From Candidatus Poribacteria bacterium (lineage in GTDB: Bacteria; Poribacteria; WGA-4E; PCPOR2b), in the NCBI GenBank assembly GCA_028819845.1, contig JAPPKS010000027.1, forward strand, positions 1-64,000: 64,000 nt of DNA, written 5' to 3'. Both the position numbers and the translations under genes were made by a program. Every line of letters starts with the position of its first letter. Positions within the stretch are counted from its first letter, which is position 1. The notes under the pieces were generated by a model. The model saw only the letters and a program-made list of their open reading frames with translations. It was not told the origin of the DNA and did not search any database. Positions 1 through 64,000 of the stretch are shown in pieces.

Positions 1-10
1 AAATACCTTC

Positions 11-751
11 TTAACATCGGCAATTTCGTGTCCAAACAATTGGGGTCACTGCCAAGCTACCCAAAACTCCCTCGCCCGAAGCTTCCTGCGAAAACTCTCC
101 CTGTGGATCAATCACCAATATTCCCATTTCCTTGTAACGAGCATAAGCTAGCATAATCATTTTTGCCAAAACTGATTTGCCGGAACCAGTTTTACCAAAA
201 ATCCCCAGATGATAGGCTTCACCTGCTCCGTCGGTGCCTGTATCAAAGTGTTTGAACCAGAGGGGAAGTTTGGGTTTCGAACCATAGACGTAACCCAAAT
301 AGAATACCTGATCCTTATATGGTTCAAGTAGCACATCTAGAACTCGATCGTCTACAAGTTGAGTATAAGTTCCTGTAGCTGGCACTGTCCCCAAATTGCT
401 GGGATGGTATTTGCCATTTTGGTCGGAAAACACAGCACTCACAATCATCTCGCCTTGATGCGTGTCCTGTCGTTCACTAACAGCATCAACCTGGCCGCGT
501 TGCCGAATCAAACTCCGCATCGTGGAGTCTTCATGCCAAGTATTTTTTAGAGTAATTTCGGAAATCTGCCCTAATGCGTAATGATCAAAGCCGTCTTGCA
601 TGTAGCGAAACAATGCCAGTTCGCCGACTAACTTTTTGTTCACGGCACTCGCCAAAACGTCAAGGGCGAGTTCTGTTGTAGAAGATGGAGAACCAATAAC
701 GCCGATTCTTTCGGCCTGATCAACCAATTGGCTTAATTTTTGATCGGGCAT
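11..751 (-). CDS. herA: HerA-family ATPase, N-terminal part, frameshifted at the left edge
   Basis: HerA is a hexameric DNA translocase that pairs with the nuclease NurA. An N-terminal HAS-barrel-like segment (about residues 15-50) is followed by the ATPase core with Walker A GKTGSGKS (186-193) and Walker B ILVIDPQGEF (211-220). The gene starts 2 bases after the nurA stop with an AGGGAGG-type ribosome site, so the two are translationally coupled. The frame ends at position 11 after a C-terminus (WTRNCRC) that does not look like HerA. Shifting by one base in the run of four G at 42-45 opens a frame reading QLFGHEIADVKKVF, which continues off the window. I infer a frameshift, real or a sequencing error, and that the gene extends past base 1. 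Recognition as HerA is firm; whether the gene is intact is not known. Confidence 0.85.
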   Translation of the reverse strand: MPDQKLSQLVDQAERIGVIGSPSSTTELALDVLASAVNKKLVGELALFRYMQDGFDHYALGQISEITLKNTWHEDSTMRSLIRQRGQVDAVSERQDTHQGEMIVSAVFSDQNGKYHPSNLGTVPATGTYTQLVDDRVLDVLLEPYKDQVFYLGYVYGSKPKLPLWFKHFDTGTDGAGEAYHLGIFGKTGSGKSVLAKMIMLAYARYKEMGILVIDPQGEFSQEASGEGVLGSLAVTPIVWTRNCRC

Positions 752-753
752 TT

Positions 754-1914
754 TTACCTCCCTGATTCTGTACGATAACTGTGAAGTCCAACGAAGACAT
801 CGTCAATGTCGCCTTGATAGTCTTCCGCAAGGTACTGGCTGGTTATCTGGCGAAAAGCGGGAATAGCCCTAGGTAAATGCTTGACCATTCTATCCGCTAG
901 GTAAAGGGGATATGGCTCCATAATAGCGGCTGTGCCACATTGGTCTTTAATACCTTGTAAAACGACACTCAACCTAGCAGGATTGTTGGCAATGGCTCGA
1001 CTCATTTCTAAGCGCAAAGCCGGCATAAAAGCGTGAGGTCGATAATAAAGAACGTGGATATTACCTAAAAATTGTTTAACCTGCGCAACCAATTCGTTAA
1101 TCTCATCACGTTCCGCAACATCAGTAAAATCATCAACTACTGAAGTATTGAGATGCCAAGGCTGGGTAGGTTGCCAAAGTAATGTGGGAATTGTATACTC
1201 ACCCGCTTCCAGAACGGAACTTAGCAACCCGCGGTCATCGTGGGAGGCGGGCCAGCCCAATTTCCTGCCTATTTCTCGATGGGTAGTATACTTCGGTACT
1301 GCGACCCACTGACGATCACTACGTTGGGAGGCTAGAACACAGTGATACGCGGTCAAAAATGACTTGATTTCTTTAACCAGATATTCTTTAACGGTTTTGA
1401 GATCGGCAAACTCTTTAGCTTTGCTAAACCCTTGATTAAAGTAAATGATGGGAGAGGTAAACGAACCATCTAATAGAACAAGCCCATGTGGAGCACTTTG
1501 GGCTAAAATTAACTCCATCCCAATCATTCCTGCCCGCAAAATGGAACCTGTATCGGGATTATGAACTTCGGTTGCAACATGGACAAAATGCTGTGGTTCG
1601 GGCCAAAACCTTTTTTCAGAAGGCGGCGTCAAACCTTCAACCGCCACGGCACCCGCTACTACCAAGTCTGTAGCCAAGAGCCTCTCAACCGCGTGAGAAC
1701 CATCAACACCACAAGTGGTAGGACTTCGAGCTGGTCGCAGGCTAGAGTCATGTTTCACCATACCGGAGTTAGTTAGTTGCCCGCGCCATTCTTCCTTTTT
1801 ATCCCGCAACTCTTCAAAGGATTGCAATAGTTCTTGTCCAATCCCTTTGGTGCGTTCGAGGACGTCGTCAACGAGTGATTGGGGTAATTCTCCAAAATCA
1901 ACTGATTCATTCAT
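754..1914 (-). CDS. nurA: NurA-domain nuclease
   Basis: NurA is a 5'-3' DNA nuclease that works as a dimer docked on the HerA hexamer. The two acidic NurA motifs are visible: CGVDGS (Asp near residue 71) and VLLDGS (Asp near 149). An alternating hydrophobic stretch DLVVAGAVAVEG lies between them. From the ATG at 1914 (MNESVDFGEL) the protein has 386 residues. An ATG at 1926 and a TTG at 1935 are possible, but the AGGG ribosome site sits at a usable distance only from 1914. The start overlaps the stop of the upstream DruA-like gene, and the herA start follows the stop by 2 bases, so the three genes form one translationally coupled operon. In archaea the pair resects DNA ends; in bacteria similar pairs are often found in defence loci. 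That role here is inferred. Confidence 0.85.
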   Translation of the reverse strand: MNESVDFGELPQSLVDDVLERTKGIGQELLQSFEELRDKKEEWRGQLTNSGMVKHDSSLRPARSPTTCGVDGSHAVERLLATDLVVAGAVAVEGLTPPSEKRFWPEPQHFVHVATEVHNPDTGSILRAGMIGMELILAQSAPHGLVLLDGSFTSPIIYFNQGFSKAKEFADLKTVKEYLVKEIKSFLTAYHCVLASQRSDRQWVAVPKYTTHREIGRKLGWPASHDDRGLLSSVLEAGEYTIPTLLWQPTQPWHLNTSVVDDFTDVAERDEINELVAQVKQFLGNIHVLYYRPHAFMPALRLEMSRAIANNPARLSVVLQGIKDQCGTAAIMEPYPLYLADRMVKHLPRAIPAFRQITSQYLAEDYQGDIDDVFVGLHSYRTESGR

Positions 1915-3517
1915 TATTTTCGCCATCCCTCGCAATCTTATCGGGTAGCAGGATGTTTTGGGCGGATGCGGTTTCAGGTTTTAGTTCCACAAATAAAGAG
2001 CGAATCCACGTCGCGCCTTTATCTCCGTGGTTAATCCCCTTGATAAGCATCTCAAGATCAGCAACAGTGCTTCTGATTGCCTTCACGTAGTTACTACTAC
2101 CCCCGATCGCCTCATCGCTGATGGCATAGGATTTTGAGGTCGTTGTGAAAGCCTTCTTTTTTGAGATGCATACGTCAATAAACTTTTCGTAGGTGAGATA
2201 CTTTGAAAGTTCGTGCTTCTCAAAAGCGTTTTCGAGCGTCCGCCTTCTGTTTATCGCTTTGGCGACTAGTTGCTGGCGTTCCTTTTTGTCGTTAGCTATT
2301 GCAGTTTTCTTTTTGCTCTGCCGGTTGATACTCACATTCCCTCGTTCAACTGAGCCGGGCCTACTTTGGCTATCCCCCCACAACTCCAACTCTTGAGGTC
2401 TCCACTGCTTATATTGTTCGTTTTGTTTGCTACGAGGAAGAAGCCATCTTTCACGAAACCAACCGAACAACTCATTGACGGGTTGATCGTAGTAATCTAG
2501 GTTTCGGTCATCACCCTTCAGGAAATCACGAGTGTTCTCGGCCAGTGGCGAAACATATATTTCCCTTTTGATTCCGTGATTTTGCCAACTCCGGGGTAGC
2601 CCTAACTTAGCAAATGTTTTCTGAACTACCTCTTTCCTATTTCTGAATCCTTTTCCCCATAATTCATGGCTGGCCGTGGCTGTAGCGTTTGATTTCGCAT
2701 ATCTCGTGATGGCTTCATAAATTCCATTGGCAAAATGAAATTCGCCAAATCCTTTCGTGTAACCTACACACTCAAACGCAAGGCGGTCTCTAAATTTGAG
2801 ACGGTTATACAATGATGACCTTCCTAGCGCGGAGGTCGTTGTTACTAAAGCAATCTCACCCGACTGTTTCCGCTTCCGAATTACTGATGCCTTCCCTCCA
2901 TATTTTTGCTTAAACGCTTTGCGCACCTCATTACTGAGCGCTAACAGAGCTATTAGCTTCCCGCCAATTAGAAAAGAATACGGAGGAACCGCTCCCAGCA
3001 CAAAAGCGTCTACAACATGATGAAGTCTTTCGTTGCGATCTTCTTTATGCCAATCAACCCATTGGTCTCGATTCCTCAAGGCGAATACTGGATCTCCCAA
3101 ACCGAACAAACCAATTAATTTTTCTGTGTTCTCGTCCACTACGAGAAATCTGATTCTTCGGCCATAACCAGAAGACACTGGAATACTCCAATGCAAACTT
3201 GCGTATCGAAACAAGAGTTCATCTTGTGACCCTGAGTGTACAAGAACCAACTTAGGAGAGATTTTGTCCGGAACAATTTCTTTTCCAGAAGCAAATCGTT
3301 GCAAGAGTAGACGTTCATGTTTAATAAGTCCTCTCTTGCGCTCTTCAATTCTATGATTTACCGCCTCTGTGTGCAGCGACCTAATTTTGTGCTTATCCAG
3401 ATCGTCAGGCAAGCAAAATTCATCACCTCGCATTGTAAATCCTTGCGTTACAAGTGACTCTATAATGCGAGTTTTTAGAATTTCAGAATCAGATGGGGTA
3501 GGAACATCTAATCGCAT
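1907..3517 (-). CDS. DruA-like protein (DUF4338 family)
   Basis: The central part resembles DUF4338, the family of DruA from the Druantia anti-phage system. Recognisable stretches are RRIRFLVVDENTEKLIGLFG, then GDPVFALRNRDQWVDW (about residues 141-156), LGAVPPYSFLIGGKL and VTTTSALGRSSLYNRLKFRD. The biochemical activity of this family is not known to me. I start it at the ATG at 3517 (MRLDVPTPSD, 536 residues), which has GAGG upstream, not at the in-frame codon at 3577. The C-terminal 130 residues are basic and poorly recognisable (SKKKTAIANDKKERQQ). It overlaps the nurA start and heads the NurA-HerA operon. None of the other Druantia genes (DruE helicase and so on) is visible here, so this is not a canonical Druantia locus. 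Confidence 0.7.
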   Translation of the reverse strand: MRLDVPTPSDSEILKTRIIESLVTQGFTMRGDEFCLPDDLDKHKIRSLHTEAVNHRIEERKRGLIKHERLLLQRFASGKEIVPDKISPKLVLVHSGSQDELLFRYASLHWSIPVSSGYGRRIRFLVVDENTEKLIGLFGLGDPVFALRNRDQWVDWHKEDRNERLHHVVDAFVLGAVPPYSFLIGGKLIALLALSNEVRKAFKQKYGGKASVIRKRKQSGEIALVTTTSALGRSSLYNRLKFRDRLAFECVGYTKGFGEFHFANGIYEAITRYAKSNATATASHELWGKGFRNRKEVVQKTFAKLGLPRSWQNHGIKREIYVSPLAENTRDFLKGDDRNLDYYDQPVNELFGWFRERWLLPRSKQNEQYKQWRPQELELWGDSQSRPGSVERGNVSINRQSKKKTAIANDKKERQQLVAKAINRRRTLENAFEKHELSKYLTYEKFIDVCISKKKAFTTTSKSYAISDEAIGGSSNYVKAIRSTVADLEMLIKGINHGDKGATWIRSLFVELKPETASAQNILLPDKIARDGENNE

Positions 3518-4029
3518 AAAAAAAGAGCCTCGGCCATTCCTTAATGTATTTCGACATACGCTACGGAATTTTGGCATCGTCTATCAGTGTCACTCGGGCA
3601 GTGTCATTCAGGGGCATATCACACATCAATGGGAGGATCGCTGGTACATTTGTGCACATCTCTGATAGTTCTTATTACGGATGAGTGCAATTCTATCAAA
3701 ATTACTGTGACAGGTCAAGCAAAAGTAGGGCGGTCCCAAGGTAATCGCATCTAATTTTTTGGTGGCAGTACGCGTCACCCCTCTGGGGCTTTTGATGGGT
3801 GCTGAATCAGGTTTCTATACACCTGAGAATCTCTATCGTGCTCTCTATTCGGTCGCTTGATCGTTGAGTTTCGGAAAAAACTATCACCCTCGTTATTCAC
3901 TCGGTTGATTTCAACCCAACTTACAAAAACTTTCCAGGATTCATCCAACGCCTGATCGTAGATACCGAAATGCTCCACCATATTGCATAGTTACTAATGG
4001 TCATTTTCATCTTGTGCAGCTTAATCTCC
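3518..4029. other. Gene-free spacer upstream of the DruA-like operon
   Basis: No convincing gene. A 68-codon minus-strand frame at 3775-3981 overlaps a dispersed intergenic repeat and has no family resemblance, so I do not call it. The stretch carries a CCCCTCTGGGGCT palindromic motif near 3778, also seen near 38868, and one copy of the AACTATC repeat described separately. Confidence 0.5.
3845..3926. repeat. Dispersed intergenic repeat, copy A
   Basis: Contains CTATTCGGTCGCTTGAT, then TTTCGGAAAAAACTATC, then CAACCCAACTTACAA. Related blocks occur at 5033-5093 and 59500-59562. The ends match the TTGTAGGTTGGGTT type of repeat seen at 4888. This is a non-coding dispersed family of unknown mechanism. 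Confidence 0.6.
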
Positions 4030-4821
4030 TTAATTATTTTTGTGGATCAATCTAGGATTCTGTTGTTCCCACCACTCGAAAAAACGAGGCGCGTTGCAAA
4101 GCCATATCGGAGTCGACATGTTTAACCACCCTGTATGTTTTTTGCCGTCTTTCTTGCAAACACCGCCCCATGCATCTACTAAAGAATCTTTTACATAGTA
4201 ATTATTGTTGCACCGCCTTTTCCCAATCGGCAGATATTTTTCAAGCCTACCCGATGCTTCCGGATCGCCAAATACCACAACGTCTGTGCACACAGGTGGG
4301 TCGCGTCGAGTATGGATATTTCTTTTGATTTCCGCTTCATCTGATATATCTTTGACCTGCTTAACTGCCTGCACCTTCAGTATCCCAATAATGCCATACT
4401 CTAGAGGTTTTGGTTTGTCAATGCGCTTCATGCTATTGTAGAAAATCACAAATCGGTCGCCATCTTCTTCGCAAAACTCTTTCAACGGCTTGCCTTTGTT
4501 ATTGTAGGTGTTGCCATAGCTGAGATAGCCCGAGCGAAAATCAGGATCTAAGTGTGCCGATTCATTGCATACCCAGTTGCGCAGAGAAATATGGCAATTG
4601 TTATCTCTGCCAAACTGCTTTAACGCTGGCGTGATTATGTTCTGGTAATATCCGTCCAACGATGGATCTTTCGGCGGGTGGGCTGGATCTGGCACATACA
4701 CAAATTCACGGTTTTCTGGGTTGCACGGTGCGTTCCACTTCTCAGTCGGGCTGTCTATGCCTGCTCGTTTCGCGCTAGCGCTGTCTATACCGACTCGTAT
4801 CATTATCGCTTTCTTTTTCAT
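4030..4821 (-). CDS. Nmad3-like protein (nucleotide-modification-associated domain)
   Basis: I recognise this tentatively as an Nmad3-like protein, a family proposed from comparative genomics to act on or near modified DNA bases. The supporting pattern is an N-terminal MIRVGIDS strand, then WNAPCNPENREFVYVP, then AHLDPDFRSGYLSYGN, then GDRFVIFYNSM followed by a hydrophobic strand YGIIGILKV. The ATG at 4821 (MKKKAIMIRVG) is preceded by AAAGGAG at a good distance. The in-frame codon at 4848 lacks such a site. The product has 263 residues. It is transcribed toward the DruA-NurA-HerA operon but separated by about 510 bases of repeat-bearing spacer, so it is probably a separate transcript. A joint role with the defence-like operon is only a suggestion. 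Confidence 0.5.
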   Translation of the reverse strand: MKKKAIMIRVGIDSASAKRAGIDSPTEKWNAPCNPENREFVYVPDPAHPPKDPSLDGYYQNIITPALKQFGRDNNCHISLRNWVCNESAHLDPDFRSGYLSYGNTYNNKGKPLKEFCEEDGDRFVIFYNSMKRIDKPKPLEYGIIGILKVQAVKQVKDISDEAEIKRNIHTRRDPPVCTDVVVFGDPEASGRLEKYLPIGKRRCNNNYYVKDSLVDAWGGVCKKDGKKHTGWLNMSTPIWLCNAPRFFEWWEQQNPRLIHKNN

Positions 4822-4887
4822 TGTTGTCTCCTTTCTGATTAGGCGCAACGCCTAATCAATGATTATCATTGCACTTGTTTTTAGTTC

Positions 4888-5093
4888 TTGTAGGTTGGGT
4901 TAAGCGGGGTTGTTGAAGAGTGTCACATACTGGACATAGGTACCGGGAGTCGATTGTGCTTGTAGCTTGTCATGCCGTTGCGTAACCCAACGCGTTTTGT
5001 TAAATGCGAATTGTATCGTTGATCGGTGGTGGTTTCGGAGAAGACTATCGCCCTCACTATTCGGTCAATTAATCGCTCAACCCAACATACAAG
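4888..5093. repeat. GTAGGTTGGGTT-type repeat cluster (includes dispersed repeat copy B)
   Basis: Near 4888-4905 the sequence reads TTGTAGGTTGGGTTAAGCG. A complementary TGCGTAACCCAACGCG lies near 4978-4993, and a second complementary end, CAACCCAACATACAAG, is at 5079-5094. Between them is TTTCGGAGAAGACTATCG, matching copy A at 3845. This has the look of short non-autonomous palindromic elements. No gene is present. Confidence 0.6.
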
Positions 5094-5132
5094 AGTTGTA
5101 TAGTTGAGAGCGCACTACCCGCGTTGGTCAAA

Positions 5133-5157
5133 GGGCGAGGTGGCCTCGCCCCTACGG
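5133..5157. repeat. GC-rich palindromic intergenic element
   Basis: GGGCGAGG, a 3-base loop, then CCTCGCCC forms a perfect 8-bp hairpin followed by CTACGG. It sits just past the 3' end of the antiporter gene. Related hairpins ending in GCCCCTAC are at 38798 and 60601. It could serve as a transcription end but has no T-run. Confidence 0.65.
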
Positions 5158-5190
5158 TTATCGACAGTTTCACATAAAATTTGCCACGAC

Positions 5191-6873
5191 CTAGGCCAAC
5201 TGTTGACGGTCGCCAATCTTACCAACGATATAAAACAGCAGAACGATTAAAGCCGCCGCGACGCCGATTGCGACGTAGGATGACACTCCCAGCGCTGCCG
5301 GAATATACCCACAGATAAGCGCTAGTCCTGCAACAGTTAGGCTGTACGGGAGTTGGGTGTGTACGTGGTGAATGGGTTCGCAATCGCTTGCGATGGAACT
5401 CATGATTGTGGTGTCGGAGATGGGCGAGCAGTGGTCGCCGAAGATTGATCCGTCTAGCACTGCGCCTAAGCTAATCATTGTCGTTAATCCGTAGACGTTG
5501 CCATCAAGTGAAAAAGCCACAGGAATGGCGGTCGGGATAAGTATCGCCATCGTGCCCCAGCTCGTGCCGGTGGCGAAGGAGGTCACGGACGCCGCGATAA
5601 AGAGGAGCGCGGGGAACCATAACGGTGACAACACGCCTTCGACCGCCGCCGCGAGAAAACCGCCGGTAGAAAGTTGGTCGCATACAGCTTTCAAACCCCA
5701 CGCCAAGACGAGAATTGTCGTGGGCAGCAGGCTGCCCTTAAGGCCCGAGCGTATTGCAACCCCAATTTCGGATAGGTTAATCCGGGAAAACAGCTTCGCG
5801 CACACAATCGCCAAAAGAAAGCTGCTACCGGACGCAATCGAAAGAATTTTTACGTTGTTTGCGTTAGATAATGCATTCCGCCAATCTGATAGAGAGAGGA
5901 TAGAACCGCGGCCGCCGCCGTCAATCCAAAATCCTATGAACATTACGCCGAAAAGCGTCCCAATGGGAACAAGTGCAGCCAGCGGATGGATAATAGCTGA
6001 AGGCGAATGCTTTAATTTCGTGAATACTCTTGACGATTTCGACCTTGCCTCCCCGGAATCCACTGCCCCTGATTTTCTGGCGAGAAGTTGCGCCTTCCGC
6101 ATCGGGCCGTAATCTACACCGCTGACGGCGTTTGCGATAACGAAAATAATCGTCATCATACAATAGAATCGAAATCCTAGCGCGTCAAAGAACATGGAGT
6201 AACCGTCCCGCTGTATTCCGATTGAGTTCGCAACGTCAGTGAACAACCCTACCTCATAACCAATCCATGTACTCACCACGGCGAGACCCGCAATTGGGGC
6301 AGTCGTGGAATCCACGAGGAACGCCAATTTTGCGCGGCTAATGCGTTGGTGGTCGGTTGCGGGCCGCATCGAAGATCCAACAATCATGGTGTTGGCATAG
6401 TCGTCGATAAAAACAGCAAACCCCATCAGCACCGTGACAAACTGGGTTGAGCGCGGCCCTTTCGCAAATCGGGTGAGCCAATTGATTATGCCTTGGATGC
6501 CGCCGGAAACGATTACCACCGAAATCGTCGACAGAATCAGCACGATGAAGAGAATTATGAGGAGGTTAAATGAGTCTGCGACGGACTTCCCCACGGAATA
6601 GGTATGATTGAACACGGAGGGAACCCACATCCAGATGGAAGCAGGCTGGCTCTTCACCGAGGAGAGGACAATGCCGGCAACTACAGCTAACCCGAGGCTA
6701 AACATGAGCCGATTCGTTGCAATAGCGCATGTGACTGCGAATAGCGGCGGGACGATGCTATACCAAACGAGAGCATTGGGTTGTTCAAGGTGCTTCGACC
6801 CAAATATTGCAAGCGCGCAGATTGAAAGGAAGGCAATTGCCGCTAATACCAGTTTCCGTTTTTTATCTAACAT
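5191..6873 (-). CDS. NhaC-family Na+/H+ antiporter
   Basis: An integral membrane protein of about 560 residues with 11-12 hydrophobic segments, belonging to the NhaC family of ion/proton antiporters. Family-like stretches are FIDDYANTMIVGSSMRP in the first half (an acidic pair within the membrane) and GTSWGTMAILIP plus GSIFGDHCSPISDTTIMSS in the second half. Members exchange Na+ for H+, and some exchange organic anions, across the inner membrane. The ATG at 6873 (MLDKKRKLVL) directly precedes the first membrane segment; the upstream TTG at 6912 would add a non-hydrophobic tail. It is transcribed in the same direction as dapA, with about 180 bases between them. The actual substrate cannot be read from the sequence. 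Confidence 0.85.
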   Translation of the reverse strand: MLDKKRKLVLAAIAFLSICALAIFGSKHLEQPNALVWYSIVPPLFAVTCAIATNRLMFSLGLAVVAGIVLSSVKSQPASIWMWVPSVFNHTYSVGKSVADSFNLLIILFIVLILSTISVVIVSGGIQGIINWLTRFAKGPRSTQFVTVLMGFAVFIDDYANTMIVGSSMRPATDHQRISRAKLAFLVDSTTAPIAGLAVVSTWIGYEVGLFTDVANSIGIQRDGYSMFFDALGFRFYCMMTIIFVIANAVSGVDYGPMRKAQLLARKSGAVDSGEARSKSSRVFTKLKHSPSAIIHPLAALVPIGTLFGVMFIGFWIDGGGRGSILSLSDWRNALSNANNVKILSIASGSSFLLAIVCAKLFSRINLSEIGVAIRSGLKGSLLPTTILVLAWGLKAVCDQLSTGGFLAAAVEGVLSPLWFPALLFIAASVTSFATGTSWGTMAILIPTAIPVAFSLDGNVYGLTTMISLGAVLDGSIFGDHCSPISDTTIMSSIASDCEPIHHVHTQLPYSLTVAGLALICGYIPAALGVSSYVAIGVAAALIVLLFYIVGKIGDRQQLA

Positions 6874-7051
6874 CAGCCGTAAAATTTCGTAAGTTTCACC
6901 GCGGCAACGCAAACTATTCTAGACGCATCGTGTAAACCCTTGAATGACTAATCTGAATCCAATTGGTGAAATGGTGAGTCCAACCAGCATTCACCTATAG
7001 ACTGATGAAAAAACACCGGAAAGCGTGGTACCTTAGAGTTACGGCGATTGT

Positions 7052-7927
7052 CTAAAGCAAGCCCGTATCCGCCAATGTCCGGCGGAGCTTTTCCGCATTT
7101 GCGCTTGCCATTGGCGCCAGCGGAAGCCGCATTTTCCCGTTGAGTTTCCCCATCAACATGAGGGCGGTCTTTGCAGGGATGGGATTTGTTTCGATAAAGA
7201 GGTCTACCGCGAGGGGCAGCGTTTTGTAATGGAGTTTACGGGCGAGTTCAATGTTGCCCGCTTTGAAAGCGTTACACATCTCTGCAACATCGGCGGGCGC
7301 AACGTTGGCAACGACGGAGATTACCCCATTCCCGCCGACAGCTAGAATTGGAAAGGTGTCATCGTCGTTTCCGGACAGGATGATAAAATCCTCACCGCAC
7401 ATCTGCACAATGTCGCTGGAACGCCTGACTAGTCCGGTCGCCTCTTTGGTGCCGACAATGTTTGGGTGCTCACCGAGTTTGGCGAGCGTTTCGGGGAGGA
7501 TGTCTATGCCAGTGCGTGAGGGGACGTTGTAGATGATAATGGGGATTTCGACGGCGTCAGCGATTGCCATGAAGTGGGCATATAGGCCAGCCTGCGTCGG
7601 TTTATTGTAGTAGGGCGTGATGACCAATGCACCGTCTGCGCCAACTGACTTGGCGTGTCTTGTCAACCGCAGCGCTTCCGCTGTTGAGTTTGAACCTGAT
7701 CCGGCGATTACAGACGCGCGCCCGTTAACAGTTTCGGCGGTCAACGCCACAACGCGGTCGTGTTCCAAGTGGGAAAGCGTCGGCGATTCTCCAGTGGTCC
7801 CACAAGGGACAATCCCGTGTGTCCCTTCAGCAATCTGAAATTCGATGAGTTCCTTGAGTTTGCTTTCGTCGAGCGATTCGTCGTCTTTGAACGGCGTTAC
7901 GATAGCCACAAAGGATCCTTCAAACAT
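7052..7927 (-). CDS. dapA: 4-hydroxy-tetrahydrodipicolinate synthase
   Basis: Condenses pyruvate with aspartate semialdehyde in the first committed step of lysine/diaminopimelate synthesis in the cytoplasm. The 291-residue length and TIM-barrel motifs are typical: GTTGESPTL (phosphate-loop region, residues 43-51), YNVPSRTG with Tyr133, and the Schiff-base lysine in GTKEAT at 161. These numbers coincide with those of the E. coli enzyme. A strong AAGGAGG site precedes the start. It lies 37 bases downstream of dapF, and the two share the promoter at 8826-8854. Confidence 0.96.
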   Translation of the reverse strand: MFEGSFVAIVTPFKDDESLDESKLKELIEFQIAEGTHGIVPCGTTGESPTLSHLEHDRVVALTAETVNGRASVIAGSGSNSTAEALRLTRHAKSVGADGALVITPYYNKPTQAGLYAHFMAIADAVEIPIIIYNVPSRTGIDILPETLAKLGEHPNIVGTKEATGLVRRSSDIVQMCGEDFIILSGNDDDTFPILAVGGNGVISVVANVAPADVAEMCNAFKAGNIELARKLHYKTLPLAVDLFIETNPIPAKTALMLMGKLNGKMRLPLAPMASANAEKLRRTLADTGLL

Positions 7928-7964
7928 GTGAAACCTCCTTCAATATCTTGATAGCCTATTGTCT

Positions 7965-8789
7965 TCAGTAATTCCAGGCGCCCTCTTCAAGCTCACCGGC
8001 GTAGATGACGCGCGCGTCTCCCTCCAAATGCACGTTTTTGGCACCCCCATCAGCCAGCTCGAAATGGATTGTCAGCACAGCGCCGCTTGCTGTCCGCACC
8101 GCAACCGGCGCAACTGTCTTCCCGAGCAATGCAGATAATACAGCGGACGCGATTGAGCCGGTGCCGCACGCGAGGGTTTCGTCTTCCACTCCCCGTTCAT
8201 ACGTGCGAACATCAATTTCTCGTTCGTTTTTGATTCGTACAAAATTTACGTTCGTCCCTGCGGGCTGAAAATCGCCGTGATAGCGTGTTTGTGCACCGAG
8301 ATTAACAACGTCCGCCGCTTCGAGATCTTCAATAAAAAACACCACGTGCGGCACGCCGCTATTGACGGAACAGACGGTGTACACGCAGTCTTCGAGCCGC
8401 AGCGGGAAGTTCAATCGCACATCTGTCGGATCGCTCATTCGCACTTTGACGCCGGATTTGAGAATTTCCGATTCGTAGATACCGGCTTTAGTTTCAAATC
8501 GCATTCGATCGGAAGTGATGCCGTTGATGTGCGCAAACTTAGAGATACACCGCGCGCCGTTGCCGCATGTCTCGGCTTCACCGCCGTCCGCATTAAAATA
8601 GCGCATCTTAAAATCAGCCTGTTCCGAATTTTCAACGAGTAGAATACCGTCGGCGCCCACAGACATTCGGCGTTCGCAAATCTTTGCCACAAAATCCGTG
8701 TTTTCATACGGGACGATGCGCTTGAGATTGTCAATAATCACGAAGTCGTTCCCCGCCCCGCTGAGCTTCATAAAGGGAATCTTTGCCAT
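7965..8789 (-). CDS. dapF: Diaminopimelate epimerase
   Basis: Converts LL- to meso-diaminopimelate for lysine and peptidoglycan synthesis. Two catalytic cysteines are visible: Cys75 in ETCGNGARC and Cys208 in LACGTGS. The N-terminus has the usual KLSGAGNDF. The 274-residue length is normal. It is the first gene of a dapF-dapA operon with a consensus promoter about 40 bases upstream. lysA, the next step, lies alone at 52057. Confidence 0.96.
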   Translation of the reverse strand: MAKIPFMKLSGAGNDFVIIDNLKRIVPYENTDFVAKICERRMSVGADGILLVENSEQADFKMRYFNADGGEAETCGNGARCISKFAHINGITSDRMRFETKAGIYESEILKSGVKVRMSDPTDVRLNFPLRLEDCVYTVCSVNSGVPHVVFFIEDLEAADVVNLGAQTRYHGDFQPAGTNVNFVRIKNEREIDVRTYERGVEDETLACGTGSIASAVLSALLGKTVAPVAVRTASGAVLTIHFELADGGAKNVHLEGDARVIYAGELEEGAWNY

Positions 8790-8825
8790 AATTTTTGTCC
8801 TGTCTTGCGATATATGCTAGCGCCT

Positions 8826-8854
8826 ATTATAGACTTGATGCATATACCTGTCAA
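8826..8854 (-). promoter_or_regulatory. Sigma-70-type promoter of dapF-dapA
   Basis: On the minus strand: TTGACA (8849-8854), a 17-base spacer, TATAAT (8826-8831). Both hexamers are exact consensus. It is 37 bases upstream of the dapF ATG. Confidence 0.85.
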
Positions 8855-8891
8855 GGAAAATGCAAAGTGCCGCAGCCGCACATGTATTCGA

Positions 8892-10904
<2,013 letters not shown>

Positions 10905-10931
10905 TTACACACCGCGTACCTAAGTAAAACA

Positions 10932-11720
10932 CTACAGGTGAATATCAAATTTGGAAAACTGCCAGAAGATTACTTTCCAATGAGACGCTTCTTTGCGGAA
11001 AAAGATTTCACATTCGGAGACGATTTTTTGTTTTTCAGATCGAACGCCTTTTTCCGTAACCACGTCGAAGTTCAACTGCGCCGAAGCTTTTTGGGTGTGC
11101 GTCACTTCTGCCATTATGCCGAAAAAATCAAATTCGATGGTGTTGTACGTTTCAAAGAGCTTATTAATCCATGGGATGACCTGCTCATAATTCGACGGAA
11201 TAACGCCGGTTGGCAGACCGAAAAAGCGGGTGACCGGATCGGCGCCCGCTAAGTATGATTGCGAAAAATGCGCTTGTATCGCCTCGACGTTGTTCCCGTC
11301 TTTCGATCCAACCAGTTTGGAAAGGGAATTTAGAAATTGCCGAATCTCCAGTTCAGGATTTGTTAACGGTTCCAAAGAGATGTCAATCACGAGGCTTTTG
11401 GTATTCAACGCAAATGTCGGCGTTTGAGTTGCGTAATCTGCGGCTTCAACAGTCAGGTTCAAGGTTTCCGAATAGGCGATTTGCGAAAAGATGTATTTTC
11501 CGTTAACCCCCAATTTTGTCGTCTGAGTCAACAGGGTAACCGCGGCATGAGGAATTGGATTGCCCGTTCTGGCATCGGTGATTCTACCGGACACGGCTCC
11601 GACTTGAGGCGCCTCCGGTTGCTGAAGAGGAGCGACCGGGGAATCGTCGCCGCAGGCAAAATAAGCTAGTGCGATGCCAACAACGATTATCAGATTTTGA
11701 GTATTCACTTTCAAATTCAT
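10932..11720 (-). CDS. Lipoprotein with carboxypeptidase-regulatory-like domain
   Basis: Starting at the ATG at 11720 (MNLKVNTQNL), the product has a signal peptide ending in a lipobox LAYFAC, so it should be lipid-anchored. A domain resembling the carboxypeptidase regulatory fold follows (VSGRITDARTGNPIPHAAV, about residues 45-110). The C-terminal half (NPELEIRQFLNSL to the end) looks like an NTF2-type fold by its length and the final WKVIFWQFSKF strand; that is a guess. The in-frame codon at 11777 would put charged residues ahead of the signal peptide. It probably forms an operon with ligA, with no obvious functional link. Confidence 0.7.
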   Translation of the reverse strand: MNLKVNTQNLIIVVGIALAYFACGDDSPVAPLQQPEAPQVGAVSGRITDARTGNPIPHAAVTLLTQTTKLGVNGKYIFSQIAYSETLNLTVEAADYATQTPTFALNTKSLVIDISLEPLTNPELEIRQFLNSLSKLVGSKDGNNVEAIQAHFSQSYLAGADPVTRFFGLPTGVIPSNYEQVIPWINKLFETYNTIEFDFFGIMAEVTHTQKASAQLNFDVVTEKGVRSEKQKIVSECEIFFRKEASHWKVIFWQFSKFDIHL

Positions 11721-11850
11721 TCCTGAAGCGCGCGATCCGGAATTGTTGGCGGCTTCCCAAAAAACCTTGCATTTCACGGATGTATTATGATATGCTTAGC
11801 AGGTTGCGTTTATCTTGGAATTCAAATAATCGAGAAGGGAGGGAGGTAAA

Positions 11851-12084
11851 TTGGCACGTATCTGTTACGTATGCGGCAAAAAGCCGATGACAGGCCACCG
11901 AATAAGCAAATCCCGCCGGCATACCAAGCGGAGATGGTTACCAAATTTACAGCGCGTCCGAATTCAAACCGAAGCCGGCAATAAACGAATTCGGATATGT
12001 GTGCGATGTCTAAAGTCTGGAAAAGTGGTAAAGGTGATTTCGGGCGCAGGTGAACCGGAACTTGCATTGGAAACGGCAAGTTGA
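11851..12084 (+). CDS. rpmB: Ribosomal protein L28
   Basis: A 77-residue large-subunit protein. It begins ARICYVCGKKPMTGHRIS, the hallmark L28 N-terminus, and ends with two further cysteines in ICVRCLKSGKV, giving a four-cysteine zinc-ribbon form. Translation starts at TTG, supported by GGGAGG five bases upstream. It converges with relA/spoT, leaving 30 bases between the stops. Confidence 0.95.
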   Translation: MARICYVCGKKPMTGHRISKSRRHTKRRWLPNLQRVRIQTEAGNKRIRICVRCLKSGKVVKVISGAGEPELALETAS

Positions 12085-12114
12085 GCGGTACGCTGTGACT
12101 CAATGGAAAAGCGT

Positions 12115-14262
12115 TCAATTTCTTGCAGCGATTCTGCTAACGGTTTGTACGCCTTTCAAGCAACGAATTGACTCCATGACCGCTTCTAGCTGCTCAATGC
12201 CGTTCACCGCTAACGTGAGCCGGTCATGCGCCATTCCCTCAACGGGCATTGACGAGTGTGCGAGGTTTCCCTTTACGATGTTCACTTTGAATTGCGCAAT
12301 TAATGTCGCGATCTCCCCAAGCATACCGGGACGATCGTCACACTGGACGGCTATTTCAGCCGGGTAGGTCGTAAGGATTTCCGGTTTCCACTCGACATTG
12401 ACAACCCGCTCCGTCTCATTTATTATACGCGGACATCCTGCCCGATGAATCGAGACACCGCGGCCGCGTGTAATATATCCGATTATCTCATCGCCCGGAA
12501 TTGGGTAGCAACACTTCATGATACGCACAAGCGCAATATCAATCCCTTCAAGCTGAATCGCCGGCGCCGGACGAACCGCATCTACAGGCGCCTCCCTTCC
12601 CTCCCTCGTATCTGGTTCGGGGTGTAACACATTGACAACGTGTTCAGCGGATTCCTTCCCGTTCCCAATCTGCATCAACAGGTCATCAATTGTGTTGAGT
12701 TTCAACTTTTTCGCGAACGCCAGTAGCTCGGGCGATTTCAGATAAGTCCGCAGATCAAGATGCTGGCGGCGCAATTCCATTTCGAGGAATCTTCTTCCAA
12801 GTTCGATGGCTTGTGCGCGATCTTGTTCTCTAAACCAGTGCCGAATCTTGTTTCGCGCGCGTGTAGTTTTGACCCACCGCAACCAATCCCGGCTTGGGTG
12901 CGCTTTGGAATTGGTCATGATTCTTACGCGGTCTCCGTTCTGCAGGCGGTGCCTGAGCGGTAATATCACCCCGTTGACTTCTGCGCCGCAACATGTTTCC
13001 CCAATATCCGTATGAATTTTGTATGCGAAGTCGATTGGCGTCGATCCGGCTGGAAGCGAATACAGGTCGCCCTTGGGTGAAAAGACATAAACCTCATCCG
13101 GAAGCAACTCCCACTTCATAGATTGGATGAACTGGTAAGGATTTTTGAGCTCCTGAATGTCATCCAGCATCTGCCTCAACCACGCGAAAATTGACTGGCT
13201 TTCTGACGTTGACGGCAACCCTTCCTTGTAACTCCAATGCGCGGCAATGCCGTATTCGGCAACTTCGTGCATCTGAAATGCCCGAATCTGAATCTCTATG
13301 GGGCGGCCTCGTTCAGGACGATCCCGATCGAGGATTGTGGTGTGCAGCGACCTATAGCCGTTTCTCTTGGGCAGTCCGACAAAATCTTTAAATCTCTCCG
13401 GTATATGCTTCCACTTACCGTGTAATGCCCCTAACACTGCATAGCAGTCCGCGGTGGTTTCTACCAAAATTCGCAATGCAATCAAATCACAGATTTCCTC
13501 GAAGGGAACGCCTTTGTGGTGAATTTTGTGATAGATGCTGTAAATGTGCTTGGGGCGCCCGTGGACTTTTGCTCTGATCCCGCCTGCCTCCAATTCCTGA
13601 ACGATTACCCCTTCCATTTTCCGCGTGTAAGCTTCTCTCTCATCGAGTTTCTCAGCAAGCAGACTGGCAATCTCTCTGTATTCGAGGGGATGTAGATACT
13701 TGAACGCTAAATCTTCTAGTCTGCTTTTGAATCGATTTATTCCCAATCGGTGAGCCAGGGAGGCGTAGATTTCAAGCGTCTCCTTCGCAATTTCCTGCTG
13801 TCTGCCAATAGGTAGGAATGACAGGGTTTCCATATTATGCAACCGATCGGCGAGCTTAATGAGAATAACGCGAATGTCTTTTGCCGTAGCTAAAAACAGA
13901 TTCAGGTAGTTATCAGCTTGAGTTTGCTGGGTTCTGCCTTTGAAATGGTAGGTGCCGATTTTGGTAACACCTTCGACAAGTTGAGCTATGGACTCTCCGA
14001 AAAGCTGCGCGAGGTCATCGCGGGTCACCAACGTATCTTCTAGCACATCGTGTAAAAGCCCGGCGCAGATTGTGGGTACATCCAATTTCAAATCAATTAA
14101 GGACTTCGCGGTCTCAAGACAGTGGGTGAAATAAGGGTGGCCAGATCTCCGCTGTTGGCCGCTGTGGTGCTCTTCACTGTATTCGTAGCTTCTCCGCAGG
14201 AGGTCGAAATCCGCGTCCGGATTGTAGACTTCGATTTGGTTAATCAGCGCTTCTACACTCAT
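12115..14262 (-). CDS. relA: Bifunctional (p)ppGpp synthetase/hydrolase (RelA/SpoT)
   Basis: Makes and/or degrades the stringent-response alarmone. Domains over 715 residues: an HD hydrolase domain with HPYFTHCLE and HDVLED (His71-Asp72), so hydrolase activity is expected; a synthetase domain (residues about 230-350) with KRNGYRSLHTTIL and IQIRAFQMHEVAEYGIAAHW; a TGS domain (YVFSPKGDLYSLPAGSTPIDFAY); and a C-terminal ACT domain (QCDDRPGMLGEIATLI). This is the Rel-type bifunctional layout. The start overlaps the end of recJ by 23 bases, so the two are coupled and share the recJ promoter. Confidence 0.95.
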   Translation of the reverse strand: MSVEALINQIEVYNPDADFDLLRRSYEYSEEHHSGQQRRSGHPYFTHCLETAKSLIDLKLDVPTICAGLLHDVLEDTLVTRDDLAQLFGESIAQLVEGVTKIGTYHFKGRTQQTQADNYLNLFLATAKDIRVILIKLADRLHNMETLSFLPIGRQQEIAKETLEIYASLAHRLGINRFKSRLEDLAFKYLHPLEYREIASLLAEKLDEREAYTRKMEGVIVQELEAGGIRAKVHGRPKHIYSIYHKIHHKGVPFEEICDLIALRILVETTADCYAVLGALHGKWKHIPERFKDFVGLPKRNGYRSLHTTILDRDRPERGRPIEIQIRAFQMHEVAEYGIAAHWSYKEGLPSTSESQSIFAWLRQMLDDIQELKNPYQFIQSMKWELLPDEVYVFSPKGDLYSLPAGSTPIDFAYKIHTDIGETCCGAEVNGVILPLRHRLQNGDRVRIMTNSKAHPSRDWLRWVKTTRARNKIRHWFREQDRAQAIELGRRFLEMELRRQHLDLRTYLKSPELLAFAKKLKLNTIDDLLMQIGNGKESAEHVVNVLHPEPDTREGREAPVDAVRPAPAIQLEGIDIALVRIMKCCYPIPGDEIIGYITRGRGVSIHRAGCPRIINETERVVNVEWKPEILTTYPAEIAVQCDDRPGMLGEIATLIAQFKVNIVKGNLAHSSMPVEGMAHDRLTLAVNGIEQLEAVMESIRCLKGVQTVSRIAARN

Positions 14263-16798
14263 AATTTATTCTCTTCCAAATTTCCTGAATATTTTGTCTA
14301 ATCTGAAAATCCGAGAAAGACAGACTAGTTTGTTTGATCTGTTCGCCGTTCAGGTAAGTTTCAGACTCGTGGAGATTGCGTTTTTTCGATGGCGGCGGCA
14401 AAAGTTGGATTCCACGTTCAAACAGGCCGGGATCGCGCGTCAGCAGTTGCAATTCTTCGAGGATTGAAATCCCGCTGACAACTGCCGGTTTTGGAATGGA
14501 TGCCGCATCGGCATCTGCAATAATTTCTTCCAGCGAGAGACCTTTACCGTTTGCTTTACTCAAGAATCGCAGCCTTTTGTACAACCCCTCCAGCACTTGC
14601 CGCTCCGGATATTGCTGAGATAGCCGTTGACGCATCCACTCCATGTCGTCTGCGTTGTAGAGGAGGTGGATATATGTCGTTTCCGGTTTTTGGAAAGCCG
14701 GTTGGCATCGTTTGAAAAACGTCAAAGGTTGCGGGACGGGGTGGCAAAAAACGAGGTGCGCGGCATGAGGCGCGTCGCGCAAAGTGCAACTTGATACAAC
14801 TGAAAGCAGTTCTCTATGCGCAAATTTTTCTACCATGGCGCGCCTTTCAGTATCGGGCGTATCGGCGCCGCACCTTGAAATCAAGAAATCGCCTTTTGCA
14901 TTAACCATCTCAAGTAGTTGGTCCAACGCCTCGTCGTCTCGCACATACAAGAGGGTGGGTTCACCACGACTAAGCAATTTTGAGAGGTACTTACCTTTAC
15001 TTTTTGTATCTCTGCGATCAACGATCTTGACCGGGCTCTCCATCTCATCGGTTGGGTACAGGTGTTGTTGTGAAGCGGCGTCAAGCGAGACGATTTGAAG
15101 ATCGGCGATGGTGAGCTGGAGGCTGCGGGCGTTGTTCCACTCGCTAATTCCGGGATCAAATGCCAAATCGAGGCGCACATTTTGATTTTTCAATGAAATA
15201 AAATAATCGGACATATTCCACCCGACGGCTTCTGCAGTTTGGCGGCCGTCAGTCACCCATAATTTAAGATGATTATTCTCTTTGCCAATTAAACTAGGCG
15301 GCCGATCAAGCGCCAGGTTGCGCATGGCGATTCGCGGCGCGGGATTGTCCGCACCAAAGGGTTCAAGGAGTTGTAGTTTTTCAATAGTTTCCAAGGATAA
15401 AAGGGGCATCTGAATTTCAAATTCTACGCTCAACTGTTGAACGAGATGCTCATCGGCGAGATGTTCACAAACGTAGCGATTAAACCGCCGCTCGAATTTG
15501 GGGATGTTCTCGGTTTTAATGGTTAGCCCGGCTGCCGCTGTGTGCCCTCCGTGTTTGACCAAAAGGTCGGCGCAAGCGTTCAGGCTGTCCGCGAGGTTAA
15601 TGCCGTCGATGCTGCGTCCTGACCCGTGGGCTTCGTCTCCGTCTATTGCCAGAATGAACACGGGACGGTAATATTGCTCAAGAATCCGCGAGGCGACTAT
15701 TCCGATAACGCCTCGGTGCCATTCTCTGTGCGCGATGACAAGCCCTTTAACTTTGTCGAGATTCACATCCTTTTTAATCTTGGCGATGGCTTGCTCGCGA
15801 ATGCGGTCTTCGGCTTTCCGCCGCTCTAGATTTTCGTCGTCTAATTTCTTGGCTATTGCCAGCGCCTTTTCGTCGGATTCAGCCGTCAGCAGATGAACGA
15901 TTTTCTCGGCGGCATCCATCCGTCCGGCAGCATTAATACGAGGCCCCAACACATAGGATAGCGTACGTCCTACGATTGGTTTATCGGGACTAAATTTTGC
16001 TACTTCGCAGAGCGCGCGTATGCCCGGACGTTCGCGTTTATTGAGTTCTGCCAGCCCCAATTTTGCAAGTACGCGATTTTCGCCGGTTAACGTTGCGATG
16101 TCCACGACCGTGCCAAGCGCCACCAAATCCAGTTGAGATTGCAATACTGGAGGCACCTCATTACCACCGAACAAACCGTGCGCGAGCTTAAAGGCTAATC
16201 CGACACCAGCCAAGTCTTCAAAAGGATACTCGCTCTCCGGCATTTTGGAGCAAATCACCGCATAAGCGGAGGGGAGCGCATCGGGACGCGGCTGATGGTG
16301 GTCCGTAATAATCACGTCTATCCCAATTTCGTTCGCAAAGTCTACCTCTTCAATTGAGGTGATGCCGCAATCGACTGTGATTAGAAGATTGCAACCGTCT
16401 TCCCTTAATTTACGGAGGGTGGTTTTGTTGAGGCCATATCCTTCGTCAAATCGATTGGGAATGTGAAAATTTGCAGGAACGTCAAAATGGCGAAATATGT
16501 TTAGTAAAAGCGATGCAGCCGTCGTCCCGTCGGCGTCATAATCGCCGTAGACCCAAATCTTTTCGCCGCGCTTAATTCCTGAATGAATACGTTCAACCGC
16601 TTTTTCCATACCGTGCATCAGGAACGGCGAATGAAGATTAGAGAGCGTTGGGTACAAATATTCCTGCGCGGCGACCTCCGTCACTACTCCTCGGTTGACG
16701 AGCAGTTGCGCGATTAACTGCGGTATGCCAAGCCGCACGGCGAGCCGCGTGCTAGTCTCAATATTGGGGCTTTTGACGTTCCAGATTTTCTGTTTCAT
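14240..16798 (-). CDS. recJ: Single-stranded-DNA-specific exonuclease RecJ
   Basis: A 5'-3' exonuclease in recombination and mismatch repair. DHH phosphoesterase motifs are present: VYGDYDADGTTAA, VDCG and IITDHHQP in the N-terminal half, and DHHA1 GHTAAAGLTI near residue 415. An OB fold follows. At 852 residues it is longer than the typical 560-580. The extra C-terminal about 270 residues (from about SPVKIVDRR) resemble the extension found in some bacterial RecJ proteins and include QYPERQVLEGLYKRLR. It is first in an operon with relA/spoT. The promoter's -10 box ends only about 10 bases before the ATG, so the 5' leader must be very short. Confidence 0.94.
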   Translation of the reverse strand: MKQKIWNVKSPNIETSTRLAVRLGIPQLIAQLLVNRGVVTEVAAQEYLYPTLSNLHSPFLMHGMEKAVERIHSGIKRGEKIWVYGDYDADGTTAASLLLNIFRHFDVPANFHIPNRFDEGYGLNKTTLRKLREDGCNLLITVDCGITSIEEVDFANEIGIDVIITDHHQPRPDALPSAYAVICSKMPESEYPFEDLAGVGLAFKLAHGLFGGNEVPPVLQSQLDLVALGTVVDIATLTGENRVLAKLGLAELNKRERPGIRALCEVAKFSPDKPIVGRTLSYVLGPRINAAGRMDAAEKIVHLLTAESDEKALAIAKKLDDENLERRKAEDRIREQAIAKIKKDVNLDKVKGLVIAHREWHRGVIGIVASRILEQYYRPVFILAIDGDEAHGSGRSIDGINLADSLNACADLLVKHGGHTAAAGLTIKTENIPKFERRFNRYVCEHLADEHLVQQLSVEFEIQMPLLSLETIEKLQLLEPFGADNPAPRIAMRNLALDRPPSLIGKENNHLKLWVTDGRQTAEAVGWNMSDYFISLKNQNVRLDLAFDPGISEWNNARSLQLTIADLQIVSLDAASQQHLYPTDEMESPVKIVDRRDTKSKGKYLSKLLSRGEPTLLYVRDDEALDQLLEMVNAKGDFLISRCGADTPDTERRAMVEKFAHRELLSVVSSCTLRDAPHAAHLVFCHPVPQPLTFFKRCQPAFQKPETTYIHLLYNADDMEWMRQRLSQQYPERQVLEGLYKRLRFLSKANGKGLSLEEIIADADAASIPKPAVVSGISILEELQLLTRDPGLFERGIQLLPPPSKKRNLHESETYLNGEQIKQTSLSFSDFQIRQNIQEIWKRINYECRSAD

Positions 16799-16808
16799 GA
16801 CAAGGTGT

Positions 16809-16837
16809 ATATTACCATGTAGTCATCTTATCGTCAA
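16809..16837 (-). promoter_or_regulatory. Promoter of recJ-relA
   Basis: Minus strand: TTGACG (16832-16837), 17-base spacer, TAATAT (16809-16814). The recJ ATG is at 16798, implying a leaderless or nearly leaderless message. I see no strong Shine-Dalgarno before that ATG, which agrees. Confidence 0.65.
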
Positions 16838-17112
16838 GCGTAGATTTGGCGCTCATCCCTTGTACAACTCGGTGCGCGGCGGGCATTCCGCCCGTTTCGT
16901 TCATTGCGAATGACGACCGTGCCGTTTAGATTATCAAGACCTAGTCTGAGTGTCGTCGCAGTACAGTCCTAAGTCGGTTTTCGGCTTGCCTCAAGCGCGG
17001 GTCTGTGGCAAAATATCTTTGGGCGGCGTAATTCTCCCAAAAGGCGAACCTTTTTCAGGGTTGTTTGTCTAAAAAAAACAATCATGAAAAACAAAAGGTT
17101 GTGCTGTCTACT

Positions 17113-17718
17113 ATGGTAAGTGTAGGCGCTGCACATTTCATCTCCACAGAGGCTGAAGAACTGGTCGACCAACAGGAACGAGATTTAATTGAGCACTGCC
17201 AAGCGGGCGATGCTGAGGCGATGGGACGGATTGTCCGCCTATATCAGAACCAGGTCTACAATATCGCCTTCGGCATGCTCGGCAACGCCGAAGATGCGCA
17301 AGACATTACCCAAGATGTGTTTTTATTGGTTTGGGAAAAGATTGGGCAGTTCAAATTCAAATCTCGGTTTTCCACATGGCTTTACCGCGTTGCGACGAAC
17401 ATGTGCATCAACGAGAAAAACCGGCGGCAGCGGCAGCAGACATCGCCGACGGAAATGGACGATTCGCAAGCCTGGACGCCCATAGATTCCAGAACACCTG
17501 AAAAAGAGGTACTCCTTGTTGAGCAGCAAGAGATACTGCACGCCGCCCTGGCGCAACTCAAACACGATTACCGAAAGATTCTGATTCTTCGTGAGATGGA
17601 AAATTTGTCCTACGATGAATTGGCGGAGGTACTCAATTGCTCAGTTGGACGCGTAAAATCACGGCTTCATGAGGCGAGGCTATCGTTGAGAAAGGTTTTG
17701 AAACAGAAAGATTGGTGA
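17113..17718 (+). CDS. ECF sigma factor (RpoE type)
   Basis: Directs RNA polymerase to envelope-stress-type promoters. Region 2 is clear (NQVYNIAFGMLGNAEDAQDI then DVFLLVWEKIGQF and FSTWLYRVATNMC) and region 4 is clear (LILREMENLSYDELAEVL then GRVKSRLHEARLSLRK). The start is uncertain. ATG 17113 is used here, but a TTG at 17065 and a GTG at 17101 are in frame and no site has a convincing ribosome-binding sequence. The conserved part begins around QQERDLIEHCQAGD. The next two genes encode the anti-sigma factor and an RseB-like protein, so this is a complete rpoE-rseA-rseB-style module. Confidence 0.92.
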   Translation: MVSVGAAHFISTEAEELVDQQERDLIEHCQAGDAEAMGRIVRLYQNQVYNIAFGMLGNAEDAQDITQDVFLLVWEKIGQFKFKSRFSTWLYRVATNMCINEKNRRQRQQTSPTEMDDSQAWTPIDSRTPEKEVLLVEQQEILHAALAQLKHDYRKILILREMENLSYDELAEVLNCSVGRVKSRLHEARLSLRKVLKQKDW

Positions 17719-17724
17719 ACTCCT

Positions 17725-18237
17725 ATGAAACATCGACGTATTCAAAAACTGCTATCTGCGTACATTGATGATGAATTGACCCAACAGGAACGTGAAGCGA
17801 TTAAAGTGCACATACACACCTGCGGTGAATGCGCCGAAGTCCTTTCAGAACTCAAGTGTAACAGCCAGCGGATTGCAGATTTGCGGCAGACGGCACCCCC
17901 GGGGATTTGGGAAGTTGTTCAAGCACAGATAGTCAGCGGTCAGCGGACTAAGGACCGCAGCCGATCCAGACATATCCGGCGCCGATGGATTTTCCGTCCA
18001 ATTCCTGCAGTTGCGGGCACAATTGTCCTAGCGTGTCTGGTGTTAGGATTAATTTATTTCAGCCCAACTCAGAATTACCACGATGATCCAATCGACTTAT
18101 ACGTGGCAATTCACACGGATTATGGAATGGACAATTTCGGGGCGCAATACACCGACATCAATCAACCCTTTGAAATCACTGACACAGAATTTCAAGAAGA
18201 AACTGAAGTCTACCTAGATGCCCATTTCGGAGATTAA
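17725..18237 (+). CDS. Zinc-finger anti-sigma factor, membrane-anchored
   Basis: A 170-residue single-pass inner-membrane protein. The N-terminal cytoplasmic part carries a zinc-finger anti-sigma motif (LSAYIDDELTQQER then HIHTCGEC, the H-x3-C-x2-C signature). One membrane helix (about residues 92-110, AVAGTIVLACLVLGLIYF) follows, then an acidic periplasmic tail. It starts 7 bases after the sigma gene, so it should be its cognate anti-sigma factor. The periplasmic tail is the probable RseB-binding part. Confidence 0.9.
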   Translation: MKHRRIQKLLSAYIDDELTQQEREAIKVHIHTCGECAEVLSELKCNSQRIADLRQTAPPGIWEVVQAQIVSGQRTKDRSRSRHIRRRWIFRPIPAVAGTIVLACLVLGLIYFSPTQNYHDDPIDLYVAIHTDYGMDNFGAQYTDINQPFEITDTEFQEETEVYLDAHFGD

Positions 18238-18241
18238 ATCC

Positions 18242-19402
18242 ATGTTTTTCAGGCAAAAACGCCAAATCTTGAACACCGCGTTTGCTCTGCTAATTTTGGC
18301 ATGGAATGCCGCAGCGGACGCTGCGCCGGACAATTCATCTGCTCTTGCTTCCGATATTTTTCAGCGTCTGAAGACAGCGGAACGCGAGGTCAGCTATGTT
18401 GGCAAACGGCTTACAATTAGTTGGGCGCATGACGGTTGCTTTGCGCGCGAGGAGCTAGTCGTCCACCATCCGCCTTCAACTCATCATGTTAAGATGGTGG
18501 CGCCGCTAAAGGAGGGTTACCGCCCAAAAACTCGCGGCGGCGGGCGGAAACGCGGAAGGGGAAGTGGGAACTTTAAATCCGATGCGCCTTTCAGGCATCA
18601 TTTTGACGGAAGGGCATTTTTCCGCCCACCGCACAAAATTGCTGAGCGGCTGTCGCAGGACAATTCGGAGTTATTAGTTCAGAACTACACGCTTAATTTC
18701 CACTCCTCCGAAGAAAAGATTGCCGGCTTTGAGGCCAACGTATTAACGATTGCCCCTAAGCCCGAAATCGAGGATAGACCGACACGGCGTGTCTGGATAG
18801 CGGAGGATAAGGGAGTTATCTTAAGAATTGAGCACTTTGACGCCAAAGAGAATCTCAGATTTCTGTCAGTCTATACCCAAATTAGTTTTCAACCCGACAA
18901 AGTAAAGGAAGGATTGACAAAATTCCGACGTGACGAGGAATCAAAGTCCGCCGATTCACGACGTCGCGGTAAATCCATATCTTTGGCAGATGCAAAAAAC
19001 GCGCTGGATAGTCGGTTAGTGCTACCGGCGTATCTCCCGCCGGGGTTTAAATTACAGCAGATTACACAGATTGCATTCGGTTCTAAACGAGCGGTGCCGC
19101 TTCGAGCGCCTAGACCGACAGTGCATCTACGATACAGCGATGGGTTGATGGAGTTTTCTCTATTTGAATCAAAACGCAAGCCGCCCCGGAAGCAGCGAGA
19201 TTCGAAAACCCGCGCAGGTAAGGGAGTTCGAATCAGAGAATTCCACGGAACACCTGTGGAGGTTATGAAACGCCATCAAACGCTAATTCTTAAATGGTAT
19301 GAAGGCGGGGTCAATTTTGCCTTAATCAGCGAGTTAGACCAACCTGAAATCATCCGAATTGCAAAATCGTTGATTCCGGACGCTGAGCAAAAACCCAGAT
19401 GA
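18242..19402 (+). CDS. RseB/MucB-like periplasmic regulator
   Basis: A secreted protein of 386 residues with an N-terminal signal peptide (FALLILAWNAAADA). Its two-part plan resembles RseB: an N-terminal lipoprotein-localisation-like fold (YVGKRLTISW to about residue 215, with KGVILRIEHFDAKENLRF) and a C-terminal domain beginning near LPAYLPPGFKLQQI. RseB binds the anti-sigma factor and shields it from proteolysis. The ATG at 18242 has GGAG nine bases upstream and lies just past the anti-sigma stop; the ATG at 18218 would overlap that gene. An arginine/glycine-rich insert (RGGGRKRGRGSG) is unusual. Confidence 0.78.
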   Translation: MFFRQKRQILNTAFALLILAWNAAADAAPDNSSALASDIFQRLKTAEREVSYVGKRLTISWAHDGCFAREELVVHHPPSTHHVKMVAPLKEGYRPKTRGGGRKRGRGSGNFKSDAPFRHHFDGRAFFRPPHKIAERLSQDNSELLVQNYTLNFHSSEEKIAGFEANVLTIAPKPEIEDRPTRRVWIAEDKGVILRIEHFDAKENLRFLSVYTQISFQPDKVKEGLTKFRRDEESKSADSRRRGKSISLADAKNALDSRLVLPAYLPPGFKLQQITQIAFGSKRAVPLRAPRPTVHLRYSDGLMEFSLFESKRKPPRKQRDSKTRAGKGVRIREFHGTPVEVMKRHQTLILKWYEGGVNFALISELDQPEIIRIAKSLIPDAEQKPR

Positions 19403-20235
19403 CAGCTTTAGAAGACCTGAAGTCTATCGGCATGCACAATCGAAACGCGAGGAGTGGATGCGAGAAGACAGTGCCAGTGCACAGTCGTCAGTGTCCGGCC
19501 AATGAACTGCTTTTACTGGCAATAGGATACAAGCCACTGGGATTATTCTAAACGACAGCATGTTCACCGAATACATCACGTATCTTCACGAATCCGGGAA
19601 ATCTGCACCTATGATTGCGCAAAACGGTCGCGGTAAACGTTAAGGAACGCCAAGGGAGCAGTTTTGGATATCCGAGAAAGCAAGACTGGCTGATAGAGCT
19701 GTAGGCTTGACATCAGTAAATCCACACGTCGTGTAATGAAACGCTACTGGAGGAAGACAGAAATTGAGTCAGACGATCTGTTTTGGCGGGTACGATACCA
19801 ACAGCAAATTGGGATGAGTGGGCTATCCGTGGACGGTGTGAGCAACGATCAACTGAGCGATTATCGAATGGGATACAACTCCCGAGGCTATAGTTTTTTC
19901 ACTAGCGGTGGGCAAATTAAGCGGGCGTTGAAGGCTTTATCATCGGATATTCACTCTTCGTAGGTTCTGCGTCCTTATTTGAGTGCGGTAAGCAACCGTC
20001 GGCGATGTGAAAACTGCGCTGCTTGGAATTAAAATGCAATCTCGGCACATTAGGCGTGTACAGAACTCGTAAAACAGGACGCGATTGCAAGGATCAAAGA
20101 TGAAAAGGGAGGGTCAAAAGATTCCGGCAAACTATGCAACCGGGAAACTCACAGCGTATGGGAAATGGGGCTTCATGGTTAGCCATCACCCCGGCAGGGC
20201 ATTCCCACCGGGGCAATGGATTCGACAATAAAGAG
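19403..20235. other. 830-base gene desert between two ECF modules
   Basis: I see no convincing gene. A 75-codon plus-strand frame at 19736-19963 has no recognisable motif and no ribosome site. A hairpin CCCCGG/CCGGGG at 20189-20213 is followed by GGGGCAATGGATTCGAC, which resembles the 5' end of tmRNA by chance only. The stretch may be decayed coding sequence; it lies between convergent genes and so needs no promoter. Confidence 0.4.
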
Positions 20236-20820
20236 TTAATTGAGAGGTGAAGTGTCCAACCCGTATTGGCTGTAGAACGCCTTCAGATCCGATACTACTT
20301 CTAGGATTTCGTCCGGGGACATGGCGGCAAGGTCCGCTTGGATTTGTTCGACGACTTCAATGACATTTTCACCATCTACACCGAAATCCTCGAGCTTCTG
20401 AGTATAAAATGCCAAGGTTTCTTGGGTTTCTTGGAAATGGCGTTCAAAATCTTGGTACTCTTGGCGAACTATCTCATCCTGGTGTGGGTTTGGCGTTGAA
20501 ACACCATGCACGGCCGGGGCGGCGTGAGGACGTCCGTGTGTTTCTGTTTTTCCGGCCCGGTTCGGGTGGTAGTTGTTGGATGACGCTTGCTAGGGGTAGA
20601 CGTGATTAGAAGTATCACGTATGTATCTCGCCACCCTTGGTGAAGGGCTTGGGCTTGCCAAGACTTCCTCCACAGTTTTTGTAGGCAACTCAATCACAGT
20701 CTCTATCTGCGGTTGATTATTACCGGAAGGCAACTTTGTCCAGATAAGGGACATTAAGACGGCAAGACTGCTAATAATAGCCGCAATTAGAATAATTCTG
20801 GGTTTCAGTTTTAGTGTCAT
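20236..20820 (-). pseudogene. Membrane-anchored His/Pro-rich protein interrupted by one amber codon
   Basis: Reading in one frame from ATG 20820 (MTLKLKPRIILI, with GGAG upstream) gives a signal-anchor helix, a Pro/Ser-rich stalk and then a TAG at 20590-20592. The same frame continues without another stop through a His-rich stretch (HGRPHAAPAVHGVSTPNPHQ) and an acidic helical C-terminus (residues about 105-194, EIVRQEYQDFERHFQETQ) to 20236. So 76 codons and 117 codons are separated by a single amber codon. The C-terminus resembles that of the gene at 22936-23436 (EQIQADLAAMSPDEIL against EDIRARVESMSIEEVI). Recent pseudogenisation, a sequence error, or nonsense suppression are the options. It is the last gene of the second ECF operon. 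Confidence 0.6.
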
Positions 20821-20831
20821 GGCACATCTCC

Positions 20832-21545
20832 TTAGTGAGCGTGATGTTCGTGTAGCGGAAGTAGCCCTTCATAAGTCGAGATTTTACCTTGTTCGATCCC
20901 AAGGCGACGGTTTGCGTCTCTTAACAAACGTTCGTTAGTACTCTGTTCCGTTTTCAAGCCGGTAAGTTTGCTTTGTGCCTTTCTAAGGTCCGCCTCGAGT
21001 GAGGGGACTTCTCTTTCCTTGCTCTGTTTTGCTATTGTGATTGCTAAATCGTAATGAGTTATCCGCAGATCTAGTTTTTCAATGGCTTTTTTTGCCTCCT
21101 TCTTGTCGGCAACAGCCATATCATACCTATCTTGCATAAGGGCTCTGTCGCTTGGTGATGTGCACTCGTTGTAAGCGGTGATGATTCCGTCACATCTATT
21201 GATGGTTGCATACTTTGATCTGCGTTCGTTGTCTACCTCACTTCTTTCCCTATTAAGGGTGTCGATTTTAGTATCGAAAGCTTGAATCTTGCCTTCGATT
21301 GTTGCTTTTTCCGCCTCGGCTCCTTTGATTTTTTGTTCGAGGGTTTTTTTCGTTGCTTGATGGTGACGTATTTCCGCGAGGATAATAGCGATAACGGCCA
21401 AACCGAGAGCAATAAGACCAGCGATTTCTAACCTGGTGAGTGCCTTCGTGGGCTGAACATGTACAATAAGATTCAGAAAAGCGACGATCGTTACGAGTGT
21501 TAGAACTAGAAAAAACGGGTTTTGCCTTAGAGTTAGAGCGGACAT
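20832..21545 (-). CDS. Two-helix membrane protein with long coiled coil and His-rich tail
   Basis: Not a family I recognise. The 237-residue product has two hydrophobic helices (about residues 10-28 and 40-60, IAGLIALGLAVIAIILAEI), then about 165 residues of charged heptad-like sequence (QKIKGAEAEKATIEGKIQAF and onward) and a short tail LPLHEHHAH. The topology suggests a membrane-anchored coiled-coil rod. A strong AAGGAGG precedes the start. The gene starts about 48 bases downstream of the second structured element and ends 11 bases before the amber-interrupted gene. The His-rich end recurs in other proteins of this operon. Confidence 0.7.
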   Translation of the reverse strand: MSALTLRQNPFFLVLTLVTIVAFLNLIVHVQPTKALTRLEIAGLIALGLAVIAIILAEIRHHQATKKTLEQKIKGAEAEKATIEGKIQAFDTKIDTLNRERSEVDNERRSKYATINRCDGIITAYNECTSPSDRALMQDRYDMAVADKKEAKKAIEKLDLRITHYDLAITIAKQSKEREVPSLEADLRKAQSKLTGLKTEQSTNERLLRDANRRLGIEQGKISTYEGLLPLHEHHAH

Positions 21546-21592
21546 AGTTATAACCTCCTTAATGTTGATTTGCGATTGAGTGATTGATCGAG

Positions 21593-21750
21593 AAAAAAAC
21601 TGGGATGCGACTTCGTTCCTCGAATCGCTTATCCCCGTGTTTCTTGAATCGAAACTGACGGCATTAAGGGGTTATACTATTGGCTTGAAGCGATTCGAGG
21701 TCTGGTCTCGGGTAGCTTCAGAGGAATCCGAGTTGAGGCTCGGATTCCTC
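21593..21750 (-). ncRNA. Structured intergenic element, copy 2
   Basis: Read on the minus strand: a perfect 12-bp hairpin (21739-21750 with 21721-21732, 6-base loop), a conserved linker CCCGAGACCAGA, then a perfect 13-bp long-range stem (21688-21700 with 21618-21630) enclosing 57 bases that contain AGTATAACCC, and finally seven T at 21593-21599. A second copy lies at 21997-22149, and paired positions change together between the copies. It lies between the 64-residue membrane protein gene and the coiled-coil gene at 20832-21545. It could be a leader or attenuator for the downstream gene or a processed RNA; the function is unknown. Confidence 0.6.
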
Positions 21751-21765
21751 AACACACTAATCTGT

Positions 21766-21960
21766 TTAATAACCTCCTTTTTTCTTCGTATATTTCGAAT
21801 ACAATGTTTTTACGCAAAGGGGTAAACAGCCACAGGCGCTAATGATTGTTAATGCGGCCACCAATGGGCTAAACTCGTAGCGATGTCCTAATCCTACTGT
21901 AAAATAGAAAATACACCAGGTAAAAATAAAAACGACTCCAATCCAGAGTATAGTTTTCAT
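21766..21960 (-). CDS. Small two-helix membrane protein
   Basis: A 64-residue protein with two hydrophobic segments (IGVVFIFTWCIFYFTVGLG, about residues 7-25, and LVAALTIISACGCLPLCV, about 33-50) and a basic C-terminal tail KYTKKKGGY. GGAGGAG lies upstream of the ATG. No family is recognised. It is the middle gene of the second ECF operon and is bracketed by the two structured elements. Its size and ribosome site support a real gene despite its shortness. Confidence 0.6.
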   Translation of the reverse strand: MKTILWIGVVFIFTWCIFYFTVGLGHRYEFSPLVAALTIISACGCLPLCVKTLYSKYTKKKGGY

Positions 21961-21996
21961 GAACTTTACTCCTCCACGTTGTTTGTGGTTGGCCTT

Positions 21997-22149
21997 AAAA
22001 AAAGACAGAGTTGCGTTCTCGAATCACGCAACCCCTGTAATTTCGATCGACACTAAATGTTGTTAAGGGTTATACTGTTTGCATGTAGTGATTCGAGGTC
22101 TGGTCTCGGGTGACTACTAGGGGGACTCGAGTTGTGGCTCGGGTTCCCC
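21997..22149 (-). ncRNA. Structured intergenic element, copy 1
   Basis: Same architecture as copy 2: a hairpin (22138-22149 with 22120-22131, two mismatches), the identical linker, a perfect 10-bp stem (22088-22097 with 22018-22027) enclosing 60 bases, and seven T at 21997-22003. The hairpin shows A-T to G-C and T-A to C-G exchanges relative to copy 2, and the long stem shows a G-C to A-T exchange. The 22 bases spanning the stem and linker are identical in the two copies. It precedes the 64-residue membrane protein gene. The preceding 157 bases (22150-22306) hold an AAGGAGG site followed by ATGATG opening only a short frame of about two dozen codons. Confidence 0.6.
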
Positions 22150-22306
22150 AACCCACAACTTTGTCAGGATACGCTTACCTATTTTATACGACTTCCCCCC
22201 AAAAGTGCCAACTCTTTTTGACAAAAATGTTGACTTTGTCGTAACATCATTTACCTCCTTGAAAATGGGAGAATGGGAGGGGCGCATATTCCGCTGGCTT
22301 GCTTTG

Positions 22307-22894
22307 CTATGGGTGATCAGCTCCATGTTCCTCATGCACAGCTCGATGAGCACTTAGCTGCGCCCTGAGGTTTGATACTTCTGCTTTGGCAGTATCTACC
22401 CGTCGGCTCACGTCGTAAAGTTGGTTCACCTTGTCGCTAAGCGACGACTGCTGATTGCTAAGCGTATTGTTTAAGGAAGCGAGTTCAGATTTTAGATTGT
22501 TTAAGCTGTATCGCTTTTGATTCAACGCGGCAACCTTAGCGTCAATAGTTGCCCTGATCCGTTGTGCCGCGTCCGCATCTCCCTCTTCTAAAGCATCGGC
22601 GAGTGCAGCACGTAAACGCGTAATTTCATTCTCCAAGCTACGTATCGCTTGCTCATAGACGGCAATGCTGTTTTGTACGGCTTTGATATTGGCTTTCGTT
22701 TTTTCAATCTCGGAGCGAATACCGCTAATGCTATTCCGAATGCTAGTTTGCTCTCTAAAGAGATTGCCAAGTGTAGCACATTTGGCGGCAAGTGCTTCAG
22801 ACATCGCATTCAAATTACCCGCGTAGCTTCCAACAATAAAGCAAGCTAATATAGCAACATACACAATACACATATAACTAAAACGAAAAATCAC
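22307..22894 (-). CDS. Secreted or membrane-anchored coiled-coil protein with His-rich tail
   Basis: A 195-residue product starting at GTG 22894 with GGAGG seven bases upstream. An N-terminal hydrophobic segment (VYVAILACFIVGSYAG) may be a signal peptide or anchor. About 150 residues of coiled coil follow (RSEIEKTKANIKAVQNSIAV and onward), rich in Ala, Leu, Asn and Ser. The tail HRAVHEEHGADHP is His-rich, like the tail of the protein at 20832-21545. I do not recognise a family. It follows the gene at 22936-23436 by 41 bases. Confidence 0.7.
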   Translation of the reverse strand: MIFRFSYMCIVYVAILACFIVGSYAGNLNAMSEALAAKCATLGNLFREQTSIRNSISGIRSEIEKTKANIKAVQNSIAVYEQAIRSLENEITRLRAALADALEEGDADAAQRIRATIDAKVAALNQKRYSLNNLKSELASLNNTLSNQQSSLSDKVNQLYDVSRRVDTAKAEVSNLRAQLSAHRAVHEEHGADHP

Positions 22895-22935
22895 CGGTGT
22901 ACCTCCATAGGTTTAAAGATTAGGTTAATTTGAAT

Positions 22936-23436
22936 CTATTTATCCGCATATTCCTTCGCCAACGCTACCAAATCTGTGTTAATCACCTCCTCTATGGACA
23001 TAGATTCAACGCGTGCCCGAATGTCTTCCATCATCTCGGCCATTTCAGGCGATGCCTCATTTAGCAGAGATTGATATTCATTTTCTAGTGCTACTAGATC
23101 CGTCTCAATTTCAAAGCCGTGGTCGCCAGACTCTTGACCGTGAAGCGAATATGCCTGATCGTTCACGCTATTCTTGGATTCCGACGTGCTCGGTGGATTA
23201 GGAGACGGATGAGGGTGAGTATGGGTATTCAGATACAGTCCCTCAAAATCTTTCACTGTTTTAGTTTTCGCAACTAACGAGTTTATGTACTTTTCATATT
23301 CTTCTTCAATTGACGAGGTAGGGCTTATTACTATCTCTCTTTCAGTCACTGTGTTGTCGGTTGTTCCCAATAATACAATGACTAACACAATAGCGACTAT
23401 CGCTACAATTGTCGTAACATGCCATTTGGATATCAT
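22936..23436 (-). CDS. Single-pass membrane protein with His/Pro-rich linker
   Basis: A 166-residue protein: N-terminal membrane helix (VTTIVAIVAIVLVIVLLG, about residues 7-24), then a stalk, a THTHPHPSPNPP linker (about 71-82) and an acidic helical C-terminus (EMAEMMEDIRARVESMSIEE). The plan and the last 30 residues resemble the amber-interrupted gene at 20236-20820, so the two are probably paralogues at opposite ends of the operon. It is the first gene after the ECF sigma factor, 102 bases downstream. The position fits an anti-sigma factor, but the short N-terminal cytoplasmic part and absence of a zinc finger argue against a standard one. Confidence 0.7.
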   Translation of the reverse strand: MISKWHVTTIVAIVAIVLVIVLLGTTDNTVTEREIVISPTSSIEEEYEKYINSLVAKTKTVKDFEGLYLNTHTHPHPSPNPPSTSESKNSVNDQAYSLHGQESGDHGFEIETDLVALENEYQSLLNEASPEMAEMMEDIRARVESMSIEEVINTDLVALAKEYADK

Positions 23437-23538
23437 ATTTTGCTCCCTAATTGTTGTCGTAAAGACTCAAGAATATCAAACTTCCAAATTACTATTCAGA
23501 TGCTGTGGGCTTCCGCCCCCAATGTTCCTAGACCCTTG

Positions 23539-24129
23539 CTATGACCAATCCGGCGGATTGCCACCTACCAAAGCCCCTAGCTTTTTTCGAGCGCGAGCTA
23601 TCCGCCGTTTGACGGCATTTTCGGTAATATCCATAGCTTGGGCAATCTCTTGGTAGCTCATGTCCGCATTCCGTAGTCGTAACGGCTCTCGCAATGAGTC
23701 GGGGAGTCGGTCAATTGCGATTTCAAACTCGTCTAGCAGGTCGGTGATTTCTGCATTTTGCTCGGCGCGGCGATGCGCAATGGCTGAGGCGACCTCGATT
23801 AAGTCTGCGGTATCTGCCCGATGCGAGAGCGGTGTACACGCAACCTGTTTTTCACGCTTTCGGTACGCTTTAGTTATGAGTCGAGATGCTATGACAAAAA
23901 TCCAGCCGGAAAATTTTTCCGGTCGTTCAAGTTTTTGCAGTCCTTGGTAAGCTTCAAAAAATGCCTCTTGGACAATGTCTTGAGCATCTTCTCGGTACCC
24001 CATTTTCCTGAAGGCGTATGAGTGCAGACGCGCATTGTACCTGCTTTCTAGCATCGCAAACGCACTATCGTCGCCCGCCACTGTTTTGCGCACCAATTCG
24101 GCATCGCTAATTTTCTGCTCAACGCGCAT
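23539..24129 (-). CDS. ECF sigma factor heading the coiled-coil operon
   Basis: A 196-residue ECF sigma factor. Region 2 reads YREDAQDIVQEAFFEAYQGL then FSGWIFVIASRLITKAYRK. Region 4 reads DSLREPLRLRNADMSYQEIA then DITENAVKRRIARARKKLG. It is followed on the same strand by five uncharacterised envelope genes (22936-23436 down to 20236-20820), and no zinc-finger anti-sigma gene is adjacent, unlike the module at 17113-19402. It is divergent from the formate dehydrogenase operon. Autoregulation of the operon is likely for this class, but I could not recognise its promoter motif. Confidence 0.9.
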   Translation of the reverse strand: MRVEQKISDAELVRKTVAGDDSAFAMLESRYNARLHSYAFRKMGYREDAQDIVQEAFFEAYQGLQKLERPEKFSGWIFVIASRLITKAYRKREKQVACTPLSHRADTADLIEVASAIAHRRAEQNAEITDLLDEFEIAIDRLPDSLREPLRLRNADMSYQEIAQAMDITENAVKRRIARARKKLGALVGGNPPDWS

Positions 24130-24242
24130 AGTAAAACTCTTGCAGATTTACAGGGATTACACCACCTGCCTGCGATCCAGCGTTATGCGCGACTAATAGT
24201 TAAGTGCACCAATTAGATTAAAAAGTGTCAAAAAAAATCCGA

Positions 24243-24271
24243 TTGACAAGTCACCTATTGCGTGCTACTAT
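24243..24271 (+). promoter_or_regulatory. Promoter of the formate dehydrogenase operon
   Basis: TTGACA (24243-24248), 17-base spacer, TACTAT (24266-24271). About 70 bases of leader precede the ATG at 24343. I see no obvious operator. Confidence 0.7.
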
Positions 24272-24342
24272 TGCCGAAACACGTGAGGCGGTATGTGCGC
24301 TGAAATGCAAGTTTGAATCGGACTTGGAAGGGGGTGTGCGCG

Positions 24343-26013
24343 ATGAAAACTCCTACGAACCAGGAACTAATCAAGCGTTGGTACAGAGAACCGGCGCCAT
24401 TGCTTCCGTTGCTGCACGCCTTTCACGACCGGGACGGTTTTATTTCAGATGAATCCCTCCGCGATGCGGCTGTCGGGCTAAAAATTCCACTGGCAGACCT
24501 CTTCGGCATCGTTACCTTCTACCACCACTTCTCCCGAAACCCGCCCGGGCAAATTGCGCCGCGCGTCTGCATGGGACCCGTCTGCTGTCTGGAAGGCGGC
24601 AAACAAATCATCGAAGAACTCAAGGATGAAGGCGCACAAGCCATGCCCTGCGCCGGGCGCTGCGACGATTTCGTCCCGGTACTTAAAGGGCATTGTGTAT
24701 CCGTTGGCGTAAGTTCAAGAACATTAGAAGCCCGACCGCCTCCATTACCTCCGCGGAATCCTGGCGGCATCGAAGAGTGCGTCTTTGCCGAGATTCGCAC
24801 GCCGGGCAGATATAGCATTGAGGGTTACTGCCGAACCGGCGGTTACGAAGGGCATCGGCGGGCTGTCAAAGAGATGCAGCCTAGCGAGGTAGTTGCGCTT
24901 ATCACAGACAGCAAACTCGCCGGACGCGGAGGTGCAGGCTTTCCAACCGGACTCAAATGGAAAGCGGTTGCCGAAGCCCCTGGAACGCCTAAAACCGTCA
25001 TCTGTAACGCGGATGAGGGCGAGCCCGGGTGCTTTAAGGACCGCGCCATCCTAGATTTCGACCCACATGCAGTTATTGAGGGAATGACGCTCGCAGCCTA
25101 CGCCACTGGCGCGGCGCGCGGCTTCATCTACCTGCGATATGAGTACCCCGGCACATTCAATGTTCTCGAACGTGCGATTGCTGAAGCGGAATCCGCCGGT
25201 TTCCTCGGTGAAGAAGTGCTAGGGAGTGATTTCAGTTTTCGGATTCATCTGAGACGCGGAGCCGGTGCATACATCTGCGGCGAGGAAGGTTCGCTGCTGA
25301 ATAGTCTGGAAGGGAAACATCCATTCCCCCGCAACCGCCCGCCCTATCCGGTCACACACGGTTACGAGAATCTACCCACGGCTGTGAACAACGTCGAGAC
25401 CCTCGCCTCGGTACCGCACATCCTGCGTAATGGCGCAAACTGGTATCAAGGGCTAGGGATGAACGGCCACGCCGGCACAAAGGTAATCAGCCTTTCCGGC
25501 GACATCCAAAAACCCGGCAACTACGAAGTACCGTTTGGGCTGCCGTTGAAGACGCTGCTCTATGACTGGGCAGGCGGCGCCCGGGAAAACCGTTCGATTC
25601 AGTCGGTTACCATGGCAGGGCTTTCAGGCGGTTTCTTGGCGGGAGAGGACCTCGACCTAACACTCGATGAGACGAGCCTGCGGAGCAAGGGATCAATGCT
25701 CGGCGCTGGGGGGATTATAGTGTTCGATGACAGCCGGGATATGGTCGAAGCGGCGCGCAGCGCCATGGCATTTTTCGCCGAAGAGTCATGCGGAAAGTGT
25801 TTTCCGTGCCGAATCGGTACGCAGCGCCTCACCGAGCGCCTAAATGGAAAGGCGGGCCCCATGGAACTTGGGAAATGGATTGGCGAGGTAAAAGACATCG
25901 GCAGCGCAATGAAGGCGGCGAGCGCATGCGGACTCGGGATGGCGGCGCCGCTAATAACAGACAGCTTGATGAAGTATTTTCCGGAACGAGTTGCTCAACA
26001 CGTGGAGCCGTGA
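24343..26013 (+). CDS. NAD-dependent formate dehydrogenase, diaphorase (beta) subunit; NuoE-NuoF fusion
   Basis: Passes electrons from the catalytic subunit to NAD+. Residues 1-120 are a NuoE-like thioredoxin-fold domain with the [2Fe-2S] cysteines RVCMGPVC and MPCAGRC (about 76, 81, 103, 107). From about residue 155 comes NuoF: the NADH/FMN-binding stretches GRGGAGFPTGLKW and GAGAYICGEEGSLLNSLEG, and the N3-type [4Fe-4S] motif ESCGKCFPCRIGT. The fusion and its adjacency to a NuoG/FdhF-type subunit match the FdsB-FdsA arrangement of soluble NAD-dependent formate dehydrogenases. The ATG at 24343 (MKTPTNQEL) has GGAAGGGGG upstream and is preferred over 24313. No separate gamma (fdsG) or fdsC/fdsD genes are adjacent. 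Confidence 0.9.
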   Translation: MKTPTNQELIKRWYREPAPLLPLLHAFHDRDGFISDESLRDAAVGLKIPLADLFGIVTFYHHFSRNPPGQIAPRVCMGPVCCLEGGKQIIEELKDEGAQAMPCAGRCDDFVPVLKGHCVSVGVSSRTLEARPPPLPPRNPGGIEECVFAEIRTPGRYSIEGYCRTGGYEGHRRAVKEMQPSEVVALITDSKLAGRGGAGFPTGLKWKAVAEAPGTPKTVICNADEGEPGCFKDRAILDFDPHAVIEGMTLAAYATGAARGFIYLRYEYPGTFNVLERAIAEAESAGFLGEEVLGSDFSFRIHLRRGAGAYICGEEGSLLNSLEGKHPFPRNRPPYPVTHGYENLPTAVNNVETLASVPHILRNGANWYQGLGMNGHAGTKVISLSGDIQKPGNYEVPFGLPLKTLLYDWAGGARENRSIQSVTMAGLSGGFLAGEDLDLTLDETSLRSKGSMLGAGGIIVFDDSRDMVEAARSAMAFFAEESCGKCFPCRIGTQRLTERLNGKAGPMELGKWIGEVKDIGSAMKAASACGLGMAAPLITDSLMKYFPERVAQHVEP

Positions 26014-26085
26014 GACAGATATGAACTGTGATTTCAGCGTAATCACACGATAAAATACGAATTCTATGCCAAAAGGACTTGAGCA

Positions 26086-28863
26086 GTGTCAAAACCGAAT
26101 CGTGAAAAATTGAAGAACGATATTAATTCCGTCCCGACGGACGTGCAGCCTGCCGCAATTACACTGGATGGCGCAGTGGTGACCTTTTCAGAGGGTGAAA
26201 CCATCTACGATGTTGCGCATCGCCATGGCATAGACATTCCGACGCTCTGTTACGATCCCCGCCTGGATGCCTTCGGCGGATGCCGCCTTTGCATTGTCGA
26301 GCTTGAAGGGACGCGAAATCCGGTTGCCTCTTGCACCACGAAGGCAGCACCCGGTATGGACGTCCGAACAGCAACGGGGGAGATTGAGAAACACCGCAAA
26401 GTTTTGCTTGAAATGGTTGCCTCCGAGAACCGAGAACTTGATGTCAATCCCCTGCGCGGCTATGCGTCACAGGAACTTACGGCCCTTGTCGAACGCTACG
26501 AGGCGCGTACCGGGCGCTTCAACGGAAAACGGTCCGGCGCTAGCAACACGGTCGACGAGAATCCCTTTATTCTGCGCGATTACGACCTGTGTATCTCCTG
26601 CTACCGATGTGTGCGTGTTTGCGCGGAACAGGAGGGAGATTACGCCATTAGTGTAATGAACCGCGGTTTTGACACGCAGATTACGACCGAGTTCAACGGC
26701 ATTTTGAAAGACTCCGCATGCACCTTTTGCGGACAATGCGTACAGACGTGCCCCACCGGGGCGCTTGCCGACAAGAAGGCACTGCGCGCAGTGAATCTTC
26801 CGGGCGAAATCGAGAAGACGCGCACGATTTGCCCGTACTGCGGCGTCGGCTGCTCAGTTGACATGCTGACCAAAAAAGACAGGCTCATCGGTATCCACCC
26901 CGCGATGGACGGTCCGGCTAACCAAGGCGCGCTCTGTGTTAAGGGGCAGTTCGCCTTCGATTTTGTGCAGCACCCTGACCGGTTGTCAACTCCGTTGGTT
27001 CGCGGCGGCGACGGTCAACTCCGCGGTGCAAGTTGGGACGAAGCGCTCGACCGCGCTGCTGACGGCTTTCGTGCGGTGCGGGAGAAATACGGTAGACACA
27101 GTATTTACGGCGTTGCTTCCGGGCGTGCGCCGAATGAAGCGGCGTACCTAATGCAGAAGTTTATCCGCGCCGGTTTCGGAACGAACTACATAGACAACTG
27201 CAGCCGCGCCTGACACGCGCCGACGGTTGCCGGTCTGGCAGCCACAATCGGACGCGGCGCAATGTCGAATCCGCTTATTGACATGGAGAAACCCGATGTT
27301 ATATTTTGCATTGGCACAAATATGACCGAATGCCATCCTGTCGCCGCAACGCGCCTCAAGAAAGCGGTCGCACGGGGAGCCAAGCTAATCGTTGCTGATC
27401 CGCGGCGGATTGGGCTTGTGGGGCTATCGAATCTCTACCTCCCGATTCGAGTCGGTTCGGACGTTGCACTACTGCTCGCCATGGCGCACGTAATCGCCCG
27501 CGAGGGGCTTATTGACCTAGAGTTCATCTCTAATCGCACGACTGACAGTGAGGATTTTCTTGAGCATGTCAGGGCGTTCCCGCCGGAGTGGGCTGAAACG
27601 ATAACGGGCGTCCCCGCACGGGATATTGAGGTTGCGGCGTTGTGGTACGGTATGGCGGACAAAGCTGCAATCTACTATACGCTCGGGATCACCGAACATA
27701 TCTGCGGCGTTGACAATGTACAGAGTTTGTGCAACCTCGCCCTTATGACGGGTAACATTGGCCGCGAGGGAACGGGCATTAACCCGATGCGCGGACAGAA
27801 CAACATTCAAGGTGCGGGCGACAGCGGCGCACTTCCGAACAACTACCCCGGTTTTCAATCCGTCACTGATCCGGCGAACCAAGCGAAATTCAATAGGTTG
27901 TACGGTGCCGACATTGACTTGGAAAAGGGCGTCACCAAAGTTACGGCGCTCGACCTGTGCGGCGAACAGATTCGGGCAATGCTTATTGACGGCGAGAACA
28001 CACTGCTCTCCGATCCCAATCGAGCGCACTGCGAACACGCACTCAGGAGCCTCGACCATCTTGTGGTGATTGATATATTTTTGACCGATACGGCGCAACT
28101 TGCAGACGTCGTGCTGCCCGCGGCCGCTTGGGGCGAAACCGAAGGCGTGTGCACAAACACGGAACGCCGAGTCCAGCGTGTCCGTGCGGGTGTGCCGCCG
28201 CCGGGCAAGGCAATGCCGGACTGGTGGATTGTTGCCCAGATTGCCAAACGACTCGGTTTTCAGGGATTCGCATTCGGATCGGCGGAGGAGATTTTCAACG
28301 AACTCTGCAGCGCTTCACCCCTCTACGCGGGTATCGATTGGGACCGGATTGACGAAGGGGCGTACCAATGGCCGGTGCCTCACGAGGGACACCCCGGCAC
28401 ACCGATGCTGCACGAAGATAAATTCGAGAACGGCCGCGGTATCTTTACACGTATATACTATCGCGACCCGGCAGAGACGATAGACAACGACTTTCCCGTC
28501 TGGCTTACCACCGGACGCCGGCTCGCGTCCTACCACACACGCACACAAACTGGCCGTTCGCAGGGCATTGACTATCTGCTGTCCGAGGAGGCTTTAGAGG
28601 TGAACCCCAACGACGTTCAGGCGTGGGGGCTAATGGATGGCGGTTGGTGCCAGATGACCAGTGCACGCGGTACGGTAAAGATACGAGTTAAAGCCACGCA
28701 GCGTTCGCCGCGCGGTACGGTGTTCGCCAGCTTTAGCTTCAGCGATGTACCTGTAAACATCCTAACAGGTTCGGGTTATGACCCGGTTACACATACGGCT
28801 GAACTCAAAGTCTGCCCCGTCCGCATTGACCCCGCCGAAGAGCAGATGCCGGCTTCACACTAA
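26086..28863 (+). CDS. fdhF: Formate dehydrogenase alpha subunit, selenocysteine-containing
   Basis: Oxidises formate to CO2 at a molybdopterin (Mo or W) centre. One frame of 925 codons is interrupted only by TGA at 27211-27213 (codon 376), where NCSRA-U-HAPTVAGL aligns with the NCARV-U-HxPSVAGL active site of selenocysteine enzymes. Before it lie a NuoG-like [2Fe-2S] domain (Cys 55, 66, 69, 83), two ferredoxin clusters (169-179 and 212-222) and the Mo-enzyme [4Fe-4S] motif CPYCGVGC (249-256, with Cys284). After it come the molybdopterin-binding domains (GQNNIQGAGDSG) and the C-terminal domain. Translation starts at GTG with AAGGA upstream. Gene finders without selenocysteine will report two genes, 26086-27213 and 27262-28863. 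The sel genes are not in this window. Confidence 0.93.
27211..27243 (+). promoter_or_regulatory. Bacterial SECIS element with its UGA codon
   Basis: UGA at 27211-27213 is followed by a hairpin: GGUUGCC (27225-27231), loop GGUCU (27232-27236), GGCAGCC (27237-27243). This is 7 pairs including one G-U. The stem start GGUUGC and loop GGUCU are the same as in E. coli fdhF, where SelB binds the apical loop, and the spacing from the UGA is also alike. Confidence 0.9.
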
Positions 28864-29013
28864 AGCAAATAGCCGCACATTCAACCACCTCCGAATGCAT
28901 CGGTTTCCCGTGATAAAACGCAACAGAGATCGATCTTAAAGACGGCAGGGTTGCGGGTGCTGCATGGTCAACATTTGACGGCTGTTTGTTGAACAAGATA
29001 TCATCAGGAGTAA
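28864..29013. other. Spacer before the enolase-superfamily gene
   Basis: 150 bases without a gene. An AGGAG ribosome site at 29006-29010 serves the next gene. I see no clear promoter or terminator. Confidence 0.4.
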
Positions 29014-30183
29014 ATGATGAAGATTAAAGAGATTCAAGCGGTCAAATTAAACATGCCATCACGCGTCAACAAGCACACGCCGCCGCGGCGCCCGTCTTGG
29101 GTCGAAAGCGCGGAGGTTGCCAACCCGATGTCGAAATACCCCAGATTCAAACGCCACCGGTCGCGTTGGATGCCGAAATGGGGCGATGTTTTTGTGAAAG
29201 TTACCGTTGAAGACGGCACGTGGGGACTCGGGCAAACGTCGTTCGGTAACCCTGTGGCGACAATCATTGACGGCCATTTCGCTCCGATGCTGGCCGGTGA
29301 AAACTGCTTCGCGATTGAGAAAATCTGGGATATGATGTTCCGAATGTCGAAACCCTACGGTTCGCTTGGCTTGACAAGCTGCGCAATGAGCGCGGTAGAT
29401 CTTGCCCTCTGGGATGTAATCGGCAAAATCAAGAACCAGCCGGTTTATGAGCTGTTAGGCGGACCGGTTCGAGATAGGATTTTCGCATACGCGACCGGCA
29501 ACGACACGGATTGGCAGATTGAACTCGGCTTCAAAGCCGTGAAACTTGCGTGCCCCTATGGTCCCGCGGACGGGTTATCAGGATTGAACGCGAACGAAAA
29601 ACTCGTGGCTGAAACGCGGGAGTTTGTTGGTGATAGTGTCGAGATAATGCTTGATTGCTACATGGCTTTCGATGTCGAATATACGATTCGCTTAGCGCGC
29701 CGGCTTAAGCCCTACCGGCTGAAATGGATTGAAGAATTTCTCATCCCGGAAGATATTGATGGGCACGTTAAGGTGCGAAACGCCGTAAACTGGGTGTCTC
29801 TCGCTAGCGGCGAACACCTATACACCCGGTGGCCATTCAAGCAGCTTATTGAAAGAGGGTGTTTGGACATTCTTCAACCGGACATCTATTGGGTTGGCGG
29901 GATTACAGAATGCGTCAAGATTTGCCACATGGCGGATGCCGCCGGACTGACGGTCATATTTCACGGCGGCGGTTTGACGCAGTATGGACTTCATCTGTCC
30001 GCTGCAATGCCCAACACACCTTGGGTGGAATATTTCGTGGGAACACCCCCCGGAGTGCCGTTAGAAGAGACAAAACCGTTTGAAGGCGAGACGGTACCCA
30101 AGGACAGCTACATTGCGCCGAACGAGGGTCCTGGATTCGGCTTGGAGGTTAAGCAAGAATGGATAACACCCTATTGGGTATAA
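29014..30183 (+). CDS. Enolase-superfamily sugar-acid dehydratase, rhamnonate-dehydratase-like
   Basis: A mandelate racemase / muconate lactonizing enzyme family member of 389 residues, expected to dehydrate an aldonic acid using Mg2+. The N-terminus (SAEVANPMSKYPRF then RSRWMPKWGD) resembles L-rhamnonate dehydratase. The metal ligands of the barrel are visible as Asp in IMLDCYMAF, Glu in WIEEFLIPED and Glu in LASGEHLY. Asp in ILQPDIYWVGG and His in VIFHGGG form the usual acid/base dyad. Substrate specificity is inferred only. The next gene, on the opposite strand, is a Gfo/Idh/MocA dehydrogenase, which fits sugar catabolism. A start one codon later (29017) is equally possible. Confidence 0.85.
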   Translation: MMKIKEIQAVKLNMPSRVNKHTPPRRPSWVESAEVANPMSKYPRFKRHRSRWMPKWGDVFVKVTVEDGTWGLGQTSFGNPVATIIDGHFAPMLAGENCFAIEKIWDMMFRMSKPYGSLGLTSCAMSAVDLALWDVIGKIKNQPVYELLGGPVRDRIFAYATGNDTDWQIELGFKAVKLACPYGPADGLSGLNANEKLVAETREFVGDSVEIMLDCYMAFDVEYTIRLARRLKPYRLKWIEEFLIPEDIDGHVKVRNAVNWVSLASGEHLYTRWPFKQLIERGCLDILQPDIYWVGGITECVKICHMADAAGLTVIFHGGGLTQYGLHLSAAMPNTPWVEYFVGTPPGVPLEETKPFEGETVPKDSYIAPNEGPGFGLEVKQEWITPYWV

Positions 30184-30220
30184 CGCATGTCAAGAACAGG
30201 ACTTTTCTGAACTACGCCAA

Positions 30221-31345
30221 CTAATCCGCATGACTTTTGACGTTTCCGCGCAATGGAGGCAATGGATGGGGACGTACGAGAATACCGCCTTGTTCATAAG
30301 ATTCCATGGCTGCCCATGTGTATTCTAGCGCTGCCAATGCATCCCTGCCGGATGCCCTGAGATGGTCTTGATGCACATTATTTGTAATGTCTTCCAGAAA
30401 AGCCTGAATTCTAAGGGGAAAAGTCCGTCCGAAGTCCTTTACACCGGAATTTGTAACGGTGGGCATTGATGATGCCCCGACATCCAATTTTTCAGGTTGT
30501 GAGGCAGTCCCGGCGCCATGCCAGAATGTTACTTTCTCAATGCAATTTTCCACGCAGAACGTGCCTCGGGTTCCGCCCACTTCAATACTCCACCAGCCCC
30601 CCAAGCCAAATGTCGCGTCGCCGCGTTGGCTAAGAAGGTATCCGACGCAGTTATTCGCAAATTTGACGTGAATGCTGTTGATTGACAACATGACATCGCC
30701 CGCACTTTTGCGAAAGCTTGGCCTACCGATAAATGCCTGCACGTGTGTAACATCTCCGCAGAAATACCGCATTACACTGAATGGGTGGGAAAGAAAAGCT
30801 TTCATGTGAAAATACGGGAAGCCCTTAATTTTGGATGAGTCTAGAGGACGATAGGTCGATTCGCTGCCGGGGAACCCTATCTTATGCAAGCAGTAAACAA
30901 GTTCTCCCACTTCACCATCCCGAATATACTGCTTCGCCCGATCTGCCGGAGGTGTGAAATAGTGGTTCAAGTTGCAGCCTAAGTAGACGTTATGCTCTTC
31001 TGCTTTGGCGACCATTTCCCGTGCTTCGTGAATATCATTGGAGAGCGGTTTCTCGACGAGAACATGCTTGCCAGCCTCTAACGCCTGCATAGTCGGCTCG
31101 TAATGCCAACTGCCGTTCTCATTCCCTCCCGTGCTGACATCGACAATGTCAAGCTCGGATTCGCACTCCAGCATCTCCTTGAGACTGTAGTAGGCATTCA
31201 CACCGAACTGCTCCGCCACGCTGTCCGCACGCTCTTTGATAACGTCACAGACAGCTACGAACTCCGCCAACTCGTCGGTTGCGTAACAAGTTGCATGGTC
31301 AGTACCGATTCCGCTCAAACCGACCACGGCGACTTTCAATGCCAT
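30221..31345 (-). CDS. Gfo/Idh/MocA-family NAD(P)-dependent oxidoreductase
   Basis: A 374-residue dehydrogenase with an N-terminal Rossmann fold (VAVVGLSGIGTDHATCY), the family motif VLVEKPLSND near residue 95, and a C-terminal alpha/beta substrate domain. These enzymes oxidise sugars, inositols or related polyols. AGGAGG precedes the start. It is convergent with the enolase-superfamily gene, 37 bases apart. The substrate is unknown. Confidence 0.88.
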   Translation of the reverse strand: MALKVAVVGLSGIGTDHATCYATDELAEFVAVCDVIKERADSVAEQFGVNAYYSLKEMLECESELDIVDVSTGGNENGSWHYEPTMQALEAGKHVLVEKPLSNDIHEAREMVAKAEEHNVYLGCNLNHYFTPPADRAKQYIRDGEVGELVYCLHKIGFPGSESTYRPLDSSKIKGFPYFHMKAFLSHPFSVMRYFCGDVTHVQAFIGRPSFRKSAGDVMLSINSIHVKFANNCVGYLLSQRGDATFGLGGWWSIEVGGTRGTFCVENCIEKVTFWHGAGTASQPEKLDVGASSMPTVTNSGVKDFGRTFPLRIQAFLEDITNNVHQDHLRASGRDALAALEYTWAAMESYEQGGILVRPHPLPPLRGNVKSHAD

Positions 31346-31741
31346 GAACGTGATTCCTCCTCATTTACATCAACAACCAGTTTACCTCATGTTAAAGATG
31401 CTCGCGTAGAACAAGACTCTAAATCCGCCCAACACTTTACAGTGTGCAGAGAGAACCGAATTTTACCATGGCGGTACATGACCGTCAAGTGCGAAACACG
31501 TGCGGTTTGCCGCCGCCGATTATGCACCGAATCTGAATTTGCGGCGGGTTGACGAGACATCGAAAATCAATAGGCGAATTTTGAATTTAAGCTACTTCTG
31601 CCGCGAGATTCTCAGAGCCGAAAAGAGTACCTCCGCAATTTAATTTATTGCGATTTCAGACTTGATTTTGAAGCGATTCAGTGCTATAATCTACCGAATT
31701 GTTCAAGAGAAAACGCTGATAAATGTAGAGTACCAATAGAA
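31346..31741. other. 396-base divergent intergenic region
   Basis: No gene. It holds the ribosome site of the Gfo/Idh/MocA gene at its left end and a strong plus-strand promoter for the cyclase gene at 31662-31690. The sequence between is unremarkable. Confidence 0.5.
31662..31690 (+). promoter_or_regulatory. Promoter of the cyclase-family gene
   Basis: TTGATT (31662-31667), 17-base spacer, exact TATAAT (31685-31690), about 50 bases before the ATG at 31742. Confidence 0.75.
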
Positions 31742-32413
31742 ATGCAAATCAATTTTCAGAACGTCATCGATCTGTCCTACCCAGTCGATGAAGACAGTCC
31801 GCGGGAACTCCCAATCCAGCCTGCCAAAATTTACGACACAGCAACAATGGAGAAGGACGGTTACTTTGAGAGCCGCGTTGACTTATCCGGCCACTATTCC
31901 ACGCATATCGACGTTCCGTGCCTGATGTATGCCGATGGGTATACTATCGCCGAAATCCCTCAAGATAAGTTGACGGGTCACGCTGTCTTGATGGATTTTT
32001 CTGAATCCAAGCAACCGGAAGATGCCGTAAATGCGAGAGATGTTGATTCTTGGATGGCTAGGAACGGGGATATTTCTCCGGGAAGCATCGTATTTATGAG
32101 AACCGGAATGGACAGATATGCATTTCAGGACATCTTCAATCGTAAGTGGATCGGCTTTAGCGGTGATGCCGCTGAACTGCTCACGGAGAAAGGCATAAAG
32201 GTTATCGGTACGGACGCGTGCAGCATTGATGCCATGTCCGGACACCAGACAGAAGAGTTTCCCGCCCATCACACCTTTCTCGGCGCAGGTATTCCGCAAG
32301 TGGAAGATCTGTGCAATCTGAGCCTTGCACCCACAAATTTTTACGTTGTGATTGCACCACTGAAATTAGTACGCAGTTCCGGAGCTCCGACGCGCGTGTT
32401 CGCGTTCGTATAG
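31742..32413 (+). CDS. Cyclase-family hydrolase (kynurenine-formamidase-like)
   Basis: A 223-residue metal-dependent hydrolase of the cyclase family, which includes bacterial kynurenine formamidase. The metal-binding signature is SGHYSTHIDVP (about residue 50), the family's H-x-G/S-T-H-x-D-x-P. Further family stretches are DLSYPVDEDSP at the N-terminus and IKVIGTDACSID in the second half. No tryptophan-catabolic genes are nearby, so the substrate is open. It has its own promoter and stands alone. Confidence 0.85.
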   Translation: MQINFQNVIDLSYPVDEDSPRELPIQPAKIYDTATMEKDGYFESRVDLSGHYSTHIDVPCLMYADGYTIAEIPQDKLTGHAVLMDFSESKQPEDAVNARDVDSWMARNGDISPGSIVFMRTGMDRYAFQDIFNRKWIGFSGDAAELLTEKGIKVIGTDACSIDAMSGHQTEEFPAHHTFLGAGIPQVEDLCNLSLAPTNFYVVIAPLKLVRSSGAPTRVFAFV

Positions 32414-32620
32414 AGAGCGCCGCTTTGGAGCGAAGCATCAAGCACGGAATTGCACGGGATAGGTGCATGATTGACTGAATAGCTGATCTTCTGCAGAGTG
32501 CTGGGTGCATTTTGCCTTGAACGAATGAGAGTTCACCGGGGTCCTGGATTGAGCGTGAAGATTTTCACGCTATTCCAAGTCGCAATCTAGTAACATTTCA
32601 GCGCGGTCCGTTCTACGGTC

Positions 32621-33298
32621 ATGCAGAATCTCGACTTTCTCCGACAAATTGAAGACCGTTTTCCATTAACCGAACGAATCATTCAACTCCCATCTCGGCA
32701 GATGTCTATGACCGTGGTGGAGGAACCGGATTCGTTTCTTGAGTCATTAAGTAGAGAGGATTTTGACGGAACACTACATCTTCCTTACTGGATATATCTG
32801 TGGTCTTCATCAATTGGTTTAGCGCACCACCTTCATCTTGATGCGAGATTGGCGGGGCAGCGCATCTTGGAGGTCGGTTGTGGATTAGGACTCGCTGGAA
32901 TTGTGGGATGCCAGCAAGGTGGCAAGGTACTGTTTACCGACTGTGAAATACAGGCATTACTGTTAGCTCGTTACAACGTTTGGCAGCATGGGTATGAAGA
33001 CAGAGCGGCATTCGCCCAAATGGATTGGAACGCACCGTGCGTGAATGGAAAATTTTCATTCATCCTAGCATCAGATGTCATCTACGAGGAAAAAAACTGG
33101 CAACCCCTCATCGCTGTGTTACAGACGTATCTCACCGCGGATGGTGAAGCTATAATCTCGGAACCGAGCCGAAGCAACGCTGTCGGATTTTTGAAACTGC
33201 TTGAGTTTTGTGGTTTTTCGCATGAAAAACAGGTTTACGTCGTGTTTCCGGAAGAACGCCTGTCAACCATTTCGGTTTATTGTGTGAAGCGTACCTGA
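32621..33298 (+). CDS. Class I SAM-dependent methyltransferase (lysine methyltransferase-like)
   Basis: A 225-residue methyltransferase. Motif I is ILEVGCGLGLAGIVG, the acidic end of the second strand is LFTDCE, and the post-core motif is ASDVIYEEKNWQPL. This resembles the METTL/nicotinamide-methyltransferase-like family that methylates protein lysines. The conserved DVIYE replaces the catalytic motif of other classes. There are no clear operon partners. The 206 bases before it hold a GCGTGAA/TTCACGC hairpin at 32553-32570, possibly the end of the cyclase transcript. Confidence 0.8.
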   Translation: MQNLDFLRQIEDRFPLTERIIQLPSRQMSMTVVEEPDSFLESLSREDFDGTLHLPYWIYLWSSSIGLAHHLHLDARLAGQRILEVGCGLGLAGIVGCQQGGKVLFTDCEIQALLLARYNVWQHGYEDRAAFAQMDWNAPCVNGKFSFILASDVIYEEKNWQPLIAVLQTYLTADGEAIISEPSRSNAVGFLKLLEFCGFSHEKQVYVVFPEERLSTISVYCVKRT

Positions 33299-33448
33299 CC
33301 TTTTTCCTGTACACCAGTACGCGGCAACAGTTAGTAAGATTGGCATTTTGCACGAGTTCTCTCTGCGTCTTATTGAAACTTTACGAATCATTGGGACGTT
33401 TTTTCAATACATCTTAATCTTTCAAGTTTCGCGCTCAAGGAGAGGACA

Positions 33449-33937
33449 ATGATAAATTTATGCAAACAACCGATCTGTTCACATATCGTATTATTGGGAT
33501 TCGTCTTATTGCTGGTTGGTTGCGGCGGAAGCAGCATTCAGAATCCAGTGCAGGAACCGGAAGAAGACACCGATAATTTGACACAGGTAGACGCAAATCA
33601 CCAATCACTCAACGTTGCTGTTGAGGTGAGCAAAAGCACTGTACAGACGGGAGAGGCGGTCAACTTGAAGGCGACCGTTGACGGAATTCGAGGTACAAAC
33701 CTAATACTCAATTGGGTGAACGTAACAGGTTACGGAGAGCTTTCCGTTGTAAACCAACACAGCGCGCTCTGGACAGCGCCTAAGTCTTTGGATTCCCTTG
33801 AAGTCAAGGTTGAAGTCATACAACTGATTGCCACAGGAGTCAGCCAAGTCATTTCGGTTAAGGAATCAGGCGTTGATACCGATACCGAAGTTCTTACAGA
33901 TACCAAAACGATATTGCTAACAGTCACACCGAGTTAA
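33449..33937 (+). CDS. Lipoprotein of unknown function
   Basis: A 162-residue lipoprotein: hydrophobic signal (IVLLGFVLLLVGC) with lipobox LVGC, an acidic Gly/Pro/Glu linker, then about 100 residues of beta-rich, Ig-like sequence (VEVSKSTVQTGEAVNLKATV). No family is recognised beyond that. AGGAG precedes the start. It is codirectional with the peptidase gene downstream. Confidence 0.75.
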   Translation: MINLCKQPICSHIVLLGFVLLLVGCGGSSIQNPVQEPEEDTDNLTQVDANHQSLNVAVEVSKSTVQTGEAVNLKATVDGIRGTNLILNWVNVTGYGELSVVNQHSALWTAPKSLDSLEVKVEVIQLIATGVSQVISVKESGVDTDTEVLTDTKTILLTVTPS

Positions 33938-34099
33938 TTTCTGAAAGTTTTTGTTTAGACGAGATATTTTTTTGGCGGGAGAGCGAGACACCCTCCCAAT
34001 TAATCTTTAATGGTATTGTGCGGCCCTCATATCGCAAAATCGCGCCAGGAGTCTCAGCAAACGATTTTTTCAAAAACATCCGTTATGAAGGAGTATTAG

Positions 34100-34948
34100 A
34101 TGCAAGAGTGTTCACCGAGTGCCGGCCATTATTTGCGATCTCGTTTTTCGTTTAAAAACGCAATCGTCGCCATCCTGATTTTCTTTCTTGTGACAGAATC
34201 AACATTAGCAGCCGCGTCTCAGGCATGGGGTTTATACCATCGGGTACGTAAGGGTGATACCGTATCGGGCATTGCGAAGAAATACAACGTATCCGTCCGG
34301 TCCATTTTTAGCAACAATCGTATTCCTTCTGCACGCCGCCTCCCCATTGGAAAAAAGTTATTTATCCCCCGGGTCGCACCTTCCCAGCGGCAAGATGGCA
34401 CTTGGTATAAAGTTAAGCAAGGGGACACATTATCCGAAATTGCACGCAAACACAACGTTTCGTGGCCAAGCATAAGAAGCGCCAATCCCAAGTTGCGATC
34501 TCCGCACCTGATTCGGCCTAAGCAGAAGCTATTCATCCCCGGTCCTCATGCAATCGGCTTCAGAGCCCCACTGCGCACGCGTTTGACGGTTACTTCTAAT
34601 TACGGTTACCGCCGCCACCCCATTAGTAAAAGGTTGAGGTTCCACCACGGCACGGATTTCCGAGCCAAACCGAGAACACGTGTCTACGCATCCAAAAGTG
34701 GGAGAGTCGTTCGAGCGAAGTGGGACGGCGGATATGGGCGAATCGTTGTCATCGAACATACGGGCGGGTATTCAACATGGTATGGACACCTGTCAGCCAT
34801 TCGAGTAAAAACCGGTCAGAGAGTGAAACGTGGACAGTTTATTGGGTTAAGCGGGAGTAGTGGGCATGCAACAGGTCCTCATCTACATTTTGAAATTCGG
34901 TGGAAAGGCAAGAGCGTGGATAGCGCTCGCTACATTCAGTTGTCATAA
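34100..34948 (+). CDS. LysM-M23 murein endopeptidase (NlpD/EnvC type)
   Basis: A secreted 282-residue cell-wall protein: signal peptide (AIVAILIFFLVTESTLA), two LysM domains (YHRVRKGDTVSGIAKKYNVS, about residues 48-92, and YKVKQGDTLSEIARKHNVS, about 103-147), and a C-terminal M23 peptidase domain with the zinc ligands HHGTD and HLHFE. Both zinc motifs are intact, so activity is expected. It overlaps the following barrel-transglycosylase gene, which suggests coupled production of two peptidoglycan-acting proteins. Confidence 0.92.
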   Translation: MQECSPSAGHYLRSRFSFKNAIVAILIFFLVTESTLAAASQAWGLYHRVRKGDTVSGIAKKYNVSVRSIFSNNRIPSARRLPIGKKLFIPRVAPSQRQDGTWYKVKQGDTLSEIARKHNVSWPSIRSANPKLRSPHLIRPKQKLFIPGPHAIGFRAPLRTRLTVTSNYGYRRHPISKRLRFHHGTDFRAKPRTRVYASKSGRVVRAKWDGGYGRIVVIEHTGGYSTWYGHLSAIRVKTGQRVKRGQFIGLSGSSGHATGPHLHFEIRWKGKSVDSARYIQLS

Positions 34949-36461
34949 GCGTTGTCATCATTTCACGGTTGGCGCCGCGCTCATACCGCTATGGTTCGCT
35001 TCATTCGCCGTGGCTGCGGATCGTCCTGAAATCGGAGCCCGGGCATTGGGGATGGGCGGCGCCTATATCAGCAGCGTTGATGATTCAACAGGGGCGTTAT
35101 GGAATCCGGCGGGAATTGCGAGCCTGCAACAGGGGAACTTTATCTACGATCTTTCTCAGGGCGCATTTTCTGTTGGGTATCCAATTCATCAAAACGTTGG
35201 GACGTTTGGTTTCAGCCTGCTGGATCTGAAGGGTGACGATCGTTTCTTATTTGACCATCCGAACAACCCAATCGGCACTTTCGAGAGAGGGCGTAATCAA
35301 GCCATCCTGTCCTATGCGAGATCATTGAACGCAAATTGGATGATTGGGGGAAATATCGGGTATAGGCGCGCCCCTTACCTCGGCAGTAGATGGAAGCAGA
35401 ATTATGACTTGGGATTAATCGTGAAAATTTCCCCAAATCTCATATTGGGCGCAAGCGGGTTTGACATTGCGGGTGTAAAGATTCCGGACAGAAATGGACA
35501 TGTTCTTGAGACGTATGATACGCAGTTTGCGTTGGGTGCGTCGTGGACCCCCCTCAAGCATTTGCAGTTGAATAGCATGTTGGACGCGACGGCACGGAAG
35601 TTTAAAGCGGGAGCGGAAACGGGAGCGCACGGCGTCGCTTTTCGGTTGGGATCAGCAGTTGATTTTAGAAGGCCGGAAAAACCGTTAAACTGGAGTTTAG
35701 GCCTTTCTATTAACCGCTGGGGCAAACTAATCCACTATGCTTACTTGGCTCAGCCTAGTCTGGAATATAAACATATTCTTTCGGTCGGCGCTACATTTGG
35801 CCCTCTCCCGAAAACCAAAACCGATCAATCTACTCCAAACCCTAATCAATCCGTCCTCAACTCTAATCAATCCATCTCCAACCCTGATGAACCCACCTCT
35901 AACACCCATCAATCCTCCGCGCGCCCAGCACTCCGCGAGAAAACGCGGCAACCGGTAACGGTCAATGCGGCCACTGATACTTCTTCAACCGTTAAGATTG
36001 CGAATGTTTACGGCGTCGAGCTTGAACTTGTTCTCGCCATGGTGCGGGTAGAATCAAACTTCCAGCCGAATGCGATTTCGAAGTCAGGGGCGGTTGGACT
36101 TACACAGTTGATGTCTTTCACGGGTCGGGAACTTGGATTGAAAGTGCCAAATTATCGGAATCCACGCAAGCCATCACAAAATGCGCAAACGGATGAACGC
36201 TTTAATCCGCGCAAAAACTTAGAAGCCGGCGTTAGGTATCTGAGCCGTATGATAAAACGGTACGATGGCAACCTCGCGCTCGCAATTGCCGCATACAATG
36301 CGGGCCCTGGCCGCGTAAAAAAAGATGTCCCGTTAATGCGCCAAACCGAACGGCATGTAAGCAAAGTATTCAACCATTATTACCGATACAAATCAAATCC
36401 CACCGTCAAAGATGCTGCTCTTCATAGGCTTGATGCTACACTTAATAAATCTCTGCCGTAA
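34860..36461 (+). CDS. Outer-membrane barrel (PorV/PorQ-like) fused to lytic transglycosylase
   Basis: A signal peptide (AALIPLWFASFAVA) is followed by about 280 residues of PorV/PorQ-type beta barrel (RALGMGGAYISSVDDSTGAL, a hallmark start; then alternating strands to about residue 320). A linker with four 7-residue repeats comes next, then an SLT lytic transglycosylase domain (about 365-520) with the catalytic Glu in VRVESNF, the SGAVGLTQLM motif and AIAAYNAGPG. I know these two halves as separate families; the fusion is unusual. The start is uncertain. The frame opens at 34860 within the M23 gene, with ATG 34866 or TTG 34890 possible, and there is no clear ribosome site. It would place a murein lyase at the outer membrane. 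Confidence 0.8.
   Translation: MGMQQVLIYILKFGGKARAWIALATFSCHKRCHHFTVGAALIPLWFASFAVAADRPEIGARALGMGGAYISSVDDSTGALWNPAGIASLQQGNFIYDLSQGAFSVGYPIHQNVGTFGFSLLDLKGDDRFLFDHPNNPIGTFERGRNQAILSYARSLNANWMIGGNIGYRRAPYLGSRWKQNYDLGLIVKISPNLILGASGFDIAGVKIPDRNGHVLETYDTQFALGASWTPLKHLQLNSMLDATARKFKAGAETGAHGVAFRLGSAVDFRRPEKPLNWSLGLSINRWGKLIHYAYLAQPSLEYKHILSVGATFGPLPKTKTDQSTPNPNQSVLNSNQSISNPDEPTSNTHQSSARPALREKTRQPVTVNAATDTSSTVKIANVYGVELELVLAMVRVESNFQPNAISKSGAVGLTQLMSFTGRELGLKVPNYRNPRKPSQNAQTDERFNPRKNLEAGVRYLSRMIKRYDGNLALAIAAYNAGPGRVKKDVPLMRQTERHVSKVFNHYYRYKSNPTVKDAALHRLDATLNKSLP
35832..35915 (+). repeat. Four 21-base tandem repeats in the linker
   Basis: Four in-frame units of 21 bases (35832, 35853, 35874, 35895) encode TPNPNQS, VLNSNQS, ISNPDEP and TSNTHQS. 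They lie between the barrel and the transglycosylase domain. Copy number may vary between strains. Confidence 0.8.
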
Positions 36462-36501
36462 TCTTTTCCGACTCCATCCAAGGTTTTATCCCTTCGCCCA
36501 A

Positions 36502-37335
36502 TCACAATATAAACCCAATTTCCAAACAAAGCAGCCGTCCACAAAGTTCACCCGTGAACACGGTCAACATAGCGACATAAAGAAAACCTGTCGCAGCCCG
36601 TGTTGCGCCGACGGCATCGTGTTCCACCGCTTTTTCGCGCAGGCAGTACCACGTTATGAAATACAGTATGACAGATCCGCCGAATCCAACCAGCAGCCTG
36701 AGGCTAAAAACAATATGATGAAATGGGGTTAGCGGAGTAGCGTTCTCAGATTGCCATCTAAGAAAGAGGTTAAGCGCAAATAGGGCAATTGAGATGACGA
36801 GTGAAACAAGAAAGATAAGATTAAATCTCTTTAAATGAACGACAGGCAGGCGCGGGGTAACGAGATACCAATGGCCAAACCACATGCCGCTATTCACCGC
36901 ACCAAGCAGAACGGATGAAACCAAAAACTGAAGGGGCAACAGGAATGCCTCCGCCGGCAGATCGATTTTACCTAAGTAGGCTTGGGCGCTGTTGACAATC
37001 CACGTGACCCCCAAAATTGTCGCAATGAATAGGAGGCCTCGACTAATGAATTGAGATTTCATCCATAGGCTAATTGTGTAAATTAACGTCAGAAACAAGA
37101 AGGCGGCGACGAATGCAGAATCGTGTCCACTCCATGAGAAGACGAAGTTTTTGAGGCTGATTGGTTGACGGTTAATCGCAAGGTTTGCAAAACGCGTTAA
37201 GATCATGACTAAGAGATAAATTGATCCCATCAGCCTGTAAAAGCCGCGGCCAACTAAACCCTTGGGAATAATAAGCAGCAACCCCAAACCACCGACTGCC
37301 AATTGGCTAAAAACAAGATAAAAAATGTGAATCAT
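36502..37335 (-). CDS. Integral membrane protein, about 8 helices, unknown function
   Basis: A roughly 277-residue polytopic membrane protein with about eight hydrophobic segments. The only notable motif is SGMWFGHWYLVTPRLP in the middle, with His and Tyr residues near a predicted membrane edge. I do not recognise the family. The ATG at 37335 (MIHIFYLVFSQLA) is chosen because the TTG at 37389 lacks a ribosome site. The gene sits directly downstream of rplL, where rpoB is expected in most bacteria. Confidence 0.65.
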   Translation of the reverse strand: MIHIFYLVFSQLAVGGLGLLLIIPKGLVGRGFYRLMGSIYLLVMILTRFANLAINRQPISLKNFVFSWSGHDSAFVAAFLFLTLIYTISLWMKSQFISRGLLFIATILGVTWIVNSAQAYLGKIDLPAEAFLLPLQFLVSSVLLGAVNSGMWFGHWYLVTPRLPVVHLKRFNLIFLVSLVISIALFALNLFLRWQSENATPLTPFHHIVFSLRLLVGFGGSVILYFITWYCLREKAVEHDAVGATRAATGFLYVAMLTVFTGELCGRLLCLEIGFIL

Positions 37336-37468
37336 CGTGGGTGAACCGACTCCATACGTAAAAGAAAACCCAATAAGAAGCGAATTCAATGTGTCGATCG
37401 CGAGTCAAACCCGCGACTCTCGACGGTTTTACTTCCTATTGGGTTAGTTATTTTTGAGAAAATTATAT

Positions 37469-37867
37469 TTAGAGTATTTCTACAACTGCACCAACTGCTT
37501 CCAACTGGGCTTTAAACTTCTCGGCATCCTCTTTGTTGACGCCTTCTTGGATAACTGTCGGCGCCGATTCAACCTTCTCTTTAGCCTCTTTTAAGCCAAG
37601 CCCGGAGATAGCCCGCACCTCTTTGATAACGGGAATCTTGTTCGGGCCGATTTCTTTCAACTGTACATTAAACTCTGTTTGCTCCTCTTCCGGAGCTTCT
37701 TCGGCAGCAGGACCTTCCGCTGTTCCCGCCGGCGCAGCGGCGCCCGCCACCATCATCGGCGCAGCTGCACTGACACCAAATTTATCTTCTAAAGCCTTCA
37801 CTAATTCCGAAAGTTCCAGAACCGTCATATTACTGATTTCCTCAATCAGTTTTTCAACATCAGCCAT
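37469..37867 (-). CDS. rplL: Ribosomal protein L7/L12
   Basis: The 132-residue stalk protein that recruits translation GTPases. The N-terminal dimerisation domain ([20 protein letters not shown]), Ala/Glu-rich hinge and globular C-terminus ([15 protein letters not shown]) are all present. It follows rplJ by 33 bases and is the last ribosomal gene of the cluster. Confidence 0.97.
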
Positions 37868-37900
37868 TGTTGAATTCCTTCCTTCATCATCAATTAAAAT

Positions 37901-38467
37901 TTATGCCTGTTCGGCTTCTTTTTTCTGATCGGCAATTGCCTGTAAAACAGTTGTCACTTGTTGGATCGAACCATTCAATACATTCACCAGCCCGGTCAAG
38001 GGTGAACCATGATGTAAAACGGACATCAAGCCGGATAATGGCGACCTTAAACCACCGACCGCACGCGCAATCAACTGGTCACGCGACGGCAAATTGACAA
38101 GTTCCTCGACCGCTGCGGCGTCAATAACCTTTTTACCGAGTATACCCCCCTTAATCTTTAAGTTTTCGTGTTCTTCGCTAAAATCCATAAAGATCTTCGA
38201 AGGCATCGCCGGGTCACTGCTTAATGCTACGGCGGTTGTCCCATGGAGGTACGATTCTAAACTCTCAATCCCCAACGATTGGGCGGCGACACGAATTAAC
38301 GTATTTTTGTAAACTTTATATTGGATACCTTTTTCGTGCAGCTGACGGCGCAGTTCGTTAATTTCCGCTACTGTCAGCCCCTGAAAGTCTGTCAGGATTA
38401 TGACTTCAGAATTCTGAAAACGCTCCTGGATTTGTTCGACTTGTTCGACATTTTTCTGGTTAGGCAT
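37901..38467 (-). CDS. rplJ: Ribosomal protein L10
   Basis: Base of the ribosomal stalk, binding L7/L12 dimers and 23S rRNA. The protein has 188 residues from ATG 38467 (MPNQKNVEQVEQ), which has GAGAGGA upstream. The in-frame codon at 38515 lies within the leader and is not used. Typical stretches are IILTDFQGLTVAEINELRRQ and YKVYKNTLIRVAA. Expression should be controlled by the L10 leader and attenuator immediately upstream. Confidence 0.96.
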   Translation of the reverse strand: MPNQKNVEQVEQIQERFQNSEVIILTDFQGLTVAEINELRRQLHEKGIQYKVYKNTLIRVAAQSLGIESLESYLHGTTAVALSSDPAMPSKIFMDFSEEHENLKIKGGILGKKVIDAAAVEELVNLPSRDQLIARAVGGLRSPLSGLMSVLHHGSPLTGLVNVLNGSIQQVTTVLQAIADQKKEAEQA

Positions 38468-38534
38468 TCTAAATCCTCTCGCGCAGCCACAGGCTTGGTG
38501 CCTGTTAACATACAAGGTTAAATTCTAAACCTCC

Positions 38535-38565
38535 AAAAAAAAGCCTCCAATCATATTGGAGGCTT
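38535..38565 (-). terminator. Intrinsic terminator in the rplJ leader (attenuator)
   Basis: On the minus strand: AAGCCTCCAAT, loop ATG, ATTGGAGGCTT, then eight T in all at 38535-38542. The 11-bp perfect stem (9 G/C-rich core pairs plus two A-T pairs) and T-run are a textbook terminator, located between rplA and rplJ at the end of the L10 leader. Confidence 0.9.
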
Positions 38566-38690
38566 AACTTCTAATTCGACAATAGGCACATAACTTCAGA
38601 ACCTAATCCCTATCGTCTTCATGGCGATGCAAGCCTCGGTAGGCTGAATCTCTCATTTAAGCAAATTGCACCTACTGTCTACGACCGCTC
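38566..38690 (-). ncRNA. Ribosomal protein L10 leader
   Basis: Minus strand: CGTAGACAGTAGGTGC (38668-38683), then an AT-rich loop, then AGCCTACCGAGGC (38632-38644). This matches the L10-leader consensus (GUAGACAGCAGGUGC ... CCUGCCGAGGU), including the pairing CAGTAGG/GCCTAC. Free L10 (with L12) binds such leaders to repress rplJ-rplL. Here the leader ends in an intrinsic terminator, so control is probably by attenuation. Confidence 0.85.
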
Positions 38691-38797
38691 TTCAAAATGA
38701 TATTCAAATTTTAAGCACGAACGGTGAGTTTCAAGGCAACCTAGTATTAGACATCTTTCCTAATTAACTCAATGTGGTTGACAAAACCGAAGCGTTA

Positions 38798-38823
38798 AGG
38801 GCAACCACAAGGGTTGCCCCTAC
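38798..38823. repeat. Palindromic intergenic repeat (GGGCAACC..GGTTGCCCCTAC)
   Basis: GGGCAACC, ACAA, GGGTTGCCCC then TAC. A near-identical copy is at 60601-60626 and a related hairpin at 5133. It sits between rplA and the L10 leader, so it is transcribed. About 40 bases to its left lies a CCCCTCTGGGGCT motif. Confidence 0.75.
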
Positions 38824-38913
38824 AGCGTATTAGCCCAATGTGAGGGTAGTCGTTTTACACCTGCCGCCCCTCTGGGGCTATCGGCCGGCGGAATTATTTT
38901 GGAAAGAAGTCTA

Positions 38914-39612
38914 TTAGCTAAATTGCTGTGGATTCAGCCGAATCCCAACGCCCATAGTTGACGAAATTGCTACACTCTTCAAATACCTACCTTTTGCTGA
39001 AGAGGGGCGTGCCCGAATCAAGGTGCTCATGACCGTCTCAATATTCTCCTGAATCTGATGCGCATCAAAGGAACTTTTGCCGACAGGAACATGAATGACG
39101 CCTGACTGCTTTTCGACACGGTATTCAATCTGACCGGCTTTGATATTAGCGATTGCCTCTCCAACGTCCATTGTAACGGTTCCTGCCTTCGGATTAGGCA
39201 TTAATCCTCTTGGTCCAAGAATCCTCCCCAATTTCGAGGAAATTCTTCGCATCATATCCGGAGTTGCCACGACAGCATCGAATTCCAACCAGCCGCCGGC
39301 AATCCGTTCAATAAGGTCGTCACTGCCGACGACATCCGCGCCTGCCTCTTCTGCTTCGCGCGCTTTTTCACCTTCGGCAAATACAACTACACGCACCTCC
39401 CTACCAGTGCCGTGCGGCAATGCAACGGTACCGCGGATATTTTGTTCTGCATGTCTTGGGTCAACACCGAGATGCACAGCCAAATCCACGGTTTCTCCAA
39501 ACTTCGAAGTCGCTGTCTTTTTCAATAGAGGTAATGCTTCATTTAAATCGTAAGACTTAAGGCGATCAACGGCTTGCGCTATCTCCCGGTATCGCTTGCC
39601 TCTCTTTTTCAT
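38914..39612 (-). CDS. rplA: Ribosomal protein L1
   Basis: The L1-stalk protein, 232 residues. Typical stretches are ETVDLAVHLGVDPRHAEQNI, GTVALPHGTG and LGPRGLMPNPKAGTV. It is 14 bases downstream of rplK. L1 usually also represses its own operon by binding the leader of rplK-rplA. Confidence 0.97.
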   Translation of the reverse strand: MKKRGKRYREIAQAVDRLKSYDLNEALPLLKKTATSKFGETVDLAVHLGVDPRHAEQNIRGTVALPHGTGREVRVVVFAEGEKAREAEEAGADVVGSDDLIERIAGGWLEFDAVVATPDMMRRISSKLGRILGPRGLMPNPKAGTVTMDVGEAIANIKAGQIEYRVEKQSGVIHVPVGKSSFDAHQIQENIETVMSTLIRARPSSAKGRYLKSVAISSTMGVGIRLNPQQFS

Positions 39613-39626
39613 GGTTATCCTCCGTG

Positions 39627-40052
39627 TTATCCCGTAATCGTGATTCCCATACTCCGGGCGGTTCCTCTGACCATTTGCATCGCAGATTCCAAACTTACCG
39701 TATTCAAATCCGGCAATTTGGTTTGCGCTATCTCCTTGATTTGCTCCGGGGTCACAGAGGCAACCTTATTGCGGTTTGGTTCGCCGGATCCTTTCGCAAT
39801 TCTTGCGGCTTGCTTCAACAGCACCGCGGTCGGTGGTGATTTTACTTCGAAACTAAAAGATCGATCTGCGAAACAGGTCACGACCGTGGTAACAACCAAA
39901 CCTGGTTGGTCTTGAGTCTGCGCATTAAAGGATTTGATAAACTCTGGAATATTAATCATATAGGGCGCAAGGCTTGGACCCACAGGCGGGTTCGGAGTTG
40001 CTTGCCCGGACACGAGCTGAAGTTTTACGACGCCCGCAATTTTTTTTGCCAT
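39627..40052 (-). CDS. rplK: Ribosomal protein L11
   Basis: A 141-residue protein of the GTPase-associated centre, with the conserved N-terminus VKLQLVSGQATPNPPVGPSL and C-terminal GTARSMGITI. It lies 21 bases after nusG in the secE-nusG-rplK-rplA order. Confidence 0.97.
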   Translation of the reverse strand: MAKKIAGVVKLQLVSGQATPNPPVGPSLAPYMINIPEFIKSFNAQTQDQPGLVVTTVVTCFADRSFSFEVKSPPTAVLLKQAARIAKGSGEPNRNKVASVTPEQIKEIAQTKLPDLNTVSLESAMQMVRGTARSMGITITG

Positions 40053-40073
40053 TTTTAACTCTCCAAGGATACC

Positions 40074-40637
40074 CTAAATTTTCTCAACCTGGAAAAATTC
40101 AAGTTCAATAGGGGTTGTTCGACCAAAAATCGAAATCATAAGATGTAATCGCTGTTTTTCCTCGTCAATGCCATGAATTTCCGCGGGGAATTCATTGAAT
40201 GGCCCATCAATTACCTTAACCTTATCCCCAACGACATAGTCCACGACGGGAGAGGGTCTCCTTTTCTCTTCATCCGTTGAAATATTAAGGGCATTTTGCA
40301 CCTCTTCTTCAGCAAGCGGCGGTGGATGGGAACTTGATCCAACGAAACTCATCACGCCGGGGGTGTCGCGGATCAGATGCCAACTTTTCTGGCTACTCTC
40401 AATTTCTGCATCTGCCCTTAATTCATTTGCGGTTTGGATTAGTATGTATCCTGGATAAGAAGGGCGTTCAAACGTCCGTTTCTTGCCGTTTTTGACTTCT
40501 ACCACTTCCTTTGTCGGAATGATGACTTGAAGAATTTCCTCCTCCAAACCTACCGCCTGTACCCGTTGCTCAAGATTTACCTTGACTTTTTTTTCATGCC
40601 CAGAATAGATGTGGATAATATACCAGAAGCCGGTCAT
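40074..40637 (-). CDS. nusG: Transcription elongation/termination factor NusG
   Basis: A 187-residue factor linking RNA polymerase with Rho or the ribosome. The NGN domain (WYIIHIYSGHEKKVKVNLEQR, then PGYILIQT) is followed by the KOW domain (VGDKVKVIDGPFNEFPAEIH). It lies between secE and rplK in the expected order. Confidence 0.96.
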   Translation of the reverse strand: MTGFWYIIHIYSGHEKKVKVNLEQRVQAVGLEEEILQVIIPTKEVVEVKNGKKRTFERPSYPGYILIQTANELRADAEIESSQKSWHLIRDTPGVMSFVGSSSHPPPLAEEEVQNALNISTDEEKRRPSPVVDYVVGDKVKVIDGPFNEFPAEIHGIDEEKQRLHLMISIFGRTTPIELEFFQVEKI

Positions 40638-40698
40638 AGATTTCTCTTATCCATTAAAGTTAACCGTGGGAACGGCACAGAACGGCGTAGACGCATGT

Positions 40699-41082
40699 TT
40701 AGCGGCGGATAAACAGATCGCGAAGTAAAGACAAACCGAAACCTTTAATGTCCCCCCGGTTAGGATCGGGATCAAAATAGAAAAACGCAACAATTACTAG
40801 GGGAAGAATCAAAATGGGAATTGATAGTTTCCACTTAGGTGTATAACGTCTCAAAATCAAAGGAACGATTAGCACTAAAACGATGAGCAAAACCAGTCCA
40901 ATCTCAGAGGTCCAATTGGGGTACGCGGCATTTCCATCGACAAGCCACAGGAAAAACCCTAAAATCGCACATGCTACAATTACGACGAGCGTATTCCCGC
41001 GGACATCCTTCCAGTCAGGTTTGGACACCTTTTCCCATTCAATTCGAATTTCTTGTAGATATTTTTTTACGCGCCCTATCAT
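40699..41082 (-). CDS. secE: Preprotein translocase subunit SecE, with extended C-terminus
   Basis: The essential small clamp of the SecYEG channel. The conserved amphipathic helix and first membrane segment are clear (KYLQEIRIEWEKVSKPDWKD, then VVIVACAILGFFLWLV). Bacterial SecE of this type normally ends soon after. This one runs to 127 residues with two further hydrophobic segments (GLVLLIVLVLIVPLIL and SIPILILPLVIVAFFYF). It ends in GFGLSLLRDLFIRR, which looks like a normal SecE C-terminus displaced by the insert. Position between tRNA-Trp and nusG confirms identity. Confidence 0.9.
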   Translation of the reverse strand: MIGRVKKYLQEIRIEWEKVSKPDWKDVRGNTLVVIVACAILGFFLWLVDGNAAYPNWTSEIGLVLLIVLVLIVPLILRRYTPKWKLSIPILILPLVIVAFFYFDPDPNRGDIKGFGLSLLRDLFIRR

Positions 41083-41103
41083 AATGATATTTCAATAAAA
41101 AGG

Positions 41104-41177
41104 CAGGCCAGGAGGGACTCGAACCCCCAACCCTCGGTTTTGGAGACCGATGCTCTAGCCGGTTGAGCCACTGGCCT
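41104..41177 (-). tRNA. tRNA-Trp (CCA)
   Basis: Acceptor AGGCCAG/CTGGCCT, anticodon stem TCGGT/ACCGA with loop CTCCAAA, T-arm GGGTTCGAGTCCC. It lies between rpmG and secE, the usual place. Confidence 0.95.
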
Positions 41178-41201
41178 GCAAGCAAGGAAATGATTGATGT
41201 T

Positions 41202-41354
41202 TTATCGAGTTTCTTTGTGTAGTGTGTGTTTCCGACAAAAACGACAATATTTTTTAAACTCAAAACGCGATTGTTGTTTTCTTTTGTTCCTTGTCGTCAC
41301 ATAGTTTCGCCGTTTGCAATCATCACACGCTAACGAAACGACATCTCTAGGCAT
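41202..41354 (-). CDS. rpmG: Ribosomal protein L33
   Basis: A 50-residue protein, MPRDVVSLACDDCKRR onward, with two CxxC pairs (CDDC, CRFC), the zinc-binding form of L33. The longer in-frame reading from 41444 runs back into tRNA-Thr and is rejected. It lies 24 bases upstream of tRNA-Trp. Confidence 0.94.
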   Translation of the reverse strand: MPRDVVSLACDDCKRRNYVTTRNKRKQQSRFEFKKYCRFCRKHTLHKETR

Positions 41355-41402
41355 ATCGGTTACTCGAATATTAATACATATCGGTTTTGAAACGCATACT
41401 GA

Positions 41403-41475
<73 letters not shown>

Positions 41476-41613
41476 ACAGCAAACATGTCCCCGTTCCGAC
41501 ATTCGCCGGATTCGCCATTAAGCAAACCGCGCTCCAGTGAAATGCCACTCGGGAGTTTGGCGAAATAGCTGTCCAAATTCAAAGGGGACTACCAAAAAAA
41601 TATCAGAACGCCA

Positions 41614-41687
41614 AGCGGGAGACGGGGTTCGAACCCGCGACAATTGGCTTGGAAGGCCAATGCTCTACCAACCTGAGCTACTCCCGC
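41614..41687 (-). tRNA. tRNA-Gly (TCC)
   Basis: Acceptor GCGGGAG/CTCCCGC, anticodon stem TTGGC/GCCAA with loop CTTCCAA, T-arm GCGGGTTCGAACCCCGT. The 138-base spacer to tRNA-Thr(GGT) holds no gene but has inverted TGTCCCC and GGGGACT near its ends. Confidence 0.95.
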
Positions 41688-41732
41688 GTTGTATCTGAAC
41701 TGCTTTCGCGTTTTGCTGTGCGCCATACGTGA

Positions 41733-41814
41733 TGGGGAGAGAAGGATTCGAACCTCCGAAGGCATAGCCAACAGATTTACAGTCTGCCCCGTTTGACCGC
41801 TTTGGTATCTCCCC
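41733..41814 (-). tRNA. tRNA-Tyr (GTA)
   Basis: Acceptor GGGGAGA/TCTCCCC, anticodon loop CTGTAAA, and the long variable arm expected of class II bacterial tRNA-Tyr (82 bases). Confidence 0.95.
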
Positions 41815-41834
41815 AGCCGGTGTACAAAGAATGG

Positions 41835-41907
41835 AGCTGGCGAGAGGAATCGAACCCCCAACCTAGTGATTACAAATCACTTGCTCTGCCCGTTGAGCTA
41901 CGCCAGC
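41835..41907 (-). tRNA. tRNA-Thr (TGT)
   Basis: Acceptor GCTGGCG/CGCCAGC, anticodon stem AGTGA/TCACT with loop TTTGTAA, T-arm GGGGGTTCGATTCCT. First gene of the tRNA-translation operon. Confidence 0.95.
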
Positions 41908-41921
41908 AAACGCGAATGTGA

Positions 41922-41950
41922 ATTATACATAGTAGCTATTCGTTTGTCAA
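41922..41950 (-). promoter_or_regulatory. Promoter of the tRNA-rpmG-secE-nusG operon
   Basis: Minus strand: TTGACA (41945-41950), 17-base spacer, TATAAT (41922-41927), both exact consensus, 15 bases before tRNA-Thr. It also abuts the end of bamA. Confidence 0.88.
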
Positions 41951-41961
41951 GGTATTTTTGT

Positions 41962-44712
41962 TTAAAAGGCGTGCCCCAGTTCGATATGGATGCGGCGTGA
42001 GTATTTCTCAGTGAGCGGGAAACCAAAATCCAAACGAGCGGGCCCAAGGGGCGTTTCAATACGAAGCCCGACTCCGACTCCCGACCAAGGGAGGCTTTCT
42101 TTTACTTCCGAAAGTTTCAGTTTATCCCACACGTTGCCCGTGTCAAAAAACAAGGCACCGCCAATGAACTTAAATATTGGGTAGCGCAATTCTGTATTGA
42201 AAACAAACAAAACGTCCCCACGAGGATTGTCCGATTCGCTGGGGCCTAATGACCGCTCATCGTACCCCCTAACCGTTGTGGATCCACCCGCCCAAAAACG
42301 TTCAAATGAGAGGAGGTCGTCAATCTCCCGGGCACGGTTGGGGCGCAACCAACCAAGCCGGAGCGCATTCGCGACAACTACCCGTCCAATCTGCTTGTAG
42401 TGGCGATTATCCGTTGTAAATTTCACAAAACGGGTTTCGCCGCCAAGAAACGCGCCGGCATACTCTACTGCCACCTCGTTGAACCATCCATTTCCGGGGT
42501 TAAGAAAGCTATCCCGATTATCCCGATGAAACGAGATTCCCAAACTGCTCACAATGGTGCTTCTGTCACTATCGCTCTGATGTAACTCCTGATATTTGTA
42601 TTGCATAGCCAAGTTACTATGCAATCCAAGCCGTTTCGCAAGATTGGCCGTTACGCCGCGGGCGCGTATGTCATCGTTTTCTTCCAAATTATCTTCAAAT
42701 AGGCGAAGGGTGCCGATTGTATGTCCAAGGATTGGTGGTTTTAACCACGGTTCAACCAAGGTAAGTTCATACAGGTTACCTCGCGTTCCGATTCGAAACT
42801 GCATCCCTGCTCGCATGTTGCGTTTGTGAATATTATTGTGAGTCACACCGATAGTTCCCCGAACGCCTTCCGACGGGCTATAACCGCCGCTCAAGCTCAT
42901 TGAACCGGGAGCTCTGACTTTGGCGTCGACATTGACATCAACGACCTTTTCCCCTTCAAGCTGTCCAGGCGTTTGAATATCGATTTCGCGAAAGATTCCG
43001 AGATTAAACAATCGCCGACGACCTTCAATCAGTTTTTCGTGGTTAAACACGGTGCCGTCTAGGTTCTTAAATTCTCGCTCCAAAACGTGTAGTTTGATTC
43101 TCCCCTCCCCATCAAAGTAGAACCTGCCAAACTTGGCTTGAATGCCCTCAGAGATTTGATAAACCAGCCTACCTGTTTCCGGCTGGTAGTGCGATTCAAT
43201 GCTTGCGTAGATATACCCTTCCTTACTGTAATGGGACTGGATCGATTGCACATCGCGCGCCACAATGTCTGTGCTGTACGGTTCCCCCGGTTTTGCAGCG
43301 GGCTTCGATAGCAAGGTTCTAGCTTTAATTGTGCGGTTTCCTTTAATGCTCACAACCTCTATGATCTGACGTTTTCCCTCTATAACGTTAATCATTAATT
43401 TGATGCGCCCTTTTTTTTCATCAATCTCTTTTTCCGGTTTGATTTGAACGTCGGCATAACCGGCTTTTTTATAAAACAGCTTCAGTACACGGCGGTCTTT
43501 TTCCAAAATCTCCGGATCAAAAATCCCTTTAGGAAAAAACCTGCCAAATCCCGGAATCATACTACCGACGCGGCTGCGTGATTGGGTTTCCATCTTTCGC
43601 CGAAGTTCGGCGGCCGTAAATGCCGCATTCCCCGCAAAATTAATTTCACCGATGTGCAGCACTACGCCGGGATGAATATCGAAACGAATGGTTACTTCAT
43701 CCTTCGATTCACTTTCAATCTGGTACTCAACCTCCGGGGCAAAATACCCTTTTTGTTGGTAGATGCGGCAAATTTGTTGTGTATTGCTTCGAAGAATTGT
43801 GTCCGAATAGCCATCCTGCTTGAATAAACTCAATTTCTCTCTGAGTTCGCGGCTGTCGACATTATCACCCACTAGTTTGACAATGACTTTTTTCCCTTCG
43901 CGCACTTGGTACATGAGAGAAACCAGTTGCGGTTTTTCATCAAAATACAGTTCGGGCTGAATATGGACGGTGAGATATCCGTTTTTACGATATAATGTGC
44001 TGATGGCGTCAATGTCTTCTTCGATGCGGCGCTTCTGGAAAGGTTTTCCTGCCTTACTATGCAGCACCTTGCCCAACTTTTTAGGCGCAATCCCTCTTAC
44101 CCCTTTAAATCCGATTTCCCGAATCAGGGATTGCCGCCCCTCGGAGATTTCGTACACAAGATTGACCTCACGTGCAAGTTGCGGATCGGGCGGAATGAAG
44201 CACACTTCTGCTTGAAGATAGCCGTTTTCATCTGTGTATAAATCGAGAATTCTTTGTCTATCTTGCCTCGCAACTTGCTCATGATATTCTTCATTCGGGC
44301 GTGATTTCATCACTTGAAAAAGGTCATCTTTGCTCAAACGGTCATTTCCGGTGAATTGGATTTGCTGTACGGTGATTTTCGTGGAAAGCATAAATCGAAT
44401 CAAAACGCCGCCGGGCGCGGCGGTTTCAAGAACTTCCACCTGAGAAAACTCACCGACTGCATAGATTGATTCAATGCTCTTTCGAATCGTGTAGCGGGAG
44501 GATGGTTTTCCTATTGAAATTTTAGTTCTGTGTCGGAGGTCATCGAGCAGAGAAGATTCATCAATGGTGTTGCCGTCGAGGAGGTATACTATATTGACGA
44601 CCTGATGGTTGTGCAACTTTCCCAACACAGGGTTGGACGCAAGCATCAGGCTAATGATGAGATACGGAAGGAAACGGTGTTCCGTTTTTTGGCTCTCGGT
44701 TGAGCGCTTCAT
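41962..44712 (-). CDS. bamA: Outer-membrane assembly factor BamA (Omp85) with about seven POTRA domains
   Basis: Inserts beta-barrel proteins into the outer membrane. The protein has 916 residues. A signal peptide (LIISLMLASNPVLG) is followed by what I read as seven consecutive POTRA repeats between about residues 34 and 600, each with the VxxIxFxGN...GY pattern (for example IQFTGNDRLSKDDLF, INFAGNAAFTAAELRRK, VSIKGNRTIKARTL). The C-terminal 16-strand barrel follows (SLSGGYSPSEGVRGTIGV; FWAGGSTTVRGYDERSLGP carries the VRGY motif; ends IHIELGHAF with terminal Phe). Enterobacterial BamA has five POTRA. It lies directly downstream of tamB, 46 bases apart. Confidence 0.93.
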   Translation of the reverse strand: MKRSTESQKTEHRFLPYLIISLMLASNPVLGKLHNHQVVNIVYLLDGNTIDESSLLDDLRHRTKISIGKPSSRYTIRKSIESIYAVGEFSQVEVLETAAPGGVLIRFMLSTKITVQQIQFTGNDRLSKDDLFQVMKSRPNEEYHEQVARQDRQRILDLYTDENGYLQAEVCFIPPDPQLAREVNLVYEISEGRQSLIREIGFKGVRGIAPKKLGKVLHSKAGKPFQKRRIEEDIDAISTLYRKNGYLTVHIQPELYFDEKPQLVSLMYQVREGKKVIVKLVGDNVDSRELREKLSLFKQDGYSDTILRSNTQQICRIYQQKGYFAPEVEYQIESESKDEVTIRFDIHPGVVLHIGEINFAGNAAFTAAELRRKMETQSRSRVGSMIPGFGRFFPKGIFDPEILEKDRRVLKLFYKKAGYADVQIKPEKEIDEKKGRIKLMINVIEGKRQIIEVVSIKGNRTIKARTLLSKPAAKPGEPYSTDIVARDVQSIQSHYSKEGYIYASIESHYQPETGRLVYQISEGIQAKFGRFYFDGEGRIKLHVLEREFKNLDGTVFNHEKLIEGRRRLFNLGIFREIDIQTPGQLEGEKVVDVNVDAKVRAPGSMSLSGGYSPSEGVRGTIGVTHNNIHKRNMRAGMQFRIGTRGNLYELTLVEPWLKPPILGHTIGTLRLFEDNLEENDDIRARGVTANLAKRLGLHSNLAMQYKYQELHQSDSDRSTIVSSLGISFHRDNRDSFLNPGNGWFNEVAVEYAGAFLGGETRFVKFTTDNRHYKQIGRVVVANALRLGWLRPNRAREIDDLLSFERFWAGGSTTVRGYDERSLGPSESDNPRGDVLFVFNTELRYPIFKFIGGALFFDTGNVWDKLKLSEVKESLPWSGVGVGLRIETPLGPARLDFGFPLTEKYSRRIHIELGHAF

Positions 44713-44758
44713 CTAAATCCATCTTGCGAATGACTTAATTTTGCTTCGGATTTAACGC

Positions 44759-47700
44759 CTAACGAATCGGCGTCAACCCAAATTTCTGTTGAAGTTTGAG
44801 ATCGATACCAAATTTGCCCTGCTCGTTCTTTTCACCTTTTACCGTGATGTGTCTATTAATCAGATATTCAACTTCAATGCGAGGTTCGGTGTGAAGTTGG
44901 AAGGTAAAACCGGACGTTAGAAAAAAGCGTTCGGAGATGGCTTTGGTAAAGAAGAATTGTGACGCCTCGAACGCGCTAGGGCTAATGTCAAACCGCACGT
45001 CATCAACGAACCCCACGGCATCCGCAACACGGCTTCCCAAAAAGCGTTGAGAATGCCGCAGCAAAAGGTTTGAGGTAGCGCCCGCCGATAGCGGCTCAGA
45101 AGTGTCGGCGCCGCCGAACGACAAAATGCGAACGATCTGCCTTGAGGTAAATTGATACTCTTCGCCAGCGCTTTTTCGGAGAACTTCAACCTGAAACTCG
45201 GGTGGGCGATGCTCGTTGAGATAACCGCTTAAACGGGCTTTAATGTTCAGATCTTTCGTACGCTCTTGGTCATCGGTTGTTACTAAGGGAATGTTTCTAA
45301 TCGGATCGATGGTTTCGGCATCAATTTTGTATTGGGGGTTAAATTCAAATGGGTTGGTGTTTTCTATAAATGAGCCTTCATTTATAGAAAAGAGGTGGTC
45401 CAGCAATGAAAACTGGCCCTCCAACAAATTCACGCGCCCATCAAAGATGGGTTTTTGAATAGGTCCGACGATCTTGCCGTTTACGACAGATACTGCGACT
45501 TCAAGTTCGCCGATGTCGGACTCCATTCGTAAATTATCGTCGGCGAATACCGCAAGATTCAATCGTAAATCACGGACAATCGGGTAGTCGAACCACACTT
45601 CAGTTTGGATGCCTGCGTCTTTATCAAACCAATTCTCAACTAATTCCCTCCAGTGATTCTCGTACCGCCCCTCGGTGATATGGATAGAACCTGTGAGTTC
45701 CGGAAGTTTCAACCCGCCATTAATTGCAAGGTCTGCCCGCTCGAGTTCAACCCAGTACACGCCGGGCATCTCAAAAACACATCCGCCGCTCAATGCTGCA
45801 GTAAGATTTAAATTTTGTATACGATGCCAGTCTGATTCTACAGAGCCGTTTATCCGGTATGCGCCGCCATTTAGTCTGCCATCAAATCGCCGAATATTCA
45901 GTCCACCATGGGTGAAATCGATGTCAATCTCAGTTTTCTCAATTTTTGTGTACGAATCCGGGAAGTCAAATTCTAAATTCCTTAGATTTGCAACCCCTTT
46001 CAATTGCGGCGACCGTAGAGGTCCCCCGATTGTCACGCCAATTTCGCCCGTACCATCAGCAAAATCGCATGAGGGAATAATGAGCGGCAGAAAATCTAAA
46101 TTGCGGATAGCCGCATCTAATCTACCCTCGATTTCGTCGTGCTGAAGCGGTTCTGCTTTAAATTCGAGAAAAGAAAGATTAAATGGAATGAGTCCTGAAA
46201 ACTTGGCTCGATTGGCACCTACGGAGAAGCGCACGTTATTTCCATCTATGCCGGTTAGGCGCAGTTTCTTATTTTTGTACACAATTTTGCCCGTAAATTC
46301 GTCCAGATGGGCATGACGAAGTGAAAACCTCGGCGTCTCCCATTCGAAAATGACTTCTGGATTTGCGTCTGTCCCGCGTATGTCTAACACTGCATTAAGA
46401 AAACCCCGAATCGCGTATGCATCGGGAAAAAAATCAGAGATAAAGCCGAGATTGAAATGATGCATATCCATGCGAAAATCCAACCGACCGCCCAATTTCC
46501 AACTTCCGGAACCGGTCATTTTTAGGCGCTGTGCGTCTGCATTGGACTTCTGATCTTCTAAAGTAAAATCGTCGAGCTTTACTGTCCGATCTTTTAGGCG
46601 AACCTTAATCACCTCCGGGTTACTTATTGTATAGTCCAGACCTTCCACCATGCTATTCACCAGCACATGCTGAATGTTTAAATCGCCAACTGCGTATTCA
46701 ATCAAATTGTGTACATCCGGCAAGGCAATCTTCGGCGTCCATGCGGTTTCACCGGGCGTGATTATCCGATTGATAGGGAATCGTAAACGCGCTTCTGCTG
46801 TGACGAATCCTTCAAAATCAGAGATAATTTCTCCGGTTAAGAAACTCCGCGCAAAATCAGAGATTTGCGCCTGTGTGACGGTGAATTGTTGCACCTCGAA
46901 ATCCGTGGGCAGCAGTCCGTTCATTTTGAATTCAATTGGTTTTGGGGCGGCATACTCCCCGGCGCCAATCTGAAAACTGAAAGCGGGAATACTAATTTTT
47001 CCGGCGCTTGCCTTCAGACGCATCGCCGCACCTGAAATCGGTGTGTCGAGGTGTTTGAATTTCATCATGCCGTTATGGACAGTTCCTTCGCCGACCAAGT
47101 AAGGTGAAGCGGTTGTTCCCCGAATGCTGAAATCCACTTCGGCTATGCCACCCGAGTCTTCGAGCAATACAGGGAACAATAAGGCTAGATAATCGAGCAT
47201 TATCTTTGATTCATTCTTCCCTTTTAATTGCAGGTTCATGGGTAATTCCGGAAACCGTTCTGGCAGATTGAGCGGCTGGAAGGAGAGATTTATCGGAATT
47301 TCGCCGGAGATTGACAACTGATTGTCGGCATTTCCCAACCGAATTGTATCTCCCATAACCAGGGTTCGATTGTTATATTTCGTAAATCCCTTATCTGAAA
47401 ATTCCGCATTTTTGCTCTTTGCGTAGGTATCCCATTCCGCATCAATAGTGGGTTCGGTAAGGGTGCCGCCCAGGGCAATCCGGCTAGAGAAACGGCCATC
47501 CAACAAAGCAGAAGTGTTAAACAGTGTCAACGTCAATGACGGTAACAATAACGCGTACGGAAGCTCGCTGAGTTCCAACTGTAGATTTAGGTTCCCATCG
47601 GTGTCACACGTGCCTGACGCATCTATGAATCCCCCACCTGGTTGTCCGATATGGAATGATTCAATGGTAAATCCCCCACCCGAATACCGACATATAATCG

Positions 47701-50700
47701 GCGCCAAATTCTGTACATTGTGCTTTTTGTAGATGAGGAGTTTATCTGAACCTTCTCTAACAACGTATGGTTGATTGCTATCTTCCCAAATAATTACCGT
47801 CCGCCCGCCATCTCCTTTTTCAACGGTGAATGACGAATTAGGGGGAATTGAGATTCCATGCTTTGAAAATAACAGTCCTAACGCTTCCGAAATGCCGCCG
47901 CGATTCAATTCGTCTAGATGCTTTTGTTCAGCGTCGAACTGCAACTTATTGATGCTAGCCCGTAGATTGCTGCATTTGAGCGTTCCGGATACTTGATTCG
48001 CTTGAAATCCGCTACCCTGAAGCGCTAATGAGACATCCACATGACCCTCCAAATCATACTCACGCATTAGGGCGGACTGCTTCCCGCGCATCACGTAGTT
48101 CACTAATTTTGTGAGATTCACCTGCCTTCCATCAAGTTGCAACTGAAACGAGGCTGGTGCGTGAAAACTAGGAATTGAAAATAGTGAGGATTGAGCTTTC
48201 GTTTTTGATAAGTTCCATCTTCCCGCGGCTCGATAGTTTCCGCCGGCAAGGTTCCAGTTGACGAATTCCAGTTCAACCGAAATTAAATCGTTCGTGAACC
48301 CAGCGCGGGCATTGTCCGCATTTGACAAGGGCGTATCGAAATCGGATTGTGATTTGCCGCCGCCATGTATTCGTATGCGGGCTTGCAGATTTTCAATCGG
48401 CTGCGGAAAATCGAACAGTTGCATCTCTGTTTCCTTTACATCAACCGATGCGGTCAATACCGGATGTTGAAGGCTGCCAGTCATTTCGCCGCTCAAATCC
48501 GCGTAGCCATGAAGATGAGATAGTTGCGGGAGATACTTCGTTAAAGGCGCCAAATGAAATTGCTTGCCGCGAAATTCGATACGCATGGCGTCTGCAGCAA
48601 TTCGGTCCTCAAAAGACATTGGCAATGCACTGAGATTTAACGGCACACTACCGTCAACATGAATGGAATTATCGAGCCAGAGAAAATTGGACTGCTCCAC
48701 AATCAAGTTCCGATTCTTGTAAACTAAACGTCCGGCGGCTTCACTAATGGTGACGGGTTCTAACGGTAAATTAACGGACAGATTTTCGAGCGACCAATCC
48801 AACACCAATTGAGCATCTTCGGCGGTTCCGTTCCCGGTGAGTTTATATCGGGCTGTGCCTGACACCATTGGCGTCATGCCTAAAATATCGGTTAGGTATT
48901 CGAGTGCAAACCCTTCAGACTCGACAGTGAAATCGAACCGTTCTCGAGGCAGGACTTTTTCGGCCGACGGCCGCGTCGAAGACGGCGGGTCCGGTTCAAA
49001 TGCCGCTGCACCCAGAGTCCCCGCTGCACGTAGTAAGCGGCGGCGGTCGCGGCTATCCGCAAGTTCAAAGGAGTCAACTTGCCAAACGTCGTCGGCGAAA
49101 CTGAGTTTAACAGTGGAAGGATTAATCAACTGCCTCCCATTAGCGTGAAGCGCGAGGGAAGGTAGGGTCATGTTCAGAGTGAATTGGGATGTGTCCGCGA
49201 GGGTTCCGGAGATTTCCAGCGCGCCGTCGGCGCTTCCCGTGATTTTATCTGACAGCGTGTCGTTAAAAATCCGCAGGATTGGCTTGACGTCTACACCCTT
49301 ACCGTCCACGAATACTTTGTATGGGTTTCCTTCAACCGATTCCATTACCCCTTGGATTCGACACGTGTTGTCAAATCCTGAACCTTCAAAGTGCAGTTTG
49401 TCGCCCATGTATATACCTTCAAGGTGAACATCGCGCAGCGGTTTTCCTGCGTAAGAGACCTTTGAGAAATCAAAGCTCAGATCGACCCTCGGATTTGTGA
49501 CGTTTGCACGACCGGTTGCAAGGACGACAAGATCGGCGTCCAATTGGAAATCTGTTATCCCCTTCGCGCGCGCAAGTTCTGCCAACCGCATCGCCTCGCT
49601 TTGGAAGCTGATGTCATAGTCTCCATCCGGCGTCAGTTCTGTGTTGAGCACGCCGCGCTGCCCACGAACCAATATCTCAAAATTGGGGGTCTTGACAACA
49701 TAATCCTGGATTTCTAATGGAAGCGTTAGTGGATCAAGCGCCAATTCCCAGGCTTGGCCGGCCGCGACGTGGAGGTTTCCCCGGCCGTCTAGGCTCGCAA
49801 GCGTCCCATCAAGTTTGAGTTCGCCGGTTGCAATTCCTTCAATAGGATAATCGTCTCCGGCAAGCCTAACATAATCCGCAATCTGAAGCGGCTGCGCGGT
49901 TACACTGAAATCGACAGGGATATCGTTTTCCATCCGGGCTACTCCGGTGAGCATTATTTCGCTCTCGCCCTTTACAAGGCTCACCGGATGGAGCGTAACG
50001 CGGCCTTCGGCATAGTGAAATTCCGCCCGCAAAACACCAATGGGGACATCGTATAAAGCGGCGTCGGGTATACTAAACGTTGCGGTGAGGGGAGGATTCG
50101 GTGATATCCTTCCTGTGAGCGTGCCACTGCCGCTCAGGTCCGGTAAACTCAAGATCCGAGAAAGTTTACCGACATCTATCTGGGTGATATTTAGATTGAT
50201 GGCAGATGGGTCTGCCGACCCAAGCGGCCCGTTAAGGCGAATTTCGGCATCATCAAGATTTGCCGACACGGATAACCGATTGTTTTCAATATCGCAGCGC
50301 GCTTTTGAAAGTCGAATAGGCACATCGTTCAGGGAAGCCTCGCTCAATTCTAGGTTGGAATCCAGTTGGAAACCGTTCAAATTAGCGCTGCCCCCGCGAA
50401 ACAGGATTTTGCCGTTGACACGCCCATTGACAACCAAAAAATCTTCGGGCAGTTCAATGACCGTGGGCAAAACCTGATGCGCTTGAAGGTCGGAAAGTTG
50501 CAACGATCCATTGTACTTCACACCTTCTGAAGCCAACTTAAAAACTGCGTCGCCCGTAGCTGATCCGGAAGCTAATTCCCCATTAATTGCGTTTAAGTGA
50601 AATCGATCCTGGGTAAACTCGGCGTCCGCAACCCAATTTTCAAGCGGTATCTGATTAATCTTTGCTTGAGGAAGTTTGAGATTACATTGTCCAACAATGT

Positions 50701-51577
50701 CGCCAATCCATCCCTTGGCTTGTATTGCGGCTTGTGCAAACCCTTCCAATTCATAAGTTGGGACATATTTCTGCAGATCTCGCAGATCGACATTGAGGCC
50801 AATTTGTGTATCTAGGATAGGCGTCGAACGCTCGTTACTCGGAGATTCGCTGTTGAAATTATTCAAGCCTCCGGAAATCGTCAGGGAAGAATTTCCCACA
50901 GTGAGGCGCAATGTTTTCAACTCGCCCTGGTTTTTCAAAAACTCAAACTCGGTTACGAGTTCGTCAATTTGCGTCGAAATGCCGTTCAATTCAAAGCTGC
51001 CATCTCTTATGTTCATGCTTCCATTATATTTGGCGCTTTGCTTCGGGTTATCTATGAGGCTATGAATGCCGCTGATGGCTATTTTGAATTTTCGCGTTTC
51101 ATCTACAAAAGAGATGCCGCCATCTTCAATGTTTGCACGTGCAATCACGAGTTGAGGGCGTCTCGCACTCGATTCGGTGGTTTTCTCCGGCATTAGCGAT
51201 GATAGGTTGAATTTGCCATCTCGATCAATATATGCGTTGATTTGTGGACGGTAAAGATTGAACCGCTGGACGACAAATTTACCCTGCATTAATCCCCAAA
51301 GTCGATACTTAACATTAACCTCATCAATCAGAATGGGATTCGGCTTGTCAGGATGTTGTTTGGCGACCTCGAGTTGGTGGACTTTCAATCCGGTTAACAC
51401 ATTACCGGATATCTTACCAATGGTGACTGGGTGATTCAACTGGTTTTCAAGTTCATCCACTATCACAATTCGAACCCGATTGAGCAGGTATGCAGAACGC
51501 GAAAAGAAAAATACGCCAATTACCAAAGTGATTACAATAACCGCAAAAAATGTCAGGAATACATTTCGCGTCCGCAT
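44759..51577 (-). CDS. tamB: TamB/DUF490-type giant translocation and lipid-transport protein
   Basis: A 2272-residue AsmA-like protein with an N-terminal membrane anchor (FLTFFAVIVITLVIGVFFF, residues 7-25). An immense run of beta-strand repeats follows, then the conserved C-terminal TamB domain (about 2000-2272; VDDVRFDISPSAFEASQFFF and EVEYLINRHITVKGEKNEQG). Such proteins form a hydrophobic groove bridging inner and outer membranes and are implicated in phospholipid transport; TamB partners with the Omp85 protein TamA. Here the Omp85 partner gene bamA follows immediately. At nearly twice the length of the E. coli protein it would span a wide periplasm. It is transcribed from the promoter at 51767-51795. 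Confidence 0.92.
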   Translation of the reverse strand: MRTRNVFLTFFAVIVITLVIGVFFFSRSAYLLNRVRIVIVDELENQLNHPVTIGKISGNVLTGLKVHQLEVAKQHPDKPNPILIDEVNVKYRLWGLMQGKFVVQRFNLYRPQINAYIDRDGKFNLSSLMPEKTTESSARRPQLVIARANIEDGGISFVDETRKFKIAISGIHSLIDNPKQSAKYNGSMNIRDGSFELNGISTQIDELVTEFEFLKNQGELKTLRLTVGNSSLTISGGLNNFNSESPSNERSTPILDTQIGLNVDLRDLQKYVPTYELEGFAQAAIQAKGWIGDIVGQCNLKLPQAKINQIPLENWVADAEFTQDRFHLNAINGELASGSATGDAVFKLASEGVKYNGSLQLSDLQAHQVLPTVIELPEDFLVVNGRVNGKILFRGGSANLNGFQLDSNLELSEASLNDVPIRLSKARCDIENNRLSVSANLDDAEIRLNGPLGSADPSAINLNITQIDVGKLSRILSLPDLSGSGTLTGRISPNPPLTATFSIPDAALYDVPIGVLRAEFHYAEGRVTLHPVSLVKGESEIMLTGVARMENDIPVDFSVTAQPLQIADYVRLAGDDYPIEGIATGELKLDGTLASLDGRGNLHVAAGQAWELALDPLTLPLEIQDYVVKTPNFEILVRGQRGVLNTELTPDGDYDISFQSEAMRLAELARAKGITDFQLDADLVVLATGRANVTNPRVDLSFDFSKVSYAGKPLRDVHLEGIYMGDKLHFEGSGFDNTCRIQGVMESVEGNPYKVFVDGKGVDVKPILRIFNDTLSDKITGSADGALEISGTLADTSQFTLNMTLPSLALHANGRQLINPSTVKLSFADDVWQVDSFELADSRDRRRLLRAAGTLGAAAFEPDPPSSTRPSAEKVLPRERFDFTVESEGFALEYLTDILGMTPMVSGTARYKLTGNGTAEDAQLVLDWSLENLSVNLPLEPVTISEAAGRLVYKNRNLIVEQSNFLWLDNSIHVDGSVPLNLSALPMSFEDRIAADAMRIEFRGKQFHLAPLTKYLPQLSHLHGYADLSGEMTGSLQHPVLTASVDVKETEMQLFDFPQPIENLQARIRIHGGGKSQSDFDTPLSNADNARAGFTNDLISVELEFVNWNLAGGNYRAAGRWNLSKTKAQSSLFSIPSFHAPASFQLQLDGRQVNLTKLVNYVMRGKQSALMREYDLEGHVDVSLALQGSGFQANQVSGTLKCSNLRASINKLQFDAEQKHLDELNRGGISEALGLLFSKHGISIPPNSSFTVEKGDGGRTVIIWEDSNQPYVVREGSDKLLIYKKHNVQNLAPIICRYSGGGFTIESFHIGQPGGGFIDASGTCDTDGNLNLQLELSELPYALLLPSLTLTLFNTSALLDGRFSSRIALGGTLTEPTIDAEWDTYAKSKNAEFSDKGFTKYNNRTLVMGDTIRLGNADNQLSISGEIPINLSFQPLNLPERFPELPMNLQLKGKNESKIMLDYLALLFPVLLEDSGGIAEVDFSIRGTTASPYLVGEGTVHNGMMKFKHLDTPISGAAMRLKASAGKISIPAFSFQIGAGEYAAPKPIEFKMNGLLPTDFEVQQFTVTQAQISDFARSFLTGEIISDFEGFVTAEARLRFPINRIITPGETAWTPKIALPDVHNLIEYAVGDLNIQHVLVNSMVEGLDYTISNPEVIKVRLKDRTVKLDDFTLEDQKSNADAQRLKMTGSGSWKLGGRLDFRMDMHHFNLGFISDFFPDAYAIRGFLNAVLDIRGTDANPEVIFEWETPRFSLRHAHLDEFTGKIVYKNKKLRLTGIDGNNVRFSVGANRAKFSGLIPFNLSFLEFKAEPLQHDEIEGRLDAAIRNLDFLPLIIPSCDFADGTGEIGVTIGGPLRSPQLKGVANLRNLEFDFPDSYTKIEKTEIDIDFTHGGLNIRRFDGRLNGGAYRINGSVESDWHRIQNLNLTAALSGGCVFEMPGVYWVELERADLAINGGLKLPELTGSIHITEGRYENHWRELVENWFDKDAGIQTEVWFDYPIVRDLRLNLAVFADDNLRMESDIGELEVAVSVVNGKIVGPIQKPIFDGRVNLLEGQFSLLDHLFSINEGSFIENTNPFEFNPQYKIDAETIDPIRNIPLVTTDDQERTKDLNIKARLSGYLNEHRPPEFQVEVLRKSAGEEYQFTSRQIVRILSFGGADTSEPLSAGATSNLLLRHSQRFLGSRVADAVGFVDDVRFDISPSAFEASQFFFTKAISERFFLTSGFTFQLHTEPRIEVEYLINRHITVKGEKNEQGKFGIDLKLQQKFGLTPIR
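45361..45390. repeat. Perfect 13-bp inverted repeat inside tamB
   Basis: TTTCTATAAATGA, loop GCCT, TCATTTATAGAAA. It lies in the coding sequence at INEGSFIEN and is AT-rich against the local background. It could form a strong RNA hairpin or be a protein-binding site; no function is assigned. Confidence 0.7.
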
Positions 51578-51766
51578 AGTGCCTTCCTACGATGCTTAGG
51601 GTTCATTTGCAGCGGGTTTTTGGTGTAAAACAACCGATCTTGATTCGGTGCGGCGATTTTGCACATCAAATGGATTTTACGGGCGGTTGGAAGGATTTTT
51701 ACGTTATCCATTTAGTGGCACAGGGTGTCTAACGTACGACAAATTCTCTGCAAATCGTGGCTAAGT

Positions 51767-51795
51767 ATAATAGCAAATTGCGATGTGACCGTCAA
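51767..51795 (-). promoter_or_regulatory. Promoter of tamB-bamA
   Basis: Minus strand: TTGACG (51790-51795), 17-base spacer, TATTAT (51767-51772). It leaves about 185 bases of leader before the tamB ATG; 51578-51766 has no gene that I can see. Confidence 0.65.
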
Positions 51796-51830
51796 GGATA
51801 TTTGCCGCAGCTACGGCGCGGCACGAAATT

Positions 51831-51860
51831 TTGCACATCATCTCCAAAGTCGGATATAAT
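51831..51860 (+). promoter_or_regulatory. Possible promoter of lysA
   Basis: TTGCAC (51831-51836), 18-base spacer, TATAAT (51855-51860). About 190 bases precede the lysA start. No small gene in that leader is convincing. Confidence 0.45.
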
Positions 51861-51978
51861 TGGCGGATTGGACATCAAATCAAAGCAGAATACCACGAAA
51901 ATTTCTGGCCGATGATTGATTGGCGAGTAAGATTAAATTTCTGGTTTTCTCACACATCGGATGATAACATTGATATAA

Positions 51979-53298
<1,320 letters not shown>

Positions 53299-53410
53299 CC
53301 GATTAATTCAGCCGCCATGAGTGTGGTTGGCAATGTATCCGGCGCACGGTGAAGACCCAGGATTAAAGCGTACTGAATGAAAGCGAAATACTTGGGGATA
53401 CAGAGAATCT

Positions 53411-54232
53411 ATGAATCACATTTGGCGGTTTTTGCGGACCGGAAAACATAGCGCTGCGATGAACATGGCAATTGATGAGGCGATTCTTTCTCGTCAAGCT
53501 GCCAGCCCTCAACCCACACTGCGGTTTTATGATTGGTCGCAGCCCGCTTTCAGTTTTGGGTACTTTCAGCAAATTTCGCGCGAAGTTGATGCCGTAGCAT
53601 GCGCCGCACGAGGCGTCGAGCTTGTTCGCCGAATGACGGGCGGCGGTACAGTTATTCACGGCTGGGATGTCACATATGCGGTGGTTGTGCCGCATGACGG
53701 TATCTTACCGAAATCAATCTCGGCCTCGTACGACGCCATCAGCGGTTGTCTTATTCACGGATTCCAAAAAGCCGGAGTCGCAAATCCACAGATTGAAACG
53801 TTGGCGCCGAACGCGGCGAATCAAGAAAGGTACCCAGGAACCAATCTCGCAAATATCTGCCTGGCTAATCCCGCCAAATACGATGTCATGCTCGGCGGGA
53901 AAAAAATCGCCGGCGTATCCCAGCGCCGCAACCAGATTGGCGTGATGCACCAAGGTTACATCGCCCTCGACATGCCGCCCGCCGAGGTGCTAGCGCTCGC
54001 TTCGCGGCAGTCCGGCTTTGACCGGTATCTCATGGGAGCGTCCGCTTTTATCAACACTGGCGAATGTGTACAGATTAATCGGCGGCAGATTGAAGATGCG
54101 GTCGCCGCCGGTTTCGAGGAACAGTTGGGTGTGCAATTGATTGACGGTGAACTCTCGGACCGAGAGCTGGAATCTGCAGATTGCTTAGTTAAAACGAAAT
54201 ACGCAACGCACGATTGGAATTTTCGCCGATGA
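53411..54232 (+). CDS. Lipoate/octanoate-protein transferase (LipM/LplA-like)
   Basis: A 273-residue member of the biotin/lipoate A/B ligase family. The family motif is RRMTGGGTVIHGWDVTYAV (about residues 76-94), followed by the lysine-containing GGKKIAGVSQRR. A cysteine in ANICLANPAKYDV occupies the position of the catalytic Cys of LipM octanoyltransferases, which favours transferase over ATP-dependent ligase activity. It would supply lipoyl groups to 2-oxoacid dehydrogenases or glycine cleavage protein H, none of which are in the window. The stop overlaps the start of the next gene (ATGA), so the two are coupled. Confidence 0.82.
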   Translation: MNHIWRFLRTGKHSAAMNMAIDEAILSRQAASPQPTLRFYDWSQPAFSFGYFQQISREVDAVACAARGVELVRRMTGGGTVIHGWDVTYAVVVPHDGILPKSISASYDAISGCLIHGFQKAGVANPQIETLAPNAANQERYPGTNLANICLANPAKYDVMLGGKKIAGVSQRRNQIGVMHQGYIALDMPPAEVLALASRQSGFDRYLMGASAFINTGECVQINRRQIEDAVAAGFEEQLGVQLIDGELSDRELESADCLVKTKYATHDWNFRR

Positions 54233-55383
54233 ACGCTACTAGTCGAAGCAGTGCCTCGCAAGCCGCCAACCACGCAGATATCGGTCTGGAACGGCCTGGC
54301 GCGCTTCATACAGATGACGTCGTTATCCCGCCGAGTGCGTTTATCATGGGCACGGATATTGAACCGTTCTATGGCACTATTTTGCCTCAATCTGAATACG
54401 CAAACTACAATGAAGCGCCGATGCACGTTGTGTACCTAGGAGCCTACCGGATTGACCGTTATCCTGTCACGAATGCGGAATATGCTAACTTTGTGAATGC
54501 GACAGGGCATCCTGCGCCGCCCGATTGGAAAAACGGAAAGGTTGTGCACGGCCAGGAAAACCTGCCAGTCGTTCACGTTAATTGGAACGACGCGAACGCT
54601 TTCGCCGAATGGGCAGGAGGACGTTTGCCGTCCGAGGCGGAATGGGAGAAAGCCGCCAGAGGCGCAGACGGACGCATCTATCCGTGGGGAGACGACTTTC
54701 TCAATCAACCATCAGCAGACTGCGCGGACGGCGGCATGAAAGGACGAATCGGAGTCGGGAACACCACAGCGCAGCCTTCAGATTTGGCACAGATTCTCAC
54801 GGATGAACCCACGCCCGTGGGTGCTCGGCCTCTCGCAGCAAGCCCATACGGTGTGCATGAAGTTGCAGGAAACGTATGGGAATGGACCTCGGATAGGTTT
54901 AGGCCTTATTCGCAGAGTCACTACATTGACCGCAGTTACGGCGAAGAACACAAGGTCTTGCGAGGCGGGTCATGGTTAGAGGTTAGAGATGAAACTGCAC
55001 AGCGTTATTTCCGCAGCGCAAATCGGTTTCACGCGCCGCCCGACTACATTGCGAGCAACATTGGGTTTCGATGCGTCCGAGACGTTTCACCCGAAGAAGC
55101 TCGCGCTTACCCGCCGCAAATCTCAGTCGAATTGCTGTCAGATTATGTGAAACAAGAGCGGCGAAAAAACCTGCGCGCCGTACTCAGAAGGGCGAGGCGG
55201 CAATGTATCCAAGATTTCTTCATTGCCACGGCGTTTGTTGCCGGCTGTTGGTATGGAATTCGTTCTTCTAGATTCGCGATACTGGGGTTGATGTTAGGAA
55301 TTATCGGCGCCGCCGTTTTATTCAGTGTCGGTATCAATTTCTGGCGGCAGTGGAAGGCAGCGCGGCGATTGAAGACCGTGTAA
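54229..55383 (+). CDS. SUMF1/FGE-like domain protein with C-terminal membrane helices
   Basis: A 384-residue product. Residues about 35-290 form a formylglycine-generating-enzyme (SUMF1) fold: FIMGTDIEPF, APMHVVYLGAYRIDRYPVTN, GRLPSEAEWEKAARG, GNVWEWTSD, KVLRGGSW, ASNIGFRCVRD. The paired catalytic cysteines of true FGE are absent from the segment after RGGSW, so sulfatase activation is unlikely. Such domains also act in ligand binding or other oxidations. Two hydrophobic segments near the C-terminus (IATAFVAGCWYGI and LGLMLGIIGAAVLFSVGI) would anchor it in the membrane. The start ATG overlaps the stop of the LipM-like gene. Confidence 0.82.
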   Translation: MNATSRSSASQAANHADIGLERPGALHTDDVVIPPSAFIMGTDIEPFYGTILPQSEYANYNEAPMHVVYLGAYRIDRYPVTNAEYANFVNATGHPAPPDWKNGKVVHGQENLPVVHVNWNDANAFAEWAGGRLPSEAEWEKAARGADGRIYPWGDDFLNQPSADCADGGMKGRIGVGNTTAQPSDLAQILTDEPTPVGARPLAASPYGVHEVAGNVWEWTSDRFRPYSQSHYIDRSYGEEHKVLRGGSWLEVRDETAQRYFRSANRFHAPPDYIASNIGFRCVRDVSPEEARAYPPQISVELLSDYVKQERRKNLRAVLRRARRQCIQDFFIATAFVAGCWYGIRSSRFAILGLMLGIIGAAVLFSVGINFWRQWKAARRLKTV

Positions 55384-55480
55384 TGCCCACACAAATTTCA
55401 CCTGAAAAGCGGAAACCTCTCCTTGATTCCAGATGGACGGCTAGCGTTGGTCGATTGGTTTTTCAATGCTAACGATGCTG

Positions 55481-56095
55481 TCAACCAATCCATTGCTGCC
55501 GCTGCGGGGGGAGACGCTTTCCCAGAGCGCGTAGGTAGACGCTCGCCTTGCCGCAGAAGATTAAAACTGATTCCCGGTAGATGTGAAATTGTACCCCAAC
55601 CGGCACGGCGTAACCTTGGCGGTCGATGGTCTTGCCTTGTATGTCCTCCTCGGAGAGCGCCGTGAGTGCAGCCTTCAGCGAATCATCGGAGCTAGCGTAC
55701 CACTCTTTGGGTACCTCAACTTGTGTTTGGGCTCCGTACGGCGCGTGCCGCGGCGACCAATCTAGAACGAAAGTCCGGAAGGACTCGATGTAAATCTCGT
55801 CGTGCTGCCCAGCTTCACAGCACAGTTCGCCGAGGGATGGATTTCCGGGGAGTACGTGGCCGAGATCGGCATCGGTCAGTATGTCGATCAACTGCGTACG
55901 CAACGCCAAGGTCTGTTCCAAAAGAGGAAACTCACGCTTCACGAGACTGTTCACCGATGCAATTTCCCCTCCGGCATCAAGAATCCGATTCCCGCACAAA
56001 CCAACTTGAATTTCAGGTGTTGCCTGTATAGCATCTTTAACCCTCTGAAATGAGGACCTTGTGTCTAACCGGCGATTGGTTACGTGCCGCCGCAA
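55481..56095 (-). CDS. Hypothetical protein without internal methionine
   Basis: An open frame of 204 codons from TTG 56095, with no Met after the start codon. Composition is protein-like (for example VPKEWYASSDDSLKAALTAL and HIYRESVLIFCGKASVYLRA), but I recognise no family. The lack of any good start suggests that it is the 3' part of a decayed gene, or that it starts at a rare codon. It is convergent with the SUMF1-like gene. Confidence 0.35.
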   Translation of the reverse strand: MRRHVTNRRLDTRSSFQRVKDAIQATPEIQVGLCGNRILDAGGEIASVNSLVKREFPLLEQTLALRTQLIDILTDADLGHVLPGNPSLGELCCEAGQHDEIYIESFRTFVLDWSPRHAPYGAQTQVEVPKEWYASSDDSLKAALTALSEEDIQGKTIDRQGYAVPVGVQFHIYRESVLIFCGKASVYLRALGKRLPPQRQQWIG

Positions 56096-56253
56096 TTAAC
56101 TTTGAGCATTGCGATGGTCCCTCAAAAACGTCCGGTCGGTCAAGCCTTACTGTCCAAATCATGTAGGTTTGGTAGAGCGGAACACTTCACCTGTAACACC
56201 ATACCCGCTCCTCGCAACCTTCGAATTCTGCACAACGCTTGAGCGCACTAGAA

Positions 56254-56640
56254 TTAGGTTAAGCGAAAGATCCAGACACCGAGAACTAGAGCAATTCCGA
56301 TACAAGGAAGGCAGTTTCGGATGGGTTCGGAGAGCCTCAGCCAAGTATCTTGAAGGCGGGTCGGAACGCATGAGATACCGAGGGCTAACGGGACAATAAA
56401 ATATACAAACGGATGGAAATGCCACGCTGCGGTAATGTTTCCCTGTGCAAGCGAGACACAGGCGCGCGTCATACCGCACCCGGGACACGACATATCCGTG
56501 ATGACGCGAAATAGGCACGGAATCAGTGTCATCTTTTCGGGCGATATGCCTAACCAGGCGGTGTATATACCGACGAGAGCAAGTCCAATCAGGAAAACTC
56601 GCGCAAGATGTAGGTGATTAAAGGTCGTCGCGCGCATCAT
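56254..56640 (-). CDS. DUF2752 family membrane protein
   Basis: A 128-residue inner-membrane protein with about three helices. It has the DUF2752 signature CPGCGMTRACVSLAQGN followed by WHFHPF. The start is the ATG pair at 56640/56637; the reading from 56694 extends into the upstream gene. It overlaps the DUF4234 gene's end by 23 bases, so the two are coupled. Function unknown. Confidence 0.8.
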   Translation of the reverse strand: MMRATTFNHLHLARVFLIGLALVGIYTAWLGISPEKMTLIPCLFRVITDMSCPGCGMTRACVSLAQGNITAAWHFHPFVYFIVPLALGISCVPTRLQDTWLRLSEPIRNCLPCIGIALVLGVWIFRLT

Positions 56641-57001
56641 AGAATTTGTTGATTTCCCACTGCTGGATGGCAAGGGATGCGATGCCGACCCCAAAAATTG
56701 CGAGCAAGACGCATGTTACTGCTAAATAACTGCTCACGATCAGCCCGCTGTTAGTCTGAATTTCGTTGATTCCTACGGCCATTTTGTATTCATAGTAGAA
56801 GCTAAAAATACCGCACGTCAGGATGCTGAGGAAAAGCCAAAGCCAAAATCGGTAATCGTTCCGCCCTAACCACGCGTTGAGTGTTACCATCTGTTTGTAT
56901 TGCCAATACAGGGAATAAATCCCACAGGTTAGCAGGCTGAAAATGATGCCGAGCGCAATGCTTCTCACACCGTCAGCCATTGGATACGGGCGATGCCGCA
57001 T
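56618..57001 (-). CDS. DUF4234 family membrane protein
   Basis: A 127-residue protein with the DUF4234 pattern repeated twice (LLTCGIYSLYWQYKQMVTLN and ILTCGIFSFYYEYKMAVGIN), then a third hydrophobic helix. Function unknown. It is paired with the DUF2752 gene in an operon, an association I also expect elsewhere. Confidence 0.8.
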   Translation of the reverse strand: MRHRPYPMADGVRSIALGIIFSLLTCGIYSLYWQYKQMVTLNAWLGRNDYRFWLWLFLSILTCGIFSFYYEYKMAVGINEIQTNSGLIVSSYLAVTCVLLAIFGVGIASLAIQQWEINKFYDARDDL

Positions 57002-57433
57002 GATAAACCTCCTGTCATAAATAGTGGCTCGTGTAAAAAAAAGCCCAAAGGTTGGATTTATTTGCAGACTAGCGCGATGTAAGATATGTATTGAAAAGCT
57101 CTGTGAGCGGCGTTATGCACTCGATTATCGGGACATGGGTGTGCCTCCCACGAATTGAGGGGTTTCATGCTCCCAATTTTATGCGTATGCCCGGATGATG
57201 TCAACACATTTTTGGCTTAATCCTTGACTTCAGTTTCGTAAATGTGACATAATTGTAAATCAATCCGAAGGTATCGTCGGAATTGTCCAGCCGCTGCATC
57301 GGCAAGTGCCGTCCTTTTTGTTGTCCATAGCCACGACAGCCAAAACGGCACGGTGTTGGACTCCTGTTGAAGGTGAACGGTTGTCGTTAATTGTGACAAC
57401 TTCGCCCAGGTTGAGTGGGAGGAGGATTTGAGA
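57002..57433. other. 430-base divergent intergenic region
   Basis: No gene seen. The left end carries the ribosome site of the DUF4234 gene. A plausible plus-strand promoter is at 57224-57253, and a GGGAGGAGG ribosome site lies just before 57434. Confidence 0.5.
57224..57253 (+). promoter_or_regulatory. Probable promoter of the secreted protein gene at 57434
   Basis: TTGACT (57224-57229), 18-base spacer, CATAAT (57248-57253). Confidence 0.5.
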
Positions 57434-58192
57434 ATGAAGACTAAAATTTACCGAAAGTTGGCGCCTCTTCTGCTGCTCGCATCGACGCCTCTCTTAATAG
57501 GGTCAACACGTACTCTCCCCCCAGAAGGCCTTGATATTACCACGATGGTCGATAAATCAGATCTGGTGTTTTTGGGTAAAGTTACGAATGTGCAATTTGT
57601 GTATCGGAGAAATATCTGGCCCCAGTACACGACGGACGTTACAGTAAAGGTCGAAGAGAAGATAAAAGGGAAACCCAACTACGGAAAGAACTGGGTGAAA
57701 TTCATGCTTCCCGGCGGAGCGCACGATAATCACAGAACAAGAAAAAAGGCAGGGGGATTATGGATATCAGGCACCCCTGGATTCAAGAGAGGGGAAAGGT
57801 TGTTAATGTTCATGCGAATTGACCCGTATTCAGAGCGACCCTATCGAGGTCTCGCACTAGTGGACGGATGGTGGGGAAAATGTAAAATCGTGGACGAGAA
57901 ATCTGTGTCTGTGTGGTATACGACCAAGAAAAGGAAATTACGCAACGGCACGTGGAACGAGGCTGGTTTAGTTAGGCCGATTCTCCTTCCAGTCGATTTG
58001 GCAGTGAAGATTGCACGCGCTGCGTCAAAAGACGCGTACAGCACTTTGGAAATAGAGGAGCGGATAAGGACTTTTGCGCAACAGACACCTATAAAACCGT
58101 CTGAGAGGCCGTACCCGGATCAGGAGTTACTGGATAGCGTAGAATCAGAAATCGACAAAATTCTCATTAGAATGAACACAGAGAAAAACTGA
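57434..58192 (+). CDS. Secreted protein of unknown function
   Basis: A 252-residue protein with a signal peptide (LAPLLLLASTPLLIGS). After it comes DITTMVDKSDLVFLGKVTNVQ, then beta-strands VTVKVEEKIKGKPN and RLLMFMRIDP. The opening resembles proteins that begin 'the-D-x-V-x-G-x-V' in Gram-negative secreted families, but I cannot assign one. ATG 57434 with GGGAGGAGG upstream is the start; the in-frame TTG at 57428 is not needed. It ends 25 bases before cinA and may be cotranscribed with it. Confidence 0.65.
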   Translation: MKTKIYRKLAPLLLLASTPLLIGSTRTLPPEGLDITTMVDKSDLVFLGKVTNVQFVYRRNIWPQYTTDVTVKVEEKIKGKPNYGKNWVKFMLPGGAHDNHRTRKKAGGLWISGTPGFKRGERLLMFMRIDPYSERPYRGLALVDGWWGKCKIVDEKSVSVWYTTKKRKLRNGTWNEAGLVRPILLPVDLAVKIARAASKDAYSTLEIEERIRTFAQQTPIKPSERPYPDQELLDSVESEIDKILIRMNTEKN

Positions 58193-58217
58193 GGGAAGTC
58201 GAAGAATAGGAAAGAAG

Positions 58218-59438
58218 ATGCACGCGGAAATTGTGATGATTGGCACTGAACTGTTGCTGGGCGAGATTGTCGATACGAACGCCAACCGATTAGCCATCGC
58301 GCTCCGCGATATCGGGTTAGATTTATATTACAAGACTACCGTTGGTGACAATGAGGCGCGCATTACAGAGATTCTCGACCGGGCGTTGGATCGTTCGGAC
58401 GTTGTCATCACCTCTGGCGGCATCGGCCCCACAGTGGACGATCTCACGCGGCAAGCGGCTGCCAATGCCACTGGACGCAAACTCGTCTACAGCGATGAAC
58501 TGGAAGCGGAAATCGCGGAACGGTTTCGCCGCTTTGGCCGCGAGATGGCGGAAAACAACAAGCGCCAAGCGTATATTCCCGAAGGTGCCACGCCGTTATC
58601 CAACCCCGTTGGGACTGCACCGTGTTTTTTGAGCGAGGATCGGCGCGGACGCGGCTGTGTAATTTCTCTACCCGGCGTGCCGCGCGAGCTTGAATACATG
58701 CTGAAGCATTCGGTGGTTCCGCTGCTTGTTGCGCGTATGGGCGGGAGCAAGGTTACAAATGTGCGCGTGTTACGGACCTGCGCTGTTGGCGAAAGCAACG
58801 TGGATCGGGCAATCGGGGATTTGATGACTTCAACTAACCCGACGGTTGGGTTGGCGGCGCATGTGGGTCAAACTGATGTGCGAATCGCAGCCAAAGCCGA
58901 CACCGAGGCAGAAGCGGACGCACTGATTGCTGAAATGGAGGCTACGCTTAGAGAGCGGCTGGGCGTCGCGGTTTACGGCGTCGGACGGGAGTCGTTGCCG
59001 GATGTGGTGGGGCAATTATTGGACCAACGTAAATTGAAGCTGGGGGTTGTCGATACGCTTACCGACGGGCAGTTGGTTCGAGATCTCATCGAGGCCGGGT
59101 ACGGCAAGTCAATTGCACACACAAAGCCTGCGGCAAATTTGGCGGAAGCGCTGGAGGGGTCAGAAGTAACGCCACAATCAGGGGAAACAGAAATTCGCGC
59201 ACACGCATCCTCGCTTACGAGACAGGTCACTCCGGCCGGTGGTTTAGGGCTAGCGGTGGTGGGACCATTCGAGGAAAATGCGACCTACATCCTTCTGCAG
59301 GGGCCGGGGAACTCTTTCCGTTTCGAACGCAGCCGCAACTATCAGGATACCGACTATATCCGCCGCTGGCTCGCTATTCAAGGGTTGGATTTCATTCGCC
59401 GAACGCTATTGGGTAAACTCGAATCGCCGGTGGACTAG
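58218..59438 (+). CDS. cinA: CinA family protein with altered C-terminal domain
   Basis: A 406-residue protein. The N-terminal molybdopterin-binding-like (MoCF) domain, an ADP-ribose/NMN-salvage pyrophosphatase in CinA proteins, is well conserved (EIVMIGTELLLGEIVDTNAN, SGGIGPTVDDLTRQA, LPGVPRELEYML). The C-terminal part aligns with the CinA amidohydrolase domain in position, but the catalytic ESCTGG motif is replaced by DTLTDG (GVVDTLTDGQLVRDL) and the rest is diverged. Nicotinamide-nucleotide amidase activity is therefore doubtful. Confidence 0.88.
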   Translation: MHAEIVMIGTELLLGEIVDTNANRLAIALRDIGLDLYYKTTVGDNEARITEILDRALDRSDVVITSGGIGPTVDDLTRQAAANATGRKLVYSDELEAEIAERFRRFGREMAENNKRQAYIPEGATPLSNPVGTAPCFLSEDRRGRGCVISLPGVPRELEYMLKHSVVPLLVARMGGSKVTNVRVLRTCAVGESNVDRAIGDLMTSTNPTVGLAAHVGQTDVRIAAKADTEAEADALIAEMEATLRERLGVAVYGVGRESLPDVVGQLLDQRKLKLGVVDTLTDGQLVRDLIEAGYGKSIAHTKPAANLAEALEGSEVTPQSGETEIRAHASSLTRQVTPAGGLGLAVVGPFEENATYILLQGPGNSFRFERSRNYQDTDYIRRWLAIQGLDFIRRTLLGKLESPVD

Positions 59439-59499
59439 TATTATAGTCACTGCAACCAAAGATTACACGTCACCTTCAACTCGATTAAAAAAAGTGATA

Positions 59500-59562
59500 T
59501 CAACCCCAAAACTATCGCCTTCGCTATCCGCTCAGTTGATCGCTCCCTATTTGGTCGCTTGA
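59500..59562. repeat. Dispersed intergenic repeat, copy C
   Basis: CAACCCCAAAACTATCGCC then CTCAGTTGATCGCTCCCTAT and TTGGTCGCTTGATTCTCGA. It is related to copies at 3845 and 5033, with its blocks in a different order. The surrounding 59439-59674 has no gene. Confidence 0.55.
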
Positions 59563-59674
59563 TTCTCGACAATCGGGAGAAGGATTTCCCTCCCACTGCG
59601 TGGCTCCATGCGAATTTCTGGACTTGTGGGTTATAGGAAGCCCTTATCAGGGGGGTAACCATACCCCACGAAAA

Positions 59675-60571
59675 TCAACTGAGTTGGTCCCAACCTCCCC
59701 CAACCCGGTCGAAGCGGCGGTACAGTTCGGCAACGGCTTCTAGTGGGATTGAGAGGCCGCTATTGTACAACTCGATGTTTTGTCGCATATTTTCAGGATT
59801 TTTGGTGCCGACAATTGCAGTGTCTACCGCATCGTGGGCGAACGTGAAACTCATCGGGAGCAGGATTCGGTTCTCCGGCGCGCCGGGAATGGGGCCCATC
59901 GAATCAACGATTTTCGCGCGTTCAAAGTAATCGTCATAGTAGTCGCTGGGACTCTTGGCTGCCCGCCATACGGCGTTGGCGATTGGGCGTTTGATGATGA
60001 TGCCAATATCGTTAGCTTCTGCAGCAGGAAACAGGCGCGTACGGGCGCGTTGGTCGATGAGGTTGAAACTGGTTTGGAGCGTGTCAAACAACCCGCACTC
60101 AATGACCCATCGGGCCGCCTCGTTATCCCCGCTGTGGCCGATGAATCGCGTTTTGCCCGCCTTCTTCGCATCCAATAGCGCCTGCACGGCGTCGCTCTCC
60201 TCTAGGATGTGCACGCCGCAGGAGTGCAGTTGCACGATATCCAAGTAATCAGTCCGCATCCGCTTCAAGCTGCGGTCGATGTTCTCATTGACAGTTTCTG
60301 CAGACCAGTCAGCACCTGTCCCGCCGTGCCCGCATTTGGTAGCTAGGTAAAATTCATGGCGGCGGTGCGCAACCGTGCGGCCGATTAACTCTTCGCTGAT
60401 ACCGTAACAGGCGGCGGTGTCGAGCAAATTCACACCCGCGTCAAGCGCCGTATTTATTACCTCACCGGCTTGCCGCGTCTCATTCAGTGTCAGCTCAAAT
60501 CCTATCCAGGCAAGCCCTAAGCCCAGGCGGCTCACCTCAAGGCCAGTTTTTCCTAAAGTCCGTTTCTCCAT
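59675..60571 (-). CDS. Aldo/keto reductase
   Basis: A 298-residue NADPH-dependent oxidoreductase. The tetrad residues are visible: Asp and Tyr in LLDTAACYG, Lys in YLATKCG and His in IVQLHSCGV. The N-terminus MEKRTLGKTGLEVSRLGLGL is typical. It lies close to an Ldh_2 dehydrogenase; the substrate is unknown. Confidence 0.92.
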   Translation of the reverse strand: MEKRTLGKTGLEVSRLGLGLAWIGFELTLNETRQAGEVINTALDAGVNLLDTAACYGISEELIGRTVAHRRHEFYLATKCGHGGTGADWSAETVNENIDRSLKRMRTDYLDIVQLHSCGVHILEESDAVQALLDAKKAGKTRFIGHSGDNEAARWVIECGLFDTLQTSFNLIDQRARTRLFPAAEANDIGIIIKRPIANAVWRAAKSPSDYYDDYFERAKIVDSMGPIPGAPENRILLPMSFTFAHDAVDTAIVGTKNPENMRQNIELYNSGLSIPLEAVAELYRRFDRVGGGWDQLS

Positions 60572-60985
60572 TTTTCCCTTCCCAATTACACAATAATGGT
60601 GGGGGCAACTACAAGGGTTGCCCCTACTGGAAATGAACGCGATGTAAGGTCAGGTCTTGTGCCCGCCCAAATTCCTGCGTAAATCCTAAACAGTGTTAGG
60701 GTATACGGAAGCACAATGCGAATTGCCGGCGAAAGCCGTTGTTGTCAACGACGTGCAGAAGCGTTCGAAACATCTCCTCATCAGAATAGCCCGTACTTTA
60801 TCTTCTTGACTTTATTCGCCTTTCGTGCAAGAATAACGCAACGGTTTTTACAATTTCTGGGAGCAGCGTTATTTCTATTTTACCAAATTGGCAGACCGGT
60901 TTCAATCTGAATTCGGGGCGTTCGACGCGGCGCTAACGTCTGGACAGCGCGTGAACATCTAAAACGAACTTGTTAGGAAGGATGA
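60572..60985. other. 414-base divergent intergenic region
   Basis: Holds the palindromic repeat at 60601-60626 and no convincing gene. A 64-codon frame at 60716-60910 has no ribosome site or family. GGAAGGATGA just before 60986 serves the next gene. Confidence 0.45.
60601..60626. repeat. Palindromic intergenic repeat, second copy
   Basis: GGGGGCAACT, ACAA, GGGTTGCCCC then TAC, nearly identical to 38798-38823. Confidence 0.75.
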
Positions 60986-62032
60986 ATGATAGTCAAGACT
61001 GCGGACACACTTCAGGCGCTTGCCAGAGAGATTCTACTGAAGGGCGGTGCGGATGAACACAACGCTGACATTGTTGCAGAACACCTTGTGTCGGCAAACC
61101 TCAGCGGGGTCGACACACACGGCGTCTGGCATTTGCCGCACTATGTAAAAGGCATGCAAGCCGGCGAAATTGTCGGGACTGCTCGTCCTGAAATCCTAAA
61201 CGAAACCGCCGCAAGCGCCTTGGTTAAAGGCAACTGGGCTTTCGGTCATGTCACGGCTAAGTATGCGATGAAGGCCGCAATCGAAAAAGCGAAGGAATAT
61301 CATGTCACGGTCGTCGGCCTTGTTCAAGCCTGCCACATTGGGCGCCTCGGGCACTATGTAGAGATGGCGGCGTCTGAAGGCATGATTTCGATGCTCTGGG
61401 CGGGAGGGTTTGGAGTGGAAGTACCCGCAACTGTCCCATACGGCGGACGAGAGCGGGCGCTGCATACGAACCCGTTGGCAATGGGTTTCCCCGCCGGCGA
61501 AGCGCCGCCGATGATGTTCGATTTCGCCACGACTGCCGTGTCGGGGGTTAAAGTCCTTGATGCGCGGCGTAGGGGTGATCAACTGCCGGCCGGGTGTCTC
61601 GTTGACAAAGACGGTGTTCCCAGCACGGATCCAAACGACTATTTTGACGGGGGTGCTTATTTGCCGTTTGGCGGACACAAGGGCTATGCGCTGATGATGG
61701 CGGTGGAGTTTCTCGGACGAATCTTTACGGGCAGCGATACGTTCACCGATGTTGGCCGGGGCGGCGCTATAATGGGGCACCAAGGTGTGACGATGATTGT
61801 ACTCAAGGCCGATTTGTTCCGCCCGTTAGCTGCGTTTACAAACCAAGTGAATGAGATGGGAGATCGCATTAGGGATATTGCGCCGGCGCCCGGATTTGAA
61901 GCGGTGCTCATGCCGGGCGACCCGGAGTCTCGCACCCGCGCCGCGCGTAAACGCGATGGGATTCCGATCGCCGACGATGTCTGGGAGTCAATTGTTGGCG
62001 TCGCCGCATCTTTGGGCGTGCAGGTTAGCTAG
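60986..62032 (+). CDS. Malate/L-lactate dehydrogenase family (Ldh_2) oxidoreductase
   Basis: A 348-residue NAD(P)-dependent dehydrogenase of the YlbC/Ldh_2 family, which acts on malate, lactate, ureidoglycolate or sugar 2-oxoacids. Family stretches are SGVDTHGVWHLPHYV (catalytic His), ALHTNPLAMGFP, MMFDFATTAVSGVKV, and GGHKGYALMMAVEFL. It probably takes part in sugar-acid turnover like the other dehydrogenases in this window. Confidence 0.92.
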   Translation: MIVKTADTLQALAREILLKGGADEHNADIVAEHLVSANLSGVDTHGVWHLPHYVKGMQAGEIVGTARPEILNETAASALVKGNWAFGHVTAKYAMKAAIEKAKEYHVTVVGLVQACHIGRLGHYVEMAASEGMISMLWAGGFGVEVPATVPYGGRERALHTNPLAMGFPAGEAPPMMFDFATTAVSGVKVLDARRRGDQLPAGCLVDKDGVPSTDPNDYFDGGAYLPFGGHKGYALMMAVEFLGRIFTGSDTFTDVGRGGAIMGHQGVTMIVLKADLFRPLAAFTNQVNEMGDRIRDIAPAPGFEAVLMPGDPESRTRAARKRDGIPIADDVWESIVGVAASLGVQVS

Positions 62033-62045
62033 TTAATCCGTTGTA

Positions 62046-62078
62046 GAAACCGATTTTTCAAGAAAAAAACTCGGTTTC
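62046..62078 (+). terminator. Hairpin downstream of the Ldh_2 gene
   Basis: GAAACCGA, an A/T-rich loop, TCGGTTTC: an 8-bp perfect stem 14 bases after the stop. There is no T-run after the stem, so it may instead be an intergenic repeat. Confidence 0.4.
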
Positions 62079-62160
62079 GAGAGTCACGTTCGGCTAAGCA
62101 AAAGCGCAGCGTTGGGAATGTCAGTATAACGACTGGTGCATCAATCCAAAGATGCAGGAG

Positions 62161-62187
62161 AATATCGTGAAACGCACCCCATTTTGT
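62161..62187 (+). pseudogene. Vestigial copy of the start of the TIG-dockerin gene
   Basis: ATATCGTGAAACGCACC then CCATTTTGT matches ATATCATGAAACGCACC then GCAATTTGT at the start of the next gene (62272-62298). The frame stops soon after without a signal peptide. Confidence 0.55.
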
Positions 62188-62276
62188 AGACGTAATTTGA
62201 AGGTAAGGGTATTGACGACTAGCAATGGATGCAGATTTAGAGTTTGAGAAAATATTGAGGTAATAAGGAGTATATC

Positions 62277-63872
62277 ATGAAACGCACCGCAATTTGTTGT
62301 TTGGGGATAATTTTTCTGCTATGCACGGCTGTACCGATGAATAGCTACGCGACTGATTCGATTTTGATAAAGGGTACGGTAACAGATGCAAACGGCAATC
62401 CGATAGATGGGCTTGATGTTACGGTGGAGAATACAACCAGCCCGCGTGAATCATCGCGACCCGCGCGCACTGGGGAAGCAAGCGGTGCAGGAATTTATGC
62501 CGTTTTCTATTTCATTCTAACTCCGCCAGTACCGGAAGTCGGCGATGAGATAAAAATCACCGTCGAACAAGATGGGGAAGTTCTCGCCGAGGTAACGCAC
62601 ATACTGGATGACGTCGATTTTCCTGCGACAACTTTCGATATTCAGCTTGAGTCGAGAGTTCCCGCGCCAATCCTAAACAGCGTAGTGTCGGATCGCGGCA
62701 TAATCTTCGGCGGCGATGTCGTTCAATTAATCGGAGAGAATTTTCAAGAAGGTGCAAGCGTTACTGTAGACGGCATTGAAATTCTGGACGTAACGTACAT
62801 CTCGGCCACCGAACTCAGCATCACAATCCCCGAAGATGCGGTTGGGGCTGCCGAAATTGTCATTTCTAATCCTGACGGCCAGTCGGATACAATTGATGTT
62901 CAGATTGAGCCGAGAGTCCCGGCGCCGATCCTTGACAGTGTCACATCAGACAGCGGGATAATAACCGAAGGCACAATAGTCCAATTGCTCGGAGAGAATT
63001 TTCAGGAAGGAGCAAGCGTTTCCGTCGGCGGCATGCAGATACTGGACGTAAAATTTATCTCGCCTACTGAAATCACCTTTACAATCCCCGCAAGTATGGT
63101 TGGGGATGTCGAAATTGTCCTGACCAACCCGGATGGACAATCGCAAACGATAGTGTTTTCATACGTCGAATTCCGTCCTGAAGACATCAACCGAGATGAG
63201 CAAATCGATATCTTCGATCTCGTAAAAGTCGGCGGTAGTTTTGGGCAAACTGGTGAAGGGCTTGCGGCAGATATTGACGGGAATGGTGAAGTCGATATTT
63301 TTGACCTTGTTCGTGTGGCGCGTCTATTCGGCCAATCAGGTATTGTCTCGGCGGCGCCATCTGTCTACACCGCGAGCGTGAGGTTTGATTACGCCACGGC
63401 ACGCGAAAACATTCAGCAGGAGGGCACCCATAGCCGTACTACGCCGATGGGCTCCGAGACTCTCAGCCGATTGCGGTCGGCTTTAAGGGAGTTAGAGCGT
63501 ATGTCTGACATGATGCTGGAAGTTCGAATCGGTGCGGACCTGCTGCGCAGTTGGCTGGCAACCAACGCCGGTGTCCCTGCAAAGACGCAGCTTCTCCCCA
63601 ATTACCCGAATCCTTTCAACCCGGAGACATGGATTCCGTATCACCTTGACCGTGACGCGAATGCCGCGCTTTCCATTTATAACGCCAGCGGCGTGTTGGT
63701 GCGTCATTTCGATTTGGGGCTTCAGTCGGCAGGGTTCTATACTGAAAAAGGCAGTGCGGTGTATTGGGATGGACACAACGAACGCGGCGAAGCGGTGGCA
63801 AGCGGCACCTATTTCTATCAACTACGGGCGGGTGATTATTCCGCGATGCGTCGGATGGTGATTGTGAAATAA
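62277..63872 (+). CDS. Secreted protein with two TIG domains, dockerin pair and C-terminal sorting-type domain
   Basis: A 531-residue secreted protein. Order: signal peptide (ICCLGIIFLLCTAVPMNSYA), a carboxypeptidase-regulatory-like beta domain (KGTVTDANGNPIDGLDVTV), two IPT/TIG domains of about 85 residues (each PAPIL..V.SD.G.I then GENFQEGASV), a type I dockerin pair with Ca-binding loops (DINRDEQIDIFDLVKVGG and DIDGNGEVDIFDLVRVAR), and a C-terminal FlgD-like/sorting domain (PNYPNPFNPETWIPY to the end). AGGAG precedes the start. The dockerin suggests docking to a cohesin or surface protein; the C-terminus resembles sorting signals of secreted Poribacteria proteins. The two TIG domains are recent duplicates. 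Confidence 0.9.
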   Translation: MKRTAICCLGIIFLLCTAVPMNSYATDSILIKGTVTDANGNPIDGLDVTVENTTSPRESSRPARTGEASGAGIYAVFYFILTPPVPEVGDEIKITVEQDGEVLAEVTHILDDVDFPATTFDIQLESRVPAPILNSVVSDRGIIFGGDVVQLIGENFQEGASVTVDGIEILDVTYISATELSITIPEDAVGAAEIVISNPDGQSDTIDVQIEPRVPAPILDSVTSDSGIITEGTIVQLLGENFQEGASVSVGGMQILDVKFISPTEITFTIPASMVGDVEIVLTNPDGQSQTIVFSYVEFRPEDINRDEQIDIFDLVKVGGSFGQTGEGLAADIDGNGEVDIFDLVRVARLFGQSGIVSAAPSVYTASVRFDYATARENIQQEGTHSRTTPMGSETLSRLRSALRELERMSDMMLEVRIGADLLRSWLATNAGVPAKTQLLPNYPNPFNPETWIPYHLDRDANAALSIYNASGVLVRHFDLGLQSAGFYTEKGSAVYWDGHNERGEAVASGTYFYQLRAGDYSAMRRMVIVK

Positions 63873-63938
63873 TGAGGACTAAAGCAGTTTAAGCTCATGG
63901 CAAAGTAGCAGGCACACTGCGTATGCCTACTACTTTTG

Positions 63939-63980
63939 GGTGATTATCCCGCGATACGGCGGATGGCGGCTGTATGGCAG
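63939..63980 (+). pseudogene. Vestigial copy of the C-terminal end of the TIG-dockerin gene
   Basis: GGGTGATTATCCCGCGATAC then GGCGGATGG repeats GGGTGATTATTCCGCGATGC then GTCGGATGG at 63829-63857, the GDYSAMRRM end of the gene. In frame it reads GDYPAIRRM. It has no intact upstream frame, so it is a remnant of a related gene. Confidence 0.65.
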
Positions 63981-64000
63981 GACATCTGCACGGACGTTAT

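Follow-up and report, generated by a model that had tools for sequence, protein, structure and literature searches.

Two similar intergenic elements precede two different membrane-protein genes on the minus strand of a Poribacteria contig, and the question they raise is whether they are repeated DNA or structured RNA leaders, and, if leaders, how they would act on the genes behind them. We therefore examined their parts, their relatives in other genomes, the pairings that the relatives conserve, and the genes that follow them. The window is the whole 64,000-nucleotide stretch of DNA that was analysed.

Architecture of the two copies in the window

Both elements lie on the minus strand, copy A at approximately 22152-21997 and copy B at approximately 21753-21593 (minus-strand reading), with the following parts and neighbors:

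22183..22211, minus strand: likely promoter of copy A, TTGGCA-17 nt-TATAAA (direct reading)
22120..22149, minus strand: P1 hairpin of copy A (sequence reading, fold, covariation)
22085..22117, minus strand: P2 hairpin of copy A, GUAGU...ACUAC (alignment, covariation)
22088..22097, minus strand: 5′ arm of P5, the antiterminator, in copy A; same strand as the P2 3′ arm (alignment, pairing counts)
22067..22076, minus strand: conserved core of copy A, AGUAUAACCC, whose CCC is the P4 5′ arm (alignment)
22018..22027, minus strand: 3′ arm of P5 in copy A, within the terminator hairpin (alignment, pairing counts)
22007..22035, minus strand: terminator hairpin of copy A, GGGGUUGCGU/ACGCAACUCU (fold, energies, covariation)
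21997..22003, minus strand: seven-T run of copy A (sequence reading)
21766..21960, minus strand: gene for a 64-aa membrane protein behind copy A (no Pfam match)
21721..21750, minus strand: P1 hairpin of copy B (sequence reading, fold, covariation)
21687..21719, minus strand: P2 hairpin of copy B, GAAGC...GCUUC (alignment, covariation)
21690..21699, minus strand: 5′ arm of P5 in copy B (alignment, pairing counts)
21668..21678, minus strand: conserved core of copy B, AGUAUAACCCC (alignment)
21619..21628, minus strand: 3′ arm of P5 in copy B (alignment, pairing counts)
21602..21636, minus strand: terminator hairpin of copy B (alignment, energies)
21593..21599, minus strand: seven-T run of copy B (sequence reading)
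21554..21564, minus strand: ribosome-binding region of copy B, CAUUAAGGAGG, complementary to CCCCUUAAUG at 21671-21662 (P6; pairing, whole-leader folding)
20832..21545, minus strand: gene for a 237-aa membrane-anchored coiled-coil protein behind copy B (ORF translation, Pfam scan)

A sequence-only reading had described two minus-strand elements, each with a long-range stem and a seven-T run, and all of these are present; the stem is P5, of 10-12 bp (CUCGAAUCRC with GYGAUUCGAG). The 12-nt P1 arms that it had also proposed are fully paired in copy B and carry two mismatches in copy A. Copies A and B fold more stably than 200 dinucleotide shuffles (z -3.2 and -4.3, respectively). Pairwise alignment placed their likeness in approximately 150 nt (74%) and found none in the flanking genes. 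Because this homology ends at the element edges, gene duplication, in the form of a segment extending through both genes, is excluded.

Two further parts extend the earlier description. Both copies contain the P2 hairpin, whose 3′ arm doubles as one strand of P5, and ahead of each T-run stands a terminator hairpin built on the other P5 strand. The terminators were called from folds and alignment; a generic terminator scan restricted to loops of ≤8 nt reported none at either copy, because their loops exceed that length. The likely promoter of copy A was not reported either, since the scanner accepts only -10 boxes ending in T. Directly upstream of most other copies lies a TTGACA-type -35 box, often AAAAAGTNTTGACA. 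We rejected a family-specific promoter, as the AAAAAGTNTTGACA type is found elsewhere in these genomes too.

Other features of the window were recorded alongside. A single in-frame TGA, at NCSRA-U-HAPTVAGL, interrupts a formate dehydrogenase alpha gene (26086-28863, plus strand) and is therefore probably a selenocysteine codon; a tRNA-Sec match is present in the same genome (G000:C21:5473-5562; 77.5 bits; cut-off, 47). The minus strand also holds a match to the Rfam L10 ribosomal protein leader (38528-38702; 56 bits; cut-off, 44) and five clustered tRNA genes (41104-41907).

Distribution and covariation of the family

The window's own genome contains a third copy (G000:C9:28943-29144), followed by the gene for a 164-aa protein whose N-terminus is hydrophobic. 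The covariance model built from these three copies matched 13 of 73 genomes of the order, with E values down to 1e-20 outside the own genome, and a 21-copy model matched 17 of 85 phylum genomes, partial and degenerate matches included. The covariance-model search of related genomes, which the sequence-only reading had proposed, thus recovered 21 full copies in 10 genomes, and the element is not confined to this locus: three copies occur in G000, four each in G001, G004, and G006, and one each in G005, G007, G008, G012, G033, and G056.

Matches to the P2 pattern numbered 25, spread over 12 of the 85 genomes (reversed control, 0). Of 19 pattern matches in named genomes, 18 were in Candidatus Poribacteria; the other, a Bradymonadales contig (L052), has P2 only, with the other parts absent, and was rejected. 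No full copy was found outside Poribacteria by the pattern search of named genomes or by scanning viral contigs with a loose P2 pattern; many matches arose there, and those tested among the matches listed were rejected by the covariance model and are attributed to chance. Kinship with the Poribacteria copies would place the window itself in this phylum too. Judged by these sequence comparisons, A and B belong to what we regard as a real and new regulatory RNA family, multi-copy and limited to one lineage. The open-access literature yielded no account of a riboswitch or leader from Poribacteria.

The order of parts is common to all 21 full copies, and their alignment accommodates two alternative sets of pairings. 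For the OFF fold, in a model-fitted alignment, 92.1% of pair cells are standard and 19 pairs show double-sided change, compared with 7.8 in shuffles; when the partners were shifted by 1-3 columns, pairing fell to <48%. For the ON fold (P1, P5, P3, P4, and P4a), 87.6% are standard, with 14 double-sided pairs against 6.8 in shuffles. P5 alone is 97.1% paired across copies, although one full copy (L006) keeps it only with a bulge.

Because kinship among the sequences inflates double-sided counts, we applied a tree-based null in which columns evolved independently on the tree of the copies with an equal number of changes. The excess persisted in P1 (p 0.001), P2 (p 0.015), P3 (p 0.014), and the terminator (p 0.004) and was marginal in P5 (p 0.043), which supports the compensatory changes, and hence the selection for RNA structure, proposed from copies A and B. 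Under the same null, P4 (p 0.26-0.47) and P4a showed no covariation. An unrestricted search of all column pairs returned nothing significant, because 21 related sequences give little power; its best pair (E 0.10) was the P1 loop pair. Of the 21 full copies, 14 close this loop with U.G and the other 7 with C.A, an isosteric exchange without intermediates among them. Copies A and C show a joint change from C-G-C to U-A-U at columns 44/83/198 that leaves P2 and P5 both paired. The loop sequences of P1 and P2 are not conserved, and the P2 loop is 6 or 7 nt long.

Exclusive folds and a proposed switch

Since the P2 3′ arm and the terminator strand both serve P5, P5 is mutually exclusive with P2 and with the terminator. 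Predicted energies place the P5/P4 fold and the P2 fold within a few kcal/mol of each other in most copies before the terminator 3′ arm exists, and favor the terminator fold in 20 of 21 copies once the element is complete. The exception is copy B, whose element is predicted to be more stable in the ON fold than in the terminator fold. The predicted pattern is what a co-transcriptional switch would need. We consider it likely that the element is a cis-acting attenuator, placed as a 5′ leader (A) or an intergenic leader (B) of an exported- or membrane-protein gene; the aligned sequences support well a design with two exclusive folds, not one fixed structure.

We infer that switching would proceed as follows. 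In the OFF fold, P1, P2, and, in most relatives, P3 would form, and the terminator hairpin with its T-run would stop RNA polymerase; in read-through RNA, the freed CCUUU strand would pair with the Shine-Dalgarno (SD) region (P6). In the ON fold, the P2 3′ arm would pair with the terminator loop and 5′ arm (P5) and CCCUUU with AAAGGG of the terminator 5′ arm (P4); the terminator could then not form, and the ribosome-binding site would be freed. A signal acting in trans, be it a small molecule, a protein, or another RNA, would tip the balance between the two.

The pairing behind P6 is visible in the relatives, where CCUUUANGCCAUU, the 5′ strand of P4, complements the sequence directly before the start codon, GAUGGCAUUAAGGAG. 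A copy's own P6 pairing beats SD-preserving shuffles (p≤0.04) in 18 of 21 copies and is no better than these shuffles in copies A, B, and L013; in copy A, P6 is weak. Own-copy pairing also exceeds cross-copy pairing (p 0.0014, without tree correction). Folding of whole leaders predicted, for 15 of 21 copies, an SD more accessible in the ON fold. These predictions suggest that, in most relatives, pairing of the antiterminator strand with the ribosome-binding site forms a second, translational lock.

The invariant AGUAUAA strand, located in the junction enclosed by P5, would be the best candidate for a sensing site. That this core binds a small signal, and that the family is a new Poribacteria riboswitch class co-ordinating exported proteins through transcription and the translation lock, is a tentative proposal that we hold at somewhat less than even odds.

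Several variants depart from this plan. At L039 6827-6966 (minus strand; same place as L023), P1, P2, and P3 are present with no terminator, and CCCUUC lies directly ahead of the SD AAGGAG, which suggests a translation-only platform. As L023 has no terminator and its CCCUU directly faces the SD, a P4-like pairing would there take the opposite sign. Near-identical P2-AUGUAUAAC variants occur in another genus (L037 6567-6646, L050 1343-1413, and L016 219-368), some with P1; no terminator was seen in them. In the G006 copy at L030 1501-1676 (plus strand), P2 and P5 are fused into one long hairpin before the terminator.

Target genes, competing readings, and known systems

Most downstream ORFs are short and have a hydrophobic or signal-like N-terminus, as in signal-peptide or membrane-anchored proteins; a few are uncertain. 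They comprise lipoprotein-like proteins, coiled-coil membrane proteins, and small secreted proteins rich in Cys, behind which a larger anchored protein is encoded, and Pfam searches of the target proteins returned nothing beyond a generic coiled coil or weak Ig-like matches. Anchored proteins with a common C-terminal motif, EEGLRRLRESDPEAA, are repeatedly the second gene behind the element (L048, L053, L041, L049, and L038), and those scanned had no Pfam match. The earlier observation that each window copy precedes a distinct membrane-protein gene holds. The ECF-operon setting noted with it is not general: an ECF sigma gene lies beside A/B, none was seen beside the other copies read, and among the downstream operons read, only that of the G012 copy also contained one.

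The family probably decides whether exported-protein genes are read and translated. It would give the uncultured phylum Poribacteria a regulatory RNA family of its own, absent from Rfam and with ≤4 full copies per genome, and it points to a set of exported proteins that are putatively regulated together. Should there be a ligand, its identity would show what these bacteria sense before they remodel their surface.

The attenuator reading leaves a choice of trigger. A protein rather than a small molecule could bind the leader and pick the antiterminator or terminator fold, a reading that differs in the trigger only and that we rate on a par with the small-signal proposal. The many exported-protein targets, with no metabolic gene in common, would fit it, and the helices are the best-supported parts, as expected for a protein that reads duplexes or loops. 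However, the P1 and P2 loop sequences vary, and no dedicated regulator gene was noticed beside the copies read, the ECF sigma gene being restricted to the neighborhoods mentioned above.

It is unlikely that the main role of the element is to produce a terminated small RNA whose free CCUUUANGCCAUU strand targets ribosome-binding sites in trans. Promoter and terminator would indeed yield an RNA of approximately 150-200 nt, and the strand is complementary to SD regions across copies too (cross-copy mean, -12.6 kcal/mol). Nevertheless, an ORF lies close downstream in nearly every full copy examined, the pairing is better within a copy than between copies, and a simple small RNA has no need of mutually exclusive P5 and P2.

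Copies do seem to travel as cassettes: L040 and L035 have 497 nt in common at 95.6% identity, ending just past the T-run, with different downstream genes, and L044 and L051 carry a common segment across genera. Decay was also observed, as the G005 counterpart of the G007 locus is without the element's 5′ half; near the G033 copy, weak CRISPR direct-repeat matches were noted (L010 2495-2678). Such mobility would suit a plain duplicated or mobile DNA segment with no regulatory role, its structure a by-product. The compensatory changes in several helices, the conserved promoter-element-SD order, and the end of A/B homology at the element make this very improbable. Least plausible of all is ribosome-coupled attenuation by a leader peptide, which we rejected: an open frame spans P1 and P2 in some copies, but no conserved short ORF was found among the copies, the 6- or 7-nt P2 loops and differing frame ends break any common frame, one copy is without an open frame, and an SD would not fit after the expected transcript start.

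The attenuator reading can then be set against known leaders. As the sequence-only reading had recognised no known riboswitch or leader, so no Rfam family matches: the 4227 families of Rfam 15 gave no match at the A/B site at the gathering threshold, and a relaxed threshold over the window and eight related loci gave chance-level matches only, none credible. The family has the conserved, structured cis leader RNA of a riboswitch and, computationally, an expression platform with exclusive folds (P5 versus P2 plus terminator). Transcription-terminating riboswitches, such as those of the SAM-I or purine type, are likewise 5′ leaders with upstream helices and an exclusive antiterminator/terminator with a T-run. 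In contrast to Rfam riboswitches, which it matches in neither sequence nor structure, the family targets exported proteins rather than a metabolic pathway and has a predicted additional SD pairing. T-box leaders have the antiterminator/terminator choice in common with it, and the T-box covariance model gave no match at normal or relaxed thresholds.

Leaders under ANTAR control and protein antitermination leaders of the RAT/LicT type also place hairpins ahead of a terminator with which they compete. The signature of ANTAR-bound RNA is paired hexaloop hairpins with conserved loop positions. P1 and P2 are without this conserved hexaloop signature (the P1 loop letters vary inside the U.G/C.A pair, and the P2 loop, of 6-7 nt, is variable), and no such regulator gene was noticed adjoining the copies read. 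The family therefore works like a terminator/antiterminator leader and is possibly a riboswitch, a name that would require a ligand. In dual-control leaders, which combine termination with SD sequestration, one leader can act on both the terminator and the SD; the Poribacteria family would differ in that the same CCUUU strand would serve both roles.
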